A stretch of DNA of 64,000 nt from Microbacterium hominis (GTDB taxonomy: Bacteria > Actinomycetota > Actinomycetes > Actinomycetales > Microbacteriaceae): the NCBI RefSeq assembly GCF_013282805.1, contig NZ_CP054038.1, positions 3,596,001-3,660,000 on the forward strand. The letters run 5' to 3'. The translations under genes and the position numbers were made by a program. The stretch's first letter is position 1. Each line of letters starts with the position of its first letter. Below the pieces are notes generated by a model, which was given only the letters and a program-made list of their open reading frames with translations, was not told the origin of the DNA and made no database searches. This document shows positions 1 through 64,000 of this stretch, in pieces.

Positions 1-488
1 AGTCGGTGCTCGAGAACGTGCTCGCCGGCGCGCACCACACCACTCGCGGCGGCTATTGGGCGAGCGCCCTCGCAGTGCCGGGAATCGCCCGCACCGAGGC
101 GGCGATCCGCCACGACGCCGCCGAGCTGCTGGAGGCCCTCGATCTCGGCGACGTCGCCCATCGCATCGCCGGCACCCTGCCCTTCGGCACTCTCAAGCGC
201 GTCGAGCTCGCGCGGGCGCTGCTGGCCTCGCCGCGGCTGCTGCTCGTGGATGAGCCGGCGAACGGCCTCATCCACAGCGAGGTCGCCGAGCTCGGCACCA
301 CCCTGCGCGGCCTCGCCCGGGAGCGCGGCACCGCGATCCTGCTCGTCGAGCACCACATGGGTCTCGTGATGTCGACGTGCGATCGCGTCGTCGTGCTCAA
401 CTTCGGCCGACTCATCGCCTCGGGCAAGCCCGCCGACGTCGCCCGCGACCCCGAGGTCGTCGCCGCCTATCTGGGGGCGGCCGCATGA
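1..488 (+). CDS. livG: Branched-chain amino-acid ABC transporter ATP-binding protein (LivG type), 5' end outside window
   Basis: This is the C-terminal part of an ABC ATPase; the reading frame is open at the window edge, so the Walker A motif lies upstream. The visible part has a signature-like segment (PFGTLKRVELARAL) where LivG proteins usually have a YGQQR-type motif, followed by the Walker B motif LLLVDEPANGL and the switch histidine in LLVEHHMG. The stop overlaps the ATG of the next ATPase, and two permeases follow, which is the livG-livF-livH-livM order of high-affinity branched-chain amino-acid or urea/amide importers. The substrate cannot be told from the ATPase. The LSGGQ glycine pattern is degenerate, which could mean one consensus and one poor ATPase site. 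Confidence 0.85.
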   Translation, partial: SVLENVLAGAHHTTRGGYWASALAVPGIARTEAAIRHDAAELLEALDLGDVAHRIAGTLPFGTLKRVELARALLASPRLLLVDEPANGLIHSEVAELGTTLRGLARERGTAILLVEHHMGLVMSTCDRVVVLNFGRLIASGKPADVARDPEVVAAYLGAAA

Positions 489-1192
489 GCCTGCTCACCG
501 TCGACCTCGCCCACGCCGGCTACGGTGCCGTACCCGTGCTCCACGACGTCGCATTCGAGGTGCCCGAGGGCGGGCGCCTCGTGATCCTCGGTGCGAACGG
601 CGCCGGCAAGACCACCACCCTGCGCGCGCTCACGGGGCTCTGCACGGCGGTGGGAAGCATCCACGTCGCCGGGGCCGAGATCCGAGGACTCGCCACCCAC
701 CGCATCGCCCGGCGCGGCGTCGCCCACGTGCCCCAGGGGCGCGGGACGGTCCCCGACCTCACCGTGCGCGAGAACCTGCTGCTCGGGGGCATCACCCGGC
801 CGCCGCGGGAGGTCGCCGGAGATGTCGACTTCTGGATGGAGCGCTTCCCCCGGCTCGGCGAGCGCGCCGCCCGGCCCGCCTCCGGGCTCAGCGGCGGCGA
901 GCAGCAGCTGCTCGCGATCGCCCGCGCATTCATGGCCCGTCCGCGCATCGTGCTGCTCGACGAGCCGTCGCTGGGCCTGGCTCCGCTGGTGACCGCGGAG
1001 GTGTTCGCCGCGGTCGACGAGCTCGCGCGCGACCGGGGGACGGCACTGCTCATCGTCGAGCAGAACGCGCGCCTCGCGCTCGACATCGCCGACGAGGCCC
1101 TGGTGCTCGAGAACGGCCGCATCGTCACCCGCGGCACCGCCGCCGCCCTGCGCGACGACGCCGACGTGCGCCGCGCGTACCTGGGCGCATGA
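485..1192 (+). CDS. livF: Branched-chain amino-acid ABC transporter ATP-binding protein (LivF type)
   Basis: A 235-residue ABC ATPase that would energise the importer formed by the neighbouring permeases. Walker A is GANGAGKT at about residues 36-43, the signature LSGGEQQLLAIARA lies near 137, Walker B is IVLLDEPSLGLAP and the H-loop region reads IVEQNARLALDIAD, so the usual switch histidine is a glutamine/asparagine stretch as in most LivF proteins. The start is the ATG whose last two bases begin the livG stop (ATGA), giving translational coupling; an in-frame start further upstream would run through livG and is not credible. Its length fits the family (about 235 residues). Confidence 0.93.
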   Translation: MSLLTVDLAHAGYGAVPVLHDVAFEVPEGGRLVILGANGAGKTTTLRALTGLCTAVGSIHVAGAEIRGLATHRIARRGVAHVPQGRGTVPDLTVRENLLLGGITRPPREVAGDVDFWMERFPRLGERAARPASGLSGGEQQLLAIARAFMARPRIVLLDEPSLGLAPLVTAEVFAAVDELARDRGTALLIVEQNARLALDIADEALVLENGRIVTRGTAAALRDDADVRRAYLGA

Positions 1193-1211
1193 CCGAGAGG
1201 AAGGACCGCGG

Positions 1212-2090
1212 GTGATCCTGCAGCAACTCGCCGACGGCATCGCGACCGGCGCCATCTACGGGGCGCTGGCCCTCGCGATCGTTCTGGTCTACCGGGCGTC
1301 GCGGACGCTCAACTTCGCACAGGGCGAGCTCGCCCTGCTCGGCGCCTACGTCTCGTGGCAGTTCACCGGCTGGGGACTCCCGATCTGGTCCGCGATGGCC
1401 GCGTCGATGGCCGTGCTCGCCCTGCTGTGCGTGGGCCTTGAACGGGTGCTGTTCCGCCCCCTCGTGCGCCGGCACCAGCACCTGCCGCTCATCATCGTGA
1501 GCCTCGGGCTCATGATCGCCATCAACGCCCTGATCGGCTGGATCTGGACCTACCAGACCAAGGAGGTGCCCGCCCTGTTCGGCACGGGCGCCGTCGATCT
1601 GGCCGGAACGGCGGTCTCGCGGCAGGACATCGGGATCGTGTTCGCGGTGCTCGGGGTCGCCCTGCTGCTGGCGGTGCTGTTCCGCTTCACGCGCACCGGG
1701 CTGCGCATGCGGGCCGCGGTCTCGGCTCCGGAGTCGGCGGAGCTGTCCGGTGTCTCCACGGGCCGGATGATGTCGCTCGGCTGGGCGCTGTCCGGCGCGA
1801 TCGGGGCCGTCGCTGGCACCCTCATCGCCCCGGAGCTGTTCCTCCACCCCGGCATGATGGCGCCGGTGCTCATCTACGCGTTCGCGGCCGCGACGCTCGG
1901 CGGACTGGACTCCCCCGTCGGCGCCCTCGTCGGCGGCGTGATCGTCGGAGTGATCGAGAACCTCGCCGGCAGCTATCTGCCGGGCGTGGGCGGCGAGCTC
2001 AAGCAGATCTTCGCCCTCGTCATCATCGTCGGCGTGCTGCTCCTGCGCCCCCAGGGCCTGTTCGGACGAAAGGAGCTGGTGCGGGTATGA
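1212..2090 (+). CDS. livH: Branched-chain amino-acid ABC transporter permease (LivH type)
   Basis: A 292-residue inner-membrane permease with about eight hydrophobic segments. The N-terminus (QLADGIATGAIYGALALA) and the following FAQGEL motif are typical of LivH. It would pair with LivM to form the translocation path. The GTG start at 1212 is preceded by a purine-rich GAGAGGAAGGA ribosome-binding site, and the gap to livF is only 19 bases. No periplasmic binding protein is in the window; it would be expected just beyond the left edge or elsewhere. Confidence 0.92.
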   Translation: MILQQLADGIATGAIYGALALAIVLVYRASRTLNFAQGELALLGAYVSWQFTGWGLPIWSAMAASMAVLALLCVGLERVLFRPLVRRHQHLPLIIVSLGLMIAINALIGWIWTYQTKEVPALFGTGAVDLAGTAVSRQDIGIVFAVLGVALLLAVLFRFTRTGLRMRAAVSAPESAELSGVSTGRMMSLGWALSGAIGAVAGTLIAPELFLHPGMMAPVLIYAFAAATLGGLDSPVGALVGGVIVGVIENLAGSYLPGVGGELKQIFALVIIVGVLLLRPQGLFGRKELVRV

Positions 2091-3133
2091 CGCTGGCGAC
2101 CCAGACCCTGCCCCGCGTCGGCCGGCCGCCGCGCACCTCGATCGTCGAATGGCTGCGCACCCCCCGCCCGCCGCTCGCGCCCCCGCGCTGGCTGCGCGTG
2201 ATGCTGTTCGTACTCGGCGCGGTCGCGCTCGCGATCGTGCCGCTGGTCAACCCGAGCTACATCAACCTCTCCCTCACCCTCGTGATGATCTGGACGATCG
2301 TGGGCCTCGGCCTCAACCTGCTGGTCGGCTTCGGCGGGCAGGTCTCGCTCGGTCACTCCGCCTTCTTCGCCATCGGCGCGTATACGGTCGCGGTCGGCGG
2401 CGAGGCGGGACTCGGCCAGCTCCCCTCGCTCGTCGTCGCCGGCGCCCTCCCGTTCGTCGTCGGCTATCTCGTCGGCCTTCCCGCCCTCCGCCTGCACGGT
2501 CTGCAGCTCGGCCTGGTGACGCTGGCGCTCGCAATGGCGACGCCCGCCGTCATCCGTCTGCTCGAACCGCTCACGCACGGCAGCCGCGGCATCGCGATCG
2601 ACGGCGATCCACCGCCGTTCGTGCCGCTGGCCCACGACCAGTGGGTGTACTACCTGGCGCTGGTGATCGCCGCCCTCGCCTACGTCGTCACCCGCCGTCT
2701 CGCGCGCGGGCGCCTGGGGCGCTCCTTCGTGGCGGTGCGCGACGCCGAACTCGTCGCGCAGACGCTCGGGGTCGACATCGCCCAGACCAAGACGCGCCTA
2801 TTCGCGGCATCCGCCGTCTACGCGGGCGTCGCCGGCGGACTGTACGCGCTGCTGCTCGAGTTCATGGGTCCCGAGAACTTCGGTCTGCTGCTGTCGATCT
2901 CGTTCGTGACGCTGATCGTGGTCGGCGGGCTGGCCACGGTGCCCGGTGCCGTGCTCGGCGCGCTGTTCATCCAGTACGTGCCTCAGCTCACGTCGGCGAT
3001 CAGCCCGGCAGCGACGGGCGCGGCCTATGGCCTGGTGCTCGTGCTGTTCGCGTTCTTCGTGCCGTTCGGGCTCGCGGGGCTCCTGCGCGGTGCGCTCGGT
3101 CCGGTGATCGCGAAGATCCCCGGGCGACGCTGA
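2087..3133 (+). CDS. livM: Branched-chain amino-acid ABC transporter permease (LivM type)
   Basis: A 348-residue permease partner of LivH. After an N-terminal cytoplasmic stretch of about 40 residues come multiple membrane segments and the conserved LivM patch LVGFGGQVSLGHSAFFAIGAY near residue 85, with the SRGI/GDP segment in the middle. The start ATG overlaps the livH stop (ATGA). It ends the operon; the next gene has its own promoter. Confidence 0.92.
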   Translation: MTLATQTLPRVGRPPRTSIVEWLRTPRPPLAPPRWLRVMLFVLGAVALAIVPLVNPSYINLSLTLVMIWTIVGLGLNLLVGFGGQVSLGHSAFFAIGAYTVAVGGEAGLGQLPSLVVAGALPFVVGYLVGLPALRLHGLQLGLVTLALAMATPAVIRLLEPLTHGSRGIAIDGDPPPFVPLAHDQWVYYLALVIAALAYVVTRRLARGRLGRSFVAVRDAELVAQTLGVDIAQTKTRLFAASAVYAGVAGGLYALLLEFMGPENFGLLLSISFVTLIVVGGLATVPGAVLGALFIQYVPQLTSAISPAATGAAYGLVLVLFAFFVPFGLAGLLRGALGPVIAKIPGRR

Positions 3134-3159
3134 CTCGAAGCCGGCAACGCAACAAAGTA

Positions 3160-3188
3160 TTCACAAATTCCTGAAACAGGCGTACGCT
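3160..3188 (+). promoter_or_regulatory. Promoter of the ABC exporter operon
   Basis: A -35-like TTCACA (3160-3165) and -10 TACGCT (3183-3188) are separated by exactly 17 bases. The ATG of the exporter ATPase follows 7 bases after the -10 box, so the transcript is probably leaderless. Confidence 0.6.
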
Positions 3189-3195
3189 CGCGCGC

Positions 3196-4119
3196 ATGAC
3201 CGATGTCATCCGCACGAGCGGCCTCCACAAGCACTACGGCCGCGTCCACGCCCTCGACGGGCTCGACCTCACCGTCGCCTCCGGTGAGATCCACGGCTTC
3301 CTCGGCCCCAACGGGGCAGGCAAGTCGACCACGATCCGCGTGCTGCTCGGCCTCGCTCGCGCGACCTCGGGCGAGGCATCCGTCTTCGGCCTGCATCCGT
3401 GGCGGGATGCCGTCGACATCCATCGACGCGTCGCCTACGTGCCCGGCGACGTGAGCCTGTGGCCGAACATCTCCGGCGGCGAGGCGATCGACCTGCTCGC
3501 CCGGCTGCGCGGTGCCGGGGCGCACGATCCGGGCTACCGCAGCGAGAAGGAGCGCCTCATCGAGGCGTTCCAGTTCGATCCGCGCAAGAAGGGCCGCGCG
3601 TACTCGAAGGGGAATCGGCAGAAGGTCGCCGTGATCGCCGCGTTCGCCGTGCCCGCCGAGCTGTACATCCTCGACGAGCCCACGAGCGGCCTCGACCCCC
3701 TGATGGAGGTCATGTTCCGGCGCGAGCTGACCCGCGTGAAGGAGGCGGGCGCCACCGTGCTGCTGTCGAGTCACATCCTCTCCGAGGTCGAGCAGGTGTG
3801 CGATCGCGTCTCGATCGTGCGCGCCGGGTCGATCGTCGAATCGGGCACGCTCGCCGAGCTTCGCCACCTGACCCGCACCGAGGTGTCGTTCGAAGGCGCC
3901 GATGCCGCCGTCGCGGCCACCCTTCCCGGCGCCCACGACGCGATCGTCGAAGAGGGCCGCGTGCGGTTCACGGTCGACAGCGACCAGATCGCGGGGCTCC
4001 TCCCCGACCTCGGCCGGCTCGGCGTGGCGGGGCTGCGGGTCGCGCCGCCCTCGCTCGAGGAGCTGTTCCTGCGCCACTACGGCGACGACTTCGCCGCGCT
4101 CGAGGGCCAGGGACGATGA
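3196..4119 (+). CDS. ABC-2 type exporter ATP-binding protein
   Basis: A 307-residue ATPase. Walker A is GPNGAGKST near residue 38, Walker B is LYILDEPTSGLDP, and the H-loop is LLSSHILSEVEQ. The signature is YSKGNRQKVAVIAAF, the SKGNRQK variant common in actinobacterial multidrug/polyketide exporters rather than LSGGQ. A C-terminal extension of about 90 residues resembles the regulatory tail of daunorubicin-resistance-type ATPases. The gene overlaps the downstream permease (ATGA), and a winged-helix regulator follows, so a regulated drug or antibiotic exporter is the likely role; the substrate is not known. Confidence 0.88.
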   Translation: MTDVIRTSGLHKHYGRVHALDGLDLTVASGEIHGFLGPNGAGKSTTIRVLLGLARATSGEASVFGLHPWRDAVDIHRRVAYVPGDVSLWPNISGGEAIDLLARLRGAGAHDPGYRSEKERLIEAFQFDPRKKGRAYSKGNRQKVAVIAAFAVPAELYILDEPTSGLDPLMEVMFRRELTRVKEAGATVLLSSHILSEVEQVCDRVSIVRAGSIVESGTLAELRHLTRTEVSFEGADAAVAATLPGAHDAIVEEGRVRFTVDSDQIAGLLPDLGRLGVAGLRVAPPSLEELFLRHYGDDFAALEGQGR

Positions 4120-5735
4120 ACCTCGTCGGCACGCTGCTGGTGCAGCGGCTGCGCCGCGACGGCCGGCAGCTGCTGATGTGGACGGTGGGCACCGGCCTGC
4201 TCGCCTACCTCTCGTACACCGGGGTCGTCCAGTCATTCGGCTCCGCGCAGGACCGCACCGTGCTCATCGCCACCGCGCTGGCGAACCCGGTGATCCTGCT
4301 CTTCCGCGGACTGCCGTCGGGCACCGAGCAGAGCCAGGTGATGATCTTCCTGATCATGCCGTTCGTCGCGATGCTCGCCGCCTTCATGAGCACGTTCCTC
4401 GCGGTGCGGCACACGCGCGGCGAAGAGGAGCCGGGGCGCGCGGAGCTCATCTCCGCCACGCCCGCCGGGCGCACCGCGCCGCTGATCGCGACGACGATCC
4501 ACGGTCTGCTCGCGAACGTGGTCCTGGCGGCGTTCGTCACGGAGGCGTTCCTGCTCACCGGCAGCGCCGTCGAAGGTTCGCTGATCGCCGGAACGGCAGC
4601 GGGCATGGTCGGCATCGTCTTCCTCGGCGTGGGGCTGCTCACCGCGCAGCTGATGCGCACCTCGCGGGGGGCGAACGCCGCGGCCGTGTGGACGCTGCTG
4701 ATCGCCTTCCTCGTGTGCGGCTTCGGCAACGCCATCGGCACCCCGAGCGACGATCTCACCCGCATGGAGAGCTCCTGGCTCGCCTGGCTGTCGCCGTTCG
4801 GCTGGGCCGAGAACACCCGGGCCTTCGACGAGAACGCGTGGTGGCCGCTGGCCCTGTGCGCGGCGCTGTCCGTGGTGCTCATCACGGCGTCGATGGCACT
4901 GTCGGCGGCTCGCGACCTCGGGGGCAGCTTCATCGCCGAGCGCCGCGGCCGCGCCGACGCGGCACGCGGGCTGTCGTCGCCGGTGGGGCTCGCGTGGCGC
5001 CTCACGCGGGGCAGCATCGCGGGCTGGGCCGTGGGCGGGCTGGTGGTCGGGATCCTCGCCACGACCGTCGCCGACGTCGTCGGAGAACTCGGCTCGCAGA
5101 GCGAATCGATCGCCGAGATCCTGCAGGCGATCTCCGGCGGGGGCGATCTCACCCAGGCGACGATCACGACCTTCTTCACGATGCTCGGCATCCTCGCCGC
5201 GTGCAGCGCGGTGCAGATCGTCTGCCACGCACGCCAGGAGGAGGCGCACGGCACCGCCGAGCCGGTGCTGGCCACCGTCGTGAACCGCGTGCAGTGGCTT
5301 GCGGGGTTCATGGTGGTCGCCGCCATCGGCGTCGTCGCCGTGATCGTCGCGGCCATCCTGGGATCCGCGCTCGGCATCGCGACCCAGGGCGGCGACGGCG
5401 ATCTGCTGTTCACCGTATGGGTCACCGGCGCCGGACAGGCGGTCGCGGCCGCGGTCTTCCTCGTGCTCACCGCCGTGATCTTCGTCATCGCGCCCCGGCT
5501 GACGATCCCGCTCGGCTGGACGCTCGTGATCGTCGGAATGGTGCTCGGCCTCTTCGGACCCATCTTCGGGTTCCCCGAGTGGCTCGCTAACCTCTCCCCC
5601 ATCACCGTCACCCCGCTCGTGGTCGGCGATGACGTCGACCTGCAGGGGCTGTGGTGGCTGCTGGCGGTGGTCGCGGCGGGGGCGGCCGGGGCGCTCGCCC
5701 TCATGCGACGGCGCGAACTGGCGACGGCCGGGTGA
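4116..5735 (+). CDS. ABC-2 type exporter permease (large, duplicated)
   Basis: A 539-residue membrane protein with about twelve hydrophobic segments in two halves, as in the actinobacterial exporters of polyketide antibiotics (TnrB3-like). Its N-terminal half contains AVRHTRGEEEPGRAELI and its second half HARQEEAHGTAEPVL, the repeated E-E-x-G-x-x-E motif of this family. It starts at an ATG sharing bases with the ATPase stop. With the ATPase it forms a two-gene exporter; a single 539-residue chain would supply both membrane halves. Confidence 0.85.
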   Translation: MNLVGTLLVQRLRRDGRQLLMWTVGTGLLAYLSYTGVVQSFGSAQDRTVLIATALANPVILLFRGLPSGTEQSQVMIFLIMPFVAMLAAFMSTFLAVRHTRGEEEPGRAELISATPAGRTAPLIATTIHGLLANVVLAAFVTEAFLLTGSAVEGSLIAGTAAGMVGIVFLGVGLLTAQLMRTSRGANAAAVWTLLIAFLVCGFGNAIGTPSDDLTRMESSWLAWLSPFGWAENTRAFDENAWWPLALCAALSVVLITASMALSAARDLGGSFIAERRGRADAARGLSSPVGLAWRLTRGSIAGWAVGGLVVGILATTVADVVGELGSQSESIAEILQAISGGGDLTQATITTFFTMLGILAACSAVQIVCHARQEEAHGTAEPVLATVVNRVQWLAGFMVVAAIGVVAVIVAAILGSALGIATQGGDGDLLFTVWVTGAGQAVAAAVFLVLTAVIFVIAPRLTIPLGWTLVIVGMVLGLFGPIFGFPEWLANLSPITVTPLVVGDDVDLQGLWWLLAVVAAGAAGALALMRRRELATAG

Positions 5736-6301
5736 CCGCGGGCGGGGGCACGATGGACGACGACACGCGTGACAGCGGGGACGGACAGCCCCGTGATGAC
5801 GGTGACACGGCGCATCCCGGCGCCCGTCATCCCGGTGCCGAAGCGGCCGAGCAGGCGGCCGCGATGCTGGCAGCCGCGGGGATGCCGCGCATGCCGGCCC
5901 GCGTGATGATGGCCCTCGTCGGCTCGCCCGACGAGGGCTACACGGCCGCCGAGATCGGCGAGCGCCTCGGCGTCTCGCCCGCGGCCGTTTCCGGCGCGGT
6001 GCGCTACCTGCAGACGCTGCGCCTGGTGCAGCGTCTCTCCCGCCCCGGCGACCGCCGCGACCGCTACGACCTCGCCGATGATGCCTGGGGTGGGGTCATC
6101 ACCTCGAACGCGCCGATGTACGCGCGCCTCGGCGAGCTCATGGAGCAGATCGCCGACGACAACGGCGACGCACCCACATCGGCGACACGCGCCCGCACGA
6201 GCGCCGACTTCCTCCGCTTCCTGGCGGATCGGATGCCGCAGCTGGTGGTCGAGTGGGAGCAGACCCGCTACGACCCGTCGCCGGGCTCCGACCCCTCGTA
6301 G
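5732..6301 (+). CDS. MarR/GbsR-like winged-helix transcriptional regulator
   Basis: A protein of 189 residues if it starts at the GTG overlapping the permease stop (GTGA), or 182 from ATG 5753. After an acidic, disordered N-terminus comes a winged helix-turn-helix (YTAAEIGERLGVSPAAVSGAVRYL) and the wing LSRPGDRRDRYDL, which resembles regulators that sit at the end of ABC-2 exporter operons. The natural inference is local control of the exporter. The last 34 bases overlap the 3' end of the convergent VOC gene, so the two proteins are encoded in antisense over that stretch. Confidence 0.8.
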   Translation: MTAGGGTMDDDTRDSGDGQPRDDGDTAHPGARHPGAEAAEQAAAMLAAAGMPRMPARVMMALVGSPDEGYTAAEIGERLGVSPAAVSGAVRYLQTLRLVQRLSRPGDRRDRYDLADDAWGGVITSNAPMYARLGELMEQIADDNGDAPTSATRARTSADFLRFLADRMPQLVVEWEQTRYDPSPGSDPS

Positions 6302-6639
6302 AGACCGACGTGGTTGCCGTCGGGATCGACGATGACCGCCCACCAGCTCGTCGGGCTGATCGGAGCCTTCTCCATGGCGACGGTCCCGCCCGCCTCGACG
6401 GCGGCCGCGACGGTGTCGTCGATCGAGTCGACCTCGACGTACGAACGCGGCTGGGTGAAGCCGTCGCTGCGCGGGGCGAGGCCGCCCCCGGAGATCTTGT
6501 TCGGCGCCTGCCACATGGGATACCCCTCGTAGCCGGGGACCTCGGCGATCTGCCAGCCGAACAGGGTGGAGTAGAACGCCTTCGCGTTCTCCATGTCGGT
6601 GACGGGGATGTCGATGTGCGTGATGTCGCCGTGGGCCAT
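6268..6639 (-). CDS. VOC (glyoxalase/bleomycin-resistance fold) family protein
   Basis: A 123-residue single-domain VOC protein. It begins ITHIDIPVTDMENAKAFYSTLFGW, the standard beta-alpha start of the fold, and ends with the metal-side motif DPDGNHVGLYEG. Likely metal ligands are the N-terminal histidine and a C-terminal glutamate. The strong GGAGCC-rich region just before the ATG contains a GGAG ribosome-binding site. Function within this large superfamily is not determined; it may be a dioxygenase-like, glyoxalase-like or drug-binding protein. Its tail overlaps the convergent regulator by 34 bp. Confidence 0.85.
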   Translation of the reverse strand: MAHGDITHIDIPVTDMENAKAFYSTLFGWQIAEVPGYEGYPMWQAPNKISGGGLAPRSDGFTQPRSYVEVDSIDDTVAAAVEAGGTVAMEKAPISPTSWWAVIVDPDGNHVGLYEGSEPGDGS

Positions 6640-6719
6640 GATGGCTCCTTCCGAGACGGGCGGTCAGCAATCGGGCTCAGTCTGGCCCGCCCCTCCGACA
6701 CCGGCAAGGGGCTTGCACC

Positions 6720-8381
6720 TCAGGCCGTGGTGCCGTCCATCACCTCGGCGCGCTCGCGCCAGCTGCGGGCGGTGACCCGGTCGAGGGCCACCTGCCGACG
6801 CAGCGCATCCGCCTTCTCGTACAGCGTCGGATCGCCGTAGCTGGTGAGCACCTTCACCAGCACCGGCAGCAGCTCGATCATGAAGAACAGCGCCGCGATG
6901 AGCCAGTGCGCCCACGCCAGGGTCGGCTCCCGCTCCGAGAGCCGCTCCAGCGCGCCGATCTGGCTGAGGAGCCCGACGGCGTCGGCGTTGCCCCCGGCCA
7001 CCTCGGCGGCACGGTCGTTGTAGGCGGCAAGGGCGGCCTCGTACTGCGCGCGGGCGGCGGGGAGTTCGTCCGCGGCCTGCTGCTTGTTCTGCGCCTCCGC
7101 GGCGCCGGCCGCGGCGGTGCCCTCCGCCTGCGCGGCCGCGAGGTCGGCTTGTGCGCCGCTCAGTTCGGCGGCGAGCGTGTCGTACGCAGACTGCGCGGCG
7201 GCGAGCTGATCCTCGGCGGCCTCGGAGCTCGCTCCCTCGCCGGCGACGCCGGAGCAGCCGGTGGCGCTGTCGGCGCCCGCGCCGGTGAGCTCGCACTGAT
7301 ACAGCGCACGCGCCTGATCGATCACGACCTGCTGTTCGGCGAGCTTCGCCGTGAGGTCGTCGACCGTCTGCTGCGCCGACGCCGTCGCCCCCGACGTGGT
7401 GTCGGCACCGGCGACCACTCCGCTGGCGGCCTGGCTCTCGAGCGCCGCAACGCGCTCGCTCGCGGCATCCATGGCGAGCTTCTCGGGCCCGGAGGTGACG
7501 GCATCCTGGTCGGACTGCGCCTGGGTGAGGTTGGTCGTCGTCACCTCGCGCGCGATGTCGTTGTGGAACACCTGCAGCACCAGGGGCTCGGCCACGACGA
7601 TGCCGATGATCGCCGCCATGATCACGCGCGGGATCGCGAGCCCGATGAGCCGCCAGATGTTGCGGGTCGAGCGCATCGTCGAGGTGAGGAAGCGATCGAG
7701 GTTGAAGATGATGAGCGCCCACACGATGGCCAGGGGCACCGCGAACCAGACCGCCGCCTGCACGCTGGTCGTCAGCGCGAACATCATCGAGATGCCCGAG
7801 ACCAGTGCGGTCCCCGCCAGCACGAAGAACATCTGCACGAAGCGCGGCGTCTCGGTCGGCACCTCGTCGAGCACCGACCCCTCGGCGCCGCCGAGGATCG
7901 CCAGCCGCCGCGTCGCCGAGCCGCGTGCGCGACGTGGCCGCCGCGCGCCACGCGACGGGACCGCGGGCTCGGGCTCGGGCTCGGGCTCCGGTGCGGGCGC
8001 GGGCTCGGGCTCCGGCTGCACCTCGGCCGCGGGCTGCGGCTGCGGGTCGCGCTGCGCCTCCGCCGCCGGGGCCGCCGTGGCCGCCGGGGCCCCCGGGGCC
8101 TCCGGGTCGGCGCCGTCCTCAGGCTCCGTCGCGCCGGCCGGATCCGGCACGACGACGGGCTGGGTCGAGTTCATCGCGATGGCCTCGGCGAGGAGGTCGT
8201 CGGTCGACGGATACGGATCCTCCGGCCCCTCGCCTCCGCCCTCGCCTCCGCCCGAAGCGGACTCGGCCTGCGCGGCACGCACGTCGTCGAGGTACAGGTC
8301 CTCGGGCTGCGGGGCGTCCGCGTCGAACTCGATGCGACCCTCGGAACCGAACCGTCCAGGCCTGTGGGCGGAATAAGACAT
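6720..8381 (-). CDS. DUF4407 domain membrane protein with disordered Pro/Glu-rich N-terminus
   Basis: A 553-residue protein. Residues 1-150 are acidic and low-complexity with PEPEP runs. Then come three or four membrane segments around residues 185-275, the DUF4407 signature IFNLDRFLTSTM, a long Ala/Gln/Asp-rich region around 300-465 likely to be coiled coil outside the membrane, and a last membrane segment near 500 (HWLIAALFFMIELLPVLVK). The domain has no known function. A TATTTT -10 box 6 bases before the ATG suggests its own leaderless promoter, although the gene is close behind the Nudix gene. The Ala/Gly-rich middle section contains two cysteines (residues near 375-385), which could form a disulfide. 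Confidence 0.82.
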   Translation of the reverse strand: MSYSAHRPGRFGSEGRIEFDADAPQPEDLYLDDVRAAQAESASGGGEGGGEGPEDPYPSTDDLLAEAIAMNSTQPVVVPDPAGATEPEDGADPEAPGAPAATAAPAAEAQRDPQPQPAAEVQPEPEPAPAPEPEPEPEPAVPSRGARRPRRARGSATRRLAILGGAEGSVLDEVPTETPRFVQMFFVLAGTALVSGISMMFALTTSVQAAVWFAVPLAIVWALIIFNLDRFLTSTMRSTRNIWRLIGLAIPRVIMAAIIGIVVAEPLVLQVFHNDIAREVTTTNLTQAQSDQDAVTSGPEKLAMDAASERVAALESQAASGVVAGADTTSGATASAQQTVDDLTAKLAEQQVVIDQARALYQCELTGAGADSATGCSGVAGEGASSEAAEDQLAAAQSAYDTLAAELSGAQADLAAAQAEGTAAAGAAEAQNKQQAADELPAARAQYEAALAAYNDRAAEVAGGNADAVGLLSQIGALERLSEREPTLAWAHWLIAALFFMIELLPVLVKVLTSYGDPTLYEKADALRRQVALDRVTARSWRERAEVMDGTTA

Positions 8382-8387
8382 CGGGCC

Positions 8388-8393
8388 AAAATA
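8388..8393 (-). promoter_or_regulatory. -10 box of the DUF4407 gene
   Basis: TATTTT on the minus strand lies 6 bases before the ATG at 8381, consistent with a leaderless transcript. Confidence 0.5.
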
Positions 8394-8438
8394 GGGTCGC
8401 CACCTGGACGACCGGTGGGTGAATGCCCAGGACTTGTC

Positions 8439-8921
8439 CTATGCCCCCGCGGCGTCGAGGCCCTCGAGCAGCGCGTCGAGTGCCGGGCGCTGCCCCTTCA
8501 CGAGGCGTGCGCGCGCGGCATCCACACCCGTCCACTCGGCGCGGTCGACTTCGGGGAACGAGGCCGTCCTGCCCGAACGCGGCGGCCACTCCATCTCGAA
8601 CTCGCCGAACCGCATCCGGTCGAGGGAGAGTCCGGTGCCATCGGCGACGAACACGGTGACGCGCTTGCCCGAGGCGTAGGGAAACGTGCCGAGCTCCGCG
8701 TAGGGTCCCTCCGGCGGGGCGATGCCGAACTCCTCCTGGAACTCGCGACGCGCGGCATCCAGCGCCGCCTCCTCGCCGTCGACGAACTCCCCCTTCGGGA
8801 TCGACCAGGCGCCGGCATCCTTCGCGGCCCAGAAGGGCCCGCCCATATGGGCGAGGAGCACCTCGACGCCGCCATCGGCGGTGAGTCGGTGCAGAAGGAT
8901 GCCGGCGCTGGTGACGGGCAT
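8439..8921 (-). CDS. Nudix hydrolase
   Basis: A 160-residue single Nudix domain that would hydrolyse a nucleoside diphosphate linked to another group. The Nudix box runs from GEFVDGEE to REFQEEFGI; it has eight residues between the first glutamate and the arginine, one more than the usual GX5EX7REUXEEXGU spacing. The preceding WSIPKGE and the N-terminal SAGILLHR fit the family of small actinobacterial Nudix proteins. It starts 9 bases after the stop of the aldo/keto reductase and is probably co-transcribed with it. Substrate not predictable. Confidence 0.88.
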   Translation of the reverse strand: MPVTSAGILLHRLTADGGVEVLLAHMGGPFWAAKDAGAWSIPKGEFVDGEEAALDAARREFQEEFGIAPPEGPYAELGTFPYASGKRVTVFVADGTGLSLDRMRFGEFEMEWPPRSGRTASFPEVDRAEWTGVDAARARLVKGQRPALDALLEGLDAAGA

Positions 8922-8930
8922 GCGCGAGTG

Positions 8931-9944
8931 TCAGCCCACGCGGGTCGCGGGCGAGACCGAGTAGGTCTGCTCCGGGTCGGTGACCGCGACGGGGGTGAGC
9001 GCCTCGTCGATCGCGGCCATCGTGTCGGCGTCGAGCACGACGCCCGAGGCCTTCACCGTGTCGTCGAGCTGCTCCGGGCGCGAGGCGCCCACCAGCGCGG
9101 CGGCCACGTTCTTGTTCTGCAGCACCCACGCGAGCGCGAGCTGCGGCATCGTCAGGCCCGCCTCGTCGGCGACGGGCTTCAGCTTCTGCACCGCGGTCAG
9201 CACCTCCTCGCGAAGGAAGTCGCGGATGAAGCGGTCGCCGCCCTTCTCGTCGGTCGCGCGCGATCCCGCGGGAACGGGCTGACCGGGCAGGTACTTGCCG
9301 GTCAGCACGCCCTGCGCCATCGGCGACCAGACGATCTGCGAGATGCCGAGAGCCTCGGAGGTCGGCACGACCTTGCCCTCGATGACACGCCACAGCGCGG
9401 AGTACTGCGGCTGGTTCGACACGAGCTGGAACTTCAGCTCCTTCGCGAGTGCGTGACCCTCGCGCAGCTGCTCGGCGGTCCACTCCGAGACGCCGATGTA
9501 GAGCGCCTTGCCCTGGCGCACGATGTCGGCGAACGCCTGCATCGTCTCCTCGAGCGGAGTCTCGTAGTCGTAGCGGTGGGCCTGGTAGAGGTCCACGTAG
9601 TCGGTGCCGAGCCGCGTGAGCGACCCGTTGATGGAGTCCATGATGTGCTTGCGGCTGAGGCCCGTGTCGTTCGGGCCCTTGGGGCCGGTCGGCCAGTAGA
9701 CCTTCGTGAAGATCTCGAGCGACTCGCGGCGCTGACCTTTCAGCGCCTCGCCGAGAACCGACTCGGCGGCCGTGTTGGCGTAGACGTCGGCGGTGTCGAA
9801 GCTGGTGATGCCGAGGTCGAGGGCGCGATGCACGGTGGCCAGCGCCGCGTCGTCGCCGACCTGCGAGCCATGGGTCACCCAGTTTCCGTAGGTGATCTCC
9901 GAGACCTTGAAGCCGCTGTTGCCCAGATAGCGATAGTTGACCAT
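8931..9944 (-). CDS. Aldo/keto reductase (AKR6-like, potassium-channel beta-subunit type)
   Basis: A 337-residue NADP(H)-dependent oxidoreductase with the (beta/alpha)8 fold. The catalytic tetrad can be followed: Asp in SFDTADVYAN with the Tyr five residues on, Lys in IFTKVYWP, and His in LYQAHRYDYE. The NADPH-binding C-terminus has the SRPEQL segment. The N-terminus YRYLGNSGFKVSEITYGNW places it with YghZ/KvBeta-like reductases. The -10 TAGCCT 6 bases before the ATG suggests a leaderless mRNA that probably continues into the Nudix gene. Confidence 0.9.
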   Translation of the reverse strand: MVNYRYLGNSGFKVSEITYGNWVTHGSQVGDDAALATVHRALDLGITSFDTADVYANTAAESVLGEALKGQRRESLEIFTKVYWPTGPKGPNDTGLSRKHIMDSINGSLTRLGTDYVDLYQAHRYDYETPLEETMQAFADIVRQGKALYIGVSEWTAEQLREGHALAKELKFQLVSNQPQYSALWRVIEGKVVPTSEALGISQIVWSPMAQGVLTGKYLPGQPVPAGSRATDEKGGDRFIRDFLREEVLTAVQKLKPVADEAGLTMPQLALAWVLQNKNVAAALVGASRPEQLDDTVKASGVVLDADTMAAIDEALTPVAVTDPEQTYSVSPATRVG

Positions 9945-9950
9945 CGTTCC

Positions 9951-9956
9951 AGGCTA
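9951..9956 (-). promoter_or_regulatory. -10 box of the aldo/keto reductase gene
   Basis: TAGCCT on the minus strand, 6 bases before the ATG at 9944. Confidence 0.5.
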
Positions 9957-9989
9957 CTGCCGGCCGCGAGTGCCGAGATCTGCGCCTGC

Positions 9990-10101
9990 CGAGATCAGGT
10001 GATCCGCTGCGTGCAGCGCTTGCTGAGATCAGGTGATCCGCCGAGAACAGGCCGCTGCGGGCGCGCGTCGTCCTGTCTCCGGCAGATCACCTGTTCTCGG
10101 C
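9990..10101. repeat. Intergenic inverted and direct repeat element
   Basis: The phrase GAGATCAGGTGATCCGC occurs twice (about 9992 and 10025), and GCCGAGAACAGG (10040-10051) is perfectly complemented by CCTGTTCTCGGC (10090-10101), giving 12-bp arms around a 38-base loop. This could fold as a cruciform or hairpin. A similar arrangement with different arms lies at 23227-23289. Confidence 0.7.
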
Positions 10102-10123
10102 CGGGAGGCACGCGGGGGCGAGT

Positions 10124-10208
10124 GGATGCCGAGGGCGAGTGGATGCCGAGGGCGAGTGGATGCCGCGCGCGAGTGGATGCCGCGCGCGAGTGGATGCCGC
10201 GCGCGGCG
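10124..10208. repeat. 17-bp tandem repeat, five copies
   Basis: Five head-to-tail 17-mers start at 10124, 10141, 10158, 10175 and 10192. The first two read ggatgccgagggcgagt, the next two ggatgccgcgcgcgagt, and the last diverges at its end. Every unit begins with GGATGCC, the word that is over-used across the window. No gene covers it. Confidence 0.95.
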
Positions 10209-10212
10209 CGCA

Positions 10213-10308
10213 GCGGCCGGGCGGCCCAGCGGCCGGTCGGCTCCGCGGCCGGGCGGCCCAGCGGCCGGTCGGCCCAGCGGCCGGGCGGCTCCGCGGCCGG
10301 GCAGCTCA
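10213..10308. repeat. 16-bp tandem repeat, six copies, running into the rlmN stop codon
   Basis: Six adjoining 16-mers of the form GCGGCCGGGCGGCCCA (variants with T for G at position 9 and CTCC ends) fill 10213-10308. The final unit contains the rlmN stop codon (complement of 10306-10308). The array starts four bases after the 17-bp array. G+C is nearly 90 percent. Confidence 0.95.
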
Positions 10309-11538
10309 GCCGACGGGCGTCTGGTCGGCGACGCGCTGGTCGTCCTCGGTGGCGACGAGCTGCCCGCAGGCGCCGTCGATCTCCTTGCCGCGGGTGTCCC
10401 GGAGGGTGGTGGGGATGCCCTTGGCCTCGAGGCGTCGCACGAACTCGTCCTGCACGTCGCGATCGGAGGCGGTCCAGATCGAGCCGGGTGTGGGGTTCAG
10501 CGGGATGGGGTTGACGTGCACCCAGCCGCGCCCGCGCGCGTTGAGCTTGTCACCCAGGAGGTCGGCGCGCCAGCCGTGGTCGTTCATGTCCTTGATGAGC
10601 GCGTACTCGATCGATACGCGCCGGCCGGTCTTCTCGAAGTAGGCGCGCGCGGCATCGAGCGCCTCGTCGACCTTCCAGCGGGAGTTGACCGGGATGAGCT
10701 CGTCGCGCAACTCGTCGTCGGGTGCGTGCAGCGACAGCGCGAAGGTCACGGGGATCTCCTCGGCCGCGAGCTTGTTGATCGCCGGCACGAGCCCCACCGT
10801 CGACACCGTGATGCCGCGCGCGCTCATTCCCATGCCGTGCGCCTTGTCGGTCATCACGCGCACGGCCTGCATGACGCGGGCGTAGTTGGCCAGGGGCTCG
10901 CCCATCCCCATGAAGACGATGTTGGTGACCCGCTCGCCCTCGTGACCGAGCTTGCGGGGGTCGCCCAGTCCGCCGTCGGCGATGAGACGGTTGGCGCGCA
11001 CGACCTGGTCGACGATCTCGGCCGCCGACATGTTGCGGGTGAGGCCGGCCTGGCCGGTGGCGCAGAACGGGCAGTTCATGCCGCAGCCGGCCTGCGACGA
11101 GACGCACAGGGTGATGCGGCCGGGGTAGCGCATGAGCACGGACTCGACGAGAGCGCCGTCGTGGAGCTTCCAGAGGAATTTGATCGTGTCGCCGCGGTCG
11201 GTCTCGAGGCGGCGCACCTCGGTGAGCAGAGGCGGCAGCAGGCCTGCGACGAGCTCTTCCCGACCGGATGCCGGCAGGTCGGTCATCTTCGCGGGATCGC
11301 CGGTGTAGTGCGTGAAGTAGTGCTTCTCGAGCTGCTTGGCGCGGAATCCGGGGAGTCCGAGCTCCTTCGTCTTGGCGACGCGATCCTCATGGGTGAGGTC
11401 GGCCAGGTGCACCGGCGGCTTGCCCCGCTTGGGGCTCGCGAACTGCAGGAGGGGCCGACCCTCGGCATCCTTCTTCTGCGACCAACCCTCGGTCGCCGGA
11501 CGAACCTGGCGCACGCGCGGGGTCTCAGCGGAAGTCAT
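10306..11538 (-). CDS. rlmN: 23S rRNA (adenine(2503)-C(2))-methyltransferase / tRNA m2A37 methyltransferase
   Basis: A 410-residue radical-SAM methyltransferase that methylates C2 of A2503 in 23S rRNA and of A37 in some tRNAs. The radical-SAM cluster motif CGMNCPFC (C-x3-C-x2-C) is present near residue 155, the methyl-carrying cysteine lies in the C-terminal [15 protein letters not shown] segment, and [13 protein letters not shown] is the conserved GEP motif. Length is typical of actinobacterial RlmN. The start has both a GAGAGG stretch and a -10 box (TACCCT) 7 bases upstream. The 3' end abuts the tandem repeat arrays. Confidence 0.96.
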
Positions 11539-11545
11539 GCCTCTC

Positions 11546-11551
11546 AGGGTA
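11546..11551 (-). promoter_or_regulatory. -10 box of rlmN
   Basis: TACCCT on the minus strand, 7 bases before the ATG at 11538; leaderless or very short-leader transcript. Confidence 0.4.
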
Positions 11552-11590
11552 GGGGACGCACCTGCGTGAAGGCTGGCCCCGACGCGGTCC

Positions 11591-11596
11591 TAGAGT
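11591..11596 (+). promoter_or_regulatory. -10 box of the LysE-family gene
   Basis: TAGAGT, 6 bases before the GTG at 11603; no ribosome-binding site is present, which supports a leaderless start there. Confidence 0.5.
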
Positions 11597-11602
11597 TGCG
11601 CT

Positions 11603-12241
11603 GTGGTACCCGCAGAGAACCTCATCGCCTTCGCCGCGGCGGCGCTCGTGCTGATCGTGATCCCGGGACCGAGCGTGCTGTTCACGATCGGGCGCGCGCT
11701 GGCGCTCGGCCGCCGCGGCGGACTGCTGAGCGTGCTCGGCAACGCCCTGGGCCTGCTGCCGATCATCGGCCTGGTCGCGATCGGCGTCGGCGGGCTCGTC
11801 GCCCGCTCGGTCGTGCTGTTCACCATCCTCAAGATCGTGGGCGCCGCCTACCTCGTCTACCTCGGCGTGCAGGCCATCCGTCACCGTCGGTCCTCGGCTG
11901 CGGCGGGCGCCGCGGTCGCGCTCCCCCGCTCGGCGTGGCGCCAGCTGGGCGAGGGGTTCGTCGTGGGCGTGACCAATCCCAAGACGATCGCGTTCTTCGT
12001 GGCGGTGCTCCCCCAGTTCGTCGATCTCGATGCGGGCGCGGTGCCGCTGCAGATGGTCACGCTCGGGCTGGTCTTCTTCGCCATCGCGGTGCTGTCCGAC
12101 GGCGCATGGGCGCTCGTCGCGGCGAGTGCGCGCACGTGGTTCGGCCGTTCCCCGCGCCGCATCGAGACGCTCACCGCGACCGGCGGCGGCATGATGATCG
12201 GCCTGGGCGGCATCCTCCTGTTCACCGGCGCCTCGCACTGA
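11603..12241 (+). CDS. LysE family amino-acid/metabolite exporter
   Basis: A 212-residue membrane protein with about six hydrophobic segments. The N-terminal motif VIPGPSVLFTIGRALALGRRGG is the LysE/RhtB signature, and the middle carries FVVGVTNPKTIAFFVAVLPQF, also typical. It would export an amino acid or related small molecule from the cytoplasm. The GTG start is fixed by the -10 box six bases upstream. It stands alone between divergent rlmN and the HAD gene. Confidence 0.9.
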   Translation: MVPAENLIAFAAAALVLIVIPGPSVLFTIGRALALGRRGGLLSVLGNALGLLPIIGLVAIGVGGLVARSVVLFTILKIVGAAYLVYLGVQAIRHRRSSAAAGAAVALPRSAWRQLGEGFVVGVTNPKTIAFFVAVLPQFVDLDAGAVPLQMVTLGLVFFAIAVLSDGAWALVAASARTWFGRSPRRIETLTATGGGMMIGLGGILLFTGASH

Positions 12242-12265
12242 CGCAGCGCCGGCCGCGGCACCGGC

Positions 12266-12296
12266 CCCCACTCCCACTCCCACTCCCACTCCCACC
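12266..12296. repeat. CTCCCA hexanucleotide repeat
   Basis: CTCCCA is repeated four times in direct succession (12271-12294) inside a C-rich, purine-poor strand that continues to about 12318. It lies 40 bases upstream of the HAD gene promoter; the complementary strand is G-rich (GGGAGT runs) and could form a quadruplex. Confidence 0.8.
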
Positions 12297-12337
12297 CCCG
12301 ACCCCATTCCCACCCGCGGGCGTTCCCCGCGCGCGCG

Positions 12338-12343
12338 TACGAT
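12338..12343 (+). promoter_or_regulatory. -10 box of the HAD hydrolase gene
   Basis: TACGAT, 8 bases before the ATG at 12352; no ribosome-binding site between them. Confidence 0.5.
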
Positions 12344-12351
12344 CGACACCC

Positions 12352-13188
12352 ATGACGGCCTCTCGCATCGCCTTCCTGGACGTCGACGGCACCATCCTCG
12401 ATCACGGCAGCTCCGTCGCCGCCTCCACGGTCGCCGCGATCCGCGGTGCCCGGGCCGCCGGGCACCTGGTGTACCTGTGCACCGGACGATCGGCCTCGGA
12501 CATCCACCCCGACGTCGCCGCCATCGGCTTCGACGGCGCGATCACCAACGGCGGCGCGTACGCCACGAGCGCAGGTGCAACGGTGGTGGATCGCACCATG
12601 CCGCCCGAGGCGGTCGACCGGCTCCTGGCCTGGGCGGAGCGCACCGGGTACCTCCTGTTCCTGCAGTCCTCCGACGCGATCTTCGCCTCCGCGTCGACCG
12701 GCCGCACCGTCGAGAAGCTCATGCGCCGCTGGGGGATGCACCACGACCGCGACGAGCCGCAGTCCTCGCCGCAGCGGCCGCCGATGTTCCACGACCTCGC
12801 CGTCGCCGACCGCTCGCGCATGGCGAAGGCGGTGTTCCTCAGCGACGACACCGACGCGGTGGAGCGGGCGCGCGCCGATCTCGGTGACGCGTTCCATGTG
12901 GTCCCGGGAAGCATGCCGCTGCCGGGCGGCTCGAACGGGGAGATCGGGCTGCGCGATGTCACCAAGGGCTCCGCGATCGCAGACGTGCTCGCCCACCTCG
13001 CGCGCGACGCGGCCGACGCGATCGGCATCGGCGACAGCTGGAACGACGTCGAGATGTTCGAGGTGTGCGGCGTGGGCATCGCGATGGGCAACGCCGATCC
13101 CGCCCTCAAGGAGATCGCCGATGAGGTCACCACGAGCGTGCGCGAGGACGGCGTGCACGCCGCGTTCGTGCGGCACGGCCTGATCTGA
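12352..13188 (+). CDS. HAD superfamily (Cof-type, HAD-IIB) sugar-phosphate phosphatase
   Basis: A 278-residue haloacid-dehalogenase hydrolase. Motif I is FLDVDGTI with nucleophile Asp10 and acid/base Asp12, motif II lies in YLCTGRS, motif III lysine is in DVTKGSAI, and motif IV is GIGDSWNDVEMF. The arrangement with a cap between motifs II and III is that of Cof-type phosphatases acting on sugar or nucleotide phosphates. A longer upstream reading frame is an artefact of high G+C; the ATG at 12352 follows a leaderless-type promoter and gives the canonical N-terminus. Confidence 0.9.
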   Translation: MTASRIAFLDVDGTILDHGSSVAASTVAAIRGARAAGHLVYLCTGRSASDIHPDVAAIGFDGAITNGGAYATSAGATVVDRTMPPEAVDRLLAWAERTGYLLFLQSSDAIFASASTGRTVEKLMRRWGMHHDRDEPQSSPQRPPMFHDLAVADRSRMAKAVFLSDDTDAVERARADLGDAFHVVPGSMPLPGGSNGEIGLRDVTKGSAIADVLAHLARDAADAIGIGDSWNDVEMFEVCGVGIAMGNADPALKEIADEVTTSVREDGVHAAFVRHGLI

Positions 13189-13240
13189 CGCCCGCGCGGC
13201 ACCGGGGCACGGCCCCCTGCCGTGCACGCGGACCTCGGAG

Positions 13241-13246
13241 TAGCGT
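13241..13246 (+). promoter_or_regulatory. -10 box deciding the start of the next gene
   Basis: TAGCGT at 13241-13246 overlaps an upstream GTG (13245); a start at GTG 13254, 7 bases downstream, is therefore preferred. Confidence 0.45.
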
Positions 13247-13253
13247 GAACCGG

Positions 13254-14186
13254 GTGGACGCTGCGACGCGCCGCGAACTCGACGACCTCCGCCGTCGAGC
13301 CTATGGACCGCAGCCCGACATCGACGACGCGGGGATGGCCCGCCTCGCTCTGCTCGAAGACGAGGCGAGACGGGATGCCGCGCCCGCGGCATCCCCCGGG
13401 GCGAGGCCCGCGGAGCGGGCGGCGCGCCTCGCGCCCGCCGGGACGCTCCCCGCCGGGACGACCCCCACCGGGACGACCCCCACCGGGACGACCCCCACCG
13501 GGGCGACGGCCGCCGCGCCCGCGACGGCCGCCGCCACCACCCCGGCGCACGCCGCGCCTTCAACGCCACGACGGCGCGCGCCGCTGCTGCCCATCGCCCT
13601 CGCCGTGGCGGGGCTGCTCGTCGCGGCGTATGCGACGCCGCTGCTGGTCGAAGCGGCGGCTCCGGCATCCGCTCCCGACCCCACCCCCGCCGCGACCGCG
13701 TCGGCGACGGCGGCGATGCGAGCGCCCGGCATCCCCGCCGCGGCGGCCACCCCGCTGATCTCGATCCGCCTCGAGGGCTCATTCGGGCGACGGATCGACA
13801 TCCGGCGACCGCGCGAAGCCGGCGCCGAGCCCATCATGGGCGAGACCCCGGCGTTCCCCTCGCAGCGCCCCCTCGCGTGGGCGCTCGATCTCGGCGATTA
13901 CTACGGATGGGAGCTGTGGATCGCAGGCGGGCTGCCCACACCGGGAGTGATCGACGACGACCGCGAGCACTGCGTCCTGCTGCGGCGCGACGCCCAGATC
14001 CGCGGCGACTGCGAGCCGCTCGTGGCCAAGGAGGCGGGTGCCCTGCACGTGACACTCGACGGCGTCGACATCCCGGTCGCCGAGACCCCCGCCGAGATGG
14101 AGCCGTTCCAGGAGATCCGGTTCTGGTGGCTCGCCGACGGCACCGTGCGGGTGGTGCTCGGCGACTTCGACAGCCGCCGCCCGTAG
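13254..14186 (+). CDS. Hypothetical membrane-anchored protein with Pro/Thr-rich linker
   Basis: I do not recognise this 310-residue protein. It starts with a short charged cytoplasmic segment, followed by a low-complexity Ala/Pro/Thr region (residues about 40-105) that includes GTTPT repeats, one membrane segment (LLPIALAVAGLLVAAYATPLLV, about 118-140), a second low-complexity stretch, and an extracytoplasmic domain of about 150 residues (EGSFGRRIDIRRP to the end) with two cysteines in EHCVLLRRDAQIRGDCEP, perhaps a disulfide. An alternative GTG start at 13245 lies inside the likely -10 box. Confidence 0.7.
   Translation: MDAATRRELDDLRRRAYGPQPDIDDAGMARLALLEDEARRDAAPAASPGARPAERAARLAPAGTLPAGTTPTGTTPTGTTPTGATAAAPATAAATTPAHAAPSTPRRRAPLLPIALAVAGLLVAAYATPLLVEAAAPASAPDPTPAATASATAAMRAPGIPAAAATPLISIRLEGSFGRRIDIRRPREAGAEPIMGETPAFPSQRPLAWALDLGDYYGWELWIAGGLPTPGVIDDDREHCVLLRRDAQIRGDCEPLVAKEAGALHVTLDGVDIPVAETPAEMEPFQEIRFWWLADGTVRVVLGDFDSRRP
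13372..13395. repeat. Palindrome of the over-used word (11-bp arms)
   Basis: GGGATGCCGCG (13372-13382) and its exact complement CGCGGCATCCC (13385-13395) are separated by CC. It lies within the hypothetical membrane-protein gene. Confidence 0.9.
13440..13511. repeat. 15-bp in-frame tandem repeat
   Basis: Three identical 15-mers GGGACGACCCCCACC (13455-13499) are flanked by degenerate copies (13440-13454 and from 13500). They encode the GTTPT repeats of the linker, so copy-number change would keep the reading frame. Confidence 0.92.
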
Positions 14187-14208
14187 GCGCCCGCCCCGCC
14201 GCTGGCTG

Positions 14209-15057
14209 CTAGTCGAGGAAGATGTCGGGGAACAGCGCCTCGTCGGGGGTGCCGGGAACCGCGGCGTAGCCCGAGAAGTCGGTCACCCCGGCGGCTTCGA
14301 GCACGTCTTCGACGACGAGCGTCTGCCCGGTGTACTCCCGCGCCGGCTTCGTGACGATCTCGTACGCGGCGTCGGCGTAGATCTCGGGGGTGCGGCTCAC
14401 CTTCATCATGCGGTCGCCGCCCAGCGAGAACTGCACGGCCGCCGTCGCGATGGTGGTGCGGGGCCAGAGCGTGTTCGCGGCGATGCCGGCGTCGGCGAAC
14501 TCGGCCGCGATCCCGAGCGTCGCCATGGTCATGCCGTACTTTGCGAGTGTGTAGGCGGTGTGGGCGCCCAGCCACCGCGGCGAGATGTTCAGCGGCGGCG
14601 ACAGCGAGAGGATGTGGGGGTTCGCCGAGTCGCGCAGCACCGGGATCGCGGCGCGGCTGAGCATGAAGGTGCCGCGCACGTTGACGTCCTGCATGAGGTC
14701 GTACTTCTTGGCGTCCAGGTCGACCGAGCCGGACAGGTCGATGACCGACGCGTTGTTCACGACGATGTCGATGCCGCCGAACTCGCCCACGGTTTTGAGC
14801 ACGGCCTCGGTCACATCGTCGTCGTTGCGCACGTCGCCCACGATCGGGAGAGCCTGGCCCCCGGCATCCCGGATCTGCTCCGCCGCCGTGTGGATCGTGC
14901 CCTCGAGCTTCGGGTGAGGGGTGTCGGTCTTGGCCAGCAGGGCGACGTTCGCGCCGTCGCGGGCGGCGCGCAGCGCGATGGCGAGGCCGATGCCGCGGCT
15001 GCCGCCGGACATGAGCATGGTCTTGCCGGCGAGCGGCTTGTCGGTGGTGTCGGTCAT
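14209..15057 (-). CDS. Short-chain dehydrogenase/reductase, HSDL2-like
   Basis: A 282-residue NAD(P)-dependent oxidoreductase. The nucleotide-binding motif is SGGSRGIGLAIA near residue 18, NNAS lies near 105, and the catalytic Tyr-x3-Lys is AYTLAKYG. The insertion KTDTPHPKLEGTIHTAAEQI after the second strand is the hallmark of the HSDL2-like (hydroxysteroid dehydrogenase-like 2) SDRs. It is the last gene of a three-gene minus-strand unit with an enoyl-CoA hydratase and a second SDR, 11 bases from its neighbour, pointing to acyl-CoA or branched lipid metabolism. Confidence 0.88.
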   Translation of the reverse strand: MTDTTDKPLAGKTMLMSGGSRGIGLAIALRAARDGANVALLAKTDTPHPKLEGTIHTAAEQIRDAGGQALPIVGDVRNDDDVTEAVLKTVGEFGGIDIVVNNASVIDLSGSVDLDAKKYDLMQDVNVRGTFMLSRAAIPVLRDSANPHILSLSPPLNISPRWLGAHTAYTLAKYGMTMATLGIAAEFADAGIAANTLWPRTTIATAAVQFSLGGDRMMKVSRTPEIYADAAYEIVTKPAREYTGQTLVVEDVLEAAGVTDFSGYAAVPGTPDEALFPDIFLD

Positions 15058-15068
15058 GATCGGCTCCT

Positions 15069-15839
15069 TCAGGCCCGGGACTTGCGCGATGCTGCGGCGA
15101 ATGCGGCGACGCGGGCCTTCGACTCCGCGGTGTCGAAGGCGGCGCCGATGGTGGATGCCTCGTCGTCGAGATTCTCGGAGAACGTGCGGTCCGCGCCGGT
15201 GCGCACAAGCCGCTTGGCCTGCCCGAACGCGCCGGCCGCGTTCTCGAGCCAGAACCGCGCGATCTCGGCCGCGCGCACGGCGGGGTCGTCGGCCACCTCG
15301 GCCACCAAGCCCCAGTCGAGAGCGGTCGCGGCGACGATCGTCTCGTCCTGCAGCAGCAGGCGCAGGGCACGGCGGTGTCCGATCGCCCCGGGCAGCAGGG
15401 TCGAGACGCCAAGATCGGGGGTGAGCCCGATGTTGGCGTACTTGCTCACGAACTTGGCGCCGGGAGCGGCCACGATGTAGTCCGCCGTCAGCATGAGACC
15501 GAGGCCCCCGCCGGCCACGGCGCCCTGCACTGCCGCGACGATCGGCTTGTCGGAGCCGACGAAGGTGGCGATGCCGTCGTGGATCACGTGCGCCATGCGG
15601 GTGATGGTCGACCCGGGCTCGCCCGAGGCCGCCATCGCGACCACGTCGCCGCCGGCGCAGAAGGCCGGCCCCGCGGCATCCATGATGATCGCGCCCACCG
15701 ACACGTCGGAGGTGAGCTCGTGCGCGAGCGAGCGCCAGCGCTCCCCCATCTCGAAGTCCATCGCGTTCAGGAACGCGGGACGGTTGAAGGTGATGCGGGC
15801 CAGCGCGCCGTCGCGCTCGAGGAGGATCGTGTCGCTCAT
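15069..15839 (-). CDS. Enoyl-CoA hydratase/isomerase family protein
   Basis: A 256-residue crotonase-fold protein. The oxyanion-hole segments are AGPAFCAGGDVVAM near 62-75 and the AAVQGAVAGGGLGLML segment near 105. The first catalytic glutamate position of true hydratases is not obvious in GGGLGLMLTADYIVA, and ANIGLTPDLG provides the second region with aspartate instead of glutamate, so isomerase or other crotonase activity is as likely as hydratase. Start chosen at the ATG of MSDTILLERDG. It is flanked by two SDR genes transcribed in the same direction. Confidence 0.87.
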   Translation of the reverse strand: MSDTILLERDGALARITFNRPAFLNAMDFEMGERWRSLAHELTSDVSVGAIIMDAAGPAFCAGGDVVAMAASGEPGSTITRMAHVIHDGIATFVGSDKPIVAAVQGAVAGGGLGLMLTADYIVAAPGAKFVSKYANIGLTPDLGVSTLLPGAIGHRRALRLLLQDETIVAATALDWGLVAEVADDPAVRAAEIARFWLENAAGAFGQAKRLVRTGADRTFSENLDDEASTIGAAFDTAESKARVAAFAAASRKSRA

Positions 15840-15867
15840 CGGTGCTCTTCCGTTTCGCTTGCGGGGG

Positions 15868-16629
15868 TCATTTCGGCGCCATGCGGATGGCGCCGTCGAG
15901 GCGGATGGTCTCGCCGTTGAGGTAGCCGTTGTCGACGATGTGGGCGACCAGCGCCGCATACTCGTCGGGCCGGCCGAGACGCTGCGGGTGGGGCACCTGC
16001 TGGCCGAGGGAGTCCTGAGCGGCCTGGGGCAGGCCCATGAGCATGGGGGTCTCCATGATGCCGGGTGCGATCGTGACCACGCGGATGCCGTGGCGGGCGA
16101 GCTCGCGCGCGATCGGCAGGGTCATGGCGTGCACGCCGCCCTTGCTCGCCGCGTACGCCGGCTGGCCGATCTGCCCGTCGAAAGCGGCGACCGAGGCCGT
16201 GTTGACGATGACGCCGCGGTCGCCGCCGTCGGTCGGCGCGGTCCGGGCGATCGACGCCGAGGCCTGGGAGATGACGTTGTACGTGCCGATGAGGTTGATG
16301 CGGATGATCCGCTCGAACGCGTCGAGCGGTGTCGGGTTGCCCTCGCGGTCGAGCACCTTGGCAGGCGGAGCGATCCCCGCGCAGTTGACGACCACGCGCA
16401 GGGGCGCGGCGCCGGCCGCGATCTCCACGGCGGCGGCGACCTGCTCCGGGTCGGTGACATCGGCGGCGGCGAACGTGCCGCCGAAGGTCGCGGCCGCTTC
16501 GGCACCGGCGGAGGTGGGCAGGTCGACGATCGTGACCGCTGCTCCGGATGCCGCGAGGCGGCGTGCGGTGGCCAGGCCCAGTCCGCTCGCACCGCCGGTG
16601 ACGAGCGCGGAGGCTCCGCTGATGTCCAT
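15868..16629 (-). CDS. SDR family 3-hydroxyacyl-CoA dehydrogenase (HSD17B10-like)
   Basis: A 253-residue SDR with [15 protein letters not shown] at residues about 11-25, the DVTD motif near 58, [10 protein letters not shown] near 81 and catalytic YAASKGG near 155. The overall pattern ([30 protein letters not shown], a C-terminal [12 protein letters not shown]) matches type-2 3-hydroxyacyl-CoA dehydrogenases. A GAAGGAGA ribosome-binding site stands 5 bases before the ATG and a TAGGGT -10 candidate further up. First gene of the SDR-hydratase-SDR operon, so hydration and dehydrogenation of acyl-CoA are encoded together. Confidence 0.88.
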
Positions 16630-16780
16630 GTGTTCTCCTTCGAACGGCGGAATTGCATCTCACCCTACGCGACACCCAGTCTCAACGACCACCAGGGTGC
16701 CCGCCCCTCAGCGTACCCGCGCGCCGCAGCGGCCCGCCCCCGTTGGCAGCAGGCCCCCCGCCCTGCCAGAATCGGCGATC

Positions 16781-17458
16781 ATGAGCCTCCTCCTCAGCGT
16801 CGTCGATGTGTTCGTCGATGAGTCCGGCGAGCACGGGAATCCGCTCGGGATCGTCTGGTCGTCGGCATCCACCCGCGGCCGGGAACAGGAGATCGCGCGC
16901 GACGCCGGCTTCAGCGAGACGATCTTCATCGACGAGGTCACCGCGCACGACGCCCGCGCCCGCATCTTCACCCCGTCGCGGGAGCTCCCGTTCGCCGGGC
17001 ACCCGACGGTGGGCCTCGCCGCGTGGCTGCGCGACGCAGGCGACGACATCCGCTCGCTCACGGTGCCCGCCGGGCGGGTGCGCGTGCGTGCAGAGGGCGA
17101 CCTCGTGTTCGTCACAGCCAGGCCGGATTGGGCCCCCGACTTCGACCTCGAGCAGCTTGATTCCCCCGAGGCGGTAGAGGCGGTCGACCCCGACGCGTAC
17201 GGGTTCGGCGCGCACTACGTGTGGGCCTGGCTCGACGAGCACAAGGGCCGGGTTCGCGCGCGCATGTTCGCGCCGAGCCTCGGTATCCGCGAGGACGAGG
17301 CCACCGGCGCCGCCGCCGTGCGGCTGAGCGCGGCCCTCGGCCGCGGCCTCGACATCACGCAGGGGGCAGGCTCGCGCCTCTCCACGCACGTGCGCGATCT
17401 CGGCCGGCAGGTGGAGGTCGGCGGCCGCACGTCGGGGGCGCGCACGCGCGAGCTGTGA
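16781..17458 (+). CDS. PhzF family isomerase/epimerase-like protein
   Basis: A 225-residue protein of the PhzF/diaminopimelate-epimerase fold. It has HGNPLGIV near residue 19, the ELPFAGHPTVGLA motif near 69, and DEATGAAAV near 173. PhzF proteins are usually about 280 residues, so this is a short member, probably missing parts of the second lobe. Catalysis in PhzF uses a glutamate near residue 45; the equivalent here is likely in REQEIARDAGFSE. Physiological role unknown. A CAGAAT -10-like box 8 bases before the ATG suggests a leaderless transcript divergent from the SDR operon. Confidence 0.82.
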   Translation: MSLLLSVVDVFVDESGEHGNPLGIVWSSASTRGREQEIARDAGFSETIFIDEVTAHDARARIFTPSRELPFAGHPTVGLAAWLRDAGDDIRSLTVPAGRVRVRAEGDLVFVTARPDWAPDFDLEQLDSPEAVEAVDPDAYGFGAHYVWAWLDEHKGRVRARMFAPSLGIREDEATGAAAVRLSAALGRGLDITQGAGSRLSTHVRDLGRQVEVGGRTSGARTREL

Positions 17459-17463
17459 CCGGG

Positions 17464-17480
17464 GCGCGCCGCGGGCGCGC
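17464..17480. terminator. Hairpin between convergent genes
   Basis: GCGCGCC (17464-17470) and GGCGCGC (17474-17480) form a 7-bp all-GC stem with a 3-base loop between the convergent PhzF and EcfT genes. There is no T-run, so termination is inferred only. Confidence 0.5.
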
Positions 17481-17482
17481 GC

Positions 17483-18238
17483 TCAGGACCAGACGAAGCG
17501 GAACGTGCCCGCAGCCACCGCCGCCGCGATCGCGAGCGCCATGATCAGGCTCCCGCCGGCGACGGCGACGAGATCGCGCCGGTGCAGCCGCGACGGCCTC
17601 GACCACGTGCGCGGGATGCCCGACCCGAAGCCCCGCGCCTCCATCGCCATCGCGAGCTTGGTCCCGCGGCGCACCGCGAAGACCAGCAGCACGAAGGCCA
17701 TCGAGAAGAAGCGGCGCAGGGCTCCGGCATCCCCCACTCCCCGGGCGCGGCGGGCGAGGCCCATGCTCCGCCAGTCGTCGAGGAACAGCCCGAGCGTGCG
17801 GGTGCCGGCCAGCACGCCGAGCACGAAGCGGCTCGGCAGCTTCGCCACCTGGGCGAGGGCGTCGGCGAGCTCGGTGGGATCGGTGCGCCCGAACAGGAGG
17901 ATCGTCGGCAGCCCGAGGGCGACCACGCGCAGCGACACCGCCATCGCGAGCGCGATCGAGTCGTCGCTGATCGTGGCGTACCAGAACGACCAGTAGACCT
18001 CGCCGCCCGGTTCGGCGTACAGCAGCATGCTCACCCCCGCGACCGGCGCGAACAGCACGATCGGGAGCATCCGCAGGGCCACGGTGCGCAGGGCGAGCCC
18101 GGTCAGCGGCAGGCACGCGAGCTCGAGGGCGATCGCGACGAGGGCGCTCGTGGCATCGATCGACGCGAACAGCGGCACCGACAGCAGCAGCGCCAGCAGG
18201 ATCTTGGTGACCGGGTTCACCCCGTCGAGCCACGTCAT
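17483..18238 (-). CDS. ykoC: Energy-coupling factor transporter transmembrane protein (EcfT/YkoC)
   Basis: A 251-residue membrane component with about five hydrophobic segments. It carries the two coupling motifs expected of EcfT: an Ala-Arg-Gly helix (LARRARGVG) and MEARGFGSG, which contact the ATPases. Its start overlaps the ATPase stop. As part of the TPP-riboswitch operon it should couple ATP hydrolysis to import by the S component, probably of thiamine or its hydroxymethylpyrimidine precursor. Confidence 0.88.
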   Translation of the reverse strand: MTWLDGVNPVTKILLALLLSVPLFASIDATSALVAIALELACLPLTGLALRTVALRMLPIVLFAPVAGVSMLLYAEPGGEVYWSFWYATISDDSIALAMAVSLRVVALGLPTILLFGRTDPTELADALAQVAKLPSRFVLGVLAGTRTLGLFLDDWRSMGLARRARGVGDAGALRRFFSMAFVLLVFAVRRGTKLAMAMEARGFGSGIPRTWSRPSRLHRRDLVAVAGGSLIMALAIAAAVAAGTFRFVWS

Positions 18239-19716
18239 GCCGCACCGCTCGAGAGAGTGAGGGCGCCGGGCGCGAGGGCGATGCGGTGGCCACCGAGGTG
18301 GTGGAGCACGTCGGCGTCGTGGGTCACGGCGACGACGGTGGTGCCGCGGGCGATCTCGTCCTGCAGCAGCGCGACCAGCTCGATCCAGCCGCGGCGGTCC
18401 TGCCCGAACGTCGGCTCATCGAGCACGATCACCGGCGGCGCATCGGCGAGCACGGTCGCGACCGAGAGGCGGCGCTTCTGCCCGCCCGACAGGGTGAAGG
18501 GGTTCGCGAGCGCGAGGGGGGCGAGGTGCAGGCGGTCGAGCAGGTCGTCGACGATGCGGTCGACCTCCGCCGGGGCGACCTTGCGCGACCGTGGTCCTAT
18601 GGCGAGCTCGTCGCGCACGGTCTGGGCGAGGAACTGGTGCTCGGGCTCCTGGAACACTGTGCCGATGCGGGTCAGCAGTTCCCGCGAGCGCCAGCGCGAC
18701 GGGCGCCGTCCCGAGCGGGCGGCGAGGTCGGGGGCCGCGACCACCTCGCCCGCCGCCTCGGGCAGCAGGCCCGCGAGCGTCAGGGCGAGCGTCGACTTGC
18801 CCGCGCCGTTGGGGCCGGTGATCGCGGTTGCCGCGCCGCGCGGCACGCGCACGTCGAGATCCCGCTGCACGATCCCCCGTCCGTCGCGGGAGATCGACAG
18901 AGTGGATGCCGCGAGCGCGGCATCCACCGAGGGATCGACCTCGGGCAGGACGGGCAGGTCGACAGCGCGTCCGGGCACCCAGACGCCGGCGGAGGCGAGG
19001 GCGGTGCCGTGCGCGGCGAACACCTCGTCGGGCGCGCCGTCGGCGAGCAGGCCGCCGTCGGCGCCGACCACGATCACGCGGTCCATGAGGTCGGCCCACA
19101 CGGCGGTGCGGTGCTCGATCACGATGAGGGTGGCGCCGGTCTCGGCGACGGCGTGCTCGACGGCGGCGCGCACCTCGGCGACGCCGTCGGGGTCGAGGTT
19201 CGCGGTGGGCTCGTCGAGCAGGAGAACTCCTGGCCGCATCGCGAGCACGCCGGCCAGCGCGAGGCGCTGCTTCTGACCGCCGGAGAGGGCTTTCGTCGCC
19301 CGCGAGGGCGGCACATCGAGCCCGACCGCGCGCATCGCCTCGGCGACCCGCGCCGGGATCTCCGCCGCCGGCACACCGAGGTTCTCGCAGCCGAACGCGA
19401 CGTCGTCACCGACCTTCGAGAGCACGACGCCCGCGTCGGGGTCCTGCAGCACGAGGCCGACGCGACCGCGCTGCGCCTCGGGCCGCTCTCCGTCGACGAG
19501 CAGCGCACCCGACTCGTGGCCCTCGTCGGCGCCGCCGAGCAGCCCGGCGATGCCCGCCAGCAGCGTGGACTTGCCCGCTCCCGAGGCGCCGAGGAGCAGC
19601 ACGCGCTCGCCCGGCTCGATCGTGAACGTGACGTCGGCGACGGCCGGCGCACGCCGCCCGGCGTAGCGCCAGCCCCACCCCGCCGCGGTGACCCGGGCCG
19701 GGTGACCGCCGGTCAT
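18235..19716 (-). CDS. ykoD: ECF transporter fused double ATP-binding protein (YkoD type)
   Basis: A 493-residue protein with two ABC ATPase domains in one chain. The N-terminal domain has GASGAGKST near residue 41 and signature LSGGQKQRLALAG; the C-terminal domain has GPNGAGKST near 300 and LSGGQKRRLSVATV. Walker B motifs are LLLDEPTANLDP and IVLDEPTFGQD. The fusion replaces the usual EcfA/EcfA' pair. It overlaps ykoC by four bases and follows ykoE with a one-base gap. A perfect palindrome of the over-used word lies in the linker between the domains (18902-18927). Confidence 0.92.
   Translation of the reverse strand: MTGGHPARVTAAGWGWRYAGRRAPAVADVTFTIEPGERVLLLGASGAGKSTLLAGIAGLLGGADEGHESGALLVDGERPEAQRGRVGLVLQDPDAGVVLSKVGDDVAFGCENLGVPAAEIPARVAEAMRAVGLDVPPSRATKALSGGQKQRLALAGVLAMRPGVLLLDEPTANLDPDGVAEVRAAVEHAVAETGATLIVIEHRTAVWADLMDRVIVVGADGGLLADGAPDEVFAAHGTALASAGVWVPGRAVDLPVLPEVDPSVDAALAASTLSISRDGRGIVQRDLDVRVPRGAATAITGPNGAGKSTLALTLAGLLPEAAGEVVAAPDLAARSGRRPSRWRSRELLTRIGTVFQEPEHQFLAQTVRDELAIGPRSRKVAPAEVDRIVDDLLDRLHLAPLALANPFTLSGGQKRRLSVATVLADAPPVIVLDEPTFGQDRRGWIELVALLQDEIARGTTVVAVTHDADVLHHLGGHRIALAPGALTLSSGAA
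18902..18927. repeat. Palindrome of the over-used word (12-bp arms)
   Basis: GTGGATGCCGCG (18902-18913) and CGCGGCATCCAC (18916-18927) are exact complements separated by AG. The site is inside the coding sequence of the double ATPase, between its two domains. Confidence 0.92.
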
Positions 19717-19717
19717 C

Positions 19718-20359
19718 TCAGACCTCGCGTCGCGCTTCGCGTCCGGCGGCGAAGCGGTTCAGCGCACCTGTCGCCGCCAGCGCCTTGACGGCGAGCCAGC
19801 CGACGAGCCCTGCCAGAAGCGCTCCCGACGCCACGAGCGACACCAGGTAGATGGTGTTGAACTCGAGCGTCTTGAGGATGTTGGGCGAGGAGCCGTAGAA
19901 CAGCTCGAACACCCACGCGCCCACGGCCGCGCCGACACCGGCGAGCATCGCGACCGGAAGCGTGAACCGGCGGTAGAGGAAGAGCAGGAAGATGAGCTCG
20001 GCGCCGAGGCCCTGCACGAGGCCGGACAGCAGGGTCGACACGCCCCACACGTTGCCGATGAGCATCGAGACGATCGCGGCGATCACCTCGACCAGCAGCG
20101 CGGCGCCGGGCTTGCGGATGACGAGGCCGCCGATGACGCCGCCGATCAGCCAGATGCCGACGGCGATGCCGCCCAGGCCCGGGGTGAGCCCGTCCATGGC
20201 GATGAACCAGGCGTAGCCGACGGTGTTCCAGCCCCAGAAGACGAGGCCGATCGCGACGCCGAGCACCGCGGCGACGACGATGTCGACGACGCGCCATCGG
20301 TAGGTGCGCGTCGGACGGGCGTCCGTGGCGGTCTCGGAAACGGACGAAGACGTGTTCAT
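19718..20359 (-). CDS. ykoE: ECF transporter S component (YkoE type, thiamine/HMP)
   Basis: A 213-residue integral membrane protein with about five hydrophobic segments, beginning with a short cytoplasmic tail and TYRWRVVDIVVAAVLGVAIG. Features of the YkoE family include FWGWNTVGYAWF, GLGAELIFLLFLYRRF and the WGVSTLLSGLVQG segment. It is the substrate-binding subunit. The upstream TPP riboswitch ties it to thiamine or pyrimidine-precursor uptake rather than another vitamin. First gene of the ykoE-ykoD-ykoC operon. Confidence 0.9.
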   Translation of the reverse strand: MNTSSSVSETATDARPTRTYRWRVVDIVVAAVLGVAIGLVFWGWNTVGYAWFIAMDGLTPGLGGIAVGIWLIGGVIGGLVIRKPGAALLVEVIAAIVSMLIGNVWGVSTLLSGLVQGLGAELIFLLFLYRRFTLPVAMLAGVGAAVGAWVFELFYGSSPNILKTLEFNTIYLVSLVASGALLAGLVGWLAVKALAATGALNRFAAGREARREV

Positions 20360-20366
20360 TTCACTC

Positions 20367-20456
20367 CTCCCTGCGCCGGCATGATCCGGATCAGGTTCGA
20401 CGGTCGAAGCGCGGATCGCTTCCTCTCAGCCCGGCTCGCCGGACTCCCGTGGTTTC
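20367..20456 (-). ncRNA. TPP (THI-element) riboswitch
   Basis: Read on the minus strand, the leader has the conserved CTGAGAG of the pyrimidine-sensing arm and CCTGATCCGGATCATGCCGGCG followed by AGGGAGG of the pyrophosphate arm. The closing stem is formed by the 5' GGGAGTCC side and the 3' AGGGA. The last bases (GGAGGAGTG) also supply the ribosome-binding site of ykoE, so ligand-dependent sequestration of that site is the likely mechanism: high thiamine pyrophosphate turns uptake off. Confidence 0.93.
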
Positions 20457-20463
20457 GCGGATG

Positions 20464-20469
20464 AGTATA
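20464..20469 (-). promoter_or_regulatory. -10 box of the riboswitch operon
   Basis: TATACT on the minus strand, about 7 bases before the riboswitch begins. It lies back to back with the -10 of the divergent gene at 20498; the two promoters overlap within 30 bases. Confidence 0.6.
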
Positions 20470-20485
20470 GCCCGGGGCGAGACGG

Positions 20486-20491
20486 TAGTTT
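20486..20491 (+). promoter_or_regulatory. -10 box of the PBP-like gene
   Basis: TAGTTT, 6 bases before the GTG at 20498, without ribosome-binding site; leaderless start. Confidence 0.5.
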
Positions 20492-20497
20492 TGACAC

Positions 20498-22099
20498 GTG
20501 ACCGTCGAGGAACCGCTTGCCCCCACCACGCGCCGCGCGGCGCGCACCGGGCCGATCCCGACCGAGCCGCACGACTCCGAGGCCGGCTCGACGATCACCG
20601 ACGACACCGTTCCGATCGAGGGCGTCCCAGTAGACGAGGCTCTCGCCGGAACGGGCCCGGTCGACGCGGCCCCCGCCGAGACGCTCCCGGTCGAGCCGCT
20701 CGAGCAGGAGCACGAGCTCGCCGAGACCGAGGTGCTCCCCGACGGGATGCTGCCCGCCGAGGCATCCCCCGCCCCTGACGCCCCGCCCGCCCACGTGGCG
20801 CTGGCGTGGCTCGACGAGGAGCGCGTCACCCCGCGCCCGATCACCCAGCCGACATTCGTCAATCAGGATCTGCTCGCCCACCGTCCGCGCCGGTCGCTCA
20901 TCCGCGCGGGCGTGATCGTGCCCACGGCCCTGGCCGTGCTTGTCGTCGCCGCGTACACGATCGCGATGCTCCTGTGGCCGCTCAACGCCGTCGAGCCGAC
21001 GGTGTCGCCGATCACGGTCGAACCCGCGCCCGCACCGGCGACCGCCCTGCCATGGCCGGCCGAGGGGTCGGCGGCGGTGACGGTCGATGGCATCGGCGGA
21101 GTGCCGGCCTCCAGCGCCGATGCCGCCGCGATCGCGAGCATCACCAAGGTCGTGACCGCGCTCCTCGTGCTCGACGAGTCGCCGCTCGCCGTCGGCGAGG
21201 CGGGGATCTCGTTCCGCTTCTCGTTCGCCGACAACCTGAACTACTGGTCGTATCGGGCCCGCGGCGAGTCCGCGCTCGATGTGCCCGTGGGCGGCGAACT
21301 CTCGCAGTACCAGATGCTCGAGGGCATGCTCATCGGCTCGGCCAACAACTACGCCGACCGCCTCGCGGGTAACTGGTGGCCCTCCGACGCGGTGTTCGCC
21401 GACGCGGCCCAGCAGTGGCTCACCAGCCACGGTGTGCCCGGCGTGACGATCGTCGAGCCGACCGGCATGGACTCGCGCAACGCGGCGAGCCCGGCCGCCC
21501 TCATCACCCTCGCGCAGAAGGCGCTCGAGAACCCGGTGATCGCCGAGATCGTCGCCAAGCGCTCGGTGGAGCTGCCGGGTGCGGGGCTCGTCGAGAACAC
21601 CAACGCGCTGCTCGCCGACCCCGGCGTGATCGGCATCAAGACCGGCACCCTCGACCGCTGGAACCTCCTGTCGGCCAAGGACATCACGGTCGGCGAGACC
21701 CCGGTGCGCCTCTACGCCGCGGTGCTGGGCCAGCCTGACGAGGAGGCGCGGATCGCGGCATCCCGTGCCCTCTACACCCAGCTCGAACTCGAGCTGCAGC
21801 TGAAGCCCTCGGTGCCGGCCGGCACGGTGGCGGGCTCGGTCGAGACGGAGTGGGGCGATCAGGTCGACATCGTGACGGCGGCCGATGCGTCGGTGATCTT
21901 GTGGAACGGCGGCATCGGCGAGGTCGTGACGAACTTCGCGCTCGAAGACAGCCGCACCGCCGGCAACGACGTGGGTGCGCTGTCGGTGACCGGTCCTCTG
22001 GATGCCACGACCGTGAGCCTCCGGCTCGCCGACGACATCGGGCCGCCCGACGCCTGGTGGCGCCTCACCCACCCGCTGGAGCTCCTCGGCCTCGACTGA
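20498..22099 (+). CDS. D-alanyl-D-alanine carboxypeptidase family protein (low-molecular-weight PBP-like)
   Basis: A 533-residue protein. An acidic cytoplasmic N-terminus of about 130 residues precedes one membrane anchor (VIVPTALAVLVVAAYTIAMLLW, about 145-166). The extracellular penicillin-binding fold has SITK (Ser214-Lys217), SAN (Ser281) and KTG (Lys381), the three active-site motifs of serine DD-peptidases. It would trim peptidoglycan stem peptides. The N-terminal acidic extension is unusual for the family; some actinobacterial members have one. Start is fixed by the leaderless-type promoter, divergent from the riboswitch. Confidence 0.88.
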   Translation: MTVEEPLAPTTRRAARTGPIPTEPHDSEAGSTITDDTVPIEGVPVDEALAGTGPVDAAPAETLPVEPLEQEHELAETEVLPDGMLPAEASPAPDAPPAHVALAWLDEERVTPRPITQPTFVNQDLLAHRPRRSLIRAGVIVPTALAVLVVAAYTIAMLLWPLNAVEPTVSPITVEPAPAPATALPWPAEGSAAVTVDGIGGVPASSADAAAIASITKVVTALLVLDESPLAVGEAGISFRFSFADNLNYWSYRARGESALDVPVGGELSQYQMLEGMLIGSANNYADRLAGNWWPSDAVFADAAQQWLTSHGVPGVTIVEPTGMDSRNAASPAALITLAQKALENPVIAEIVAKRSVELPGAGLVENTNALLADPGVIGIKTGTLDRWNLLSAKDITVGETPVRLYAAVLGQPDEEARIAASRALYTQLELELQLKPSVPAGTVAGSVETEWGDQVDIVTAADASVILWNGGIGEVVTNFALEDSRTAGNDVGALSVTGPLDATTVSLRLADDIGPPDAWWRLTHPLELLGLD

Positions 22100-22117
22100 G
22101 AGCCGCCGCCGCGCCGG

Positions 22118-23137
22118 TCAGGACCCCGACTCGGCCTCGATCGCCTCGGCGAGCGTGTAGATGAGCGGCCATGCGCCCTCGGAGCTGTTGCCCAGCACGC
22201 TCACCGTCGTCTGCGACGCGACGATGTGCGTGGAGCGGAACGACGCACCGGCGTCGTAGCCCTCGATCGCGAGCACGGTGCCGCCCGGATCGATCGAGTA
22301 CACGCCCAGCCCGCACCACATGTCCTCGCCGGGGATCTCGCCGCGGGGTCGGATCATCTCGGCCACGGTGTCGGGCGACACGATCGCGCCGGCGAGGAAC
22401 GCGCGCCAGAACCGGTGCAGGTCGCCGGCGGTCGTGAACGCACCCCCGTCGCCGTTGCCGAGCACCGGCAGGTGGAGCGTGTTGGCCCGGTCGCCCGTGT
22501 CGAACACGTACCCGACCGCGGCCGTCGCGGGCAGCTCATCGAGTCGCAGGTAGTCCGTGTGCGCGAGCCCCGCCGGGGCGAGCACGAGCCGGCGCACCAC
22601 GTCGTGGAACACCTCGCCGGTGATCCGCTCGATCACGACCGCCAGCACCATGTAGCCGCCGTTGCAGTAGGCCAGGCGTTGCCCGGGCGGGAACGACTGC
22701 GGAAAGCCGTCGAGCATCGGCAGGAAGGCGGCTGCGGTGGTCAGCTCGTGCACCGGACGCGTGAGCACGTAGTCGAAGACCTCCCCGTCGCTGTCCTCGT
22801 CGAGGTAGTCACCGATCCCGGACGTATGCGAGAGCAGCTGCTCGATCGTGACGGCGTCGTCGATGAGCGGCAGGTCTGCGCCGAGCACCTCTCGCACCGG
22901 CTGGTCGAGGCGCAGCATCCCGTCTTCGACGAGCCGCATCACCGCGAGCGCCGTGAACATCTTGCTGCCGCTGGCGATGCCGAACTGCGTGTCCGGAGTG
23001 TTCGGAACGGCCAAGGCGCGATGCGCGAACCCCCGGCAGCGCTCGAAGGTTCGCTCGTCGCCCACGTCGATGGTGACGACACCGGAGAAGGCGTGCTTTC
23101 TGGCGGCCACGTCGAACGTCTCGGTGCTGAGCTGCAT
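22118..23137 (-). CDS. Serine hydrolase, class C beta-lactamase fold
   Basis: A 339-residue protein without signal peptide or membrane segment, so likely cytoplasmic. The nucleophile motif SGSK (Ser56-Lys59) and the Tyr-Cys-Asn triad (YCNGGY) are present; the third motif is probably the EGYDAGAS segment. DYVLTRP, HTSGIGDYLD and GYMVLAVVIERITG match EstB/DD-peptidase-like hydrolases. An AGGAG ribosome-binding site stands 7 bases before the ATG. Substrate unknown; esterase or D-aminopeptidase activities occur in the family. Confidence 0.87.
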   Translation of the reverse strand: MQLSTETFDVAARKHAFSGVVTIDVGDERTFERCRGFAHRALAVPNTPDTQFGIASGSKMFTALAVMRLVEDGMLRLDQPVREVLGADLPLIDDAVTIEQLLSHTSGIGDYLDEDSDGEVFDYVLTRPVHELTTAAAFLPMLDGFPQSFPPGQRLAYCNGGYMVLAVVIERITGEVFHDVVRRLVLAPAGLAHTDYLRLDELPATAAVGYVFDTGDRANTLHLPVLGNGDGGAFTTAGDLHRFWRAFLAGAIVSPDTVAEMIRPRGEIPGEDMWCGLGVYSIDPGGTVLAIEGYDAGASFRSTHIVASQTTVSVLGNSSEGAWPLIYTLAEAIEAESGS

Positions 23138-23226
23138 GGCTTGCTCCTCGCTTCTGGCTGCGAGTCTATTGACGTCCCCGCGGCGCGAACAGCGCGCCGG
23201 TGGATGCCGCGCCCTGCCGCGCTCGT

Positions 23227-23289
23227 TCGGAGATCTGCGCTCGTTCGGCGATTCTGCGTCGGATGCTCCGCACGACGGCAGATCTCCGA
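23227..23289. repeat. Intergenic inverted repeat with 39-base loop
   Basis: TCGGAGATCTGC (23227-23238) is exactly complementary to GCAGATCTCCGA (23278-23289). Size and loop length match the element at 10040-10101. It occupies the 180-base space between the J-domain gene end and the serine hydrolase start. Confidence 0.75.
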
Positions 23290-23317
23290 CGCACGGGCGC
23301 CAGGCAGTCCGACCCGA

Positions 23318-24247
23318 CTAGACGAACTGGGCGGTCTGCTGCAGCCTCGTGCGCACGTCGAAGACCTCGTTGCCGCCGAGGGAGCGCGCGCCGGTGATGC
23401 CGCGCCGCAGCACGGCCGACAGTGCGCTGCGGGATGCCACGGCCACCGGCATCCCCTTGACCTTGCCGATCTCGTCGATGGGGTGCTCGACGTCTTCGTC
23501 GGGGAGCACGACGATCGCACCGCTGAAGCGCACGCCGGCCGCGCGGGCGATGACCCGCATGCGGGCGACGAGCTCGGCGATCGGGGCGCCGCCCACGCCG
23601 TCGCCGATGAGCTCGCCGCGCTTGAGGCGCACGGGTCCGCCGAAGTCCTCCGAGAGCACCCCGTACAGGCCGCTCGGGCCCAGCACGATGTGGTCGAGCT
23701 TCACGTCGGGGCCGGCACCCCGGCCGCCGGCGTACACGTCGTGCCACACCGTGTAGCCCATGCCGAGATCGGAGATGACGCGGGCGGTCGCCTCTTCGGC
23801 GAGCGCGTCGGCCAGGAGCCGCTTGATGTCATGGGGTGCGCGACGCACGAGCGCCGGGTCGTAGGGATCGGACAGTTCGACGCCGCGACCGGCCCACTCG
23901 CGGATGAGCGTCAGGTACCGCTCGCGCCGCCAGCCGCCCGGGTGGCCGTACGACCGGGCGCGGGGACGCGTGTCGCGCGTCTCGGTGCGCGGTGCCTGCC
24001 AGCCCGCCCACTCCGGCGCCGCAGCGGCGCCGAAGCCGTGGCCGCGGTCGTACGCGGCGCGCGCCTCCGCCGTGCCGACGAGCTCCCACGCCCGCTGCAC
24101 CTGGATGAACATGGCCGCATCTCCCCCGGTGTCGGGGTGGGTCTGCCGCAGCCGCAGCCGGTACGCCTTGCGCAGCGCCTCGTCATCGATGTCGGGCTCG
24201 ACGGCGAGCACCTCGTACGCCGAGGCGGAGAGCGGACTGTCGAACAC
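23318..24247 (-). CDS. J-domain protein with C-terminal NERD-like domain
   Basis: A 309-residue protein. Residues 5-67 form a J domain (SAYEVLAVEPDIDDEALRKAYR, HPD at 37-39, ending in AAYDRGHG), which would stimulate a DnaK partner. After a charged linker, residues about 165-235 resemble a nuclease-related (NERD) domain: VKLDHIVLGPSGLYGVLSEDFGG, where active NERD domains have D-H and E-x-K. Here the E-x-K lysine is replaced (SEDFG), so nuclease activity is doubtful. The GTG start sits 4 bases after the stop of the enoyl-CoA hydratase gene. Confidence 0.8.
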   Translation of the reverse strand: MFDSPLSASAYEVLAVEPDIDDEALRKAYRLRLRQTHPDTGGDAAMFIQVQRAWELVGTAEARAAYDRGHGFGAAAAPEWAGWQAPRTETRDTRPRARSYGHPGGWRRERYLTLIREWAGRGVELSDPYDPALVRRAPHDIKRLLADALAEEATARVISDLGMGYTVWHDVYAGGRGAGPDVKLDHIVLGPSGLYGVLSEDFGGPVRLKRGELIGDGVGGAPIAELVARMRVIARAAGVRFSGAIVVLPDEDVEHPIDEIGKVKGMPVAVASRSALSAVLRRGITGARSLGGNEVFDVRTRLQQTAQFV

Positions 24248-24251
24248 CGGG

Positions 24252-25319
24252 TCAGTCCTCCGCCCAGAGCGGCAGTGCGGGCTCGAACGCGAAGGCCGCG
24301 TCGATCACGGCGGGGTCGAGCTCGGCGAGCGTGGCCGGCTGCCAGCGCGGCGAGCGGTCCTTGTCGATGAGCTGCGCGCGGATCCCCTCGACGAGGTCGG
24401 GCTGCGTCGTCGCGAACCACATCACCAGTCCGTACTCCTGGGCGAGCGCCGCGCGCAGGTCGGGAAGCCCGCGGGCGCGGCGGATGGCGGCGAGCGTCAC
24501 GGCGAGCCCGGTCGGGGCGAGGCCCTCGAGCGTGTCGGCGGTGGTCGATGCCGCGGGCTCGGGCCGCGCCCGGAGGCGCGCGATGATCTCCCCGACGGTG
24601 TCGGCCGAGAAGGCGTCGTCGATCCACGCGCGCGCGGCCTCGAGGGTCGAGGGACCCGGCGTCTCGTCGAACAGGAGCACGAGCTCGGTCGGACTCGACG
24701 GGTCGGCGCGCGTGCGGAACGCGTCGCGCAGGGCGTCGAGGTTCTCCGACGGTACGAGGTGATCGGCGAACCCGGCGTAGACGGCGTCTGCGGCATCCAT
24801 CACCGCGCCCGTCAGACCGAGGTACTCGCCGAGCCGGCCCGGGGCGTGGGCGAGCAGCCACGTGCCGCCGACGTCGGGAGTGAAGCCGATGCGCGTCTCG
24901 GGCATCGCGAGCTTCGAGCGCTCGGTGACCACGCGGATCGCGGCGTGGCCGGCGAGACCGATTCCGCCTCCCATGGTGATGCCGTCGGCAAGCGCCACGA
25001 ACGGCTTCGGGTACTCCGCGATGCGCGCGTTCAGGGCGTACTCGGCGCGGAAGAAGTGCGCGGTGAGCTCCGGCTGGCCGCCGCGGATCTGCTCCGCGAG
25101 CCCGCGCACGTCGCCGCCGGCGCACAGTCCCCGATCGCCCGCGCCGTCGAGCAGCACGAGGTCGGCCTCGGTGTCACGCTCCCAGCGATCGAGTGTCGCC
25201 GACAGGGTCTCGATCATGCCGAGGTCGAGGGCGTTGATCGCCCGCGGGCGATTGAGCGTGAGGTGGCCGACACCGCCCTCGGTGCGGGTCAGGACGGTGG
25301 GCTCAGCGGCTTCGGTCAC
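24252..25319 (-). CDS. Enoyl-CoA hydratase/isomerase family, 3-hydroxyisobutyryl-CoA hydrolase-like
   Basis: A 355-residue crotonase-fold protein, longer than hydratases and the size of 3-hydroxyisobutyryl-CoA hydrolase of valine degradation. Landmarks are LNRPRAINALDLGMI, GLCAGGDVRGL, the ADGITMGGGIGLAGHA loop with PETRIGFTPDVGGT, and the long C-terminal region typical of HIBYL-CoA hydrolases. The much longer open frame upstream is spurious: GTG 25319 follows a TAACGT -10 box by 7 bases and gives the standard N-terminus. It heads an operon with the J-domain gene. Confidence 0.88.
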   Translation of the reverse strand: MTEAAEPTVLTRTEGGVGHLTLNRPRAINALDLGMIETLSATLDRWERDTEADLVLLDGAGDRGLCAGGDVRGLAEQIRGGQPELTAHFFRAEYALNARIAEYPKPFVALADGITMGGGIGLAGHAAIRVVTERSKLAMPETRIGFTPDVGGTWLLAHAPGRLGEYLGLTGAVMDAADAVYAGFADHLVPSENLDALRDAFRTRADPSSPTELVLLFDETPGPSTLEAARAWIDDAFSADTVGEIIARLRARPEPAASTTADTLEGLAPTGLAVTLAAIRRARGLPDLRAALAQEYGLVMWFATTQPDLVEGIRAQLIDKDRSPRWQPATLAELDPAVIDAAFAFEPALPLWAED

Positions 25320-25326
25320 CTGCGCA

Positions 25327-25332
25327 ACGTTA
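25327..25332 (-). promoter_or_regulatory. -10 box deciding the start at 25319
   Basis: TAACGT on the minus strand, 7 bases before the GTG at 25319; leaderless start. Confidence 0.5.
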
Positions 25333-25410
25333 CCCTTGTGCGCCTCTGCCGTTCCCGTGACGTTTCCGCAAAGATAAGGAGGATCGACTCCCGACGACGA
25401 GAGGGTTCGG

Positions 25411-26867
<1,457 letters not shown>

Positions 26868-26871
<4 letters not shown>

Positions 26872-27686
26872 GCCTCGCCACCGCCACGCGCTCGGAGTCG
26901 ACCAAGCAGTTCACCACGGCGATGTGGTGGGTGCTCGCCATCGTTCTCTTCGCCTACGTGGGCTTCACGGCCGCCGTGCTCGGGTTCGTCTTCGCGGCGT
27001 CGGCGACCGGCTCGCTGCCCGGCGACGCGCCCACGATCCCCGAAGACGGCCTCGCGCCCGTGCTCTACAGCACCGCCACGGCGGTCGGGTACGTCTTCCC
27101 GCTGCTGATCGGCACGCTGATGGTGACCGGCGAGTTCCGCCACCGCACGCTCACGCCGACCTTCCTGGCCACCCCGCGGCGGGGCATGGTGCTGGTCGCC
27201 AAGCTCCTCGTGGGCGTGCTGCTGGGCGCTCTGTACGGGATCGTCGGCATCGCGGCATCCGTCGGCCCGTCGGTCGGGTTCCTGCTCGGCTTCGACATCG
27301 ACGCCCAGTTGACGAGTGTCGACACGTGGGCCATGTTCGGCAGGATGCTGCTGGCCTTCGTGCTCTGGGTGCTGATCGGCATCGGCACTGGCGCCCTGGT
27401 GCGCAACCAGGTGGGGGCGATCGTGGGCGTGCTCGTGTTCACGCAGTTCCTCGAACCGGTCGCGCGCACCGCCGCGGGCTTCGTGGACGGACTCACCGAC
27501 GTCACGCGGTTCCTGCCGGGAGCCGCGAGCGACGCACTCGTCGGCGCGAGCCTGCTCACCGCCTCGACGGACCTTCCCACCGAGGATCCGCTCGAGTGGT
27601 GGGTCGGCGGGCTCGTACTGCTCGGCTACGCCGTGGTGACGGTGCTGCTCGGCCTCCTCACGAGCTGGCGGCGCGACGTCAGCTGA
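26868..27686 (+). CDS. ABC-2 type transporter permease
   Basis: A 272-residue membrane protein with six hydrophobic segments. [18 protein letters not shown] after the second segment is the cytoplasmic coupling helix typical of ABC-2 permeases, and the pairing with an ATPase whose stop overlaps this ATG gives a two-gene exporter. There is no hint of the substrate. Its last 8 bases overlap the convergent hypothetical gene. Confidence 0.87.
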
Positions 27687-28080
27687 CGCCTGCGGCGATG
27701 TCGACGACGTCGGCGGCCGCCTCGGCGGGCGCGTCCACGCGCAGCGCCTGCACGAGCGCGAGTCCGTGCCGGGTGGTGAGCGTGAGCCGCTCGAAGTCGG
27801 GGTGGCCCGCGAGATCGATGACCACGCCGGCCCGGTGGCGGCGGACGATCACGAAGTCGTCGCCTCCGGCCGCCTTCCACGTGCCCATGGCGACCAGCCC
27901 GCGGACGTGCGTGCCGGGGCTCGGGATGCCGCGCAGCCACGTCCAGCAGTCCTCGGTGAGCTGCACCTTGGTGATCTGCGAACGCTCGATGACGACATTC
28001 CCCTTGCGGAATGCCATCGCGCGCTCCGCACCCGACAGCACCACCTCGAGGCGGGTCGAATCGAGCAGCAGGGTCACCAC
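27679..28080 (-). CDS. Hypothetical small protein
   Basis: A 133-residue protein that I do not recognise. It has no membrane segment or signal and contains beta-rich segments such as LEVVLSGAERAMAFRKGNVVIERSQITKV, reminiscent of small PH-like domains that carry a positively charged sheet. Start chosen at GTG 28080, 6 bases after a CAGACT -10-like box; GTG 28077 is possible. It overlaps the ABC permease end by 8 bases and is divergent from fbiC. Confidence 0.65.
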   Translation of the reverse strand: MVTLLLDSTRLEVVLSGAERAMAFRKGNVVIERSQITKVQLTEDCWTWLRGIPSPGTHVRGLVAMGTWKAAGGDDFVIVRRHRAGVVIDLAGHPDFERLTLTTRHGLALVQALRVDAPAEAAADVVDIAAGVS

Positions 28081-28086
28081 CCCCTC

Positions 28087-28092
28087 AGTCTG
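28087..28092 (-). promoter_or_regulatory. -10-like box of the small hypothetical gene
   Basis: CAGACT on the minus strand, 6 bases before GTG 28080. Confidence 0.35.
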
Positions 28093-28205
28093 CCAGCAAG
28101 GGCATGCCGCTTCGACCGGTTTGCTTACAGGAGCACAACGATCCCGGCACCGCCAGGGCACCCCTCCACGGCGCCCGGCCGCGCCCGCGGTGCAAGACTG
28201 GTGCA

Positions 28206-30539
28206 GTGACCCTGCTCGAGCCGTCCCCGCCCACGAGCACGCCGATCGCGCACGCGCTCGATCGCGCGGCGGGCGGCGCCCCGCTCACGGTCGATGACGC
28301 CACGGCGCTGCTCGGCGCGCGCGGGGCCGATCTCGACGCCGTGCTCGCCGTCGCGGGGTCGCTGCGGGATGCCGGGCTGGCCGCTGCCGGCCGCGCGGGC
28401 GTCATCACGTACTCCCGCAAGGCGTTCGTGCCGCTCACCACGCTGTGCCGCGACCGCTGCCACTACTGCATCTTCGTGGACACCCCCGGGCAGCTGCTCA
28501 AGAAGCGCAAGCCCGTCTTCATGTCGCCCGAGCAGGTTCTCGCCGTCGTGCGACAGGGCGCGGCGATGGGGTGCAAGGAGGCCCTCCTCACCCTCGGTGA
28601 TCGGCCCGAGGAGCGGTGGCCCGAGGCGCGCGCGTGGCTCGACGAGCACGGCTTCGCCTCGACGCTGGACTACGTGGGGCACATCGCGCGGCTCATCACC
28701 GCCGAGACCGGCATGCTCGCGCACCTGAACCCCGGGGTCATGACCGCCGACGAGCTGGTCGCGCTGCGCCCGACGGCGCCGTCGATGGGCATGATGCTCG
28801 AGACCACCTCGCGCCGACTCCACGAGGAGCCCGGCCAGGTGCACTACGGATCCCCCGACAAGGACCCGGCCCTGCGCCTCCGGGTCATCGACGATGCCGG
28901 CCGCGCGCGCGTGCCGTTCACCACCGGCATCCTCGTCGGCATCGGCGAGACCGTGCGCGACCGGGCCGAGTCGCTCGTCGCGCTGCGCGACCTGCACGCC
29001 CGGCACGGGCACGTGCAGGAGATCATCGTCCAGAACTTCCGCGCCAAGCCCCGCACCGCCATGCAGGACGCACCCGACGCCGACCTCATCGAGTACGTCG
29101 CCGCCGTGGCCGTCGCCCGACTGGTGATGGGCGCGCACATGCGCATCCAGGTGCCGCCGAACCTCTCCGCCCCGGCCGAGTTCGCCCTCCTCGTGCGCGC
29201 GGGCATCGACGACTGGGGCGGCGTCTCGCCGCTGACCGCCGACCACGTCAATCCGGAACGGCCCTGGCCGCACGTCGACGACCTCGGGGCGAAGACCGCG
29301 GACCTCGGCTACACCCTGCGCGAGCGCCTCACCGCCCACCCCGAGTTCGTGCGGGATGCCGCGACCTGGCTCGATCAGGCGATGCGGGCGCCGGTGGCGG
29401 CCCTGGCCGACCCCGCGACCGGGCTGGCCGCTGCGGGCGCGGTGGTGGGGCACCCGGCCGCGCAGCCGGACGAAGGGCCGGACACGTTCCGGCGCCGGGT
29501 CGAGCGGGCCGCCGCCGACCCGCTGAGCCTCGACGACGCCGAGTGGGCGCGCCTGCTCGCCGCGACCGGCGACGACCTCGACGCCCTCGCGGCCACGGCC
29601 GACGACGTGCGCCGGTACACGGTCGGCGAGGCGATCACCCTCGTCGTCAACCGCAACCTCACCTCGTCGGGCTTCACGCGGGGCGCCCCGACCGCGCCCG
29701 GCGCGTTCACGCTCGACGACGCGGCAGCCATCGCCGTCGACGCCGCCGCGCTCGGCGCGACGGAGGTCTGCGTGCAGGGGCTCCTTCCGGCCGAGGTCGA
29801 GGCGGAGGCCTACCTCGACATCGCGCGGGCGATCAAAGACGCGGTGCCCGGCATCCACCTCCACGCCTACCGCCCGCAGGACGTGCGCGACCTCGCCGAC
29901 CGCGGCGGGCTCGGACTCGACGGGGCCCTCGCGGCGATGCGCGCCGTGGGCGTGGACACCGTGCCCGGCACCGGCGTCAAGGTGCTGAGCGAGCGCGTGC
30001 GGGCGCTCGTCGCACCCGGCGACCTGGAGATCGATGGGTGGGTCGAGGGCATCACGGCCGCGCACCGCGCCGGTTTCCGCTCGACGAGCGTGCTGTTCTA
30101 CGGCCACGTCGAGACCGCGGCCGAGCGTATCGCGCACCTGCGCGCACTGCGCGCGATCCAGCACGAGACGCGCGGCTTCACCGAGTTCGTGCCGATCCCG
30201 CTGCCCGGCCCCGCCGGCGGGGTGCCGCTCGTGCCCGGCCGCGCCGCGATCGACGAGCACCGCGCCATGGTGGCCGTCTCGCGGCTGATGCTGTCGGGCA
30301 GCATCCCGCACATCCAGATCCCGTGGACCCGGGTCGGCCGCGACACCGGAGCGGTGCTGCTGCGATCGGGCGGCGACGACCTCGGCGGCACTCTGCTCGA
30401 CGGGCGGGTCAAGCCCGAGGCGGGCATCGAGCACGGTCTCGAACTGCCGGTGGCGGATGCCGCCGCGATCGCTGCCCGCATGTTCCGCCCGTTCCGGGTG
30501 CGCACGACCACGTACGGCGACGCGGGGGCACGGCCATGA
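28206..30539 (+). CDS. fbiC: FO synthase FbiC (CofG-CofH fusion) with degenerate CofH half
   Basis: A 777-residue two-domain protein of coenzyme F420 biosynthesis that should make the deazaflavin FO from tyrosine and a ribityl-diaminopyrimidine. The N-terminal CofG half has the radical-SAM motif CRDRCHYC (Cys81, 85, 88). The C-terminal CofH half aligns from memory with mycobacterial FbiC (GATEVCVQG, FRSTSVLFYGHVE, GFTEFVP, NDLGGTL-like DDLGGTL), but where CofH has C-x3-C-x2-C just after VVNRN, this protein has LTSSGFTRGA (residues about 485-495) with no cysteine and about eight residues fewer. Start is GTG 28206; the longer frame upstream is rejected. First gene of a four-gene operon with ATGA/GTGA overlaps. 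Confidence 0.9.
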   Translation: MTLLEPSPPTSTPIAHALDRAAGGAPLTVDDATALLGARGADLDAVLAVAGSLRDAGLAAAGRAGVITYSRKAFVPLTTLCRDRCHYCIFVDTPGQLLKKRKPVFMSPEQVLAVVRQGAAMGCKEALLTLGDRPEERWPEARAWLDEHGFASTLDYVGHIARLITAETGMLAHLNPGVMTADELVALRPTAPSMGMMLETTSRRLHEEPGQVHYGSPDKDPALRLRVIDDAGRARVPFTTGILVGIGETVRDRAESLVALRDLHARHGHVQEIIVQNFRAKPRTAMQDAPDADLIEYVAAVAVARLVMGAHMRIQVPPNLSAPAEFALLVRAGIDDWGGVSPLTADHVNPERPWPHVDDLGAKTADLGYTLRERLTAHPEFVRDAATWLDQAMRAPVAALADPATGLAAAGAVVGHPAAQPDEGPDTFRRRVERAAADPLSLDDAEWARLLAATGDDLDALAATADDVRRYTVGEAITLVVNRNLTSSGFTRGAPTAPGAFTLDDAAAIAVDAAALGATEVCVQGLLPAEVEAEAYLDIARAIKDAVPGIHLHAYRPQDVRDLADRGGLGLDGALAAMRAVGVDTVPGTGVKVLSERVRALVAPGDLEIDGWVEGITAAHRAGFRSTSVLFYGHVETAAERIAHLRALRAIQHETRGFTEFVPIPLPGPAGGVPLVPGRAAIDEHRAMVAVSRLMLSGSIPHIQIPWTRVGRDTGAVLLRSGGDDLGGTLLDGRVKPEAGIEHGLELPVADAAAIAARMFRPFRVRTTTYGDAGARP

Positions 30540-32008
30540 CCGAGCCGGTGGAGGTCGCCGTCGTCGGGGCCGGGTTCGCCGGACTCGGCATGGCGATCGC
30601 CCTGCGCCGCGCCGGTATCGACGACTTCGTGGTGCTCGAGCGGGCCGGATCGGTCGGCGGCACGTGGCGCGACAACACGTATCCGGGGGTGGCGTGCGAC
30701 GTGCCGGCCCACCTCTACGGGTTCGCGAGCCACCCGAACCCGGACTGGTCGGGGCTGTACGCGCGCGGCGACGAGATCCGCCGCTACCTCCTCGGGGTCG
30801 CCGACGCGGAGGATCTCGGCGTCCGGCTGCGACTGCGCACGGCGCTCCTGTCGGCGCGCTGGGATGCCGACCGCGACCTGTGGCGCCTCTCCACCTCGCG
30901 CGGCGAGGTGACGGCCCGCTCGCTCGTGCTCGCCTGCGGCCGGCTCACCGAGCCGAGGATCCCCGAGATCGACGGGCTCGAGACATTCCCCGGCCCGCTG
31001 TTCCACTCCTCGCGCTGGGACCACTCGGTCGACCTGACCGACGCCCAGGTCGGCATCGTCGGCACCGGGGCGAGCGCCGTGCAGCTCGTTCCGACGCTCG
31101 TGCGGCAGGGGGCGCGCGTCACGGTGTTCCAGCGCACGCCGGCCTGGATCGTCCCCCGCGGCGCCCACCCCTACACCGAGGCCGAGCGCACACGGCTGGC
31201 GACGCACCCCGGCGAGCTCGCGCGCCTGCGGGCCGCCCTCTACGCCGAGGGCGAGGCGCGGTTCGCGTCGCGATCGGGGGATGCCGCGGCGGCGCGCGCC
31301 GCGCAGGAGAGCGCGCTCGCGCACCTCGCGGCGCAGGTCGCCGACCCGGCGCTTCGCGCGGCGCTCACCCCCGACTACGCGTTCGGGTGCAAGCGCGTGC
31401 TGCTCTCCGACGACTTCTATCCGGCGGTGGCCTCGCCGGCGGTCACGCTCGTGACCGCGGGCCTTGCCTCGGTGGAGGGCGCGACGCTGATCGCCGACGA
31501 CGGCACCCGTCACGACGCCGACGCACTCGTGCTCGCCACCGGCTTCGCGACCACGCAGCAGCCGTACGCCGACCTCGTCACCGGCGAAGACGGCACCCTC
31601 GCCGACCACTGGTCGGGCGGCATGACCTCGTTCGGCTCCACGGTGGTCGCAGGCTTCCCCAACATGTACGTGCTCGACGGCCCGAACGCCGCGCTCGGGC
31701 ACTCCTCGTCGGTGCTCATGATCGAGGAGCAGGCCGCCTACGCGGTGCGGTGCCTCGTGCGCGCGCGGCGCGGCGTGCTGCGGGTCGAGCCGGCGGCCGA
31801 AGCGGCCTACACCGAGGAGATCGCGGCGGCCGCGGCATCCACCCCCTGGATGACCGGCGGCTGCCGCAACTGGTACGTCGACGAGCGGTCGGGGCGGCTG
31901 ACGCTGCTGTGGCCGGGCACCGTCGACGCGTTCCGGGCGCGACTGGCGCGCGCGGACGGTTCGGAGTTCGCGTCCGCCCGGGCGGACGTGCAGAGAGGAG
32001 ATGCGTGA
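30536..32008 (+). CDS. Flavin-containing / Baeyer-Villiger-type monooxygenase
   Basis: A 490-residue FAD/NADPH enzyme. It begins with the FAD-binding GAGFAGLG (about residues 11-18), has GGTWRDNTYPGVACDVPAHLY typical of the class, the Baeyer-Villiger fingerprint F-x-G-x3-H-x3-W-D (FPGPLFHSSRWD) near 155, and the NADPH-binding GTGASAVQ. It would insert oxygen into a ketone or oxidise a nitrogen or sulfur. Its ATG overlaps the fbiC stop and its stop overlaps fgd, so it is co-translated with F420 genes although BVMOs use FAD rather than F420. Confidence 0.88.
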   Translation: MTEPVEVAVVGAGFAGLGMAIALRRAGIDDFVVLERAGSVGGTWRDNTYPGVACDVPAHLYGFASHPNPDWSGLYARGDEIRRYLLGVADAEDLGVRLRLRTALLSARWDADRDLWRLSTSRGEVTARSLVLACGRLTEPRIPEIDGLETFPGPLFHSSRWDHSVDLTDAQVGIVGTGASAVQLVPTLVRQGARVTVFQRTPAWIVPRGAHPYTEAERTRLATHPGELARLRAALYAEGEARFASRSGDAAAARAAQESALAHLAAQVADPALRAALTPDYAFGCKRVLLSDDFYPAVASPAVTLVTAGLASVEGATLIADDGTRHDADALVLATGFATTQQPYADLVTGEDGTLADHWSGGMTSFGSTVVAGFPNMYVLDGPNAALGHSSSVLMIEEQAAYAVRCLVRARRGVLRVEPAAEAAYTEEIAAAAASTPWMTGGCRNWYVDERSGRLTLLWPGTVDAFRARLARADGSEFASARADVQRGDA

Positions 32009-33018
32009 TGATTCCCATCCGGTTCGGCTACAAGGCCTCCGCCGAGCAGTTCGGCCCCGGCGAGCTGCTGGACTACGCGGTGCTCGCGGAGGAGGTCGGG
32101 TTCGACTCGGTGTTCATCTCCGACCACCTGCAGCCCTGGCTGCACGAGGGCGGGCATGCCCCGGCATCCATCCCCTGGCTCGGCGCGCTCGGGGCGCGCA
32201 CCTCGAAGGTGCTGATCGGAACATCGGTGCTGACCCCGACCTTCCGGTACAACCCCACCGTCGTCGCACAGGACTTCGCGACCCTCGGCGTGCTCTACCC
32301 GGGGCGGGTGATCCTGGGCGTCGGCACCGGCGAGGCGCTCAACGAGGCGAACCTCGGCATCACGTGGCCCGAGCCGCCGGAGCGGTTCCAGCGGCTGAAG
32401 GAGGCGATCGGCCTCATCCGGCGCCTGTGGTCGGAAGACAGGGTGAACTTCGACGGCACGTATTACCACGCGAAGAACATCACGATCTACGACAAGCTCG
32501 ACCAGCCGGTGCCGATCTACATCGGCGCCGCCGGCCCGGCCGCGACGCGCCTCGCGGGCCGGATCGCCGACGGCTTCATCACCACCTCGGGCAAGAAGCG
32601 CGAGCTCTACACCGACACGCTGCTGCCGGCGCTCGAGGAGGGCCTGTCGAAGGAGGGCCGCGCACCGGGATCGATCGACACCCTCATGGAGATCAAGGTC
32701 TCGCTCGACGAGACGCTCGAGGCCGCGCAGGAGAAGACGCGGTTCTGGGCTCCGCTGGCGCTCACGCCCGAGGAGAAGATGGGCATCGACGACCCGATCG
32801 AGATGCAGCGGCTCGGCGAGGAACTGCCGATCGAGCGCGCGGCGTCGCGGTTCATCGTCTCGGACGACCCCGACGAGCACGTCGAACGGATCGCCTGGTA
32901 CGTGTCGCTGGGCTTCCGGCACCTGGTCTTCCACGACCCCGGCCACGACCAGGAGGCGTTCCTGCGCCGCTACGGCACCGAGATCCTGCCGCGACTGCGC
33001 GCGCGGTTCGGAGCGTGA
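32008..33018 (+). CDS. fgd: F420-dependent glucose-6-phosphate dehydrogenase
   Basis: A 336-residue luciferase-like (LLM) protein, the same length as mycobacterial Fgd1, and alignable by eye over its whole length (GYKASAEQF, SVLTPTFRYNP, GVGTGEALNE, RFWAPLALT, HLVFHDPGHDQ). The F420-binding Asp39, His40 and Trp44 and catalytic Glu109 fall at the same positions as in Fgd1. It reduces F420 with glucose 6-phosphate. The start ATG shares one base with the previous stop. Its presence implies that the cell makes or expects F420. Confidence 0.93.
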   Translation: MIPIRFGYKASAEQFGPGELLDYAVLAEEVGFDSVFISDHLQPWLHEGGHAPASIPWLGALGARTSKVLIGTSVLTPTFRYNPTVVAQDFATLGVLYPGRVILGVGTGEALNEANLGITWPEPPERFQRLKEAIGLIRRLWSEDRVNFDGTYYHAKNITIYDKLDQPVPIYIGAAGPAATRLAGRIADGFITTSGKKRELYTDTLLPALEEGLSKEGRAPGSIDTLMEIKVSLDETLEAAQEKTRFWAPLALTPEEKMGIDDPIEMQRLGEELPIERAASRFIVSDDPDEHVERIAWYVSLGFRHLVFHDPGHDQEAFLRRYGTEILPRLRARFGA

Positions 33019-33704
33019 CGGCGAGCCCGGCCGCCGCGGGCTGGGCGGTCGTCGTGCCGGTCAAGGATCCGGCCCGGGGGAAGTCCCGCCTGTCCGTCGA
33101 CGGGGTGGACCGCGCGACGCTGGCACGGGCGATCGCGCTCGACACCGTCGCGGCGGTGGCGGTGTGCGACGAGGTCGCGCGGGTGATCGTGGTCACCGAC
33201 GACGCCGCCCTGCCCGCGCACGCGGGCGACATCCCCGGCGTGCGGTGGGTCGATGAGACGTTCGCCCGCGAGCGCGCCGCGGCCGATGCCGTCGCCGGAC
33301 GCCCCGGGGCGGGCATCGCCCCGGCGGGGCTCGACGGAGCGATCGCCCTCGGGATCGCGACAGCCGGTGAGGGGATGCCGCGCGCCGCGCTGCTCGGCGA
33401 CCTGCCCGCCCTGCGCGCCGACGATCTGGGTGCGGCGCTGCGGGCCGCGGCATCCCGCGATCGGGCCGTCGTCGCCGACGGCGAGGGCACGGGCTCGACC
33501 CTGGTGACGGCCGCGCCGGGCGTGGCGTGGCGCTCGTCGTTCGGCGACGGATCGTTCGCCCGCCACGTGGCACTCGGGTGCACGGCGCTGGCCGTGGAAC
33601 CCGACTCGACGCTGCGGCGCGACGTCGACACGGCGGCCCAGCTGCGCGCAGCCCTCGCGCTCGGCGTCGGCCCCCGCACCGCGGCCCTGCTCGCGCGGCC
33701 GTAG
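33015..33704 (+). CDS. fbiD: Phospho(enol)pyruvate/phospholactate guanylyltransferase FbiD/CofC
   Basis: A 229-residue nucleotidyltransferase. VVVPVKDPARGKSRL is the GTP-binding N-terminus of CofC, ALLGDLPALR the middle motif, and RRDVDTAAQL the C-terminal one. It makes the guanylylated phospholactate or phosphoenolpyruvate donor used by FbiA in F420 assembly. GTG start overlapping the fgd stop (GTGA). It ends the plus-strand F420 operon, which converges on a minus-strand unit holding fbiA. Confidence 0.9.
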   Translation: MTASPAAAGWAVVVPVKDPARGKSRLSVDGVDRATLARAIALDTVAAVAVCDEVARVIVVTDDAALPAHAGDIPGVRWVDETFARERAAADAVAGRPGAGIAPAGLDGAIALGIATAGEGMPRAALLGDLPALRADDLGAALRAAASRDRAVVADGEGTGSTLVTAAPGVAWRSSFGDGSFARHVALGCTALAVEPDSTLRRDVDTAAQLRAALALGVGPRTAALLARP

Positions 33705-33738
33705 CCCGACGGGCGGGGTGGGCGCCGGACCCCCCGGC

Positions 33739-34482
33739 TCAGGAGACCAGCAGGTAGACCGCGCCGACGACCGTGAAGACGATCACCAGCTTCTCGAACA
33801 CCGACTGGTCCAGGCGCGAGGCCAGCCACCGACCGGCGAAGGCGCCGATCACCACGAGCGGCACCAGCACGGCATCCACGAGCAGTCCCGGCGCGGTGAT
33901 GATGCCGATCCCGACCGAGAACGGCACCTTGAAGATGTTCACGATCGCGAAGAACCACGCCGCGGTGCCGAGGAACTCCTTCACCGGGAACCGCGCCGCC
34001 AGGAAGTACATCGACATGACCGGCCCGGCCGCATTGGCGACCATCGTGGTGAAGCCGCCGAGCGTGCCGTAGGTCGCCGAGGCCACACGGTGCGAGCCCT
34101 CGCCGCCCGCCGTCGCACCCAGCCGCCGCCGCACGAGCGTGATCGCGATCACCGCGAGCAGGATCACCCCGATGACGCGCTTGACCCACACATCGTCGGC
34201 GAACGCGAGGAACACGACGCCGAGCAGCACTCCGACGACCACGGCCGGCATGAGCCGCAGCAGCGCCCGCCAGTTCGCGTGGCGGCGGTACATCGTGACC
34301 GCGAAGATGTCGGCCACGATCAGCAGCAGCAGGAGCGTGCCGGTGGACTGTCGCGCCGGCAGCACCGCCGCGAAGATCGCGACCGCGACGGTTCCGGCGC
34401 CGGGCACCGCGGTCTTCGACAGTCCGACGATCAGCGACGCCGCGCCCAGGGCAACCCACGCCCACCAGGTGAGATCGGGCAC
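33739..34482 (-). CDS. TSUP (TauE/SafE) family transporter
   Basis: A 247-residue membrane protein with about eight hydrophobic segments, beginning WWAWVALGAASLIVGLSKTAVPGAG and containing the repeat GGFTTMVANAAGPVMSMYFLA, both typical of TSUP sulfite/organosulfonate permeases. It starts one base after the fbiA stop (GTG). Its position beside F420 genes has no obvious explanation; family members move sulfur-containing or organic anions. Confidence 0.88.
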   Translation of the reverse strand: MPDLTWWAWVALGAASLIVGLSKTAVPGAGTVAVAIFAAVLPARQSTGTLLLLLIVADIFAVTMYRRHANWRALLRLMPAVVVGVLLGVVFLAFADDVWVKRVIGVILLAVIAITLVRRRLGATAGGEGSHRVASATYGTLGGFTTMVANAAGPVMSMYFLAARFPVKEFLGTAAWFFAIVNIFKVPFSVGIGIITAPGLLVDAVLVPLVVIGAFAGRWLASRLDQSVFEKLVIVFTVVGAVYLLVS

Positions 34483-34483
34483 G

Positions 34484-35470
34484 TCACACGCCGCCGGTGC
34501 GCAGCGCGGCTTCGGCGAGGGCGGCCGAGGTGGCGGCGTCGGTCATCCACAGCGGAACGACGGGAGAGTGGATGCCGCGCCCGGCCACCTCGTCGGCGGC
34601 AGCCGCGTCTTCCTCGGCGAGCAGCCACGCGTCGAGGAGTCCGCCCGAGGATCGGGCCCCGTAGTGGGCCGCGACTGCCGCGGCGGAGGTCTCCACGCCG
34701 ATGGCGGTGAGGCACACGTCGGCCATGCCGCGCACGACCTCTCCGCCGATGATCGGCGAGACGCCGACGACGCGCGCCGGTGCGGCGGCGAGGGCCGCGC
34801 GCATTCCAGGCACGGCCAGGATCGGCCCGATCGACACCACCGGGTTCGACGGCGCGACGAGCACGACGTCGGCCGCGGCGATCGCCTCGGTCACCCCGGG
34901 CGCCGCAGCAGCCGCCTCGATGCCCGGGTTCTCGAAACGGGCGGGGGCGAGGGTCGCCCGGTGGCGCGTCCACCACTCCTGGAAGTGCATGTCCGATCCG
35001 TCGGCGAAGACCACCCGCGTGTCGACCTCGGCGTCGGTCATCGGCAGCAGCCGGGCGCCGAGCGGCCACCGCTCGGCCATGCGGGCGAGCACCGCGGTGG
35101 GCGTGAGCCCGTCGCGCAGCCATCCGGTGCGCGCGAGGTGGGTGCCGAGATCGAGGTCGCCGAGCGTGAACCAGGGCCAGCCGGCTCCCCACGCCTGCAG
35201 CTCGGCGTTGACGCGCTCGGTGTCACCGGCGCGTCCCCACCCGCGGACGGTGTCGTTCACGCCGGCCAGCGCGTAGGTGATCGAGTCGACGTCGGGCTGC
35301 AGGCGCACGCCCGAGAGCCACAGGTCGTCGCCGGTGTTGACGACGACCGTGAGGGATGCCGCGGTGTCGGCGACGCCGCGATCGCGCAGCGCGGACCGCA
35401 CGCCGAGCACGAACCGCGATCCGCCGACGCCTCCGGCGAGCACGACCACGCGCGGTGCGCGCGAGGTCAC
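34484..35470 (-). CDS. fbiA: 2-phospho-L-lactate / phosphoenolpyruvate transferase FbiA (CofD)
   Basis: A 328-residue protein that joins FO with the phospho-acid moiety. It shows VVVLAGGVGGSRFVLGV at the N-terminus, VVNTGDDLWLSG, and the CofD motif VAPSNPVVSIGPILAVPG. The GTG start overlaps the hemD stop. fbiB (CofE, glutamate ligase) is not in the window, so F420 tail elongation must be encoded elsewhere if it exists. Confidence 0.92.
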   Translation of the reverse strand: MTSRAPRVVVLAGGVGGSRFVLGVRSALRDRGVADTAASLTVVVNTGDDLWLSGVRLQPDVDSITYALAGVNDTVRGWGRAGDTERVNAELQAWGAGWPWFTLGDLDLGTHLARTGWLRDGLTPTAVLARMAERWPLGARLLPMTDAEVDTRVVFADGSDMHFQEWWTRHRATLAPARFENPGIEAAAAAPGVTEAIAAADVVLVAPSNPVVSIGPILAVPGMRAALAAAPARVVGVSPIIGGEVVRGMADVCLTAIGVETSAAAVAAHYGARSSGGLLDAWLLAEEDAAAADEVAGRGIHSPVVPLWMTDAATSAALAEAALRTGGV

Positions 35471-36306
35471 GAGTTCTCGTACCCGGGGAGCGGCAGCACG
35501 CCCGTGCGGGGCGTGAATTCGTCGGCGGCGTACGGCAGCGGGAACGACCCGAGCGCATCGATGAGCGAGTCCACCGTCTGGGTCTGCGCGACGACGTCGA
35601 CCTCGAGCCCCGCGTGCCGGGCATCGGCGGCCGTGCGCGGGCCGATCGCGGCGATGAGGGTCGAATCGGGGATGTCGGGGAACTGCGCGACCACCTGCTC
35701 GGCGACCGAGCCGCTCGTCACGAGGATCGCGTTGACCCGGCCCGATCGCACGTCGGCGGCGACCTTGTCGGACACCGGCACGCCGATCGTGCGGTAGGCG
35801 ACGACGCTGCGCACCCGATGGCCGGCGCCGATGAGCGTCTCGGTGAGCACGGGCTTGGCGATCTCGCTGCGCAACGTGAGGATCTCGCGCGGCTCGGGCT
35901 CACGGGCGATGAGGTCGGCGGCGAGGCCCACCGCGGAGTTGTCGTCGGCGGGCACGAGATCGACCCGGTAGCCGACCGCCTGCAGCGCGGCGGCGGTGGT
36001 CTCGCCGACGGCGGCGACCCGGGTGTGCGCGGGGATCTTCGCGCGGTACGCGTAGAGCACGTCCACGGTCGTGGCGCTGGTCATCGTGAGCCAGTCGAAG
36101 GCGCCGGCCGACAGATCGACGAGCGCCTGCTCGAGGGTCTCCTGGTCGGTCGACGGGGCGAAGTTGATGAGCGGCGCGACCACGGGACTGGCACCTTTGC
36201 GTCGGAGCGTCGCCGCGACGCCGTCGCCCCACGGCCCGCCGCGGGGCACGAGGACGCGCCAGCCGGCGAGGGGCTTCTCAGACGATGCGTGTGGGGCGTG
36301 GTTCAT
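35467..36306 (-). CDS. hemD: Uroporphyrinogen-III synthase
   Basis: A 279-residue HemD-like protein in two Rossmann-like lobes: GWRVLVPRGG at the start, LTMTSATTVDVL (substrate-side loop), VAAVGETTAAAL and ILVTSGSVAEQV, AAIGPRTAADA, the usual order. It cyclises hydroxymethylbilane in haem synthesis. It heads the hemD-fbiA-TSUP unit. A minus-strand TATGCT at 36417-36422 may be its -10, giving a leader of about 100 bases. Confidence 0.88.
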   Translation of the reverse strand: MNHAPHASSEKPLAGWRVLVPRGGPWGDGVAATLRRKGASPVVAPLINFAPSTDQETLEQALVDLSAGAFDWLTMTSATTVDVLYAYRAKIPAHTRVAAVGETTAAALQAVGYRVDLVPADDNSAVGLAADLIAREPEPREILTLRSEIAKPVLTETLIGAGHRVRSVVAYRTIGVPVSDKVAADVRSGRVNAILVTSGSVAEQVVAQFPDIPDSTLIAAIGPRTAADARHAGLEVDVVAQTQTVDSLIDALGSFPLPYAADEFTPRTGVLPLPGYENS

Positions 36307-36416
36307 CAGCAGGGCTCTCAGGCGCGGATTCGGCCGCCCCGACGTTCGAGCAGCCGATACGTGATTCTCGGGTCACGCGATCGGCAGCGTCCGCACCATT
36401 GCACTGCCTGGAACCG

Positions 36417-36422
36417 AGCATA
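36417..36422 (-). promoter_or_regulatory. Possible -10 of hemD
   Basis: TATGCT on the minus strand, about 110 bases upstream of the hemD ATG, in the 193-base gene-free stretch. The rest of that stretch (36307-36499) shows nothing else I recognise. Confidence 0.35.
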
Positions 36423-36499
36423 CCCCCGCTGACAGGTCGCTGTGAGCGCGGCGTGTCCATTGCGCGGCTTTCGCTCGCTCCGCCAGGGATCCGACCCGC

Positions 36500-36784
36500 T
36501 CAGCGCGAGTAGAGGCGCACCAGTCCCCACACGGCCGCGCCGACGGCGGCGGCTCCGACGACGACGGCCACGGCCGCCGCGGCGGGATTGCGCTGCGAGA
36601 ACGCGCGGGCTTTCACGATGCCACGGTCGACCGCGTTCCCGACGCGCCGGGGCACGTTCGCCTTCGTCTCGATCGCCGCGAGCGCCGCCTTCAACTCGGC
36701 GCGCGCCTTCTCGACCGGATCGCCGATGCCGAGGGGCACCGCGGTGCGGGGAACGGGCACGTTCGTGGGCGCGTCAGAGCTCAT
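36500..36784 (-). CDS. Small membrane protein, DUF3618-like
   Basis: A 94-residue protein with an amphipathic helix (DPVEKARAELKAALAAIE), a basic middle and one C-terminal membrane segment (PAAAAVAVVVGAAAVGAAVWGLV). This architecture fits DUF3618-type proteins found next to holin-X/DUF1469 and YtxH genes in actinobacteria. Its ATG lies within the preceding gene (11-base overlap). Function unknown, probably envelope stress. Confidence 0.75.
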   Translation of the reverse strand: MSSDAPTNVPVPRTAVPLGIGDPVEKARAELKAALAAIETKANVPRRVGNAVDRGIVKARAFSQRNPAAAAVAVVVGAAAVGAAVWGLVRLYSR

Positions 36785-37175
36785 CGCGCACCTCCTTCAC
36801 ATCCTGGGCGATCGACTGCACCGGATTCTGGCGGCTCGAGAGGCGCTTGAAGCGCATCAGCCCCAGCAGTGCGAGCACCGCGGTGATCACGAGCATCACG
36901 GCGAACACGACCAGCGCTGCCAGCCACACCGGCCACACCAGCGACAGGGCGGCGATGATGACGGTGAACAGCACCGGAACCGCCCAGAACAGCACGAACA
37001 GGGCGGCGAGCACCCAGACGACGCCGATCCCGGCATCCTTCGAGGTCTTCGCCGCCCACTTCTTCGCCGCCTCGACCTCGGCGACCACGAGGTTTCGGAT
37101 CAGCTCCGGAATCTCGCCGACGAGCGTCAGCAGGCTGTCGTCCGCGCGATCGCGGAGGCCACGGGGGGTCGTCAT
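36774..37175 (-). CDS. Phage-holin-like membrane protein (holin-X/DUF1469 type)
   Basis: A 133-residue protein with an N-terminal amphipathic helix (LVGEIPELIRNLVVAEVEAAKKW) and two long membrane segments (GVVWVLAALFVLFWAVPVLFTVI and LAALVVFAVMLVITAVLALLGLM), the pattern of Actinobacterial putative holin-X. The ATG at 37175 is preferred to one at 37190 because it immediately follows the upstream stop. Co-transcribed with the YtxH-like gene before it and DUF3618-like gene after it. Confidence 0.78.
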   Translation of the reverse strand: MTTPRGLRDRADDSLLTLVGEIPELIRNLVVAEVEAAKKWAAKTSKDAGIGVVWVLAALFVLFWAVPVLFTVIIAALSLVWPVWLAALVVFAVMLVITAVLALLGLMRFKRLSSRQNPVQSIAQDVKEVRDEL

Positions 37176-37176
37176 C

Positions 37177-37551
37177 TCAGGCCCCGCCACGGCCTTCGAT
37201 CGCCTCGTCGACCGCGTCTTCGACGGCCTCCGCCGAGGTCTGCGCGGCGCGGCTCACCTCGTCGGCCGAGTCCTGGCTCGCCTTCACGGCGGCATCCAAC
37301 CGCTGTCCGGCGGTTCCCTTGGATGCCGCGGCCTTGCCGACTTTGACGGCCGAGTCCCACAGGGTGCTGGGCAGGGCCATGGCGCTGGACTTCGCGAAGT
37401 CCTTCACCTTGCCCACCTGCTCCTGCACGGGATCGAGATTCCAGACCTTGAGCCATTGCGTCTTGATCTGCTCGTACCGCTCCCGGCCGGCTCGGGTGCC
37501 GAGCACATAGCCGATGGCGATTCCGATGACGAGTCCTGCCTTGCCCCTCAT
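37177..37551 (-). CDS. YtxH-like small membrane/stress protein
   Basis: A 124-residue protein: one N-terminal membrane segment (KAGLVIGIAIGYVLGTRAG) followed directly by GRERYEQI, the YtxH signature, and a charged helical tail likely to be coiled coil. First gene of a three-gene membrane cluster. The ATG has GAGGGGAC upstream; TAACCT (37594-37599, minus strand) is a plausible -10. Confidence 0.78.
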   Translation of the reverse strand: MRGKAGLVIGIAIGYVLGTRAGRERYEQIKTQWLKVWNLDPVQEQVGKVKDFAKSSAMALPSTLWDSAVKVGKAAASKGTAGQRLDAAVKASQDSADEVSRAAQTSAEAVEDAVDEAIEGRGGA

Positions 37552-37593
37552 GAGGTCCCCTCACGCTTGGTGGTGCGTCTGCGATTCCCGTCC

Positions 37594-37599
37594 AGGTTA
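37594..37599 (-). promoter_or_regulatory. -10 candidate of the YtxH-holin-DUF3618 unit
   Basis: TAACCT on the minus strand with a 42-base leader that contains the ribosome-binding site GAGGGGA. Confidence 0.4.
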
Positions 37600-37652
37600 G
37601 CCGTGCATGCCGCTGTGGGCATCCGCCCTTGACATGATCCGCCGACCGGGGT

Positions 37653-39245
37653 TCACTCGGCGGGTTCGACCGCGTCGCTCCCCCAGAGCGCGCGGCGGCG
37701 CACGTGCTCCGCCTCGGCGACGGCATCGGCGACCACCTGGGCCAGTCCGCTGCCCGAGAGCCACCCGCCGACGGCGGCCAGGCCCGGGATGCCGCGCACC
37801 GCGGCTCGCACCGTGTCGGCGTGCTCGTCCACCCCGAGCGCGGAGCCCGGGCGCGCGAGGGTGAAGCGATCGCGGCGGGCGGCCCGCACCGTGCCGAGCT
37901 CGGCGCCCAGCAGCGCGGTCGCCTCGCGGCGGGCGAGGTCGAACGCCGCGGCGTCGTCGAGCGCCGCGGTCGCCGGAGCCGTGCCGGCGGATCCGAACAT
38001 GACGCGCAGCACGTGGCGGCCGGGCCCGGCCGCGCGCGCGAGCCACTCCCACCGGGCGGTGTCGTGGAGCACGCCCGCGGCCGCGTGCGAGCCGGGCACG
38101 CTGTAGACCGCGGCGCCACGGGGAGCGGCATCCAGCGCCGCGGCGTCGACGACGAGCGTGACGACCTCGCGCGCGATCGGCGCGGCGGCGCGCGCCGGCA
38201 GCGCGCCGGGCGCGGCATCCTCCACCAGAGCCCGCACGGCGCCCTCGTCGGCGGCCAGCACGACCAGATCCGCATCGAGCTGCGCGCGCGCCGCGTCCGC
38301 GGACCCATCGCCCGGGACCTGCCCGGCGCCGTCGAGTCCGGTGGCGACATCGCCGGCGTCGACGGCGTCGACGGCGTCGACGGCGTCGACGGCGTCGACG
38401 GCGTCGACCGTCACGCGCCACCGGGCGTCGGCCTCGGTGCCGGTCCGCGCGATCGCGGTGGCCGCGGCATCCACGCGCACGGTGCCGCCGAGCGCCGTGA
38501 TCCGCTCGCGCAGCGCGTCGGCGAGGAGCGAGAGTCCGCCTTCCAGCCCGGAGATCGCCGGCCCCTCCGGTGGGGTGGCGCGCAGGTCTGCGACGGCGCC
38601 GCCGAGGGATCCGGTGCGGGTGAGCGCCGTGCTCAGGCCCGGCGCCGCGCCCTCGACGTCGACGGTGTCGGGCGTGACGCCGTAGCCGCCCACGCTCAAC
38701 GGCGCGACGAGGCGGTCGGCGACCGCGTCGCCCATGCGCGAGCGGACGAGCTTGTCGAGGTTGCGCTCGATGCCGATGGTCATCGGCGGGCGCAGCCGGT
38801 CGACGTACGCGCGCCACGTGCCGCCCCACCCGAGGAACGGGCGCACCCGCTCGTCCCACGGGTTGGCCGGGATGCCGGCCACGGCGTCACCCGGAACCTC
38901 GGCCGCCGCACCGCGCGGCAGCCCGGCGATCCAGGTGCGGGAGTCGCGCGGATGCACGACGGCGTCGCCGAGACCCAGCTCGTCGACGAGGGTGCGGACT
39001 GCGCCGCCGCGTCGCGCCCAGCCGGCAGCGCCGGTATCGACCGGGAGTCCGTCGACGTCGATCGTGGCGACGGCGCCCCCGACGCGGTCGGAGGACTCCA
39101 GCAGCGTGACCGGCATGCCGACCTTCGCGCATTCGTACGCGGCGACCAGGCCTGCGATGCCGCCGCCGATGACGACGACGCGGGTCTCGTGCGCGTGCTG
39201 GAGGAGGTCGCCGAAGGGCGCTGGGGAGTCCGTCACGTCCTCCAT
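37653..39245 (-). CDS. hemG: Protoporphyrinogen / coproporphyrinogen III oxidase (HemY/CgoX type)
   Basis: A 530-residue FAD protein. VVVIGGGIAGLVAAYECA near residue 24 is the FAD-binding motif, followed by LLESSDRVGGAVAT; LEGGLSLLADALRERI and the C-terminal GLAAVGGWLSGSGLAQVV are typical of bacterial HemY-type oxidases of haem synthesis. Between the halves is an insertion that includes VDA repeats from a 9-bp microsatellite. ATG 39245 has GGGAGG immediately before it; GTG 39236 with better-spaced GGAGG is an alternative start. Confidence 0.87.
   Translation of the reverse strand: MEDVTDSPAPFGDLLQHAHETRVVVIGGGIAGLVAAYECAKVGMPVTLLESSDRVGGAVATIDVDGLPVDTGAAGWARRGGAVRTLVDELGLGDAVVHPRDSRTWIAGLPRGAAAEVPGDAVAGIPANPWDERVRPFLGWGGTWRAYVDRLRPPMTIGIERNLDKLVRSRMGDAVADRLVAPLSVGGYGVTPDTVDVEGAAPGLSTALTRTGSLGGAVADLRATPPEGPAISGLEGGLSLLADALRERITALGGTVRVDAAATAIARTGTEADARWRVTVDAVDAVDAVDAVDAVDAGDVATGLDGAGQVPGDGSADAARAQLDADLVVLAADEGAVRALVEDAAPGALPARAAAPIAREVVTLVVDAAALDAAPRGAAVYSVPGSHAAAGVLHDTARWEWLARAAGPGRHVLRVMFGSAGTAPATAALDDAAAFDLARREATALLGAELGTVRAARRDRFTLARPGSALGVDEHADTVRAAVRGIPGLAAVGGWLSGSGLAQVVADAVAEAEHVRRRALWGSDAVEPAE
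38355..38408. repeat. 9-bp in-frame tandem repeat, six perfect copies
   Basis: GGCGTCGAC is repeated six times without mismatch, encoding Val-Asp-Ala on the minus strand inside the haem oxidase gene. Perfect identity suggests recent expansion; each unit carries a GTCGAC palindrome. Confidence 0.95.
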
Positions 39246-39285
39246 CCTCCCACCGGACTCAGCGCTGACACCCGGCCGCAGCGGT

Positions 39286-39534
39286 GGAAGGCTTGTCGTC
39301 ATGACGCTCCACATCACCGGCGACTCGGGATCGCGCATCCGCGTCAGACGCAGAGTCACCAGTGGCCGGGACCGACCGCGCCGCCATCAGGGATCGTCTT
39401 CGCGATGTCGGTCGCGATGTGTTCCAGTGCGGTGGATCAGGCGACCATGTGCCAGTCCGGTGACATGGCTCCACAGCGAGAGACACACCGAACTCATCGG
39501 CGAACTCTGCACGCATGGGACACGGCGAGCTTGA
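39286..39534 (+). pseudogene. Remnant/duplicate of the 5' end of the HhH-GPD gene
   Basis: Bases 39298-39324 repeat the start of the HhH-GPD gene (40149-40175) with one mismatch, encoding MTLHITGD; about 20 bases upstream are also alike. After this the similarity stops and the frame runs through unrelated residues to a stop at 39534. It looks like the left copy of a duplication made when the following segment was inserted. Confidence 0.7.
39298..39324 (+). repeat. Left direct repeat flanking the lipoprotein insert
   Basis: 27 bases matching 40149-40175 with a single mismatch; spacing 851 bases. Confidence 0.9.
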
Positions 39535-39562
39535 ATCTGCAGTACTGAGAACTGGAGGGGTC

Positions 39563-40030
39563 ATGCGCAAGAAACTGCTCGCCGCAGTGGTGGTGTTCGC
39601 GGCACTCAGCGTGACGGGATGTGCGCAAGGGCGCGTAGCCGCGGCCACACAAACGGCGGAGTCACCAGACGCAGGAGAAGTGTGTGCATCGACGACATAC
39701 TTCGAGCATGCTCCGGACAGTGGGGCGCGATCACGGGTGGACGCAGTCAACGGGATGATCGCGGCGCTGCGCGAGCATCCCGAGGCCCCTGAGCTCGAGT
39801 ATGCATCGCGAGCAGACATCCTGCTCCTGCTCGAGACCAGTGTCGACAACCTGATCGCTGCTGAGAGAGCGGCAGGCGAGGCCGCGCAGGCGAACGGATA
39901 TCTGGAGGTACCTGTCGAGACACGCGACGGCGAGCACCTCGGACAGGTGAACATCTCCGAAGTCAATGGCGGCTTCGTCATCGACGCCATCGAGGTCGCA
40001 CACAGAGACGGCATCTCCTGCCCTGGTTGA
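39563..40030 (+). CDS. Putative lipoprotein, lower-G+C and probably acquired
   Basis: A 155-residue protein with a lipoprotein signal peptide: MRKKLLAAVVVFAALSVTGCAQ, cysteine at 22. I do not recognise the mature domain; it has a helix-rich middle (DILLLLETSVDNLIAAERAAGEAAQ) and two further cysteines (EVCAST and the C-terminal ISCPG) that could pair. A GGAGGGG ribosome-binding site precedes the ATG. The codons include ACA, TCA, GGA, GCA and TGT far more than the neighbours. The 39325-39562 stretch before it has no gene that I can support. Confidence 0.72.
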   Translation: MRKKLLAAVVVFAALSVTGCAQGRVAAATQTAESPDAGEVCASTTYFEHAPDSGARSRVDAVNGMIAALREHPEAPELEYASRADILLLLETSVDNLIAAERAAGEAAQANGYLEVPVETRDGEHLGQVNISEVNGGFVIDAIEVAHRDGISCPG

Positions 40031-40148
40031 GCCTGCCATGCGGTCGCCGCCCGGGCGCGCGGTACAAATCCACCACTCACGCACGGCTACCGCGGAGGAG
40101 TTCGCCACAGTCCGAGTGCGCCCCTCGCCCACCGGTGGGAGACTGGGG

Positions 40149-40175
40149 GTCATGACGCTCCACATCACGGGCGAC
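40149..40175 (+). repeat. Right direct repeat flanking the lipoprotein insert
   Basis: Matches 39298-39324; includes the start codon of the intact HhH-GPD gene. Confidence 0.9.
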
Positions 40176-40727
40176 CCCGCCGCCGACCGCCTGCTGACCG
40201 ACGAGCCGCTGGCCCTGCTCATCGGGATGCTGCTCGACCAGCAGGTCGCCATGGAGACCGCGTTCGCCGGCCCGCTGAAGATCCGCGAGCGGGTGGGATC
40301 GATGGATGCCGCCACCCTCGCCGGCTTCGACCCCGAGGCCTTCGTCGAGGAGTTCAAGAAGACGCCCGCGGTGCACCGCTTCCCGGGCTCGATGGCGGCG
40401 CGCGTGCAGTCGCTCTGCGCCGCGGTCGACCAGGACTGGGGCGGCGATGCCGCCGCGATCTGGACGCAGGGCGACCCCGACGGGGCGACCGTGCTCAAGC
40501 GCCTGAAGGCGCTGCCGGGATTCGGCGAGCAGAAGGCGAAGATCTTCCTGGCGCTGCTGGGCAAGCAGTACGGCTACGACGGCGCCGGATGGCGCGACGC
40601 GGCCGGCGCCTACGGCGAGGAGGGCTCGTACCGCAGCGTCGCCGACATCGTCTCGCCCGAATCGCTCACCAAGGTGCGCGAGTACAAGCGTGAGATGAAG
40701 GCCGCGGCCAAGACCGCGACGTCGTAG
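40152..40727 (+). CDS. HhH-GPD-type base excision DNA repair protein
   Basis: A 191-residue protein. DEPLALLIGMLLDQQVAMETAFAGP near residue 20 is the substrate-side helix of the family, and LKALPGFGEQKAKIFLALLGK near 115 is the helix-hairpin-helix. It lacks the four-cysteine iron-sulfur cluster of Nth/MutY, as usual in this short actinobacterial subfamily. It would remove damaged bases. The ATG is shared with the duplicated segment; a GAGACT box 7 bases upstream suggests leaderless transcription. Confidence 0.88.
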   Translation: MTLHITGDPAADRLLTDEPLALLIGMLLDQQVAMETAFAGPLKIRERVGSMDAATLAGFDPEAFVEEFKKTPAVHRFPGSMAARVQSLCAAVDQDWGGDAAAIWTQGDPDGATVLKRLKALPGFGEQKAKIFLALLGKQYGYDGAGWRDAAGAYGEEGSYRSVADIVSPESLTKVREYKREMKAAAKTATS

Positions 40728-40738
40728 GGAGCTAACCC

Positions 40739-41167
40739 ATGCAGAAGACCGGCACGAGCGTGGCATCCTTCCTCGCCGGCGTCACCCCCGCCAAGCGCCG
40801 CGCCGACGCGGAGATCCTGATCGCGCTCATGTCCGAGACCACCGGCCGCGAGCCCGAGATGTGGGGCACGATCGTCGGCTTCGGCACGTGCCACTACCGC
40901 TACCCGACCGGCACCGAAGGCGACGCGCCGATCGTCGCGTTCTCCCCCCGCCGCCAGGCGACCACGATCTACCTGCAGGCGGACTATGCGACGACTCACG
41001 CGCACGATCTGGCGGAGCTCGGGCCCCACACGACCGGCGTCGGGTGCCTGTACATCAAAGACCTCGATGCGGTCGATCACGACGTGCTGACCCGTCTGAT
41101 CTCCGCCGGGGAGGCCTGGGTGCGCGCCGGCGGAGATGCCTACGCGGCCTACACCGTCACCGACTGA
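40739..41167 (+). CDS. DUF1801 domain-containing protein
   Basis: A 142-residue protein. SVASFLAGVTPAKRRADAEILIALMSETTG at the start and MWGTIVGFGTCHYRYPTG followed by VAFSPRRQATTIYL match the YdhG/DUF1801 fold, a small domain of unknown function. Starts 11 bases after the HhH-GPD gene with a GGGAG site, so it is probably co-transcribed with it. Biochemical role unknown. Confidence 0.85.
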   Translation: MQKTGTSVASFLAGVTPAKRRADAEILIALMSETTGREPEMWGTIVGFGTCHYRYPTGTEGDAPIVAFSPRRQATTIYLQADYATTHAHDLAELGPHTTGVGCLYIKDLDAVDHDVLTRLISAGEAWVRAGGDAYAAYTVTD

Positions 41168-41231
41168 CACCCGGTTCCGCGACCTCCGACACACCGGTTC
41201 GGATTTTCGGCTCATTCATCAGAAGCGGCCC

Positions 41232-41237
41232 TAGAGT
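41232..41237 (+). promoter_or_regulatory. -10 box before the candidate structured RNA
   Basis: TAGAGT with no start codon at leaderless distance; the first hairpin starts 6 bases later, where transcription would begin. Confidence 0.45.
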
Positions 41238-41243
41238 GGGCGA

Positions 41244-41433
41244 GCGCACGGATTCCGTGCGCCGAGTCGGATTCGGTGCGGTACCCCAGATCCCGCTGAT
41301 TCCGACCTGCGTGGGCACAGTCGACGCAGCCGGGGGTTCCCGAGTCCCAGTTCGGTCGAACCCCCGGTCTTCCCTTCGCGGGTAACGCCCCGCGGGGTGC
41401 CTCGACCCGTCTCCGGATCGAGGCACCCCGCGG
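41244..41433 (+). ncRNA. Candidate structured RNA of about 190 nt
   Basis: Four successive hairpins fill this gene-free stretch: GCGCACGG/CCGTGCGC (41244-41262, 3-base loop), CTGCGT/ACGCAG (41307-41329), CCGGGGGTTC/GAACCCCCGG (41330-41367, with an inner CCGA/TCGG pair) and a 16-bp perfect stem at 41390-41433. A TAGAGT -10 box precedes the first. I cannot match it to tmRNA, RNase P, SRP or 6S RNA features. It might instead be the 3' untranslated region of the convergent subtilase gene read on the other strand. Confidence 0.45.
41390..41433. terminator. Strong hairpin, bidirectional terminator candidate
   Basis: CCGCGGGGTGCCTCGA (41390-41405) pairs perfectly with TCGAGGCACCCCGCGG (41418-41433) around a 12-base loop, 23 bases beyond the subtilase stop. 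No T-run on either side. Confidence 0.7.
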
Positions 41434-41455
41434 TGTCATCGCCGCGGGCCCCGGC

Positions 41456-44400
41456 TCACTTCACCGCGATCGCGTCGATCACGGTCTCCGTGAAGGTTCC
41501 GCCGGCCGCATCCCACGCCTCCGACTTCAACGCGACCTTGGTCGTGCCCTTGGGCGGGGTGATGGTGGCCGAGTAGTCGCCGTCCGATCCGCTCACGGCG
41601 ACGGCCGTCCACGACTTCCCGGCGTCGAAGGACGCCCACAGCTTCAGCCCCTGGATCGTGGAGCCCGTCGAGCCGTCCTGGTGGGACACGGTCGGGGTCA
41701 GCACGATTCTCTTCGACGACGCGACGTTCAGGCTCGACAGCCCCTGCACGCCGTAGTCGAGCTGGAGCAGCGGCAGCACGGTGGGCGCGTCCGTCGCGGC
41801 GCTCCGGAAGGTCCACTCGGTCCGGACGTCGGTGGACTGCGTCCACCACCGCTCGTACCGATGCGTCTCCAGGGCCAGGCGGTACGTGTGCTCGTCGGCG
41901 GGGAAGGCGCCCGAGCCGCTCGCATACGGGCTGCTCGTCACCGGCGTACCGTCGATCCACAGCTCCATCCTGCTGTCGGTGCCGCCGTCGGGGCCCGCGA
42001 CGTTCGGATGGCCTTGGGCGTCCACGCGGTACGGCAGATCCACCGCGAGCACGTCGCCGTCACGACGGACGGATGCCTGAGAGGGAGATTCCGGATCGGG
42101 ATACAGCCCACCGTGGACGACCTGTCCGAGCAGCTCCTCGGTCAGCTTCTCACCGGGCGCGTACGAGCGCAGCGGTCCGTTGAACGCCGACGGGAAGGCG
42201 TCCGAGCCATTGGTCCCGCCGCCCGCGTAGGGTTCGGCGGACCGCTGGAATCGGACTCCCGCATCGGCGAGATAGCTGATCGTCCGATCGGCCACGGGCT
42301 CATCGAGCCAACGGGGGAACCCGACGTAGCTCTCGGCGGTGATCATCGTGTGCCACTCCTGCAGCGAGGAGCCGGCCGTCTGGCCGTTCACCGCGCTCGT
42401 GACGACGGCGGTGTTGGACGCGTCGAGACGGTAGTCGAGGCTCGCCGGGATGCCGTGCTCGACCGTCGCGAACGCGTAGTCGTACGGCGCGTACCCGTAG
42501 CCGGTGCCGACGAGCTTCGCACCCTTCTTGGCGGCGAGGAGATCGAGCACCTGCAGCCCCGTGGCGCGGGGCAGCGTGAGCGTCGGCAGCACCTTGTCGG
42601 GGAAGTTGCCCATCGCGATGATCTCCAGGTCCTCCCAGTAGGGGCCGTCCACAGGCCCGTAGGCGATGAGGGCCAGGGCGCCCGCATCCTTGGCCGCCTG
42701 GGCCTGCGCGTTCAGGAGTCCGGTCACCGTGCCGACCGCGGCGGGCCGCGCCTCGACGAGGGCGACCTTGCCTCGGACGCCGGCCCGCTCGAGCTCCGCG
42801 GGCGTCCCGGCACCGGCCGCGACGATCCCCGCGTTCACGCTGCCGGTGAGCTCCGGCGAGGTGACGGCGTACCGCAGGTCCAGTGCGAGATCGATGGATC
42901 GCGAACCTGAGGTGACCGCGACATCGAGCTCGGGCGCGGCGAGCAGCCAGCTCTCGGTGAGCGTCTGCTCGCCCACCAGGTCGCCCTCGGTGAACACGTA
43001 GATCTCGTCCGCGACTCCGGGGCTGCTGATGATGGAGTTCGCGAAGGTGCTCTGCGTCACCGGCCAGCTCCACCCCGGAAGGGTGCGCTTGAGCACCTGA
43101 TCGAAGTTGGTGACCTGCGCCTGCTTCTCGGTGCTGATGCTCACCGGCATCGCCTTCGTGCCGTCGATGACGACGTCATGCCGACCCGGTTCGGTGAGGT
43201 CGAGGTCGCGCGTGAACAGCGTCGACCCGTCGATGATCAGCGCATCCGGAGCGCTGTTGTAGAGGGCGCCGAGGATGGCGTATCGCCCGATCGGCACGCG
43301 CACATCGGCCTTTCCGCCGCTGATCACGACGGTGCGCACGATCGAGGGGTCGTCGATGTTGTAAAGAGTCGCGTAGCTGGAGCCCCTCACGAGTGCGCCG
43401 TCCGGCTGGAGCGCCTCGAGGTGGAGAGCGGCCATGTCAGCCTCGACCTGGAACCCGAGCACGGTGCGAACCGGCACGAATCCCGCCCCGGCGGCGGTCA
43501 CGACTCCCGTGTAGAAGTCGGGATCGTCGAGCGTCGGGTCCACCGTGACATCGACCGACGCGGTCCCGTGCGCGGGGACGGTGACGGAGGTGCTGGACAG
43601 CGTGATCATCCCGTCGGGCACCGGGGCTCCGTCCGAGCCTGCGGCGACGTCCCACAGCTCGAGCGTGAGATCGGTGGCCTGGGTGTTGGTGTATTCGATC
43701 GACACGGTCCGGGGCACCTGCTCTTCGCGCGGGGACTCGAAGACGCCGATCGACAGCGACGAGGGTTCGGCGTAGAGCGGCTGGCCGAGGGCGGCCGGGA
43801 TCTGGATCTTCCCCGCCCCCTCCTTCCACACGTCGCCGACGGTGGACTGCGCGGTGCCCATGAGGACGGCCTTCAGCCCGTCGCCGTCCAGGTCGGGCCG
43901 CGCGGCCTTCAGGATCGCCGCCGCGCCCGCGACGGCCGGCGTCGCCATCGACGTTCCGCCGTCGTGCACGTACTTGTCTTCGGCGGGGATGTCGGGGCGG
44001 GTTCCCGCAGCACGGGCTGCCAGGATCCACGCGCCCGGTGCCGTGACGTCGGGCTTGACGCCCGCGTCGCCGAACCGCGGCCCGACCGAGGAGAAGCCGG
44101 CGAGCTGATCGTTCTCATCGATCGCGCCGACCGTCAGCGCGCTCTGCGCCGTGCCGGGCGTGGTCACCGTCGTGGATCCCGCGTTGCCCTCGTTGCCGGC
44201 CGCGACGACCACAAGAGTGTCGTAGCGCTCCGAGATCGAGTCGACCGCCAGCGCGCCGGGATCGGTGCCGTCGGTGTAGTCGCCGCGGACCCCGAGGCTC
44301 ATGTTGATCACATCGGCGCCCTCGGCGGCGGCCCACTCCATCGCGTCGATGGTCCAGGACTCCTGGCCGAAGCCAGTGGGGCCCAGCACGCGCGCGTTGA

Positions 44401-45268
44401 GGAGCTTCGCCCCGTACGCGACACCGCGGTTCGCGCCGTCGGATGCTTCACCGCTGCCCGCGACGATCGATGCCACGTGCGTGCCGTGGCCGAAGGGGTC
44501 CTTCGTCGAGCCGCTGCCGGTGAAGTCCTTCTCCTTGATCACGACTCCCTCATCGAGATCGGGATGTGTCGTGTCGATGCCCGTGTCGAGCACGGCGACC
44601 ACGGCGCCGGTGCCATCCAGGCCGGCCTCCCACGCGGCGGGTGCGCCGATCTGCGGGGTGGAGACCGCGTCGAGCATCTCGACGGGCGCGTCGAGCCACA
44701 CCTTCTGCACGGACCCGCCTGCGTCCACCGCCTCCAACAGAGCCGGGGCGCCGGCGGCCGGAACCTCGCCGGACACCGCGTCGATCGACTCGAGCGTGCG
44801 GTCGGCATCCACATCGAGCGCTTCCCACTCGGCGGCATGGGTCTTCGCGTTCGTCGATTCGTCGGACTGGACGATGACCGGCACTCCCTCGGCGTCGTCG
44901 AGCTCGGCCAGCGTCAGCACGTCGAACAGGCCGAGGTCGAGCTTGTCGGGAACGAGCCCGGCCACGTCGGACGGGATCACGTAATAGTGCTCGGCGTCGC
45001 CGTAGGCGGCGTACGAGATCGGCGCACCGGTCTCCCGCGGGGCGGCGGTGAACTCGACGATCGGTGCATCGCCCGGGCCGTCGTGGAGGGTGACCTCGTC
45101 ACCGGTGATCAAGGTGACCGTCCGCTGCGGGGACGTCGTGACCCAGCCGCCTGATGCCGCCGTGGGTGGCGGCGGCGCCGCGACCGCGGGTGCTGTCGCC
45201 GCTGTCGCGACCGAGATGATCCCGACGACGGCCATCGCGGCGCCCGCCTTGTTGACTCTGTACCTCAC
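41456..45268 (-). CDS. Secreted S8 family serine peptidase (large subtilase)
   Basis: A 1270-residue secreted protease. A signal peptide (residues 1-31, ending VAAP) precedes a propeptide of about 190 residues. The catalytic residues are Asp228 (VAVLDTGIDTTHPDL), His261 (FGHGTHVASI), Asn359 (AAGNEGN) and Ser440 (GGTSMATP). Beyond about 520 follow Ig-like, PA-like (GIVAAGAGTPAELERAGVRGKVALVEA) and further beta-rich domains, but no sortase motif or S-layer repeats. GTG 45268 with GGGAG 7 bases upstream is the preferred start over a longer frame. A LacI-type operator lies upstream. Confidence 0.92.
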   Translation of the reverse strand: MRYRVNKAGAAMAVVGIISVATAATAPAVAAPPPPTAASGGWVTTSPQRTVTLITGDEVTLHDGPGDAPIVEFTAAPRETGAPISYAAYGDAEHYYVIPSDVAGLVPDKLDLGLFDVLTLAELDDAEGVPVIVQSDESTNAKTHAAEWEALDVDADRTLESIDAVSGEVPAAGAPALLEAVDAGGSVQKVWLDAPVEMLDAVSTPQIGAPAAWEAGLDGTGAVVAVLDTGIDTTHPDLDEGVVIKEKDFTGSGSTKDPFGHGTHVASIVAGSGEASDGANRGVAYGAKLLNARVLGPTGFGQESWTIDAMEWAAAEGADVINMSLGVRGDYTDGTDPGALAVDSISERYDTLVVVAAGNEGNAGSTTVTTPGTAQSALTVGAIDENDQLAGFSSVGPRFGDAGVKPDVTAPGAWILAARAAGTRPDIPAEDKYVHDGGTSMATPAVAGAAAILKAARPDLDGDGLKAVLMGTAQSTVGDVWKEGAGKIQIPAALGQPLYAEPSSLSIGVFESPREEQVPRTVSIEYTNTQATDLTLELWDVAAGSDGAPVPDGMITLSSTSVTVPAHGTASVDVTVDPTLDDPDFYTGVVTAAGAGFVPVRTVLGFQVEADMAALHLEALQPDGALVRGSSYATLYNIDDPSIVRTVVISGGKADVRVPIGRYAILGALYNSAPDALIIDGSTLFTRDLDLTEPGRHDVVIDGTKAMPVSISTEKQAQVTNFDQVLKRTLPGWSWPVTQSTFANSIISSPGVADEIYVFTEGDLVGEQTLTESWLLAAPELDVAVTSGSRSIDLALDLRYAVTSPELTGSVNAGIVAAGAGTPAELERAGVRGKVALVEARPAAVGTVTGLLNAQAQAAKDAGALALIAYGPVDGPYWEDLEIIAMGNFPDKVLPTLTLPRATGLQVLDLLAAKKGAKLVGTGYGYAPYDYAFATVEHGIPASLDYRLDASNTAVVTSAVNGQTAGSSLQEWHTMITAESYVGFPRWLDEPVADRTISYLADAGVRFQRSAEPYAGGGTNGSDAFPSAFNGPLRSYAPGEKLTEELLGQVVHGGLYPDPESPSQASVRRDGDVLAVDLPYRVDAQGHPNVAGPDGGTDSRMELWIDGTPVTSSPYASGSGAFPADEHTYRLALETHRYERWWTQSTDVRTEWTFRSAATDAPTVLPLLQLDYGVQGLSSLNVASSKRIVLTPTVSHQDGSTGSTIQGLKLWASFDAGKSWTAVAVSGSDGDYSATITPPKGTTKVALKSEAWDAAGGTFTETVIDAIAVK

Positions 45269-45387
45269 GTGTGTGTGCTCCCGTGTTTGCGGGGCGCGGC
45301 TCCCCGCAGTCACGTGCCAGAGCTGAGACCGGACGCCGAGGTGCCGTCAGCGCCCCTGCCGATCAATGGCTTCACCCAAACAGGGAC

Positions 45388-45399
45388 GGGAGCGCTCCC
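45388..45399. promoter_or_regulatory. LacI/CebR-type operator
   Basis: GGGAGCGCTCCC is a perfect 12-bp palindrome, extended by T on the minus strand to match TGGGAGCGCTCCC, the core of the CebR operator of actinobacterial cellobiose control. It lies 120 bases upstream of the subtilase start. Confidence 0.6.
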
Positions 45400-45419
45400 A
45401 CAAGATCCAGCGAAACGTT

Positions 45420-45433
45420 TTTCCGCGCGGAAA
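45420..45433. promoter_or_regulatory. Second palindrome upstream of the subtilase
   Basis: TTTCCGCGCGGAAA, perfect over 14 bases; GAAACGTTT just before it (45411-45420) is another operator-like inverted repeat. CATAAT at 45463-45468 (minus strand) could be the -10 box. The 380 bases 45269-45648 hold no other gene that I can support. Confidence 0.5.
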
Positions 45434-45603
45434 CATCGTGTCTCGAGCTGGGCGCGGCGCGAATTATGTTGTGATCAGCCACTTATCGGCGGCGTGGCCA
45501 GCGGTACCGGAATCGTCCTTCAGCAACCTGTAACAAGTCGGACACGAACCGGCGTGGCTCCCCGCTCGCTCCGGACAAATCGCTCCGGTTCGCCGCAGAC
45601 GAC

Positions 45604-45635
45604 GGATGCCGCCACCCGATCGGGTGACGGCATCC
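45604..45635 (-). terminator. glyS terminator hairpin made from the over-used word
   Basis: GGATGCCGCCACCCGA and TCGGGTGACGGCATCC adjoin, giving a 32-base near-perfect palindrome with one mismatch (G-T pair in RNA), 14 bases beyond the glyS stop. Confidence 0.7.
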
Positions 45636-45648
45636 ACGGACTCGGAGG

Positions 45649-47034
45649 TCAGGCGCCGCCGAGGCGCTCCGCGAGGTACGCCCGCAGGTTCTCCATCGGC
45701 ACGCGCTCCTGCGACATCGTGTCGCGGTCGCGGACGGTCACGGCGCGGTCCTCGAGCGAGTCGAAGTCGACCGTGACGCAGAAAGGGGTGCCGATCTCGT
45801 CCTGCCGGCGATAGCGGCGGCCGATGGCACCGGCGTCGTCGAAGTCGATGTTCCACTCGCCGCGCAGGCTGTCGGCGACCTCCCGCGCGATCGGCGACAG
45901 CTTCTCGTTGCGCGACAGCGGCAGGATCGCCGCCTTCACGGGCGCCAGCCGCGGGTCGAGCTTGAGCACCGTGCGGGTGTCGGTGCCGCCCTTGGCGTTC
46001 GGCGCCTCCTCCTCGTGGTACGCGTCGACGAGGAACGCCATCATGGCGCGCGTGAGGCCGAACGACGGCTCGATCACGTACGGGATGTACTTCTCGCCCG
46101 AGGCCTGGTCGAAGTAGGTGAGGCTCTGGCCGGAGGCCTCGGTGTGGCTGCCGAGGTCATAGTCGGTGCGGTTGGCGACGCCCATCAGCTCGCCCCACTC
46201 CTTGCCGGGGAAGCCGAAGCGGTACTCGACGTCGATCGTGCCGGCCGAGTAGTGGGCGCGCTCGTGCTCGGGCACGTCGAACTGGCGCATGTTCTCGGGG
46301 TCGATGCCGAGGTCGATGAACCAGTTCCAGCACGCCTCGACCCAGTGGTCGAACCACTGCGGCGCCTCGGCGGGCGGCGCGAAGAACTCGATCTCCATCT
46401 GCTCGAACTCGCGGGTGCGGAAGATGAAGTTTCCGGGCGTGATCTCGTTGCGGAACGCCTTGCCGACCTGGCCGATGCCGAACGGCGGCTTCTTGCGGCT
46501 GGCGGTGAGCACGTTCGAGAAGTTCACGAAGATGCCCTGGGCCGTCTCCGGGCGCAGGAAGTGCAGGCCGGACTCGTCGTCGACGACGCCGAGGTAGGTC
46601 TTCACCAGACCCGAGAACGCCTTCGGCTCCGTGTACTGGCCCTTGGTGCCGCAGTTCGGGCAAGGCACCTCGGCGAGGCCGTTCTCGGCCTTGCGGCCCT
46701 TGCGCGCCTCGAAGTCCTCGATGAGGTTGTCCTCGCGGAAGCGCTTGTGGCACTGCAGGCACTCCACCAGCGGGTCGGTGAAGGTCGCGACGTGGCCGGA
46801 GGCCTCCCACACGCGCTTGGGGAGGATCACCGACGAGTCCAGGCCCACCATGTCGCCGCGGCCGCGCACGAAGGTCTGCCACCACTGCCGACGGATGTTC
46901 TCCTTCAGCTCGGTGCCGAGGGGGCCGTAGTCCCAGGCCGAACGCGAACCGCCGTAGATCTCACCCGCTTGGAAGACGAACCCGCGATGACGGGCGAGGG
47001 CGATGACTTTGTCGAGACGGGACTGCTCGGCCAC
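45649..47034 (-). CDS. glyS: Glycyl-tRNA synthetase (alpha2 type)
   Basis: A 461-residue class II aminoacyl-tRNA synthetase of the dimeric type. [27 protein letters not shown] at the N-terminus, an inserted zinc-like site (CLQCHKRF ... CPNCGTKG), motif 2 [25 protein letters not shown] and motif 3 [13 protein letters not shown] are present. Start is GTG 47034 with GGAG 5 bases upstream, preferred to a longer frame. It charges tRNA-Gly. A hairpin of the over-used word follows its stop. Confidence 0.96.
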
Positions 47035-47074
47035 GGTGGCTCCAATGGTCGGGTGGGGAGGCGCACGAGGTGCG

Positions 47075-47096
47075 GGATGCCGCGAGCGCGGCATCC
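47075..47096. repeat. Palindrome of the over-used word between two genes (10-bp arms)
   Basis: GGATGCCGCG (47075-47084) and CGCGGCATCC (47087-47096) separated by AG, in the 69-base gap between the membrane-protein stop and glyS start; possible terminator. Confidence 0.85.
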
Positions 47097-47103
47097 ATCG
47101 ATT

Positions 47104-48123
47104 CTAATCGGCGCGGGGCACGGGGCCGGTGTCGTCGGCGGCGCGATCGAAGGCGCGATCCCACTCCTGCAGCTCCTTGCGACGGCCGATGAGACCGTCG
47201 AGCGACACCTGGAAGTGCAGTCCGCGCCGCGCGTTGACCTGCTTGATGTTCTCGACGAGCTCGGTCGCGACCTCCGCGAGGGCGGAGCGCACCTCTCGCG
47301 CGCGTTCGGCCGGGTCGTCCCAGAGGTGCGGGTGGGTGAGGATGTCGAGCAGGTAGTCGCGATCGAGCGCCCCGGTGAGCTTGCGCAGCGTGTCGCCGTA
47401 CTCGAGCGCCGCCGTCGCCCGCTGCGCTTCGTCGCCGCGGCGGCCGAGGCGCTCGAACAGCTCGACGGTGTTGGTCGCGACGCCGCCGATCTCGGCGGCG
47501 ACCTCCTGCGCCGCGGGGGTGCCTGCCATCGCGGCGGCGCCGTACTCCGCCGCGAGCACCCGCAGGCGCGCCACCGACGAGCGCACCGGCTCGGGCAGGG
47601 CGTTCCGGTCGCTGCGGCGACGCGCGCGCACGATGCCGAGCACCGCACCGCCCGCGGCCAGGACGACCGCGACGCCGACGGCGACGCCGATCACGACGCC
47701 CGCATCGATGCCCCCGGTGGCGCCGCCGGCACCGCCGGGGATCTCGGCGGTGATCTGCTCCACCGTCTGGGTGAGGGCGCCCTCGACGGAGTCGGTCGAG
47801 GCCTCCGACTCGTTCGCGATGCGCAGCGCCTCGCCGCTCGGGAGCACCCGGGAACCCGCGAACACGTCGTCGCCCACCGCCACGATGATGGTGTCGTACG
47901 GAGTGGATTCGGCCAGCTCCGCCAGGATCTGCTGATCGGATGCCTCGAGCGAGACGTTCTCCGAGAACACCGCGATCCCGATCGATGCGTCGCCCACCTG
48001 CTGTTCGAGCGCACTCGCGAGATCGGCGGCGCCGCTCACCTCGCGGGACACGTACACGTTCGCGCCGGCCAGCCCGTCGACGGCGTCATCGACGTAGCCG
48101 GTGGTGTCCAGTGGCTGCAGCAT
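47104..48123 (-). CDS. Membrane protein with TPM/Rv1476-like N-terminal domain
   Basis: A 339-residue protein. Residues 1-130 have the TPM/DUF6676-like pattern (GLAGANVYVSREVSGAADLASALEQQV, IGIAVFSENVS, TIIVAVGDDVF) and lack a signal peptide, though the domain is normally extracytoplasmic. One long membrane segment (IDAGVVIGVAVGVAVVLAAGGAVLGIV, about 143-167) is followed by a helical cytoplasmic domain (about 180-335) ending in a long charged helix. It starts 9 bases after the vWA gene stop, so both act together. Confidence 0.72.
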   Translation of the reverse strand: MLQPLDTTGYVDDAVDGLAGANVYVSREVSGAADLASALEQQVGDASIGIAVFSENVSLEASDQQILAELAESTPYDTIIVAVGDDVFAGSRVLPSGEALRIANESEASTDSVEGALTQTVEQITAEIPGGAGGATGGIDAGVVIGVAVGVAVVLAAGGAVLGIVRARRRSDRNALPEPVRSSVARLRVLAAEYGAAAMAGTPAAQEVAAEIGGVATNTVELFERLGRRGDEAQRATAALEYGDTLRKLTGALDRDYLLDILTHPHLWDDPAERAREVRSALAEVATELVENIKQVNARRGLHFQVSLDGLIGRRKELQEWDRAFDRAADDTGPVPRAD

Positions 48124-48132
48124 GCGGTGGCC

Positions 48133-49980
48133 TCAGAAGTTGTTGATGACCGAGGCGAACACGAGGTCGATCTTGGCCGCGTCGGAGGCGTCGAACCACT
48201 GACCGCCGGTCGCCTCCGCGATGCGCTGCAGCGCACGGGTGTCGGCGCCCTCGCCGTACGCGATCGGGAAGATGCGCACCGGCGACGACTCGCCTCCCTC
48301 CCCCTCGTCTGCGCCGATGCGCGCGATGAGCGAATCGAGGGAGATCGTGGAGTCGGTGTCCTGGCCGTCGGAGAGCACGACGATGGCGTTGATGCGCCCC
48401 GGCTCGGCCCGCGCGGTCATCTCCTCGTACGCGACGGCGATCGCGTCGTAGAGCGGCGTGCCCTCGCGCTGGGCGAAGCGCAGGTCGTCGAGCGAAGCAT
48501 CCACCGACTCGCGATCGGAGGCGAGCGGCTCGACGTCGCGGAGCACGACGATGTTCTCGCCGGCCTCGGACTCGATGCCCGTGGTGAAGGCCCAGACGCC
48601 CACCTCGTCGCTCGAGCGGAAGTGGCCGAGCGTGGCCTGCGCGCCCTCGATGGCGCCGTCGAGCTTGGAACGGCCATCCCCGATCGGGTCGTCCATCGAG
48701 CCCGAGATGTCGATCACCTCGAGCACCGACGAGGGCTTGCGGATCTGGGTCCACTGGTCGAGCGCGGCCGAGACCACGTCGACGGCAGGGCGCGGGAGCG
48801 TGATCGCGGGGCCGGCGGGGTCGACGCCGAACTCCGCGGTGAACAGGTCGCCGAGGGGCGCCGAGGCATCGAGGGGCCGGAAGCCGAACGCGGGGAGGAT
48901 CTCCTGGGCCGCGTCGGTCTGCAGGAACGCGGCGAACGCGGCGCCCGCCTCGGCCTGGGCGTCGGTCACCCAGTCGGCCCCGAGCACGGTGATGGGATTG
49001 TCCGACCACATCGATCCGCCCGAGGGATAGATCGCGACCAGCTTCTCGCTGGGCCGGGTGAGCGTCTCCCCCGGCTGCACGGTGTGGGAGTCGGGGTTGC
49101 CCTGGTTGTAGTTGAGGAGGGAGGTCTCCTCGAGGGCGACCGCCGACACGTAGCCCGACCCGCCCGCCCCGTTCTGCGTCTCGTCGTAGAGGGTCGTCAG
49201 CACCTTGCCGGTGGTGTCGCCGTAGTGGATGACGCACTCCTCGAACACGCGCGAGAAGTCCTCCGCGGTGGCGACGTCGTCGGTCGTGAGGTCGGCCGAC
49301 TTGCCCGCCGCCTCGTACGACTGCATGAGGATCGCCGATAGGCCGGTGGTCGAGGTGTTCGGGTTGGTCTTGGAGATCTTGAACGACCCCCACAGGGACT
49401 TGCCGACGCTGCCCCAGCCCTCCGGGTCCTGGCAGAGCGCCTCCAGGTCGGCGATGCCGATCTCGGCGTCGGGCCAGCCGAGCGCCTTCGCCATGGTCTC
49501 GGGCATGCCGAACACGACCGGCGTGTGGGTGAAGCTCTCCGGCTCGCCGACGAGCGCCGGCGATCCCGCCGCCGCGACGCGCTCGGTCCAGACGGTGGAG
49601 GCGGGCGACCACATCGCCGGCCAGCGCCGCACATCGTCGTCGGGCCAGTCGCCGCCCGCGGAGAGGAAGCGCGTCGCGTCGCCCGAGGAGACGTTGATCG
49701 GGCGCACGGTGGCGCACTCGGCGAGCGCCTCATGCTGCGGCGACTGCTTGAAGGCGTCGGCGAGCGCGTCGAGCATGTTGACCTTCTCCGACGAGGTCGC
49801 CACCACCACGCTCGTGCAGCCGTCGTCGACGAAGTCTCCGTCGACCGCGTCGTCTTCACCGGTCGGCGTGCACGCGGTCAGCGCCAGGCCGACAGCGAGC
49901 GCGAGAGCGCCGATCCGGACCGTGCGGCGGGTCCCGGCGGCGGCGATGCGGACGGGCTCTGTCTCGAGGCGGGGGGCCAT
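48133..49980 (-). CDS. Lipoprotein: substrate-binding-like domain fused to von Willebrand A domain
   Basis: A 615-residue protein. The N-terminus has a basic stretch, a hydrophobic helix and lipobox LALTAC (Cys37). Residues about 55-370 resemble a periplasmic binding protein (TSSEKVNMLDALADAFKQ, DWVTDAQAEAGAAFAAFLQTDAAQEILPAFGFRP). Residues about 415-600 form a von Willebrand A domain with an intact metal site: DISGS (Asp424, Ser426, Ser428), REGTPLYDAI and LSDGQD. No permease or ATPase is nearby. Binding to another surface component through metal-ion adhesion is the likely mode. Confidence 0.82.
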   Translation of the reverse strand: MAPRLETEPVRIAAAGTRRTVRIGALALAVGLALTACTPTGEDDAVDGDFVDDGCTSVVVATSSEKVNMLDALADAFKQSPQHEALAECATVRPINVSSGDATRFLSAGGDWPDDDVRRWPAMWSPASTVWTERVAAAGSPALVGEPESFTHTPVVFGMPETMAKALGWPDAEIGIADLEALCQDPEGWGSVGKSLWGSFKISKTNPNTSTTGLSAILMQSYEAAGKSADLTTDDVATAEDFSRVFEECVIHYGDTTGKVLTTLYDETQNGAGGSGYVSAVALEETSLLNYNQGNPDSHTVQPGETLTRPSEKLVAIYPSGGSMWSDNPITVLGADWVTDAQAEAGAAFAAFLQTDAAQEILPAFGFRPLDASAPLGDLFTAEFGVDPAGPAITLPRPAVDVVSAALDQWTQIRKPSSVLEVIDISGSMDDPIGDGRSKLDGAIEGAQATLGHFRSSDEVGVWAFTTGIESEAGENIVVLRDVEPLASDRESVDASLDDLRFAQREGTPLYDAIAVAYEEMTARAEPGRINAIVVLSDGQDTDSTISLDSLIARIGADEGEGGESSPVRIFPIAYGEGADTRALQRIAEATGGQWFDASDAAKIDLVFASVINNF

Positions 49981-50008
49981 GCGTACAGCGTAGATCCCCG
50001 CCCGGGCC

Positions 50009-50902
50009 TCACGTGCCGAAGCCGCACCACTGCGCCACCCAGGTGAGGATGCGACCGCGCAGCGCGTCGCCGACGAACAGCTCGATCTCGCCCGGCTCCC
50101 CGTCGACGATCACGCGCACGTCGAAGATCGTGCCGCGCTTGTCCTCCTGCACGGCGTGCGGATCGCACCGGAAGGGCACGATCGGCACGTCGACACCCTG
50201 CGCCGCGCCGTCGGCGGTCACGTCGGCGTCGATCGGGAAGGTGCCGTCGACGCTCGCGTCGCCGAAGTCGAGGAGGTTCGTGCCCTCGACGGCGACGATC
50301 GTCACCTCTGTTGCCGAGTCGCCGGTGGGCGTCATCTCGAGCCGGAGCATGCCCGGCGAACCGGTGGCGAACGTGGTGAACGACGTGAACGCGAGGTCGA
50401 CGGCCGCCCCGAGCGCCTGGGCGCGGCACTCGCGCTCGTGCAGCGGGCCGACGAAGCCGAGCGGGTCGGTCGCCGCGGCCCGCACGGGCTCTCCTGCGTC
50501 GCCGCCGAGGTCGAGGAGCACGACGGGCGCGGCATCCACCGTCCCGTCGCCCGCGCAGGCCATCTCGGGGAGCTGCACGCGGATCTCGACGCGGCCGCCC
50601 GGCGGCACGGTCGTGGTGCGCCCCGCGACGACCCGCGTCGCCTCCCCGTCGAAGCGCTCGTCCTGCACGCGCACATCGCCGATGACGACGGCCTCGTCGG
50701 ATCCGTTGCTCACCTGCACCTGCGCCTGCCGTGCGGCGACGTCTCCGCGCAGCTGCACGAGCGCGACCTCCAGCCCTGCGGGCACGGCGTCGGGCGAGGG
50801 CGAAGGCGGGCCGGCCGGATCGCAGGCCACGAGCAGGGCACCGAGCATCGCGACCTGCACCGCGGTCGACAGGGCGGCGACGGCGCGCCCGCGTGCGACC
50901 AC
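50009..50902 (-). CDS. Putative lipoprotein of the binding-protein/vWA cassette
   Basis: A 297-residue protein that I do not recognise. It has a lipoprotein signal peptide with LLVACDP (Cys27), then a proline/serine-rich spacer and a beta-rich region resembling immunoglobulin-like domains (VALVQLRGDVAARQAQVQVSN, TTTVPPGGRVEIRVQLP). Four cysteines in the mature part could form disulfides. GTG 50902 with GGAGG 5 bases upstream is chosen over much longer frames. It overlaps the 3' end region of menC by adjacency (2 bases apart) and precedes the vWA gene by 28 bases. Confidence 0.72.
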   Translation of the reverse strand: MVARGRAVAALSTAVQVAMLGALLVACDPAGPPSPSPDAVPAGLEVALVQLRGDVAARQAQVQVSNGSDEAVVIGDVRVQDERFDGEATRVVAGRTTTVPPGGRVEIRVQLPEMACAGDGTVDAAPVVLLDLGGDAGEPVRAAATDPLGFVGPLHERECRAQALGAAVDLAFTSFTTFATGSPGMLRLEMTPTGDSATEVTIVAVEGTNLLDFGDASVDGTFPIDADVTADGAAQGVDVPIVPFRCDPHAVQEDKRGTIFDVRVIVDGEPGEIELFVGDALRGRILTWVAQWCGFGT

Positions 50903-50904
50903 CG

Positions 50905-52032
50905 CTACCTCCGCAGCACTTCTCGGGCGACGGTGAACTCCTCGAGGGCGGCGTCGTCGAGCTCGACGCCCAGCCCGTGCCCGGTCGGCACCCGCACGTG
51001 GCCGTCTTCGAGCACAGCCGGCTCCGTGACGATGTCGCGGGTGTAGAAGCGGTTCGAGGCGGAGATGTCGCCCGGCAGGGTGAATCCCGGCAGGGCGGCG
51101 AGCGCGGCGTTGGCCGCGCGGCCGATGCCCGTCTCGAGCATGCCGCCGCACCATACCGGGATGCCCGCATCGCGGCACAGGTCATGGATGCGCAGCGCCT
51201 CGAGGTACCCGCCGACCCGCCCGGCCTTGATGTTGATGACCGATGCCGATCCGAGCGCGAGGGCATCGAGGGCGGCCTTGGCCGACACCACCGACTCGTC
51301 GAGGCAGATCGGCGTCTTCACGTGACGCGCCAGCGCGGCGTGGTCGACGATGTCGTCTTCCTGCAGCGGCTGCTCGATCAGCAGCAGGTCGAACCGGTCG
51401 AGCTCGGCGAGGGTGTCGAGGTCGGCGAGCGTGTAGGCCGAGTTCGCGTCGACCTGCAGGGGGATGCCGCCGAAGGCGTCGCGCACTGCGGCGGTGTCGT
51501 GCACGTCGCGCCCGGGCTTGATCTTGATCTTGATGCGCACGTACCCCTCGTCGAGGTACCCGCGCACGGCCTCCACGAGGGCTTGCGGGTCGCGCTGGAT
51601 GCCGACGCTCACGCCGCTCGGCACGCGGTCGCGCTCGGCGCCGAGGTACTCCGCGAACGCACGGCCCTGGGCGCGCAGCGCCGCGTCGAGCACGGCGAGC
51701 TCGAGTCCCGCCTTGACCATGCGGTGGCCCTTGAACGGCTCGAGCGCCGGCGCGACGCGCTCCGCAGGCAGTGTCCGCTCGTCGAGCAGGGCCGGGATCA
51801 GCCAGCGCAGCGCGACGTCCCAGGCGCCGTAGGTGTACTCGCTCGAATACAGCGGCGCGTCCTGCGTGACGATCTCGCCCCAGCCGTCGCCGTCGGCCGT
51901 CAGCGCCCGCACCACGATCACCTCGCGCACCGTCTCGGTGCCGAACGAGGTCGTGAAGGGGGACACGAGGGGCAGGTGCAGCACCCGCAGCTCGAATCCG
52001 TCGAGGGTGATCGGTGCGGTGGGCGCGCGCAT
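50905..52032 (-). CDS. menC: o-Succinylbenzoate synthase / N-acylamino-acid racemase (MenC family)
   Basis: A 375-residue enolase-superfamily enzyme. The metal and catalytic residues are in place: Lys-x-Lys (RIKIKIKPG, Lys168/170), Asp195 (QVDAN), Glu220 (LIEQP), Asp245 (CLDES) and Lys269 (NIKAGR). It would dehydrate SHCHC in menaquinone synthesis and may also racemise N-acyl amino acids. About 375 residues is the NSAR/OSBS subgroup size. A GNAT gene (52329-53045) in the same orientation supports the racemase alternative. First gene of the lipoprotein/vWA cassette by position. Confidence 0.85.
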   Translation of the reverse strand: MRAPTAPITLDGFELRVLHLPLVSPFTTSFGTETVREVIVVRALTADGDGWGEIVTQDAPLYSSEYTYGAWDVALRWLIPALLDERTLPAERVAPALEPFKGHRMVKAGLELAVLDAALRAQGRAFAEYLGAERDRVPSGVSVGIQRDPQALVEAVRGYLDEGYVRIKIKIKPGRDVHDTAAVRDAFGGIPLQVDANSAYTLADLDTLAELDRFDLLLIEQPLQEDDIVDHAALARHVKTPICLDESVVSAKAALDALALGSASVINIKAGRVGGYLEALRIHDLCRDAGIPVWCGGMLETGIGRAANAALAALPGFTLPGDISASNRFYTRDIVTEPAVLEDGHVRVPTGHGLGVELDDAALEEFTVAREVLRR

Positions 52033-52059
52033 GCCCCTCAGGCTACGCCGGGTCGTGGG

Positions 52060-52242
52060 TCAGACGGCCGCAACGCGGGCGGCGACCCGGCGCGACGGGG
52101 CGACGAAGGTCTGGCGGGCGGCGCGGGGCAGGCCGCGGCGCGGCAGGCGCGGCATCCGGCGCGACACGGTGTGCGGTGCGCGCGGCGTGCGACGGAAAGC
52201 GTCGACGATCGCCTCGACGATGGTCTCGGTGTGCTCGTGCAT
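52060..52242 (-). CDS. Small basic protein (60 residues)
   Basis: MHEHTETIVEAIVDAFRRTPRAPH is followed by an arginine-rich tail (SRRMPRLPRRGLPRAARQTF). No relative is recognised. An AGGAGGAG ribosome-binding site stands 2-3 bases before the ATG, one of the strongest in the window, which supports real translation. An in-frame start at 52296 exists but has no such site. It could be a nucleic-acid-binding micro-protein, or a regulatory leader. Confidence 0.55.
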   Translation of the reverse strand: MHEHTETIVEAIVDAFRRTPRAPHTVSRRMPRLPRRGLPRAARQTFVAPSRRVAARVAAV

Positions 52243-52328
52243 GGCTCCTCCTGGCTGTTCGCAGTGGAGGAGCCCCTTCGGCCGGCCCTGATACACGCCC
52301 GGTGGATGGATGCCGCGCCCGGCGCGGG

Positions 52329-53045
52329 TCAGGGTCGAACCAGCAGATACCCGCGGGCGTCATCGAAGCCGCCGACCACGAGTCCGTCGGCGAGGTGGCC
52401 GACGAGAGCCTCGCGCACCCGGACGCGCCAGGAGGCGGCATCCACCGGATCCGACGCCCGCAGCGCCTCGATGTCGCGCGGGATCGCGACCGACGCCACC
52501 ACCGCATCGTCCTCGGGGGTGGGCGCGGGCGGCGCAGCGAGCGCCCACGACACCATCACCCGGTCGGACTCGTCGCCGCGGTTGACGCCGTCGTCCATCG
52601 GTCCGTAGTGGTTCACGAGGTACTCGGTCACCCTGGCTCCCAGCACCCGCAGGTTGAAGTGGGCGTTGCGGGCGATGAGGGGGTCGAACGTCCACGTCAC
52701 GTGCCCGACGCCGCGGCGCAGCGCCCAATCCCGCTGGTGGAACTTCAGCAGCCGCCCGATCCCCCGGCCCTGGTGCCCCGGCAGCACGCCGGTGATGTGG
52801 CTGTGCATCGATCGCGCCGCGGGCTCCGCGAAGAACGCGACCGAGGCTCCGACCATGCGCTCGCCGTCGTAGATGCCGACCGCGTAGCTGCCGGCGTGGG
52901 CGAGAGCGCGCAGCAGGTTCGGCGGCATGCCGCCGCGGTCGCCGCCCCACACCTCGGCGAGCACCTCGGAGGCCGTGAAGACCTCCTCCACGGTGTCGAG
53001 GGGATGGATGCCGAGACCGGCCGCGGGATCGGGTTGCGCGCTCAC
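52329..53045 (-). CDS. GNAT family N-acyltransferase
   Basis: A 238-residue acyltransferase. The acyl-CoA-binding loop is HITGVLPGHQGRGIGRLLK (Q/R-x-x-G-x-G/A), followed by DWALRRGVGHVTWTFDPL. The size and the WTFDPLIARNAHFNLRVLGA motif fit the predicted acetyltransferase group COG3375, in which amino-acid N-succinyltransferases beside NSAR/OSBS genes are known. The neighbouring menC-like gene makes an N-acyl amino acid role plausible. GTG/ATG start at 53045. Confidence 0.82.
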   Translation of the reverse strand: MSAQPDPAAGLGIHPLDTVEEVFTASEVLAEVWGGDRGGMPPNLLRALAHAGSYAVGIYDGERMVGASVAFFAEPAARSMHSHITGVLPGHQGRGIGRLLKFHQRDWALRRGVGHVTWTFDPLIARNAHFNLRVLGARVTEYLVNHYGPMDDGVNRGDESDRVMVSWALAAPPAPTPEDDAVVASVAIPRDIEALRASDPVDAASWRVRVREALVGHLADGLVVGGFDDARGYLLVRP

Positions 53046-53070
53046 GGCCCCACGTTACGCCCGCGCGTGC

Positions 53071-53103
53071 GGTCAGCGCGCGGTCAGCGCGCGGTCAGCG
53101 CGC
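53071..53103. repeat. 11-bp tandem repeat overlapping a stop codon
   Basis: GGTCAGCGCGC occurs three times head to tail; the third copy contains the stop codon of the alpha/beta hydrolase (complement of 53095-53097). Confidence 0.85.
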
Positions 53104-53877
53104 GCCGGTGGTGGCGACGTGCTCGGCGAACAGTCCGGGCCAGGCCATGATCCCGTAGGGCGTGCGGGCGACGACCAGCCGAGAGTCCGGGAGCAGCTTC
53201 TTGAGCCGCTTGGCCGTGGTGATCGGGTGGGCGGGGTCGCCCGTCCAGGCGAGGATCAGGGTGGGCGTCGTGATCTTCGCAACGGTCTTCTCACCGGGGA
53301 AATCCGTGGATGCCGCACCCCGCAGCACCGTGGGAAGCAGGTGCTCCGGCACGCTCGGGTGCGTGACGGGCGCGTCGGCGAGCGCGGGCGGCACCGGGGA
53401 GACCGCGCTGGCCAGGAACGCGTCGAGCCCCTCCCGCTCGATGCGCGCGGCGTTCACGCGGTAGACGCGCTGCTGCAGCGGCCGGGTCGCCCACGCGGTG
53501 GGCGGCACCACCAGGGTGAGGCTGGCGAATCGCTCGGGATGCCGCTTGGCGGCGTGCAGGAGTGTGCCCGAGCCCATCGAGGGGCCCACCGCGTGCACCC
53601 GCTCGCCGGGCGCGAGCGCGTCGAGGATCGCGAGCAGGTCGCGGGCCAGCCGGGTCCAGCGGTACGAGCGCGGATCGCTGTCTCCGGTCGACCCGCCGTG
53701 CCCGCGGGCGTCGTAGCGCAGCACGCGGTGCCCGCGCAGGGCGCGACCGAGGTCGAGGCCGAGCTGGGCGTCCTGCGCGCGCGAGGAGGTGAGTCCGTGA
53801 AGCTGCACGACGAGCGGCCCGGTGGAACCCGTGATGTCGTAGTCGATGGTCACATCGTCGACGGCGAGTGCGGGCAC
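53095..53877 (-). CDS. Alpha/beta-fold hydrolase
   Basis: A 260-residue hydrolase. QLHGLTSSRAQD holds the oxyanion-hole region, VLRYDARGHGGS is typical, and the nucleophile elbow is GPSMGS (Ser100). The acid is probably Asp in WTGDPAHPIT. The usual glycine-histidine near the C-terminus is not obvious: that region reads ARTPYGIMAWPGLFAEHVATTG, so the catalytic histidine is either displaced (EHV) or missing. Start GTG 53877. Substrate unknown. Confidence 0.82.
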   Translation of the reverse strand: MPALAVDDVTIDYDITGSTGPLVVQLHGLTSSRAQDAQLGLDLGRALRGHRVLRYDARGHGGSTGDSDPRSYRWTRLARDLLAILDALAPGERVHAVGPSMGSGTLLHAAKRHPERFASLTLVVPPTAWATRPLQQRVYRVNAARIEREGLDAFLASAVSPVPPALADAPVTHPSVPEHLLPTVLRGAASTDFPGEKTVAKITTPTLILAWTGDPAHPITTAKRLKKLLPDSRLVVARTPYGIMAWPGLFAEHVATTGAR

Positions 53878-53914
53878 AGAACCTCCACGGCGCGGGCGTG
53901 AAACCTGAGAGCCC

Positions 53915-53920
53915 TAGACT
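53915..53920 (+). promoter_or_regulatory. -10 box of the condensation-domain gene
   Basis: TAGACT, 8 bases before the ATG at 53929; no ribosome-binding site. Confidence 0.5.
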
Positions 53921-53928
53921 ACGACGCC

Positions 53929-55293
53929 ATGCGGCTGACCACGGTCTCCCAGATGACGCTGCCCGAAGGCGTCGTCCGCAGCCTCGAGATGCGCGCCGAC
54001 GTGCTCGAGGACGCGGTGCTGCCCATTTCCTTCGACCAGCGCCGTCACGTCGGGGCGGGCGACCGGCCGGGATCGTGGATGGCGATCGCCTTCCGCCTGC
54101 CGGAGCAGGCGGCCCGCAGCGAGATCGCCGAGGCCTGGGCCGCCGCCGTCACGCGCCACGCGGCGCTGCGCACGGTGTTCGACCGCGACGCCGCGGGCGA
54201 GCTGCGGCTGCGCGAAGCCCGGGTCGAGGTCGCCGGCTGGCGTCTGCACGACGACGCCGTCGGGGCGCACCCGCGGGAGGTGCTGGCGGGGCTCTTCGAC
54301 GCGCGCTGCCGCCCGTTCGCCGCGCCCTCCCACCTGCTGTGCCTGGTGGAGCCCCACGACGCCTCGGCCGATCCCGACCCCCGCCCGATCGCGGTGATCG
54401 CGTCGGACCACTCCCACGTGGACATGTGGTCGCTGCTCGTGCTCGCCCGCGACCTGGAGGCCGGCATCCAGGATCTGCACGACGGTCGCGGGCCCGAGAC
54501 CGCGCCCGCGCCCGCCTTCGCCGACCACACCCGGCTGCTGGCCGCGCAGCCTCCCGCCCCCGCGGCCGTCGCCGCGCGCTGGGCGGAGGTGCTCGACGCG
54601 GGCGGCGGCGCCATGCCCCGGTTCCCGCTCCCCCTCGGCGACCCGGCGCGCACCGCGCGCGCCGTCGTGGGCGTCGACGACATCCTCGACGCCGACGGGC
54701 TCGCCGCGCTCACCGCCCGCGCGGCCCGGAGCGGCGTGCGGGTGACCGCGCTGGCGATGTCGGCGCTGGCCGATGCCACCCTCGCCCTCTCCGGCGCGCC
54801 GCTGCGCGCGGTGTTCCCCGTGCACAGCCGCCACGGCGGCCGCTGGGACGACGCGGTCGGCTGGTTCATCACGAACTCGGTGCTCGAACTCGGCGACCCC
54901 GACCCGCACGCGTGCGCCGCCGCGCTCCGGGACGCGATCCGGCTCGGCTCTTACCCGCTCGCGCCGCTCCTTGCCCCGTACGGCGGCATGGTCGAACCGC
55001 ACGGCATGTTCGCGCTCTCCTGGCTCGACACGCGCCGCATGCCGGTGGGCGTCGATGCGGGTTTCGACGTGCAGTACGTGTCGGCGACGGTGTCCACCGA
55101 CGGCGTGATGGTGTGGTTCATCGTCAACGACGACGGGCTCCACGTGCGCTGGCGCCATCCCGACACGCAGGCGGCCCGCACGAACGTGAGGGCGTGGGTG
55201 GATGCCGTGGCCGACCGCCTGGGCGGACTCCGCCCCGGCGGCCCGGCCCCCGCTTCCGCGCCGATAGCCTTGCGTGGTGGCACCACGGGATGA
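53929..55293 (+). CDS. Stand-alone condensation-domain (CoA-dependent acyltransferase fold) protein
   Basis: A 454-residue protein of the NRPS-condensation/PapA acyltransferase fold. The active-site motif HHxxxDG appears as DHSHVDM (catalytic His161, structural Asp165), so the first His is Asp and the Gly is Met. RHAALRTVFDRDA near 95 and GWFITNSVLEL near 320 are further family marks. It has no carrier or adenylation domain. It is coupled to a multidrug-type exporter gene by a 17-base overlap. It might acylate a lipid, peptide or sugar that is then exported. Confidence 0.82.
   Translation: MRLTTVSQMTLPEGVVRSLEMRADVLEDAVLPISFDQRRHVGAGDRPGSWMAIAFRLPEQAARSEIAEAWAAAVTRHAALRTVFDRDAAGELRLREARVEVAGWRLHDDAVGAHPREVLAGLFDARCRPFAAPSHLLCLVEPHDASADPDPRPIAVIASDHSHVDMWSLLVLARDLEAGIQDLHDGRGPETAPAPAFADHTRLLAAQPPAPAAVAARWAEVLDAGGGAMPRFPLPLGDPARTARAVVGVDDILDADGLAALTARAARSGVRVTALAMSALADATLALSGAPLRAVFPVHSRHGGRWDDAVGWFITNSVLELGDPDPHACAAALRDAIRLGSYPLAPLLAPYGGMVEPHGMFALSWLDTRRMPVGVDAGFDVQYVSATVSTDGVMVWFIVNDDGLHVRWRHPDTQAARTNVRAWVDAVADRLGGLRPGGPAPASAPIALRGGTTG
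55265..55270 (+). promoter_or_regulatory. -10 box inside the condensation gene
   Basis: TAGCCT, 6 bases before GTG 55277 and within the upstream gene; argues for GTG 55277 over GTG 55274 as start. Confidence 0.4.
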
Positions 55294-56719
55294 CGACGAT
55301 CGACGCGGACTCACCCGGATGCCACCCCAGGCGGCCATCGTCGCCGTGCTGGCCGTGGCCGGCCTCGCCTCGTCGTTCATGTTCACGCTGGTCGTGCCGA
55401 TCCAGTCGAAGCTGCCCGAGCTCCTGAACGCCAGCCGCGAGGACACCGCGTGGGTGGTGACCTCGACCCTGGTCGCCGCCGCCGTGATCACGCCGATCTC
55501 GGGGCGCCTGGGCGACATGTACGGCAAGCGGCGCATCGTGCTGATCCTGCTGGCGCTGCTCGTGGCCGGCTCGGTGATCGCAGCGGTCTCCCCCGGCATC
55601 GTCGGGGTGATCGTCGGCCGCACGCTGCAGGGCGCGGTGACCGGGGTGATCCCGCTCGGCATCTCGATCCTCCGCGACGTGCTGCACGAGAATCGCGTCG
55701 ACTCCGCGATCGCCCTCATCAGCGCCACCCTCGGCGTCGGCGGTGCGCTCGGACTGCCGATCAGCGCGTTCATCACCGAGCGCAGCGACTGGCACGTGGT
55801 CTTCTGGGTGGCCGCCGCGCTCGGAGCGGTCGTGTTCGTCCTCGTGCTGTGGATCGTGCCGGTGAGCGTGCTGCGCACGGCCGGCCGGTTCGACTTCGTC
55901 GGCACCGCCGGGCTCGCGATCGGCCTGGTCGGCATCCTCCTCGCCGTCTCCCGGGGCAACGAGTGGGGCTGGACCTCGCCCGCCGTGCTGGCTCTGGGCC
56001 TCGGCGGGGTCGCGGTGCTGCTGGTGTGGGGCTGGTACGAGCTGCGCATCGACGATCCGCTGCTCGATCTGCGCGTGGCCGCGCGGCGCCCGGTGCTGCT
56101 CACCAACATCGCCTCGATCGCGATGGGCTTCTCGCTGTTCGCCTCCAACGTGGCCTACCCGCAGATCCTCGAGCTGCCGGCGGAGGTGGGAGGCTTCGGC
56201 CTGTCGCTGCTGGCGGCGAGCCTGGTGGTCATGCCCGCCGGGCTCGTGATGATGGTGCTCTCGCCGTTCTCGGGGCGGCTGGCGCGCACCGTCGGCCCCA
56301 AGCTCCTGCTCGTGCTGGGCGCGATCTCGCTGATCGCGGCCTACGCGTTCACGCTGCTGTTCTCGAGCGAGGTGTGGCAGCTCGTGGTCGCCAACATCAT
56401 CATCGGGGTGGGCATCGGCTTCGGCTACGCCGCGATGCCGATGCTGATCATGAGGTCGGTGCCGCAGTCCGAGACCGGCGCCTCGAACGGGCTGAACGCG
56501 CTGTTCCGGTCGCTCGGCACCAGCACGGCGGCGGCGGTGATCGGCGCGATCCTGGCGACCTACTCGATCGACTTCGAGGGGGTCCCGGTTCCCACGCCCC
56601 AGGGGTTCCAGCTGTCGTTCGTGCTCGGCGGCGCCGCGGCCGTGATGGCGCTGGCCGTGGCGCTGTTCATCCCCCGTCACCGGGCGCCTCAGGAGCGGCA
56701 TCCCTCGCTCCCCGAGTGA
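55277..56719 (+). CDS. MFS transporter, DHA2-type (drug:proton antiporter)
   Basis: A 480-residue membrane protein with about 14 hydrophobic segments. GRLGDMYGKRRIVLI is the conserved MFS motif A after segment 2, GRTLQGAVTGVIPLGISI is motif B, and GVGGALGLPISAFI is the antiporter motif C. It would export drugs or a metabolite, perhaps the product of the overlapping acyltransferase gene. Confidence 0.9.
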   Translation: MAPRDDDDRRGLTRMPPQAAIVAVLAVAGLASSFMFTLVVPIQSKLPELLNASREDTAWVVTSTLVAAAVITPISGRLGDMYGKRRIVLILLALLVAGSVIAAVSPGIVGVIVGRTLQGAVTGVIPLGISILRDVLHENRVDSAIALISATLGVGGALGLPISAFITERSDWHVVFWVAAALGAVVFVLVLWIVPVSVLRTAGRFDFVGTAGLAIGLVGILLAVSRGNEWGWTSPAVLALGLGGVAVLLVWGWYELRIDDPLLDLRVAARRPVLLTNIASIAMGFSLFASNVAYPQILELPAEVGGFGLSLLAASLVVMPAGLVMMVLSPFSGRLARTVGPKLLLVLGAISLIAAYAFTLLFSSEVWQLVVANIIIGVGIGFGYAAMPMLIMRSVPQSETGASNGLNALFRSLGTSTAAAVIGAILATYSIDFEGVPVPTPQGFQLSFVLGGAAAVMALAVALFIPRHRAPQERHPSLPE

Positions 56720-56757
56720 CGACGGTGCGAGGTCTGTCGGCGGCGCGGCTCGGCGAC

Positions 56758-56763
56758 TAGCCT
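56758..56763 (+). promoter_or_regulatory. -10 box of the POT transporter gene
   Basis: TAGCCT, 6 bases before the ATG at 56770. Confidence 0.5.
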
Positions 56764-56769
56764 GACGCC

Positions 56770-58305
56770 ATGGACGCGCACGACGGCCGCGAGCCGGACC
56801 AGGTGCCCGTCGGACCGCCCGATGGCGCGGTGACGGCGGAGGCGACGACCGCGACCGGGGGCCAGGGAGTGCAGGACACCCGCTTCTTCGGGCAGCCCTG
56901 GGCCCTCGCGCACGTGTTCGGCGTGGAGATGTGGGAGCGCTTCAGCTTCTACGGCATGCAGGGCATCCTGCTCATCTACATGTACTTCTCGGTCGCCGAG
57001 GGGGGCCTGGGCATCGACCAGGCCGTCGCCACCGGCATCGTGGGCGCCTACGGCGGGTCGGTGTATCTCGCGACCATCCTGGGCGCCTGGCTGGCCGACC
57101 GGCTGCTGGGCTCGGAGCGGGTGCTCTTCTACAGCGCCATGGTGATCATGGCCGGGCACATCGCGCTCGCGGTTCTGCCGAACGTGTGGGGTCTGGGCGT
57201 CGGTCTGATCCTCGTGGCGCTCGGCTCCGGCGGGCTCAAGGCCAACGCGACGGCCGTCGTCGGCACGCTCTACGCCGCGAAGGATCCCCGGCGCGACGCC
57301 GGCTTCTCCCTCTTCTACCTCGGCATCAACCTCGGCGCGTTCCTCGGCCCGCTGATCACGGGACTCCTGCAGAGCAACGTCGGCTTCCACTGGGGGTTCG
57401 GGGCCGCCGCGGTGGGCATGGCGATCGGACTCATCCAGTACTCCTTCGGCCGCAAGGATCTGCCGCCCGAATCGCGCGTGGTCGCCAACCCGCTCCCCCG
57501 GAGCCGGTACGGCATGATGATCGGCATCGGCGTGGCCGGCATCCTCCTGGTCGTGCTCGGGGTGCTGTTCGGCATCGTCCGCGCCGACAACCTCGCCGGC
57601 ATCGTGATCCTCGTCACCCTCGTCGCCGCCGTCGCCTACTTCATCGTCATCATCGGCTCGTCGCAGATCACCGCCGTCGACCGTTCGCGTGTGACGGGAT
57701 TCATTCCGCTGTTCATCGTGAATGTGGGCTTCTGGTCGCTGTACCAGCAGCAGTTCACCGTGCTCACCGTCTACTCCGACGAGCGGCTGAACCGCGACAT
57801 CCTCGGCTGGACGATGCCGATCTCCTGGATCAACTCCATCAACCCGGTGTTCGTCATCATCCTCTCGGGCGTCTTCGCCGCCATCTGGTCGAAGCTCGGC
57901 GACCGCGCCCCGTCGGCGCCGGTCAAGTTCGGCGTCGGCGCGATGATCATGGGCGTCGCGTTCCTGCTGTTCCTCCCCTTCGCGGGGGGCGGCCCGAACT
58001 CGACGCCGCTGCTGGCGATCGTCGGCATCCTGCTCGTGTTCACGATCGCCGAGCTGTTCATCTCCCCGCCGGGGCTCTCGGTGACGACCAAACTCGCCCC
58101 GGAGCGCTTCCACACGCAGATGGTGGCCCTCTACTTCCTGTCGGTGGCGCTCGGCACTGCGATCGCGGGCTGGCTCGCGCAGTTCTACAACCCCGACGAC
58201 GAGGTGCCCTACTTCACGATCCTGGGTGTGATCGCGATCCTGCTGGGCGCGGCGCTGGTGGCGGCCGTCAAGCCGGTGCTCGCCCTCATGCGAGGGGTGC
58301 GGTAG
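56770..58305 (+). CDS. Proton-dependent oligopeptide transporter (POT/PTR family)
   Basis: A 511-residue membrane protein with about 14 hydrophobic segments after a 40-residue acidic N-terminus. The ExxER-type motif is EMWERFSFYGMQGILL (Glu-x-x-Glu-Arg), typical of POT carriers, and FYLGINLGAFLGPLITG is another family mark. It would import di- and tripeptides with protons. It has its own leaderless-type promoter and no operon partner. Confidence 0.92.
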   Translation: MDAHDGREPDQVPVGPPDGAVTAEATTATGGQGVQDTRFFGQPWALAHVFGVEMWERFSFYGMQGILLIYMYFSVAEGGLGIDQAVATGIVGAYGGSVYLATILGAWLADRLLGSERVLFYSAMVIMAGHIALAVLPNVWGLGVGLILVALGSGGLKANATAVVGTLYAAKDPRRDAGFSLFYLGINLGAFLGPLITGLLQSNVGFHWGFGAAAVGMAIGLIQYSFGRKDLPPESRVVANPLPRSRYGMMIGIGVAGILLVVLGVLFGIVRADNLAGIVILVTLVAAVAYFIVIIGSSQITAVDRSRVTGFIPLFIVNVGFWSLYQQQFTVLTVYSDERLNRDILGWTMPISWINSINPVFVIILSGVFAAIWSKLGDRAPSAPVKFGVGAMIMGVAFLLFLPFAGGGPNSTPLLAIVGILLVFTIAELFISPPGLSVTTKLAPERFHTQMVALYFLSVALGTAIAGWLAQFYNPDDEVPYFTILGVIAILLGAALVAAVKPVLALMRGVR

Positions 58306-58315
58306 CCCGCTCGCG

Positions 58316-59074
58316 TCACACCAGTCGCAGCTCGGCGTCGATCGCGGCGGCGGTCTCGCGCAGCGGCGGCAGGTACCGCTCGCGCACGTGCTCGACCGAG
58401 TCGCGCGTCGCGCTCGTCGAGACGTTCACGGCCGCGACCACGGTGCCGCGCCGGTCGTGCACGGGCACCGCGACCGAGCGGAGGCCCGGCTCCAGCTCGC
58501 CGTCCACGAGCGCCCATCCCTGTGCGGCGACGCGGTCGAGCTCGGCCCGCAGGGCCGCCGGGTCGGTGATCGTGCGCTCCGTGTGGGCCGGGAGCGGGGA
58601 TGCCGCCAGCAGCGCGTCGCGCGCGGCATCCGGCATCCCCGCCAGCAGCACGCGCCCCATGCTCGTGGCCGCCGCCGGGAACCGCGTGCCGATCGTGATG
58701 CGCACGCTCATGATGCGGCGGGTGGGGACGCGGGCGACGTAGACGATGTCGTCGCCGTCGAGCACGGCCGCCGAGACGGACTCGTCGACAGTGCGGGAGA
58801 GGGACTCCAGGTGCGGCTGCACGATCTCGGGCAGCGACAGCGACGACAGGTAGGAGAAGCCCAGCTCCAGCACGCGCGGGGTCAGCGCGAAGGTGCGCCC
58901 GTCGGTGCGCACGTATCCGAGCGCGACGAGGGTGTGGAGGAACCGGCGGGCGGCCGCGCGGGTCAGCTCGGTGCGGCGCGCCACGTCGCTCAGCGACAGC
59001 TCGGGATGCTCCGCGTCGAACGCACGGACCACCGCGAGTCCGCGGACGAGGGACTGGACGAACTCCTCAGCCAT
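58316..59074 (-). CDS. pcaR: IclR family regulator (PcaR/PobR type)
   Basis: A 252-residue regulator. The N-terminal helix-turn-helix is SLSDVARRTELTRAAARRFLHTL, and the effector domain contains DGDDIVYVARVPTRRIMSVRITIGTRFPAA, typical of the PcaR/PcaU/PobR branch that senses beta-ketoadipate-pathway compounds. It lies at the end of the pca gene group and would act at the inverted repeat before pcaI. The start ATG follows the vapC stop by 3 bases, implying transcription together with vapBC. Confidence 0.88.
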   Translation of the reverse strand: MAEEFVQSLVRGLAVVRAFDAEHPELSLSDVARRTELTRAAARRFLHTLVALGYVRTDGRTFALTPRVLELGFSYLSSLSLPEIVQPHLESLSRTVDESVSAAVLDGDDIVYVARVPTRRIMSVRITIGTRFPAAATSMGRVLLAGMPDAARDALLAASPLPAHTERTITDPAALRAELDRVAAQGWALVDGELEPGLRSVAVPVHDRRGTVVAAVNVSTSATRDSVEHVRERYLPPLRETAAAIDAELRLV

Positions 59075-59077
59075 GCG

Positions 59078-59476
59078 TCACCCGTCCTCCAGCGCCGGAC
59101 GGATGTCGGTGCGCGAGAAGTCGTCGCCGACGTAGAGCAGCGAGTCGTTCTGCACTCGAGCGAGCGCGTAGCTTGCCGTGTCGCCGAAGTTGAGGCGCGC
59201 GGGGTGCCCCGAGCCCTTCCCGTAATCGCGGTACGCCGTCGCCGCGACGTCCGATTGCCGCGCATCGAAGGGGGCGATGTCCAAGGAGAACTGCGCGACC
59301 ATATCGTCGACGCGACGGACCGCCGAAGCGCCACCCCTCGCGAGTGCAACGATGCGCGCCTCCAGGAGCGTCACGGCCGAGATGGCGCCGCCCTGTTCGA
59401 GGAGGAGTTCCGCGAGGTCCGCGGCGGAGTCTTCGTCCTGAAGGATCGCGATGAGCGCGGATGTGTCGACGATCAC
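59078..59476 (-). CDS. vapC: VapC-type PIN-domain ribonuclease toxin
   Basis: A 132-residue PIN domain. Acidic residues expected at the metal site are present: Asp4 (VIVDTSALIAI), Glu39 (TLLEARI), Asp99 (NFGDTASYALA) and Asp118/119 (YVGDDF). GTG start overlapping the vapB stop (GTGA), so translation is coupled to the antitoxin. A start 30 bases upstream is less likely. It cleaves RNA, in other cases specific tRNAs or rRNA. Confidence 0.92.
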   Translation of the reverse strand: MIVDTSALIAILQDEDSAADLAELLLEQGGAISAVTLLEARIVALARGGASAVRRVDDMVAQFSLDIAPFDARQSDVAATAYRDYGKGSGHPARLNFGDTASYALARVQNDSLLYVGDDFSRTDIRPALEDG

Positions 59477-59760
59477 CTCGGGAGACCGAGTTCGTCGTAC
59501 AGCCAATCGCCGTGGTTGCTCATCGCTTCCCTCTGCTCAGGAGTCGTCTCTTCGTGGAACTGCGCCACGATCCGACGGATCTCGGCACGGCGTCGCGCCT
59601 CCTCCTCGGGGCTGAATCGGCGCTTCGGCGTCTCTTCGCGCAGCTGCTCGAGACGCCGCCGCACGGCATCCTCCACGGCGCTCGTCTGACTCATGCCCGT
59701 GATCTCGGCGAGCTCGCGCACGAGGGCGTGCACGCTCTCGTTCTTGATGTTCAGGCTCAC
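59473..59760 (-). CDS. vapB: VapB-type antitoxin
   Basis: A 95-residue antitoxin with an N-terminal ribbon-helix-helix (SLNIKNESVHALVRELAEITGMSQTSAVEDAVRRRL) and a C-terminal charged toxin-binding region ending in NHGDWLYDELGLP. It is longer than most VapB proteins (70-90). Its promoter is leaderless, with the inverted repeat CTACCCAGGGTAG overlapping the -10 box, the usual place for autoregulation. Confidence 0.9.
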   Translation of the reverse strand: MSLNIKNESVHALVRELAEITGMSQTSAVEDAVRRRLEQLREETPKRRFSPEEEARRRAEIRRIVAQFHEETTPEQREAMSNHGDWLYDELGLPR

Positions 59761-59766
59761 GCGGCG

Positions 59767-59772
59767 ATTCTA
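59767..59772 (-). promoter_or_regulatory. -10 box of vapBC
   Basis: TAGAAT on the minus strand, 6 bases before the GTG at 59760; leaderless. Confidence 0.6.
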
Positions 59773-59782
59773 CCCAGGGTAG
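59770..59782. promoter_or_regulatory. Likely VapB operator
   Basis: CTACCCAGGGTAG, 6-bp arms around one base, overlapping the -10 box; a second half-like GTCTACC follows at 59791. Confidence 0.55.
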
Positions 59783-59800
59783 AAAGCATGGTCTACCCCT

Positions 59801-60976
<1,176 letters not shown>

Positions 60977-60977
60977 G

Positions 60978-61652
60978 TCAGGCATCCTCTCCGGTCGCAT
61001 CGGCCAGTGTCAGGCCGGTGAGCTCCGCCAGCGACGCCACGGTGTTCTCGCCGAACGCCTCGCGCACGGCGAACCCGTCGGGGGTCACATCGAACACGGC
61101 GTGATCGGTGTAGACGCGCGTGACGCAGCCGACCCCGGTGAGCGGGTAGGTGCACGCCGCGACGAGCTTGGACTCCCCGGTCTTCGTGAGCAGGTCGGTC
61201 ATGACGTACACCGCCTTCGCGCCGATGGCGAGGTCCATCGCGCCGCCGACCGCGGGGATCGCGCCCGGCGCCCCCGTCGACCAGTTCGCGAGGTCGCCGG
61301 TCTGCGACACCTGGAAGGCGCCGAGCACGCACACGTCGAGGTGCCCGCCGCGCATCATCGCGAACGAGTCCGCGTGGTGGAAGTACGCGGCCCCGGGCAG
61401 CGCGGTGACCGCCTGCTTGCCCGCGTTGATGAGGTCGGGGTCGATGCGGCCGGGCTCCGGAGCCGGCCCCATGCCGAGCAGCCCGTTCTCGGTGTGCAGG
61501 ATCACCTCGAGGCCCTCGGGCAGGAAGTCCGCCACCAGGGTGGGCGCGCCGATGCCGAGGTTCACGTAGGCGCCCTCGGGGATGTCGGCGGCGATGCGGG
61601 CGGCCAGCTGCGCACGCGAGATGCGGGTGGTGGGGTTCGTCGCGGTGCTCAC
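60978..61652 (-). CDS. pcaJ: 3-Oxoadipate CoA-transferase subunit B
   Basis: A 224-residue CoA-transferase small subunit. The nucleophilic glutamate is in ILHTENGLLGMGP (Glu55), and VNLGIGAPTLVADFLP is typical of the beta subunit. GTG start overlaps the pcaI stop. Forms a complex with PcaI. Confidence 0.93.
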   Translation of the reverse strand: MSTATNPTTRISRAQLAARIAADIPEGAYVNLGIGAPTLVADFLPEGLEVILHTENGLLGMGPAPEPGRIDPDLINAGKQAVTALPGAAYFHHADSFAMMRGGHLDVCVLGAFQVSQTGDLANWSTGAPGAIPAVGGAMDLAIGAKAVYVMTDLLTKTGESKLVAACTYPLTGVGCVTRVYTDHAVFDVTPDGFAVREAFGENTVASLAELTGLTLADATGEDA

Positions 61653-62413
61653 CGGCCGCCCTCCGTCTCGGTGGATGCCGCGCCCGCCGACACCGGCTGC
61701 CCTTCGATGTCCACCCCGCCGACGAAGGCGCCCTCGCGCAGCCACGCGCGCTCGCCGACGGCGACCACGCGGTCGACGAAGATGCCCGGGGTGACCACCG
61801 ACTCCGGATCGAGGGATCCGAGCTCGACGATCTCGTCGACCTGCACGATCGTGCGGCGCGCGGCTGCCGCCATCACGGGGCCGAAGTTGCGGGCCGTCTC
61901 GCGATAGACGACGTTGCCCCACCGGTCGGCGGCACGCGCGCTGATGAGGGCCACGTCGGCGCGGATCGGGTACTCGAGCACGTAGTCGCGTCCGTCGATG
62001 CGGCGGGCCTCCTTGCCGTCGGCGAGCAGCGTGCCCACGCCCGTCGGCGAGAAGAACGCGCCGATCCCGGCGCCCGCGGCGCGGATGCGCTCGGCGAGGT
62101 TGCCCTGCGGCACGATCTCGAGCTCGATCTCCCCCGCGCGGTACAGCCCGTCGAACACCCACGAGTCGTGTTGACGCGGGAACGAGCAGATGATCCGGCG
62201 CACGCGCTTCTGCGCCAGCAGGGCGGCGAGGCCCACATCCCCGTTGCCGGCGTTGTTGCTCACGATCGTGAGGTCGGTCGCGCCCTGCGCGATGAGCGCG
62301 TCGATGAGCTCGACCGGCTGCCCCGCGCGGCCGAAGCCGCCGATCATCACCGTCGCTCCGTCGGGGATGCCCGCCACAGCAGCCTCGACATCCGGCACCG
62401 TCTTGTCGATCAT
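61649..62413 (-). CDS. pcaI: 3-Oxoadipate CoA-transferase subunit A
   Basis: A 254-residue alpha subunit. GATVMIGGFGRAGQPVELIDAL at the start and NNAGNGDVGLAALLAQKRVRRIICSF are the CoA-binding family motifs, and SPTGVGTLLADGKEARRIDGRDYVLE is also characteristic. It activates beta-ketoadipate with CoA from succinyl-CoA. A GAGGAGG site precedes the ATG, and an inverted repeat suitable for an IclR-type regulator lies 29 bases upstream. Confidence 0.93.
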   Translation of the reverse strand: MIDKTVPDVEAAVAGIPDGATVMIGGFGRAGQPVELIDALIAQGATDLTIVSNNAGNGDVGLAALLAQKRVRRIICSFPRQHDSWVFDGLYRAGEIELEIVPQGNLAERIRAAGAGIGAFFSPTGVGTLLADGKEARRIDGRDYVLEYPIRADVALISARAADRWGNVVYRETARNFGPVMAAAARRTIVQVDEIVELGSLDPESVVTPGIFVDRVVAVGERAWLREGAFVGGVDIEGQPVSAGAASTETEGGR

Positions 62414-62441
62414 CGCGCCTCCTCTGGTTCGCCGCTCGAGT

Positions 62442-62456
62442 GTTCGACATGCGAAC
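62442..62456. promoter_or_regulatory. Likely IclR-type operator before pcaI
   Basis: GTTCGACATGCGAAC, 5-bp arms around 5 bases, in the gap between pcaC and pcaI. It resembles the TGTTCG/CGAAC half sites bound by PcaR/PcaU-type regulators. CATAAT at 62467-62472 (minus strand) is a possible -10 box. Confidence 0.65.
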
Positions 62457-62511
62457 GCCTGTACGTATTATGAACAGGATACGCCATCGGTCGCGCCGGG
62501 GGTCTGCCCGG

Positions 62512-62907
62512 TCACACTTCGTCGCCGTAGACCTCCGACGCGATGCGGAACGCCGTGTTGGCCGCCGGCACACCGCAGTACAGCCCGGCCTGCAGGATCA
62601 CCTCCCGCACCTCGTCGACGGTGAGGCCGTTGCGAAGCGCCGCACGCAGGTGCATGGCGAGCTCTTCGTGGTGGCCGAGCGCGATGAGCGCGGTCAGCAC
62701 CGCGACCGAGCGCGACCGGCGATCGAGGCCCGGACGCGACCAGATGTCGCCCCACGCATACCGGGAGATGAAGTCCTGGAAGTCCGCGGTCAGCTCCGTG
62801 GTGTTCGCGATCGCACGGTCCACGTGCTCGTCGCCGAGCACCGCGCGGCGCACCTGCATGCCCTGTTCCCAGCGCTCCGCGTCGGAGAGTCCCTCGTTCG
62901 TGGTCAT
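62512..62907 (-). CDS. pcaC: 4-Carboxymuconolactone decarboxylase
   Basis: A 131-residue AhpD-like protein. RYAWGDIWSRPGLDRRSRSVAVLTALIAL is characteristic of PcaC, as is LHLRAALRNGLTVDEVREVI with a following cysteine. It removes CO2 from 4-carboxymuconolactone. ATG 62907 overlaps the pcaD stop; the longer frame upstream is rejected. Confidence 0.94.
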   Translation of the reverse strand: MTTNEGLSDAERWEQGMQVRRAVLGDEHVDRAIANTTELTADFQDFISRYAWGDIWSRPGLDRRSRSVAVLTALIALGHHEELAMHLRAALRNGLTVDEVREVILQAGLYCGVPAANTAFRIASEVYGDEV

Positions 62908-63695
62908 CGCCCCGTCCTTTCGAGAGTGGTCGCGAAGAAGGCGCGCAGCGCGTGCGCCGTCGCGGCCGGGTCTTCCGCCGGCGGCAGGTGGGCGACGCCG
63001 GCCACGCACTCGGCCCGACCGTCGCGCACGCCGGACGCGATCTCGACGGCCTTGCCCTCGGGCGCGACAGCGTCGTGCTCACCCCACAGCGCGAGCGTCG
63101 GCACCGCGATCTCGCCGAGCCGGTCGCGCACGTCGTACGCCGCGAGCGCCTCGCAGCAGCGGGCGTAGCTCTCGTCGTCGGCATCGCGCAGCGCGTGCAG
63201 CAGGCGCCCGGACAGGTCGGGGTGCCGCTCGATCGACCCGGGCGCGAACCAGCGCTGCGCCGAGGGGATCACGAGCGACGCGGTCGAGAGTGCCCGCACG
63301 TGCGCGGCCCGCTCGTGCCACGCGGCCGGATCGCCGAGCCTGGCGCCCGAGGCGACGATCGCCGACGCGGCGACGAGATCGGGATGCCGCAGCGAGAGCT
63401 CCAGCCCGGTGGCGCCGCCCAGCGAGACGCCGGCGTACAGCACGCGGTGCTCGCCGAGTCCGCGCGCGCGCTCGGCGACGGCATCGGCGAGGTCGGCGAC
63501 CGAGAAAGCCGCGGCGCCGGCGGGCGAGGCGCCGTGACCGGGAAGATCCCACGCGGTGACGCGGAACTCCGTCGCGAGCGCCGGCGTCGCTGCCTCCCAG
63601 AGGATCGTCGAGGTGCCCAGCGACGGCCCCAGCACGAGCAGGGGCGCGCCGGCGGGTCCGACGGGTTCGGTGAAGGCGAGGGTCGGGATGGTCAC
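62904..63695 (-). CDS. pcaD: 3-Oxoadipate enol-lactonase
   Basis: A 263-residue alpha/beta hydrolase. Nucleophile Ser91 is in YAGVSLGG, the acid probably in LWGEHDAVAP, and the catalytic histidine in GVAHLPPAEDP. It opens 3-oxoadipate enol-lactone. In some actinobacteria pcaD and pcaC are fused; here they are separate but overlap by four bases. Its start overlaps pcaB. Confidence 0.93.
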   Translation of the reverse strand: MTIPTLAFTEPVGPAGAPLLVLGPSLGTSTILWEAATPALATEFRVTAWDLPGHGASPAGAAAFSVADLADAVAERARGLGEHRVLYAGVSLGGATGLELSLRHPDLVAASAIVASGARLGDPAAWHERAAHVRALSTASLVIPSAQRWFAPGSIERHPDLSGRLLHALRDADDESYARCCEALAAYDVRDRLGEIAVPTLALWGEHDAVAPEGKAVEIASGVRDGRAECVAGVAHLPPAEDPAATAHALRAFFATTLERTGR

Positions 63696-64000
63696 GCGCG
63701 GGTGTCTCCGGTGAGTCGGTCGGTCAGGATGCCGGCAAGGCCCGTGTAGTGCGCGGGGTCGAGGAGCTCGTCGAGGTCGAGACCTGCCAGCGCGCTCTCG
63801 GAGGCCAGGAGGCCGCGCAGATCGTCACCGCCGTTCGCCCGGGCGATGATCGCCGCGAGACGGTCGGGGCCGACCAGCGGCGCGGCGACGGCGGAGAGCC
63901 GCTCCGCGACGATGAGGCCGCCCGAGGCTGCGGTGTTGCGCGCCATCGCGTCGGCGTCGATCACCAGTCCGTCGACGAGGCGCGCGAGCGTGGCAGCGGT
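63692..64000 (-). CDS. pcaB: 3-Carboxy-cis,cis-muconate cycloisomerase, C-terminal part
   Basis: The frame stays open to the window end, so only about the last 100 residues are seen. ARNTAASGGLIVAERLSAVAAPLVG and the final LLDPAHYTGLAGILTDRLTG match the C-terminus of PcaB (fumarase/argininosuccinase superfamily). With pcaC, pcaD, pcaI, pcaJ and pcaF it completes most of the protocatechuate pathway; pcaGH is not in the window. Confidence 0.88.
   Translation of the reverse strand, partial: TAATLARLVDGLVIDADAMARNTAASGGLIVAERLSAVAAPLVGPDRLAAIIARANGGDDLRGLLASESALAGLDLDELLDPAHYTGLAGILTDRLTGDTRA

Follow-up and report, generated by a model that had tools for sequence, protein, structure and literature searches.

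A variant FO synthase of actinobacteria with a cysteine-less CofH domain and a linked monooxygenase gene

According to the review PMC8498797, every F420 producer that has been studied makes FO with two radical-SAM domains. The window analysed here, i.e. a whole stretch of 64,000 nt from Microbacterium hominis, contains an fbiC gene in which the CofG half is intact and the CofH half is devoid of the radical-SAM cysteines (Table 1). The locus raises the question of how the CofH step is performed, if it is performed at all. A sequence-only reading of the window had named three options, i.e. a separate CofH encoded elsewhere, an altered role of the domain, or a new route to the deazaflavin.

Table 1. 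Features of the fbiC region (positions in the window)
Feature	Position	Strand	Score or remark
fbiC, fused CofG and cysteine-less CofH (CofHx), 777 aa	28206..30539	+	start codon GTG, stop codon TGA
CofG half, aa 68-395, CxxxCxxC intact (Cys81/85/88)	28407..29390	+	TIGR03550 464.7 bits (cut-off 213.35)
CofHx half (aa 444-771), a CofH-type barrel lacking the cluster	29535..30518	+	TIGR03551 302.8 bits (curated cut-off 374.1)
LTSSGFTRGA, in place of the radical-SAM cysteine loop	29658..29687	+	
Flavin monooxygenase of the Baeyer-Villiger type, putative CofHx partner	30536..32008	+	4-nt overlap with fbiC
fgd, F420-dependent glucose-6-phosphate dehydrogenase	32005..33018	+	TIGR03554 447.4 bits (cut-off 420); 4-nt overlap with the monooxygenase gene
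fbiD/cofC, 2-phospho-L-lactate guanylyltransferase type	33015..33704	+	TIGR03552 106.2 bits (cut-off 105); 4-nt overlap with fgd
fbiA/cofD	34484..35470	-	TIGR01819 306.7 bits (cut-off 257.45)

The intactness claimed for the CofG half was borne out, i.e. its three cluster cysteines sit within TTLCRDRCHYC and the half passes TIGR03550. The loss claimed for the CofH half was confirmed by the sequence, the model scores and Pfam. The half fails the CofH model TIGR03551, the whole protein fails the CofGH model NF006687 (FbiC; 927.5 bits, cut-off 1018), and Pfam Radical_SAM matches only residues 76-257, i.e. the CofG half. VVNRN is present and is followed by LTSSGFTRGAPTAPGAF, with zero Cys, and the canonical 22-residue cysteine-bearing stretch is replaced by NRNLTSSGFTRGA. 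The distance from VNRN to GATE is 32 residues, versus 43 in L290, a canonical protein of Nocardia; this corrects the earlier estimate of the gap from about eight residues to about 11. As had been read, no TGC or TGT codon occurs in any frame of the + strand between 29658 and 29760. The CofH motifs VNRN, GATExCxQG, YGHV, and GFTEF are retained, the C-terminal domain of CofH is still detected by Pfam at residues 680-770, and the half has a predicted barrel of the CofH/MqnE type. We use the name CofHx for the cysteine-less CofH domain, whether it is fused to CofG or separate.

The protein thus resembles the FbiC/CofGH of mycobacteria and streptomycetes in its domain order and in a CofG half with the cluster motif, and it shares the four CofH motifs with the canonical sequences compared, which were from other actinobacteria. 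It differs from them in the absence of CxxxCxxC from the CofH half, in scores below the cut-offs, and in the pairing with a monooxygenase described below. MqnE (aminofutalosine synthase), ThiH, and HydG are likewise radical-SAM enzymes, unlike CofHx with its missing CxxxCxxC.

The cysteine loss is not confined to this gene. Each of the best 120 of 7997 database matches, which include the window's own protein and are, where named, mostly from Microbacterium, has CxxxCxxC exactly once, in the CofG half; among the best 120 matches of one stand-alone CofHx protein, the motif is found in none. Selection was estimated within Microbacterium, using 21 of 33 sequences that could be read by the script. 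CofHx had a median dN/dS of 0.214, CofG one of 0.169, and the linker one of 0.583, with dS under 1.5 in 209, 209, and 155 of 210 pairs, respectively. CofHx is therefore held by selection, as the sequence-only reading had proposed to check. A sequencing error or a decay restricted to one genome was ruled out by the 120 best matches together with the dN/dS values; the shared cysteine state of these matches also excludes chance and bears out the earlier view that no sequencing frameshift is involved.

To what extent is CofHx distributed? In the Microbacteriaceae, 94 of 398 genomes have a match, and 80 loci and the window were typed by alignment, giving 66 loci without (Cys-minus) and 15 loci with the cysteines (Cys-plus); 13 matches were left untyped (genomes G316, G261, G406, G351, G159, G419, G187, G467, G395, G517, G455, G443, and G344). 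A survey of the order yielded a match in 63 of 396 genomes, 26 of which remained untyped. Among named genomes, a scan retained 80 loci from at least 570 relatives. Taken over all typed loci, the CxxxCxxC motif of CofH is missing at 157 of 187. Beyond the family, CofHx was found in Actinoplanes, Kineococcus, Actinomycetospora, Saccharopolyspora, Nocardia, Nocardioides, Pseudonocardia, Promicromonospora, Gordonia, Tsukamurella, Quadrisphaera, and other genera, and it is a stand-alone gene in several of the surveyed genera outside the Microbacteriaceae. For comparison, canonical CofH is common in Actinomycetota, with 146 of 296 genomes of a phylum sample above the cut-off. These data establish a variant FO synthase that is real, widespread, and selected. 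One contig titled Acidobacteriaceae (L195) has a fused CofG-CofHx and the monooxygenase and is placed near Tsukamurella in the tree; it is probably mis-binned.

The sequence-only reading had noticed the co-encoded monooxygenase; what it had missed is that this gene is the key partner of CofHx. Within the Microbacteriaceae, 65 of 66 Cys-minus loci have a monooxygenase gene downstream of CofHx and on its strand, versus none of the 15 Cys-plus loci. The fractions are 156/157 versus 0/30 for all typed loci and 137/138 versus 0/30 for distinct loci, the absence at Cys-plus loci referring to about 5-10 kb on each side and less at contig ends. The 30 Cys-plus entries include two that are not ordinary FbiC, i.e. 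a stand-alone relative (L285) and a divergent protein of a MAG (L291), and the genomes of these two as well as of L290 and L293 hold a CofHx locus elsewhere. All 137 distinct linked monooxygenases are encoded on the same strand and downstream of CofHx, which is fused to CofG at 82 of these loci and unfused at 55. The sole exception (L087) lies at a contig end, and the monooxygenase of the same genome is found near the start of another contig (G263:C10).

Additional loci were in agreement. Eight of them, some of which repeat earlier genomes, comprise six Cys-plus loci without and two Cys-minus loci with the monooxygenase, and three further loci outside the typing comprise L248, judged Cys-minus by eye and accompanied by the monooxygenase, and two cysteine-bearing stand-alone relatives. 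CofHx occurs together with the monooxygenase also in two other families, in which CofG has a separate gene that was seen within the stretch for 15 of 16 loci. The contrast is also found within genera, i.e. between Cys-minus loci with the monooxygenase and Cys-plus loci in g12 (L073, L119, and L133 versus L122, L124, and L127), in g77 (L104 and L115 versus L125), and in Kineococcus (L185 versus L238). In Microbacterium, fbiC is present in 77 of 149 genomes and the orthologous monooxygenase in the same 77; one of the 72 genomes without fbiC has a distant monooxygenase paralogue (276 bits). All 13 CofHx genomes searched for CofG contain it, five as a domain of a canonical FbiC. In two genomes with a paralogous monooxygenase alone, no CofG was found.

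A tree was calculated from 132 CofH domains, a thinned set of those at the typed loci, after removal of the cluster columns. In this tree, made by a quick search, the 113 Cys-minus entries form one side of a single branch (SH-aLRT 99). In the case of the monooxygenases, one branch (SH-aLRT 100) divides the linked proteins from 16 paralogues. The pair of CofHx and monooxygenase thus seems to have arisen once. Given this apparent single origin, the many loci are not independent samples, and the counts testify to long maintenance and not to many independent gains.

Which reaction could the partner catalyse? The window protein contains both FxGxxxHxxxW[PD] and [AG]GxWxxxx[FY]P[GM]xxxD, which we take to be the type I Baeyer-Villiger motifs, the strict patterns being missed in part of the relatives. 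Asp55, Lys286, and Arg287 are conserved at 98-100% in the 157 linked monooxygenases, duplicates included (Asp55 at 99%, Arg287 at 100%), and Asp55 and Arg287 align with the active-site residues Asp66 and Arg337 of phenylacetone monooxygenase. The identity is 28% to phenylacetone monooxygenase (1w4x) and 30% to cyclohexanone monooxygenase (5m0z), and the protein stays under the cut-offs of all 25 NCBIfam families listed of 26. By these hallmarks the linked gene encodes a type I Baeyer-Villiger-type monooxygenase, for which a ketone-to-ester activity is predicted. Such an activity is described in an excerpt of PMC3404926, where phenylacetone monooxygenase converts phenylacetone to benzyl acetate. 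Unlike the known Baeyer-Villiger enzymes compared, the linked monooxygenase is tied to CofHx, and it forms a clade of its own versus the 16 paralogues.

An alpha/beta hydrolase gene adjoins the monooxygenase gene at 24 of the 137 linked loci (two of them weak, with 46-47 bits), e.g. at L071:2656-3390, and is lacking at 113. For comparison, it adjoins 11 of 20 paralogous monooxygenases. This neighbourhood is consistent with ester chemistry and is no proof of it. In some linked loci the serine of the GxSxG motif of the hydrolase is replaced, e.g. in GYAIGG. At the loci L263-L282, which are from Microbacteriaceae, the Baeyer-Villiger-type monooxygenases are paralogues and the stretch contains no CofH.

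The first option of the sequence-only reading, a separate CofH, did not hold for this genome: profile searches found no canonical CofH above the TIGR03551 cut-off in it, nor in any of 80 other CofHx genomes, in which a comparison by eye places the E 1e-15 matches at the genomes' own CofHx. Additional matches found in two Actinoplanes genomes were rejected as canonical CofH; they are cysteine-bearing stand-alone CofH-like proteins, probably MqnC/MqnE. Canonical CofH was detected in five of 41 further CofHx genomes reached via named loci, i.e. in four Nocardia and one MAG, with canonical cysteines seen in two of the four Nocardia and a divergent form in the MAG. At the Nocardia loci (L190, L202, L221, and L232) CofHx is accompanied by the monooxygenase, no CofG was seen next to the pair, and the canonical CofH is located elsewhere in the genome. 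Since these five genomes have a canonical FbiC in addition to the pair, the pair is not always a replacement; in Nocardia it might have a second role or provide a backup route.

The other genes sought in an F420 producer are present in the genome, i.e. fgd, fbiD, fbiA, and an F420 ligase domain away from the locus (PF01996, 173.9 bits, genome position 3545058). In line with the earlier statement that fgd, fbiD, and fbiA are intact, all three score above the cut-offs of their models, fbiD only barely. A review table names Microbacterium only as a holder of Fgd.

We consider it probable that the radical-SAM CofH step has been replaced, with an O2-dependent monooxygenase and a cluster-free CofH barrel (CofHx) standing in for it. 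The monooxygenase, with FAD, NADPH, and O2, would convert a tyrosine-derived compound to an activated p-hydroxybenzyl donor. CofHx would hold 5-amino-6-ribitylaminouracil, the C5 of which would accept the benzyl group, and the adduct would be the same as the product of canonical CofH. CofG would then close the ring to yield FO, which FbiD, FbiA, and the F420 ligase would convert to F420 for use by Fgd. For the first of these steps, we tentatively suggest a Baeyer-Villiger oxidation of 4-hydroxyphenylpyruvate, in which migration of the benzyl group would give a 4-hydroxybenzyl oxalate ester and, from it, a p-quinone methide that is trapped in CofHx. A second, O2-dependent FO route, in which the former radical-SAM barrel adds the p-quinone methide in a polar manner to C5 of 5-amino-6-ribitylaminouracil, is conceivable, if rather speculative; a polar reaction would then have taken the place of a radical one on an unchanged scaffold, and CofG would be supplied with its usual substrate. 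Counting against the replacement are the canonical FbiC that four Nocardia and one MAG have in addition to the pair, the apparent single origin of the pair, the lack of an adjoining alpha/beta hydrolase gene at 113 of 137 linked loci, and the split monooxygenase at L219. A new route to the deazaflavin is the best supported of the three options of the sequence-only reading, and it is not proven.

In thiamin biosynthesis, the radical-SAM tyrosine lyase ThiH is replaced in some bacteria by the O2-using flavoenzyme ThiO. The present case differs from that switch in that the former radical-SAM barrel stays beside the flavoenzyme. A large clade of actinobacteria seems to dispense with one of the two radical-SAM domains of FO synthesis. 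If the proposed replacement is true, the barrel of a radical enzyme has been repurposed for non-radical chemistry, an oxygen-using enzyme has joined deazaflavin biosynthesis, F420 production in aerobic hosts might be aided, and some database names (CofH subfamily radical SAM protein, CzcO) are misleading. Neither a cysteine-less CofH nor a monooxygenase in FO synthesis was found in the titles and abstract starts of the open-licence PMC literature among the matches listed, and the excerpt of PMC6450877 contains nothing on either.

The positions that are invariant in canonical proteins were compared in both halves. In CofG, 123 of these positions are kept, none is switched, and five are lost; in the CofH half, 57 are kept, 12 switched, and 54 lost. 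The near-unchanged CofG fits the notion that it may receive the same intermediate as in canonical enzymes. The second option of the sequence-only reading, an altered role of the domain, is supported in part, i.e. the barrel persists along with many of the conserved residues, and the domain has lost the cluster loop and further residues. In a residue comparison for which 15 of 30 canonical phylum loci gave sequence, CofHx showed clade-specific residues, e.g. Arg556 where canonical proteins have Ser. These would also be compatible with a system in which CofG, CofHx, and the monooxygenase make a deazaflavin other than FO, with another aromatic donor or an extra oxygen, and the monooxygenase tailors the product instead of replacing a step. 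The near-constant linkage of an enzyme that would add oxygen and the retention of the pair in Nocardia with canonical FbiC point in the same direction. However, CofG is free of class-specific switches, fgd, fbiD, and fbiA all exceed their cut-offs, and the transfer of the p-hydroxybenzyl group would still be without a catalyst, so that we regard a product other than FO as unlikely.

CofG is the only radical-SAM domain left in the protein, and no second CofH was found above the cut-off in this genome or in the 80 others. Both facts would be accounted for if CofG alone performed both radical steps, with CofHx as a scaffold and the monooxygenase engaged in an unrelated F420-linked reaction. But the occurrence of the monooxygenase follows the loss of the CofHx cysteines and not the FO genes as such, as its absence from all 30 Cys-plus loci indicates, and CofG bears no sign of a gained role, which renders this explanation quite improbable.

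A loss of CofH function, with a decaying locus or a reliance on scavenged FO or F420, would be in accord with the absence of canonical CofH from this and the 80 other CofHx genomes and with two split genes, i.e. the CofG part of fbiC at L128, which is split over two frames and has an open CofHx half and an open monooxygenase, and the monooxygenase of an Arthrobacter contig (L219:6714-8556), also split over two frames. It is very improbable in view of the purifying selection on CofHx, which is near that on CofG, of the invariant residues retained across many genera, and of the intact neighbouring genes in the window, which overlap by 4 nt. Catalysis of the CofH step by some other, unrecognised radical-SAM enzyme of the genome is highly unlikely as well, because, even though the search covered relatives of the CofH model only and gave a 29-bit match at genome position 1016825, the E 1e-15 matches of the 80 genomes sit at their own CofHx and the linkage of the monooxygenase would be left unexplained.

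Two minor features of this genome may be added. The weak 29-bit match to the CofH model (G000:C1:1016825-1017145, L002) lies within a frame of 433 aa. The ABC-transporter ATPase encoded at 25411-26871 of the window bears a long Glu-Pro repeat tail.
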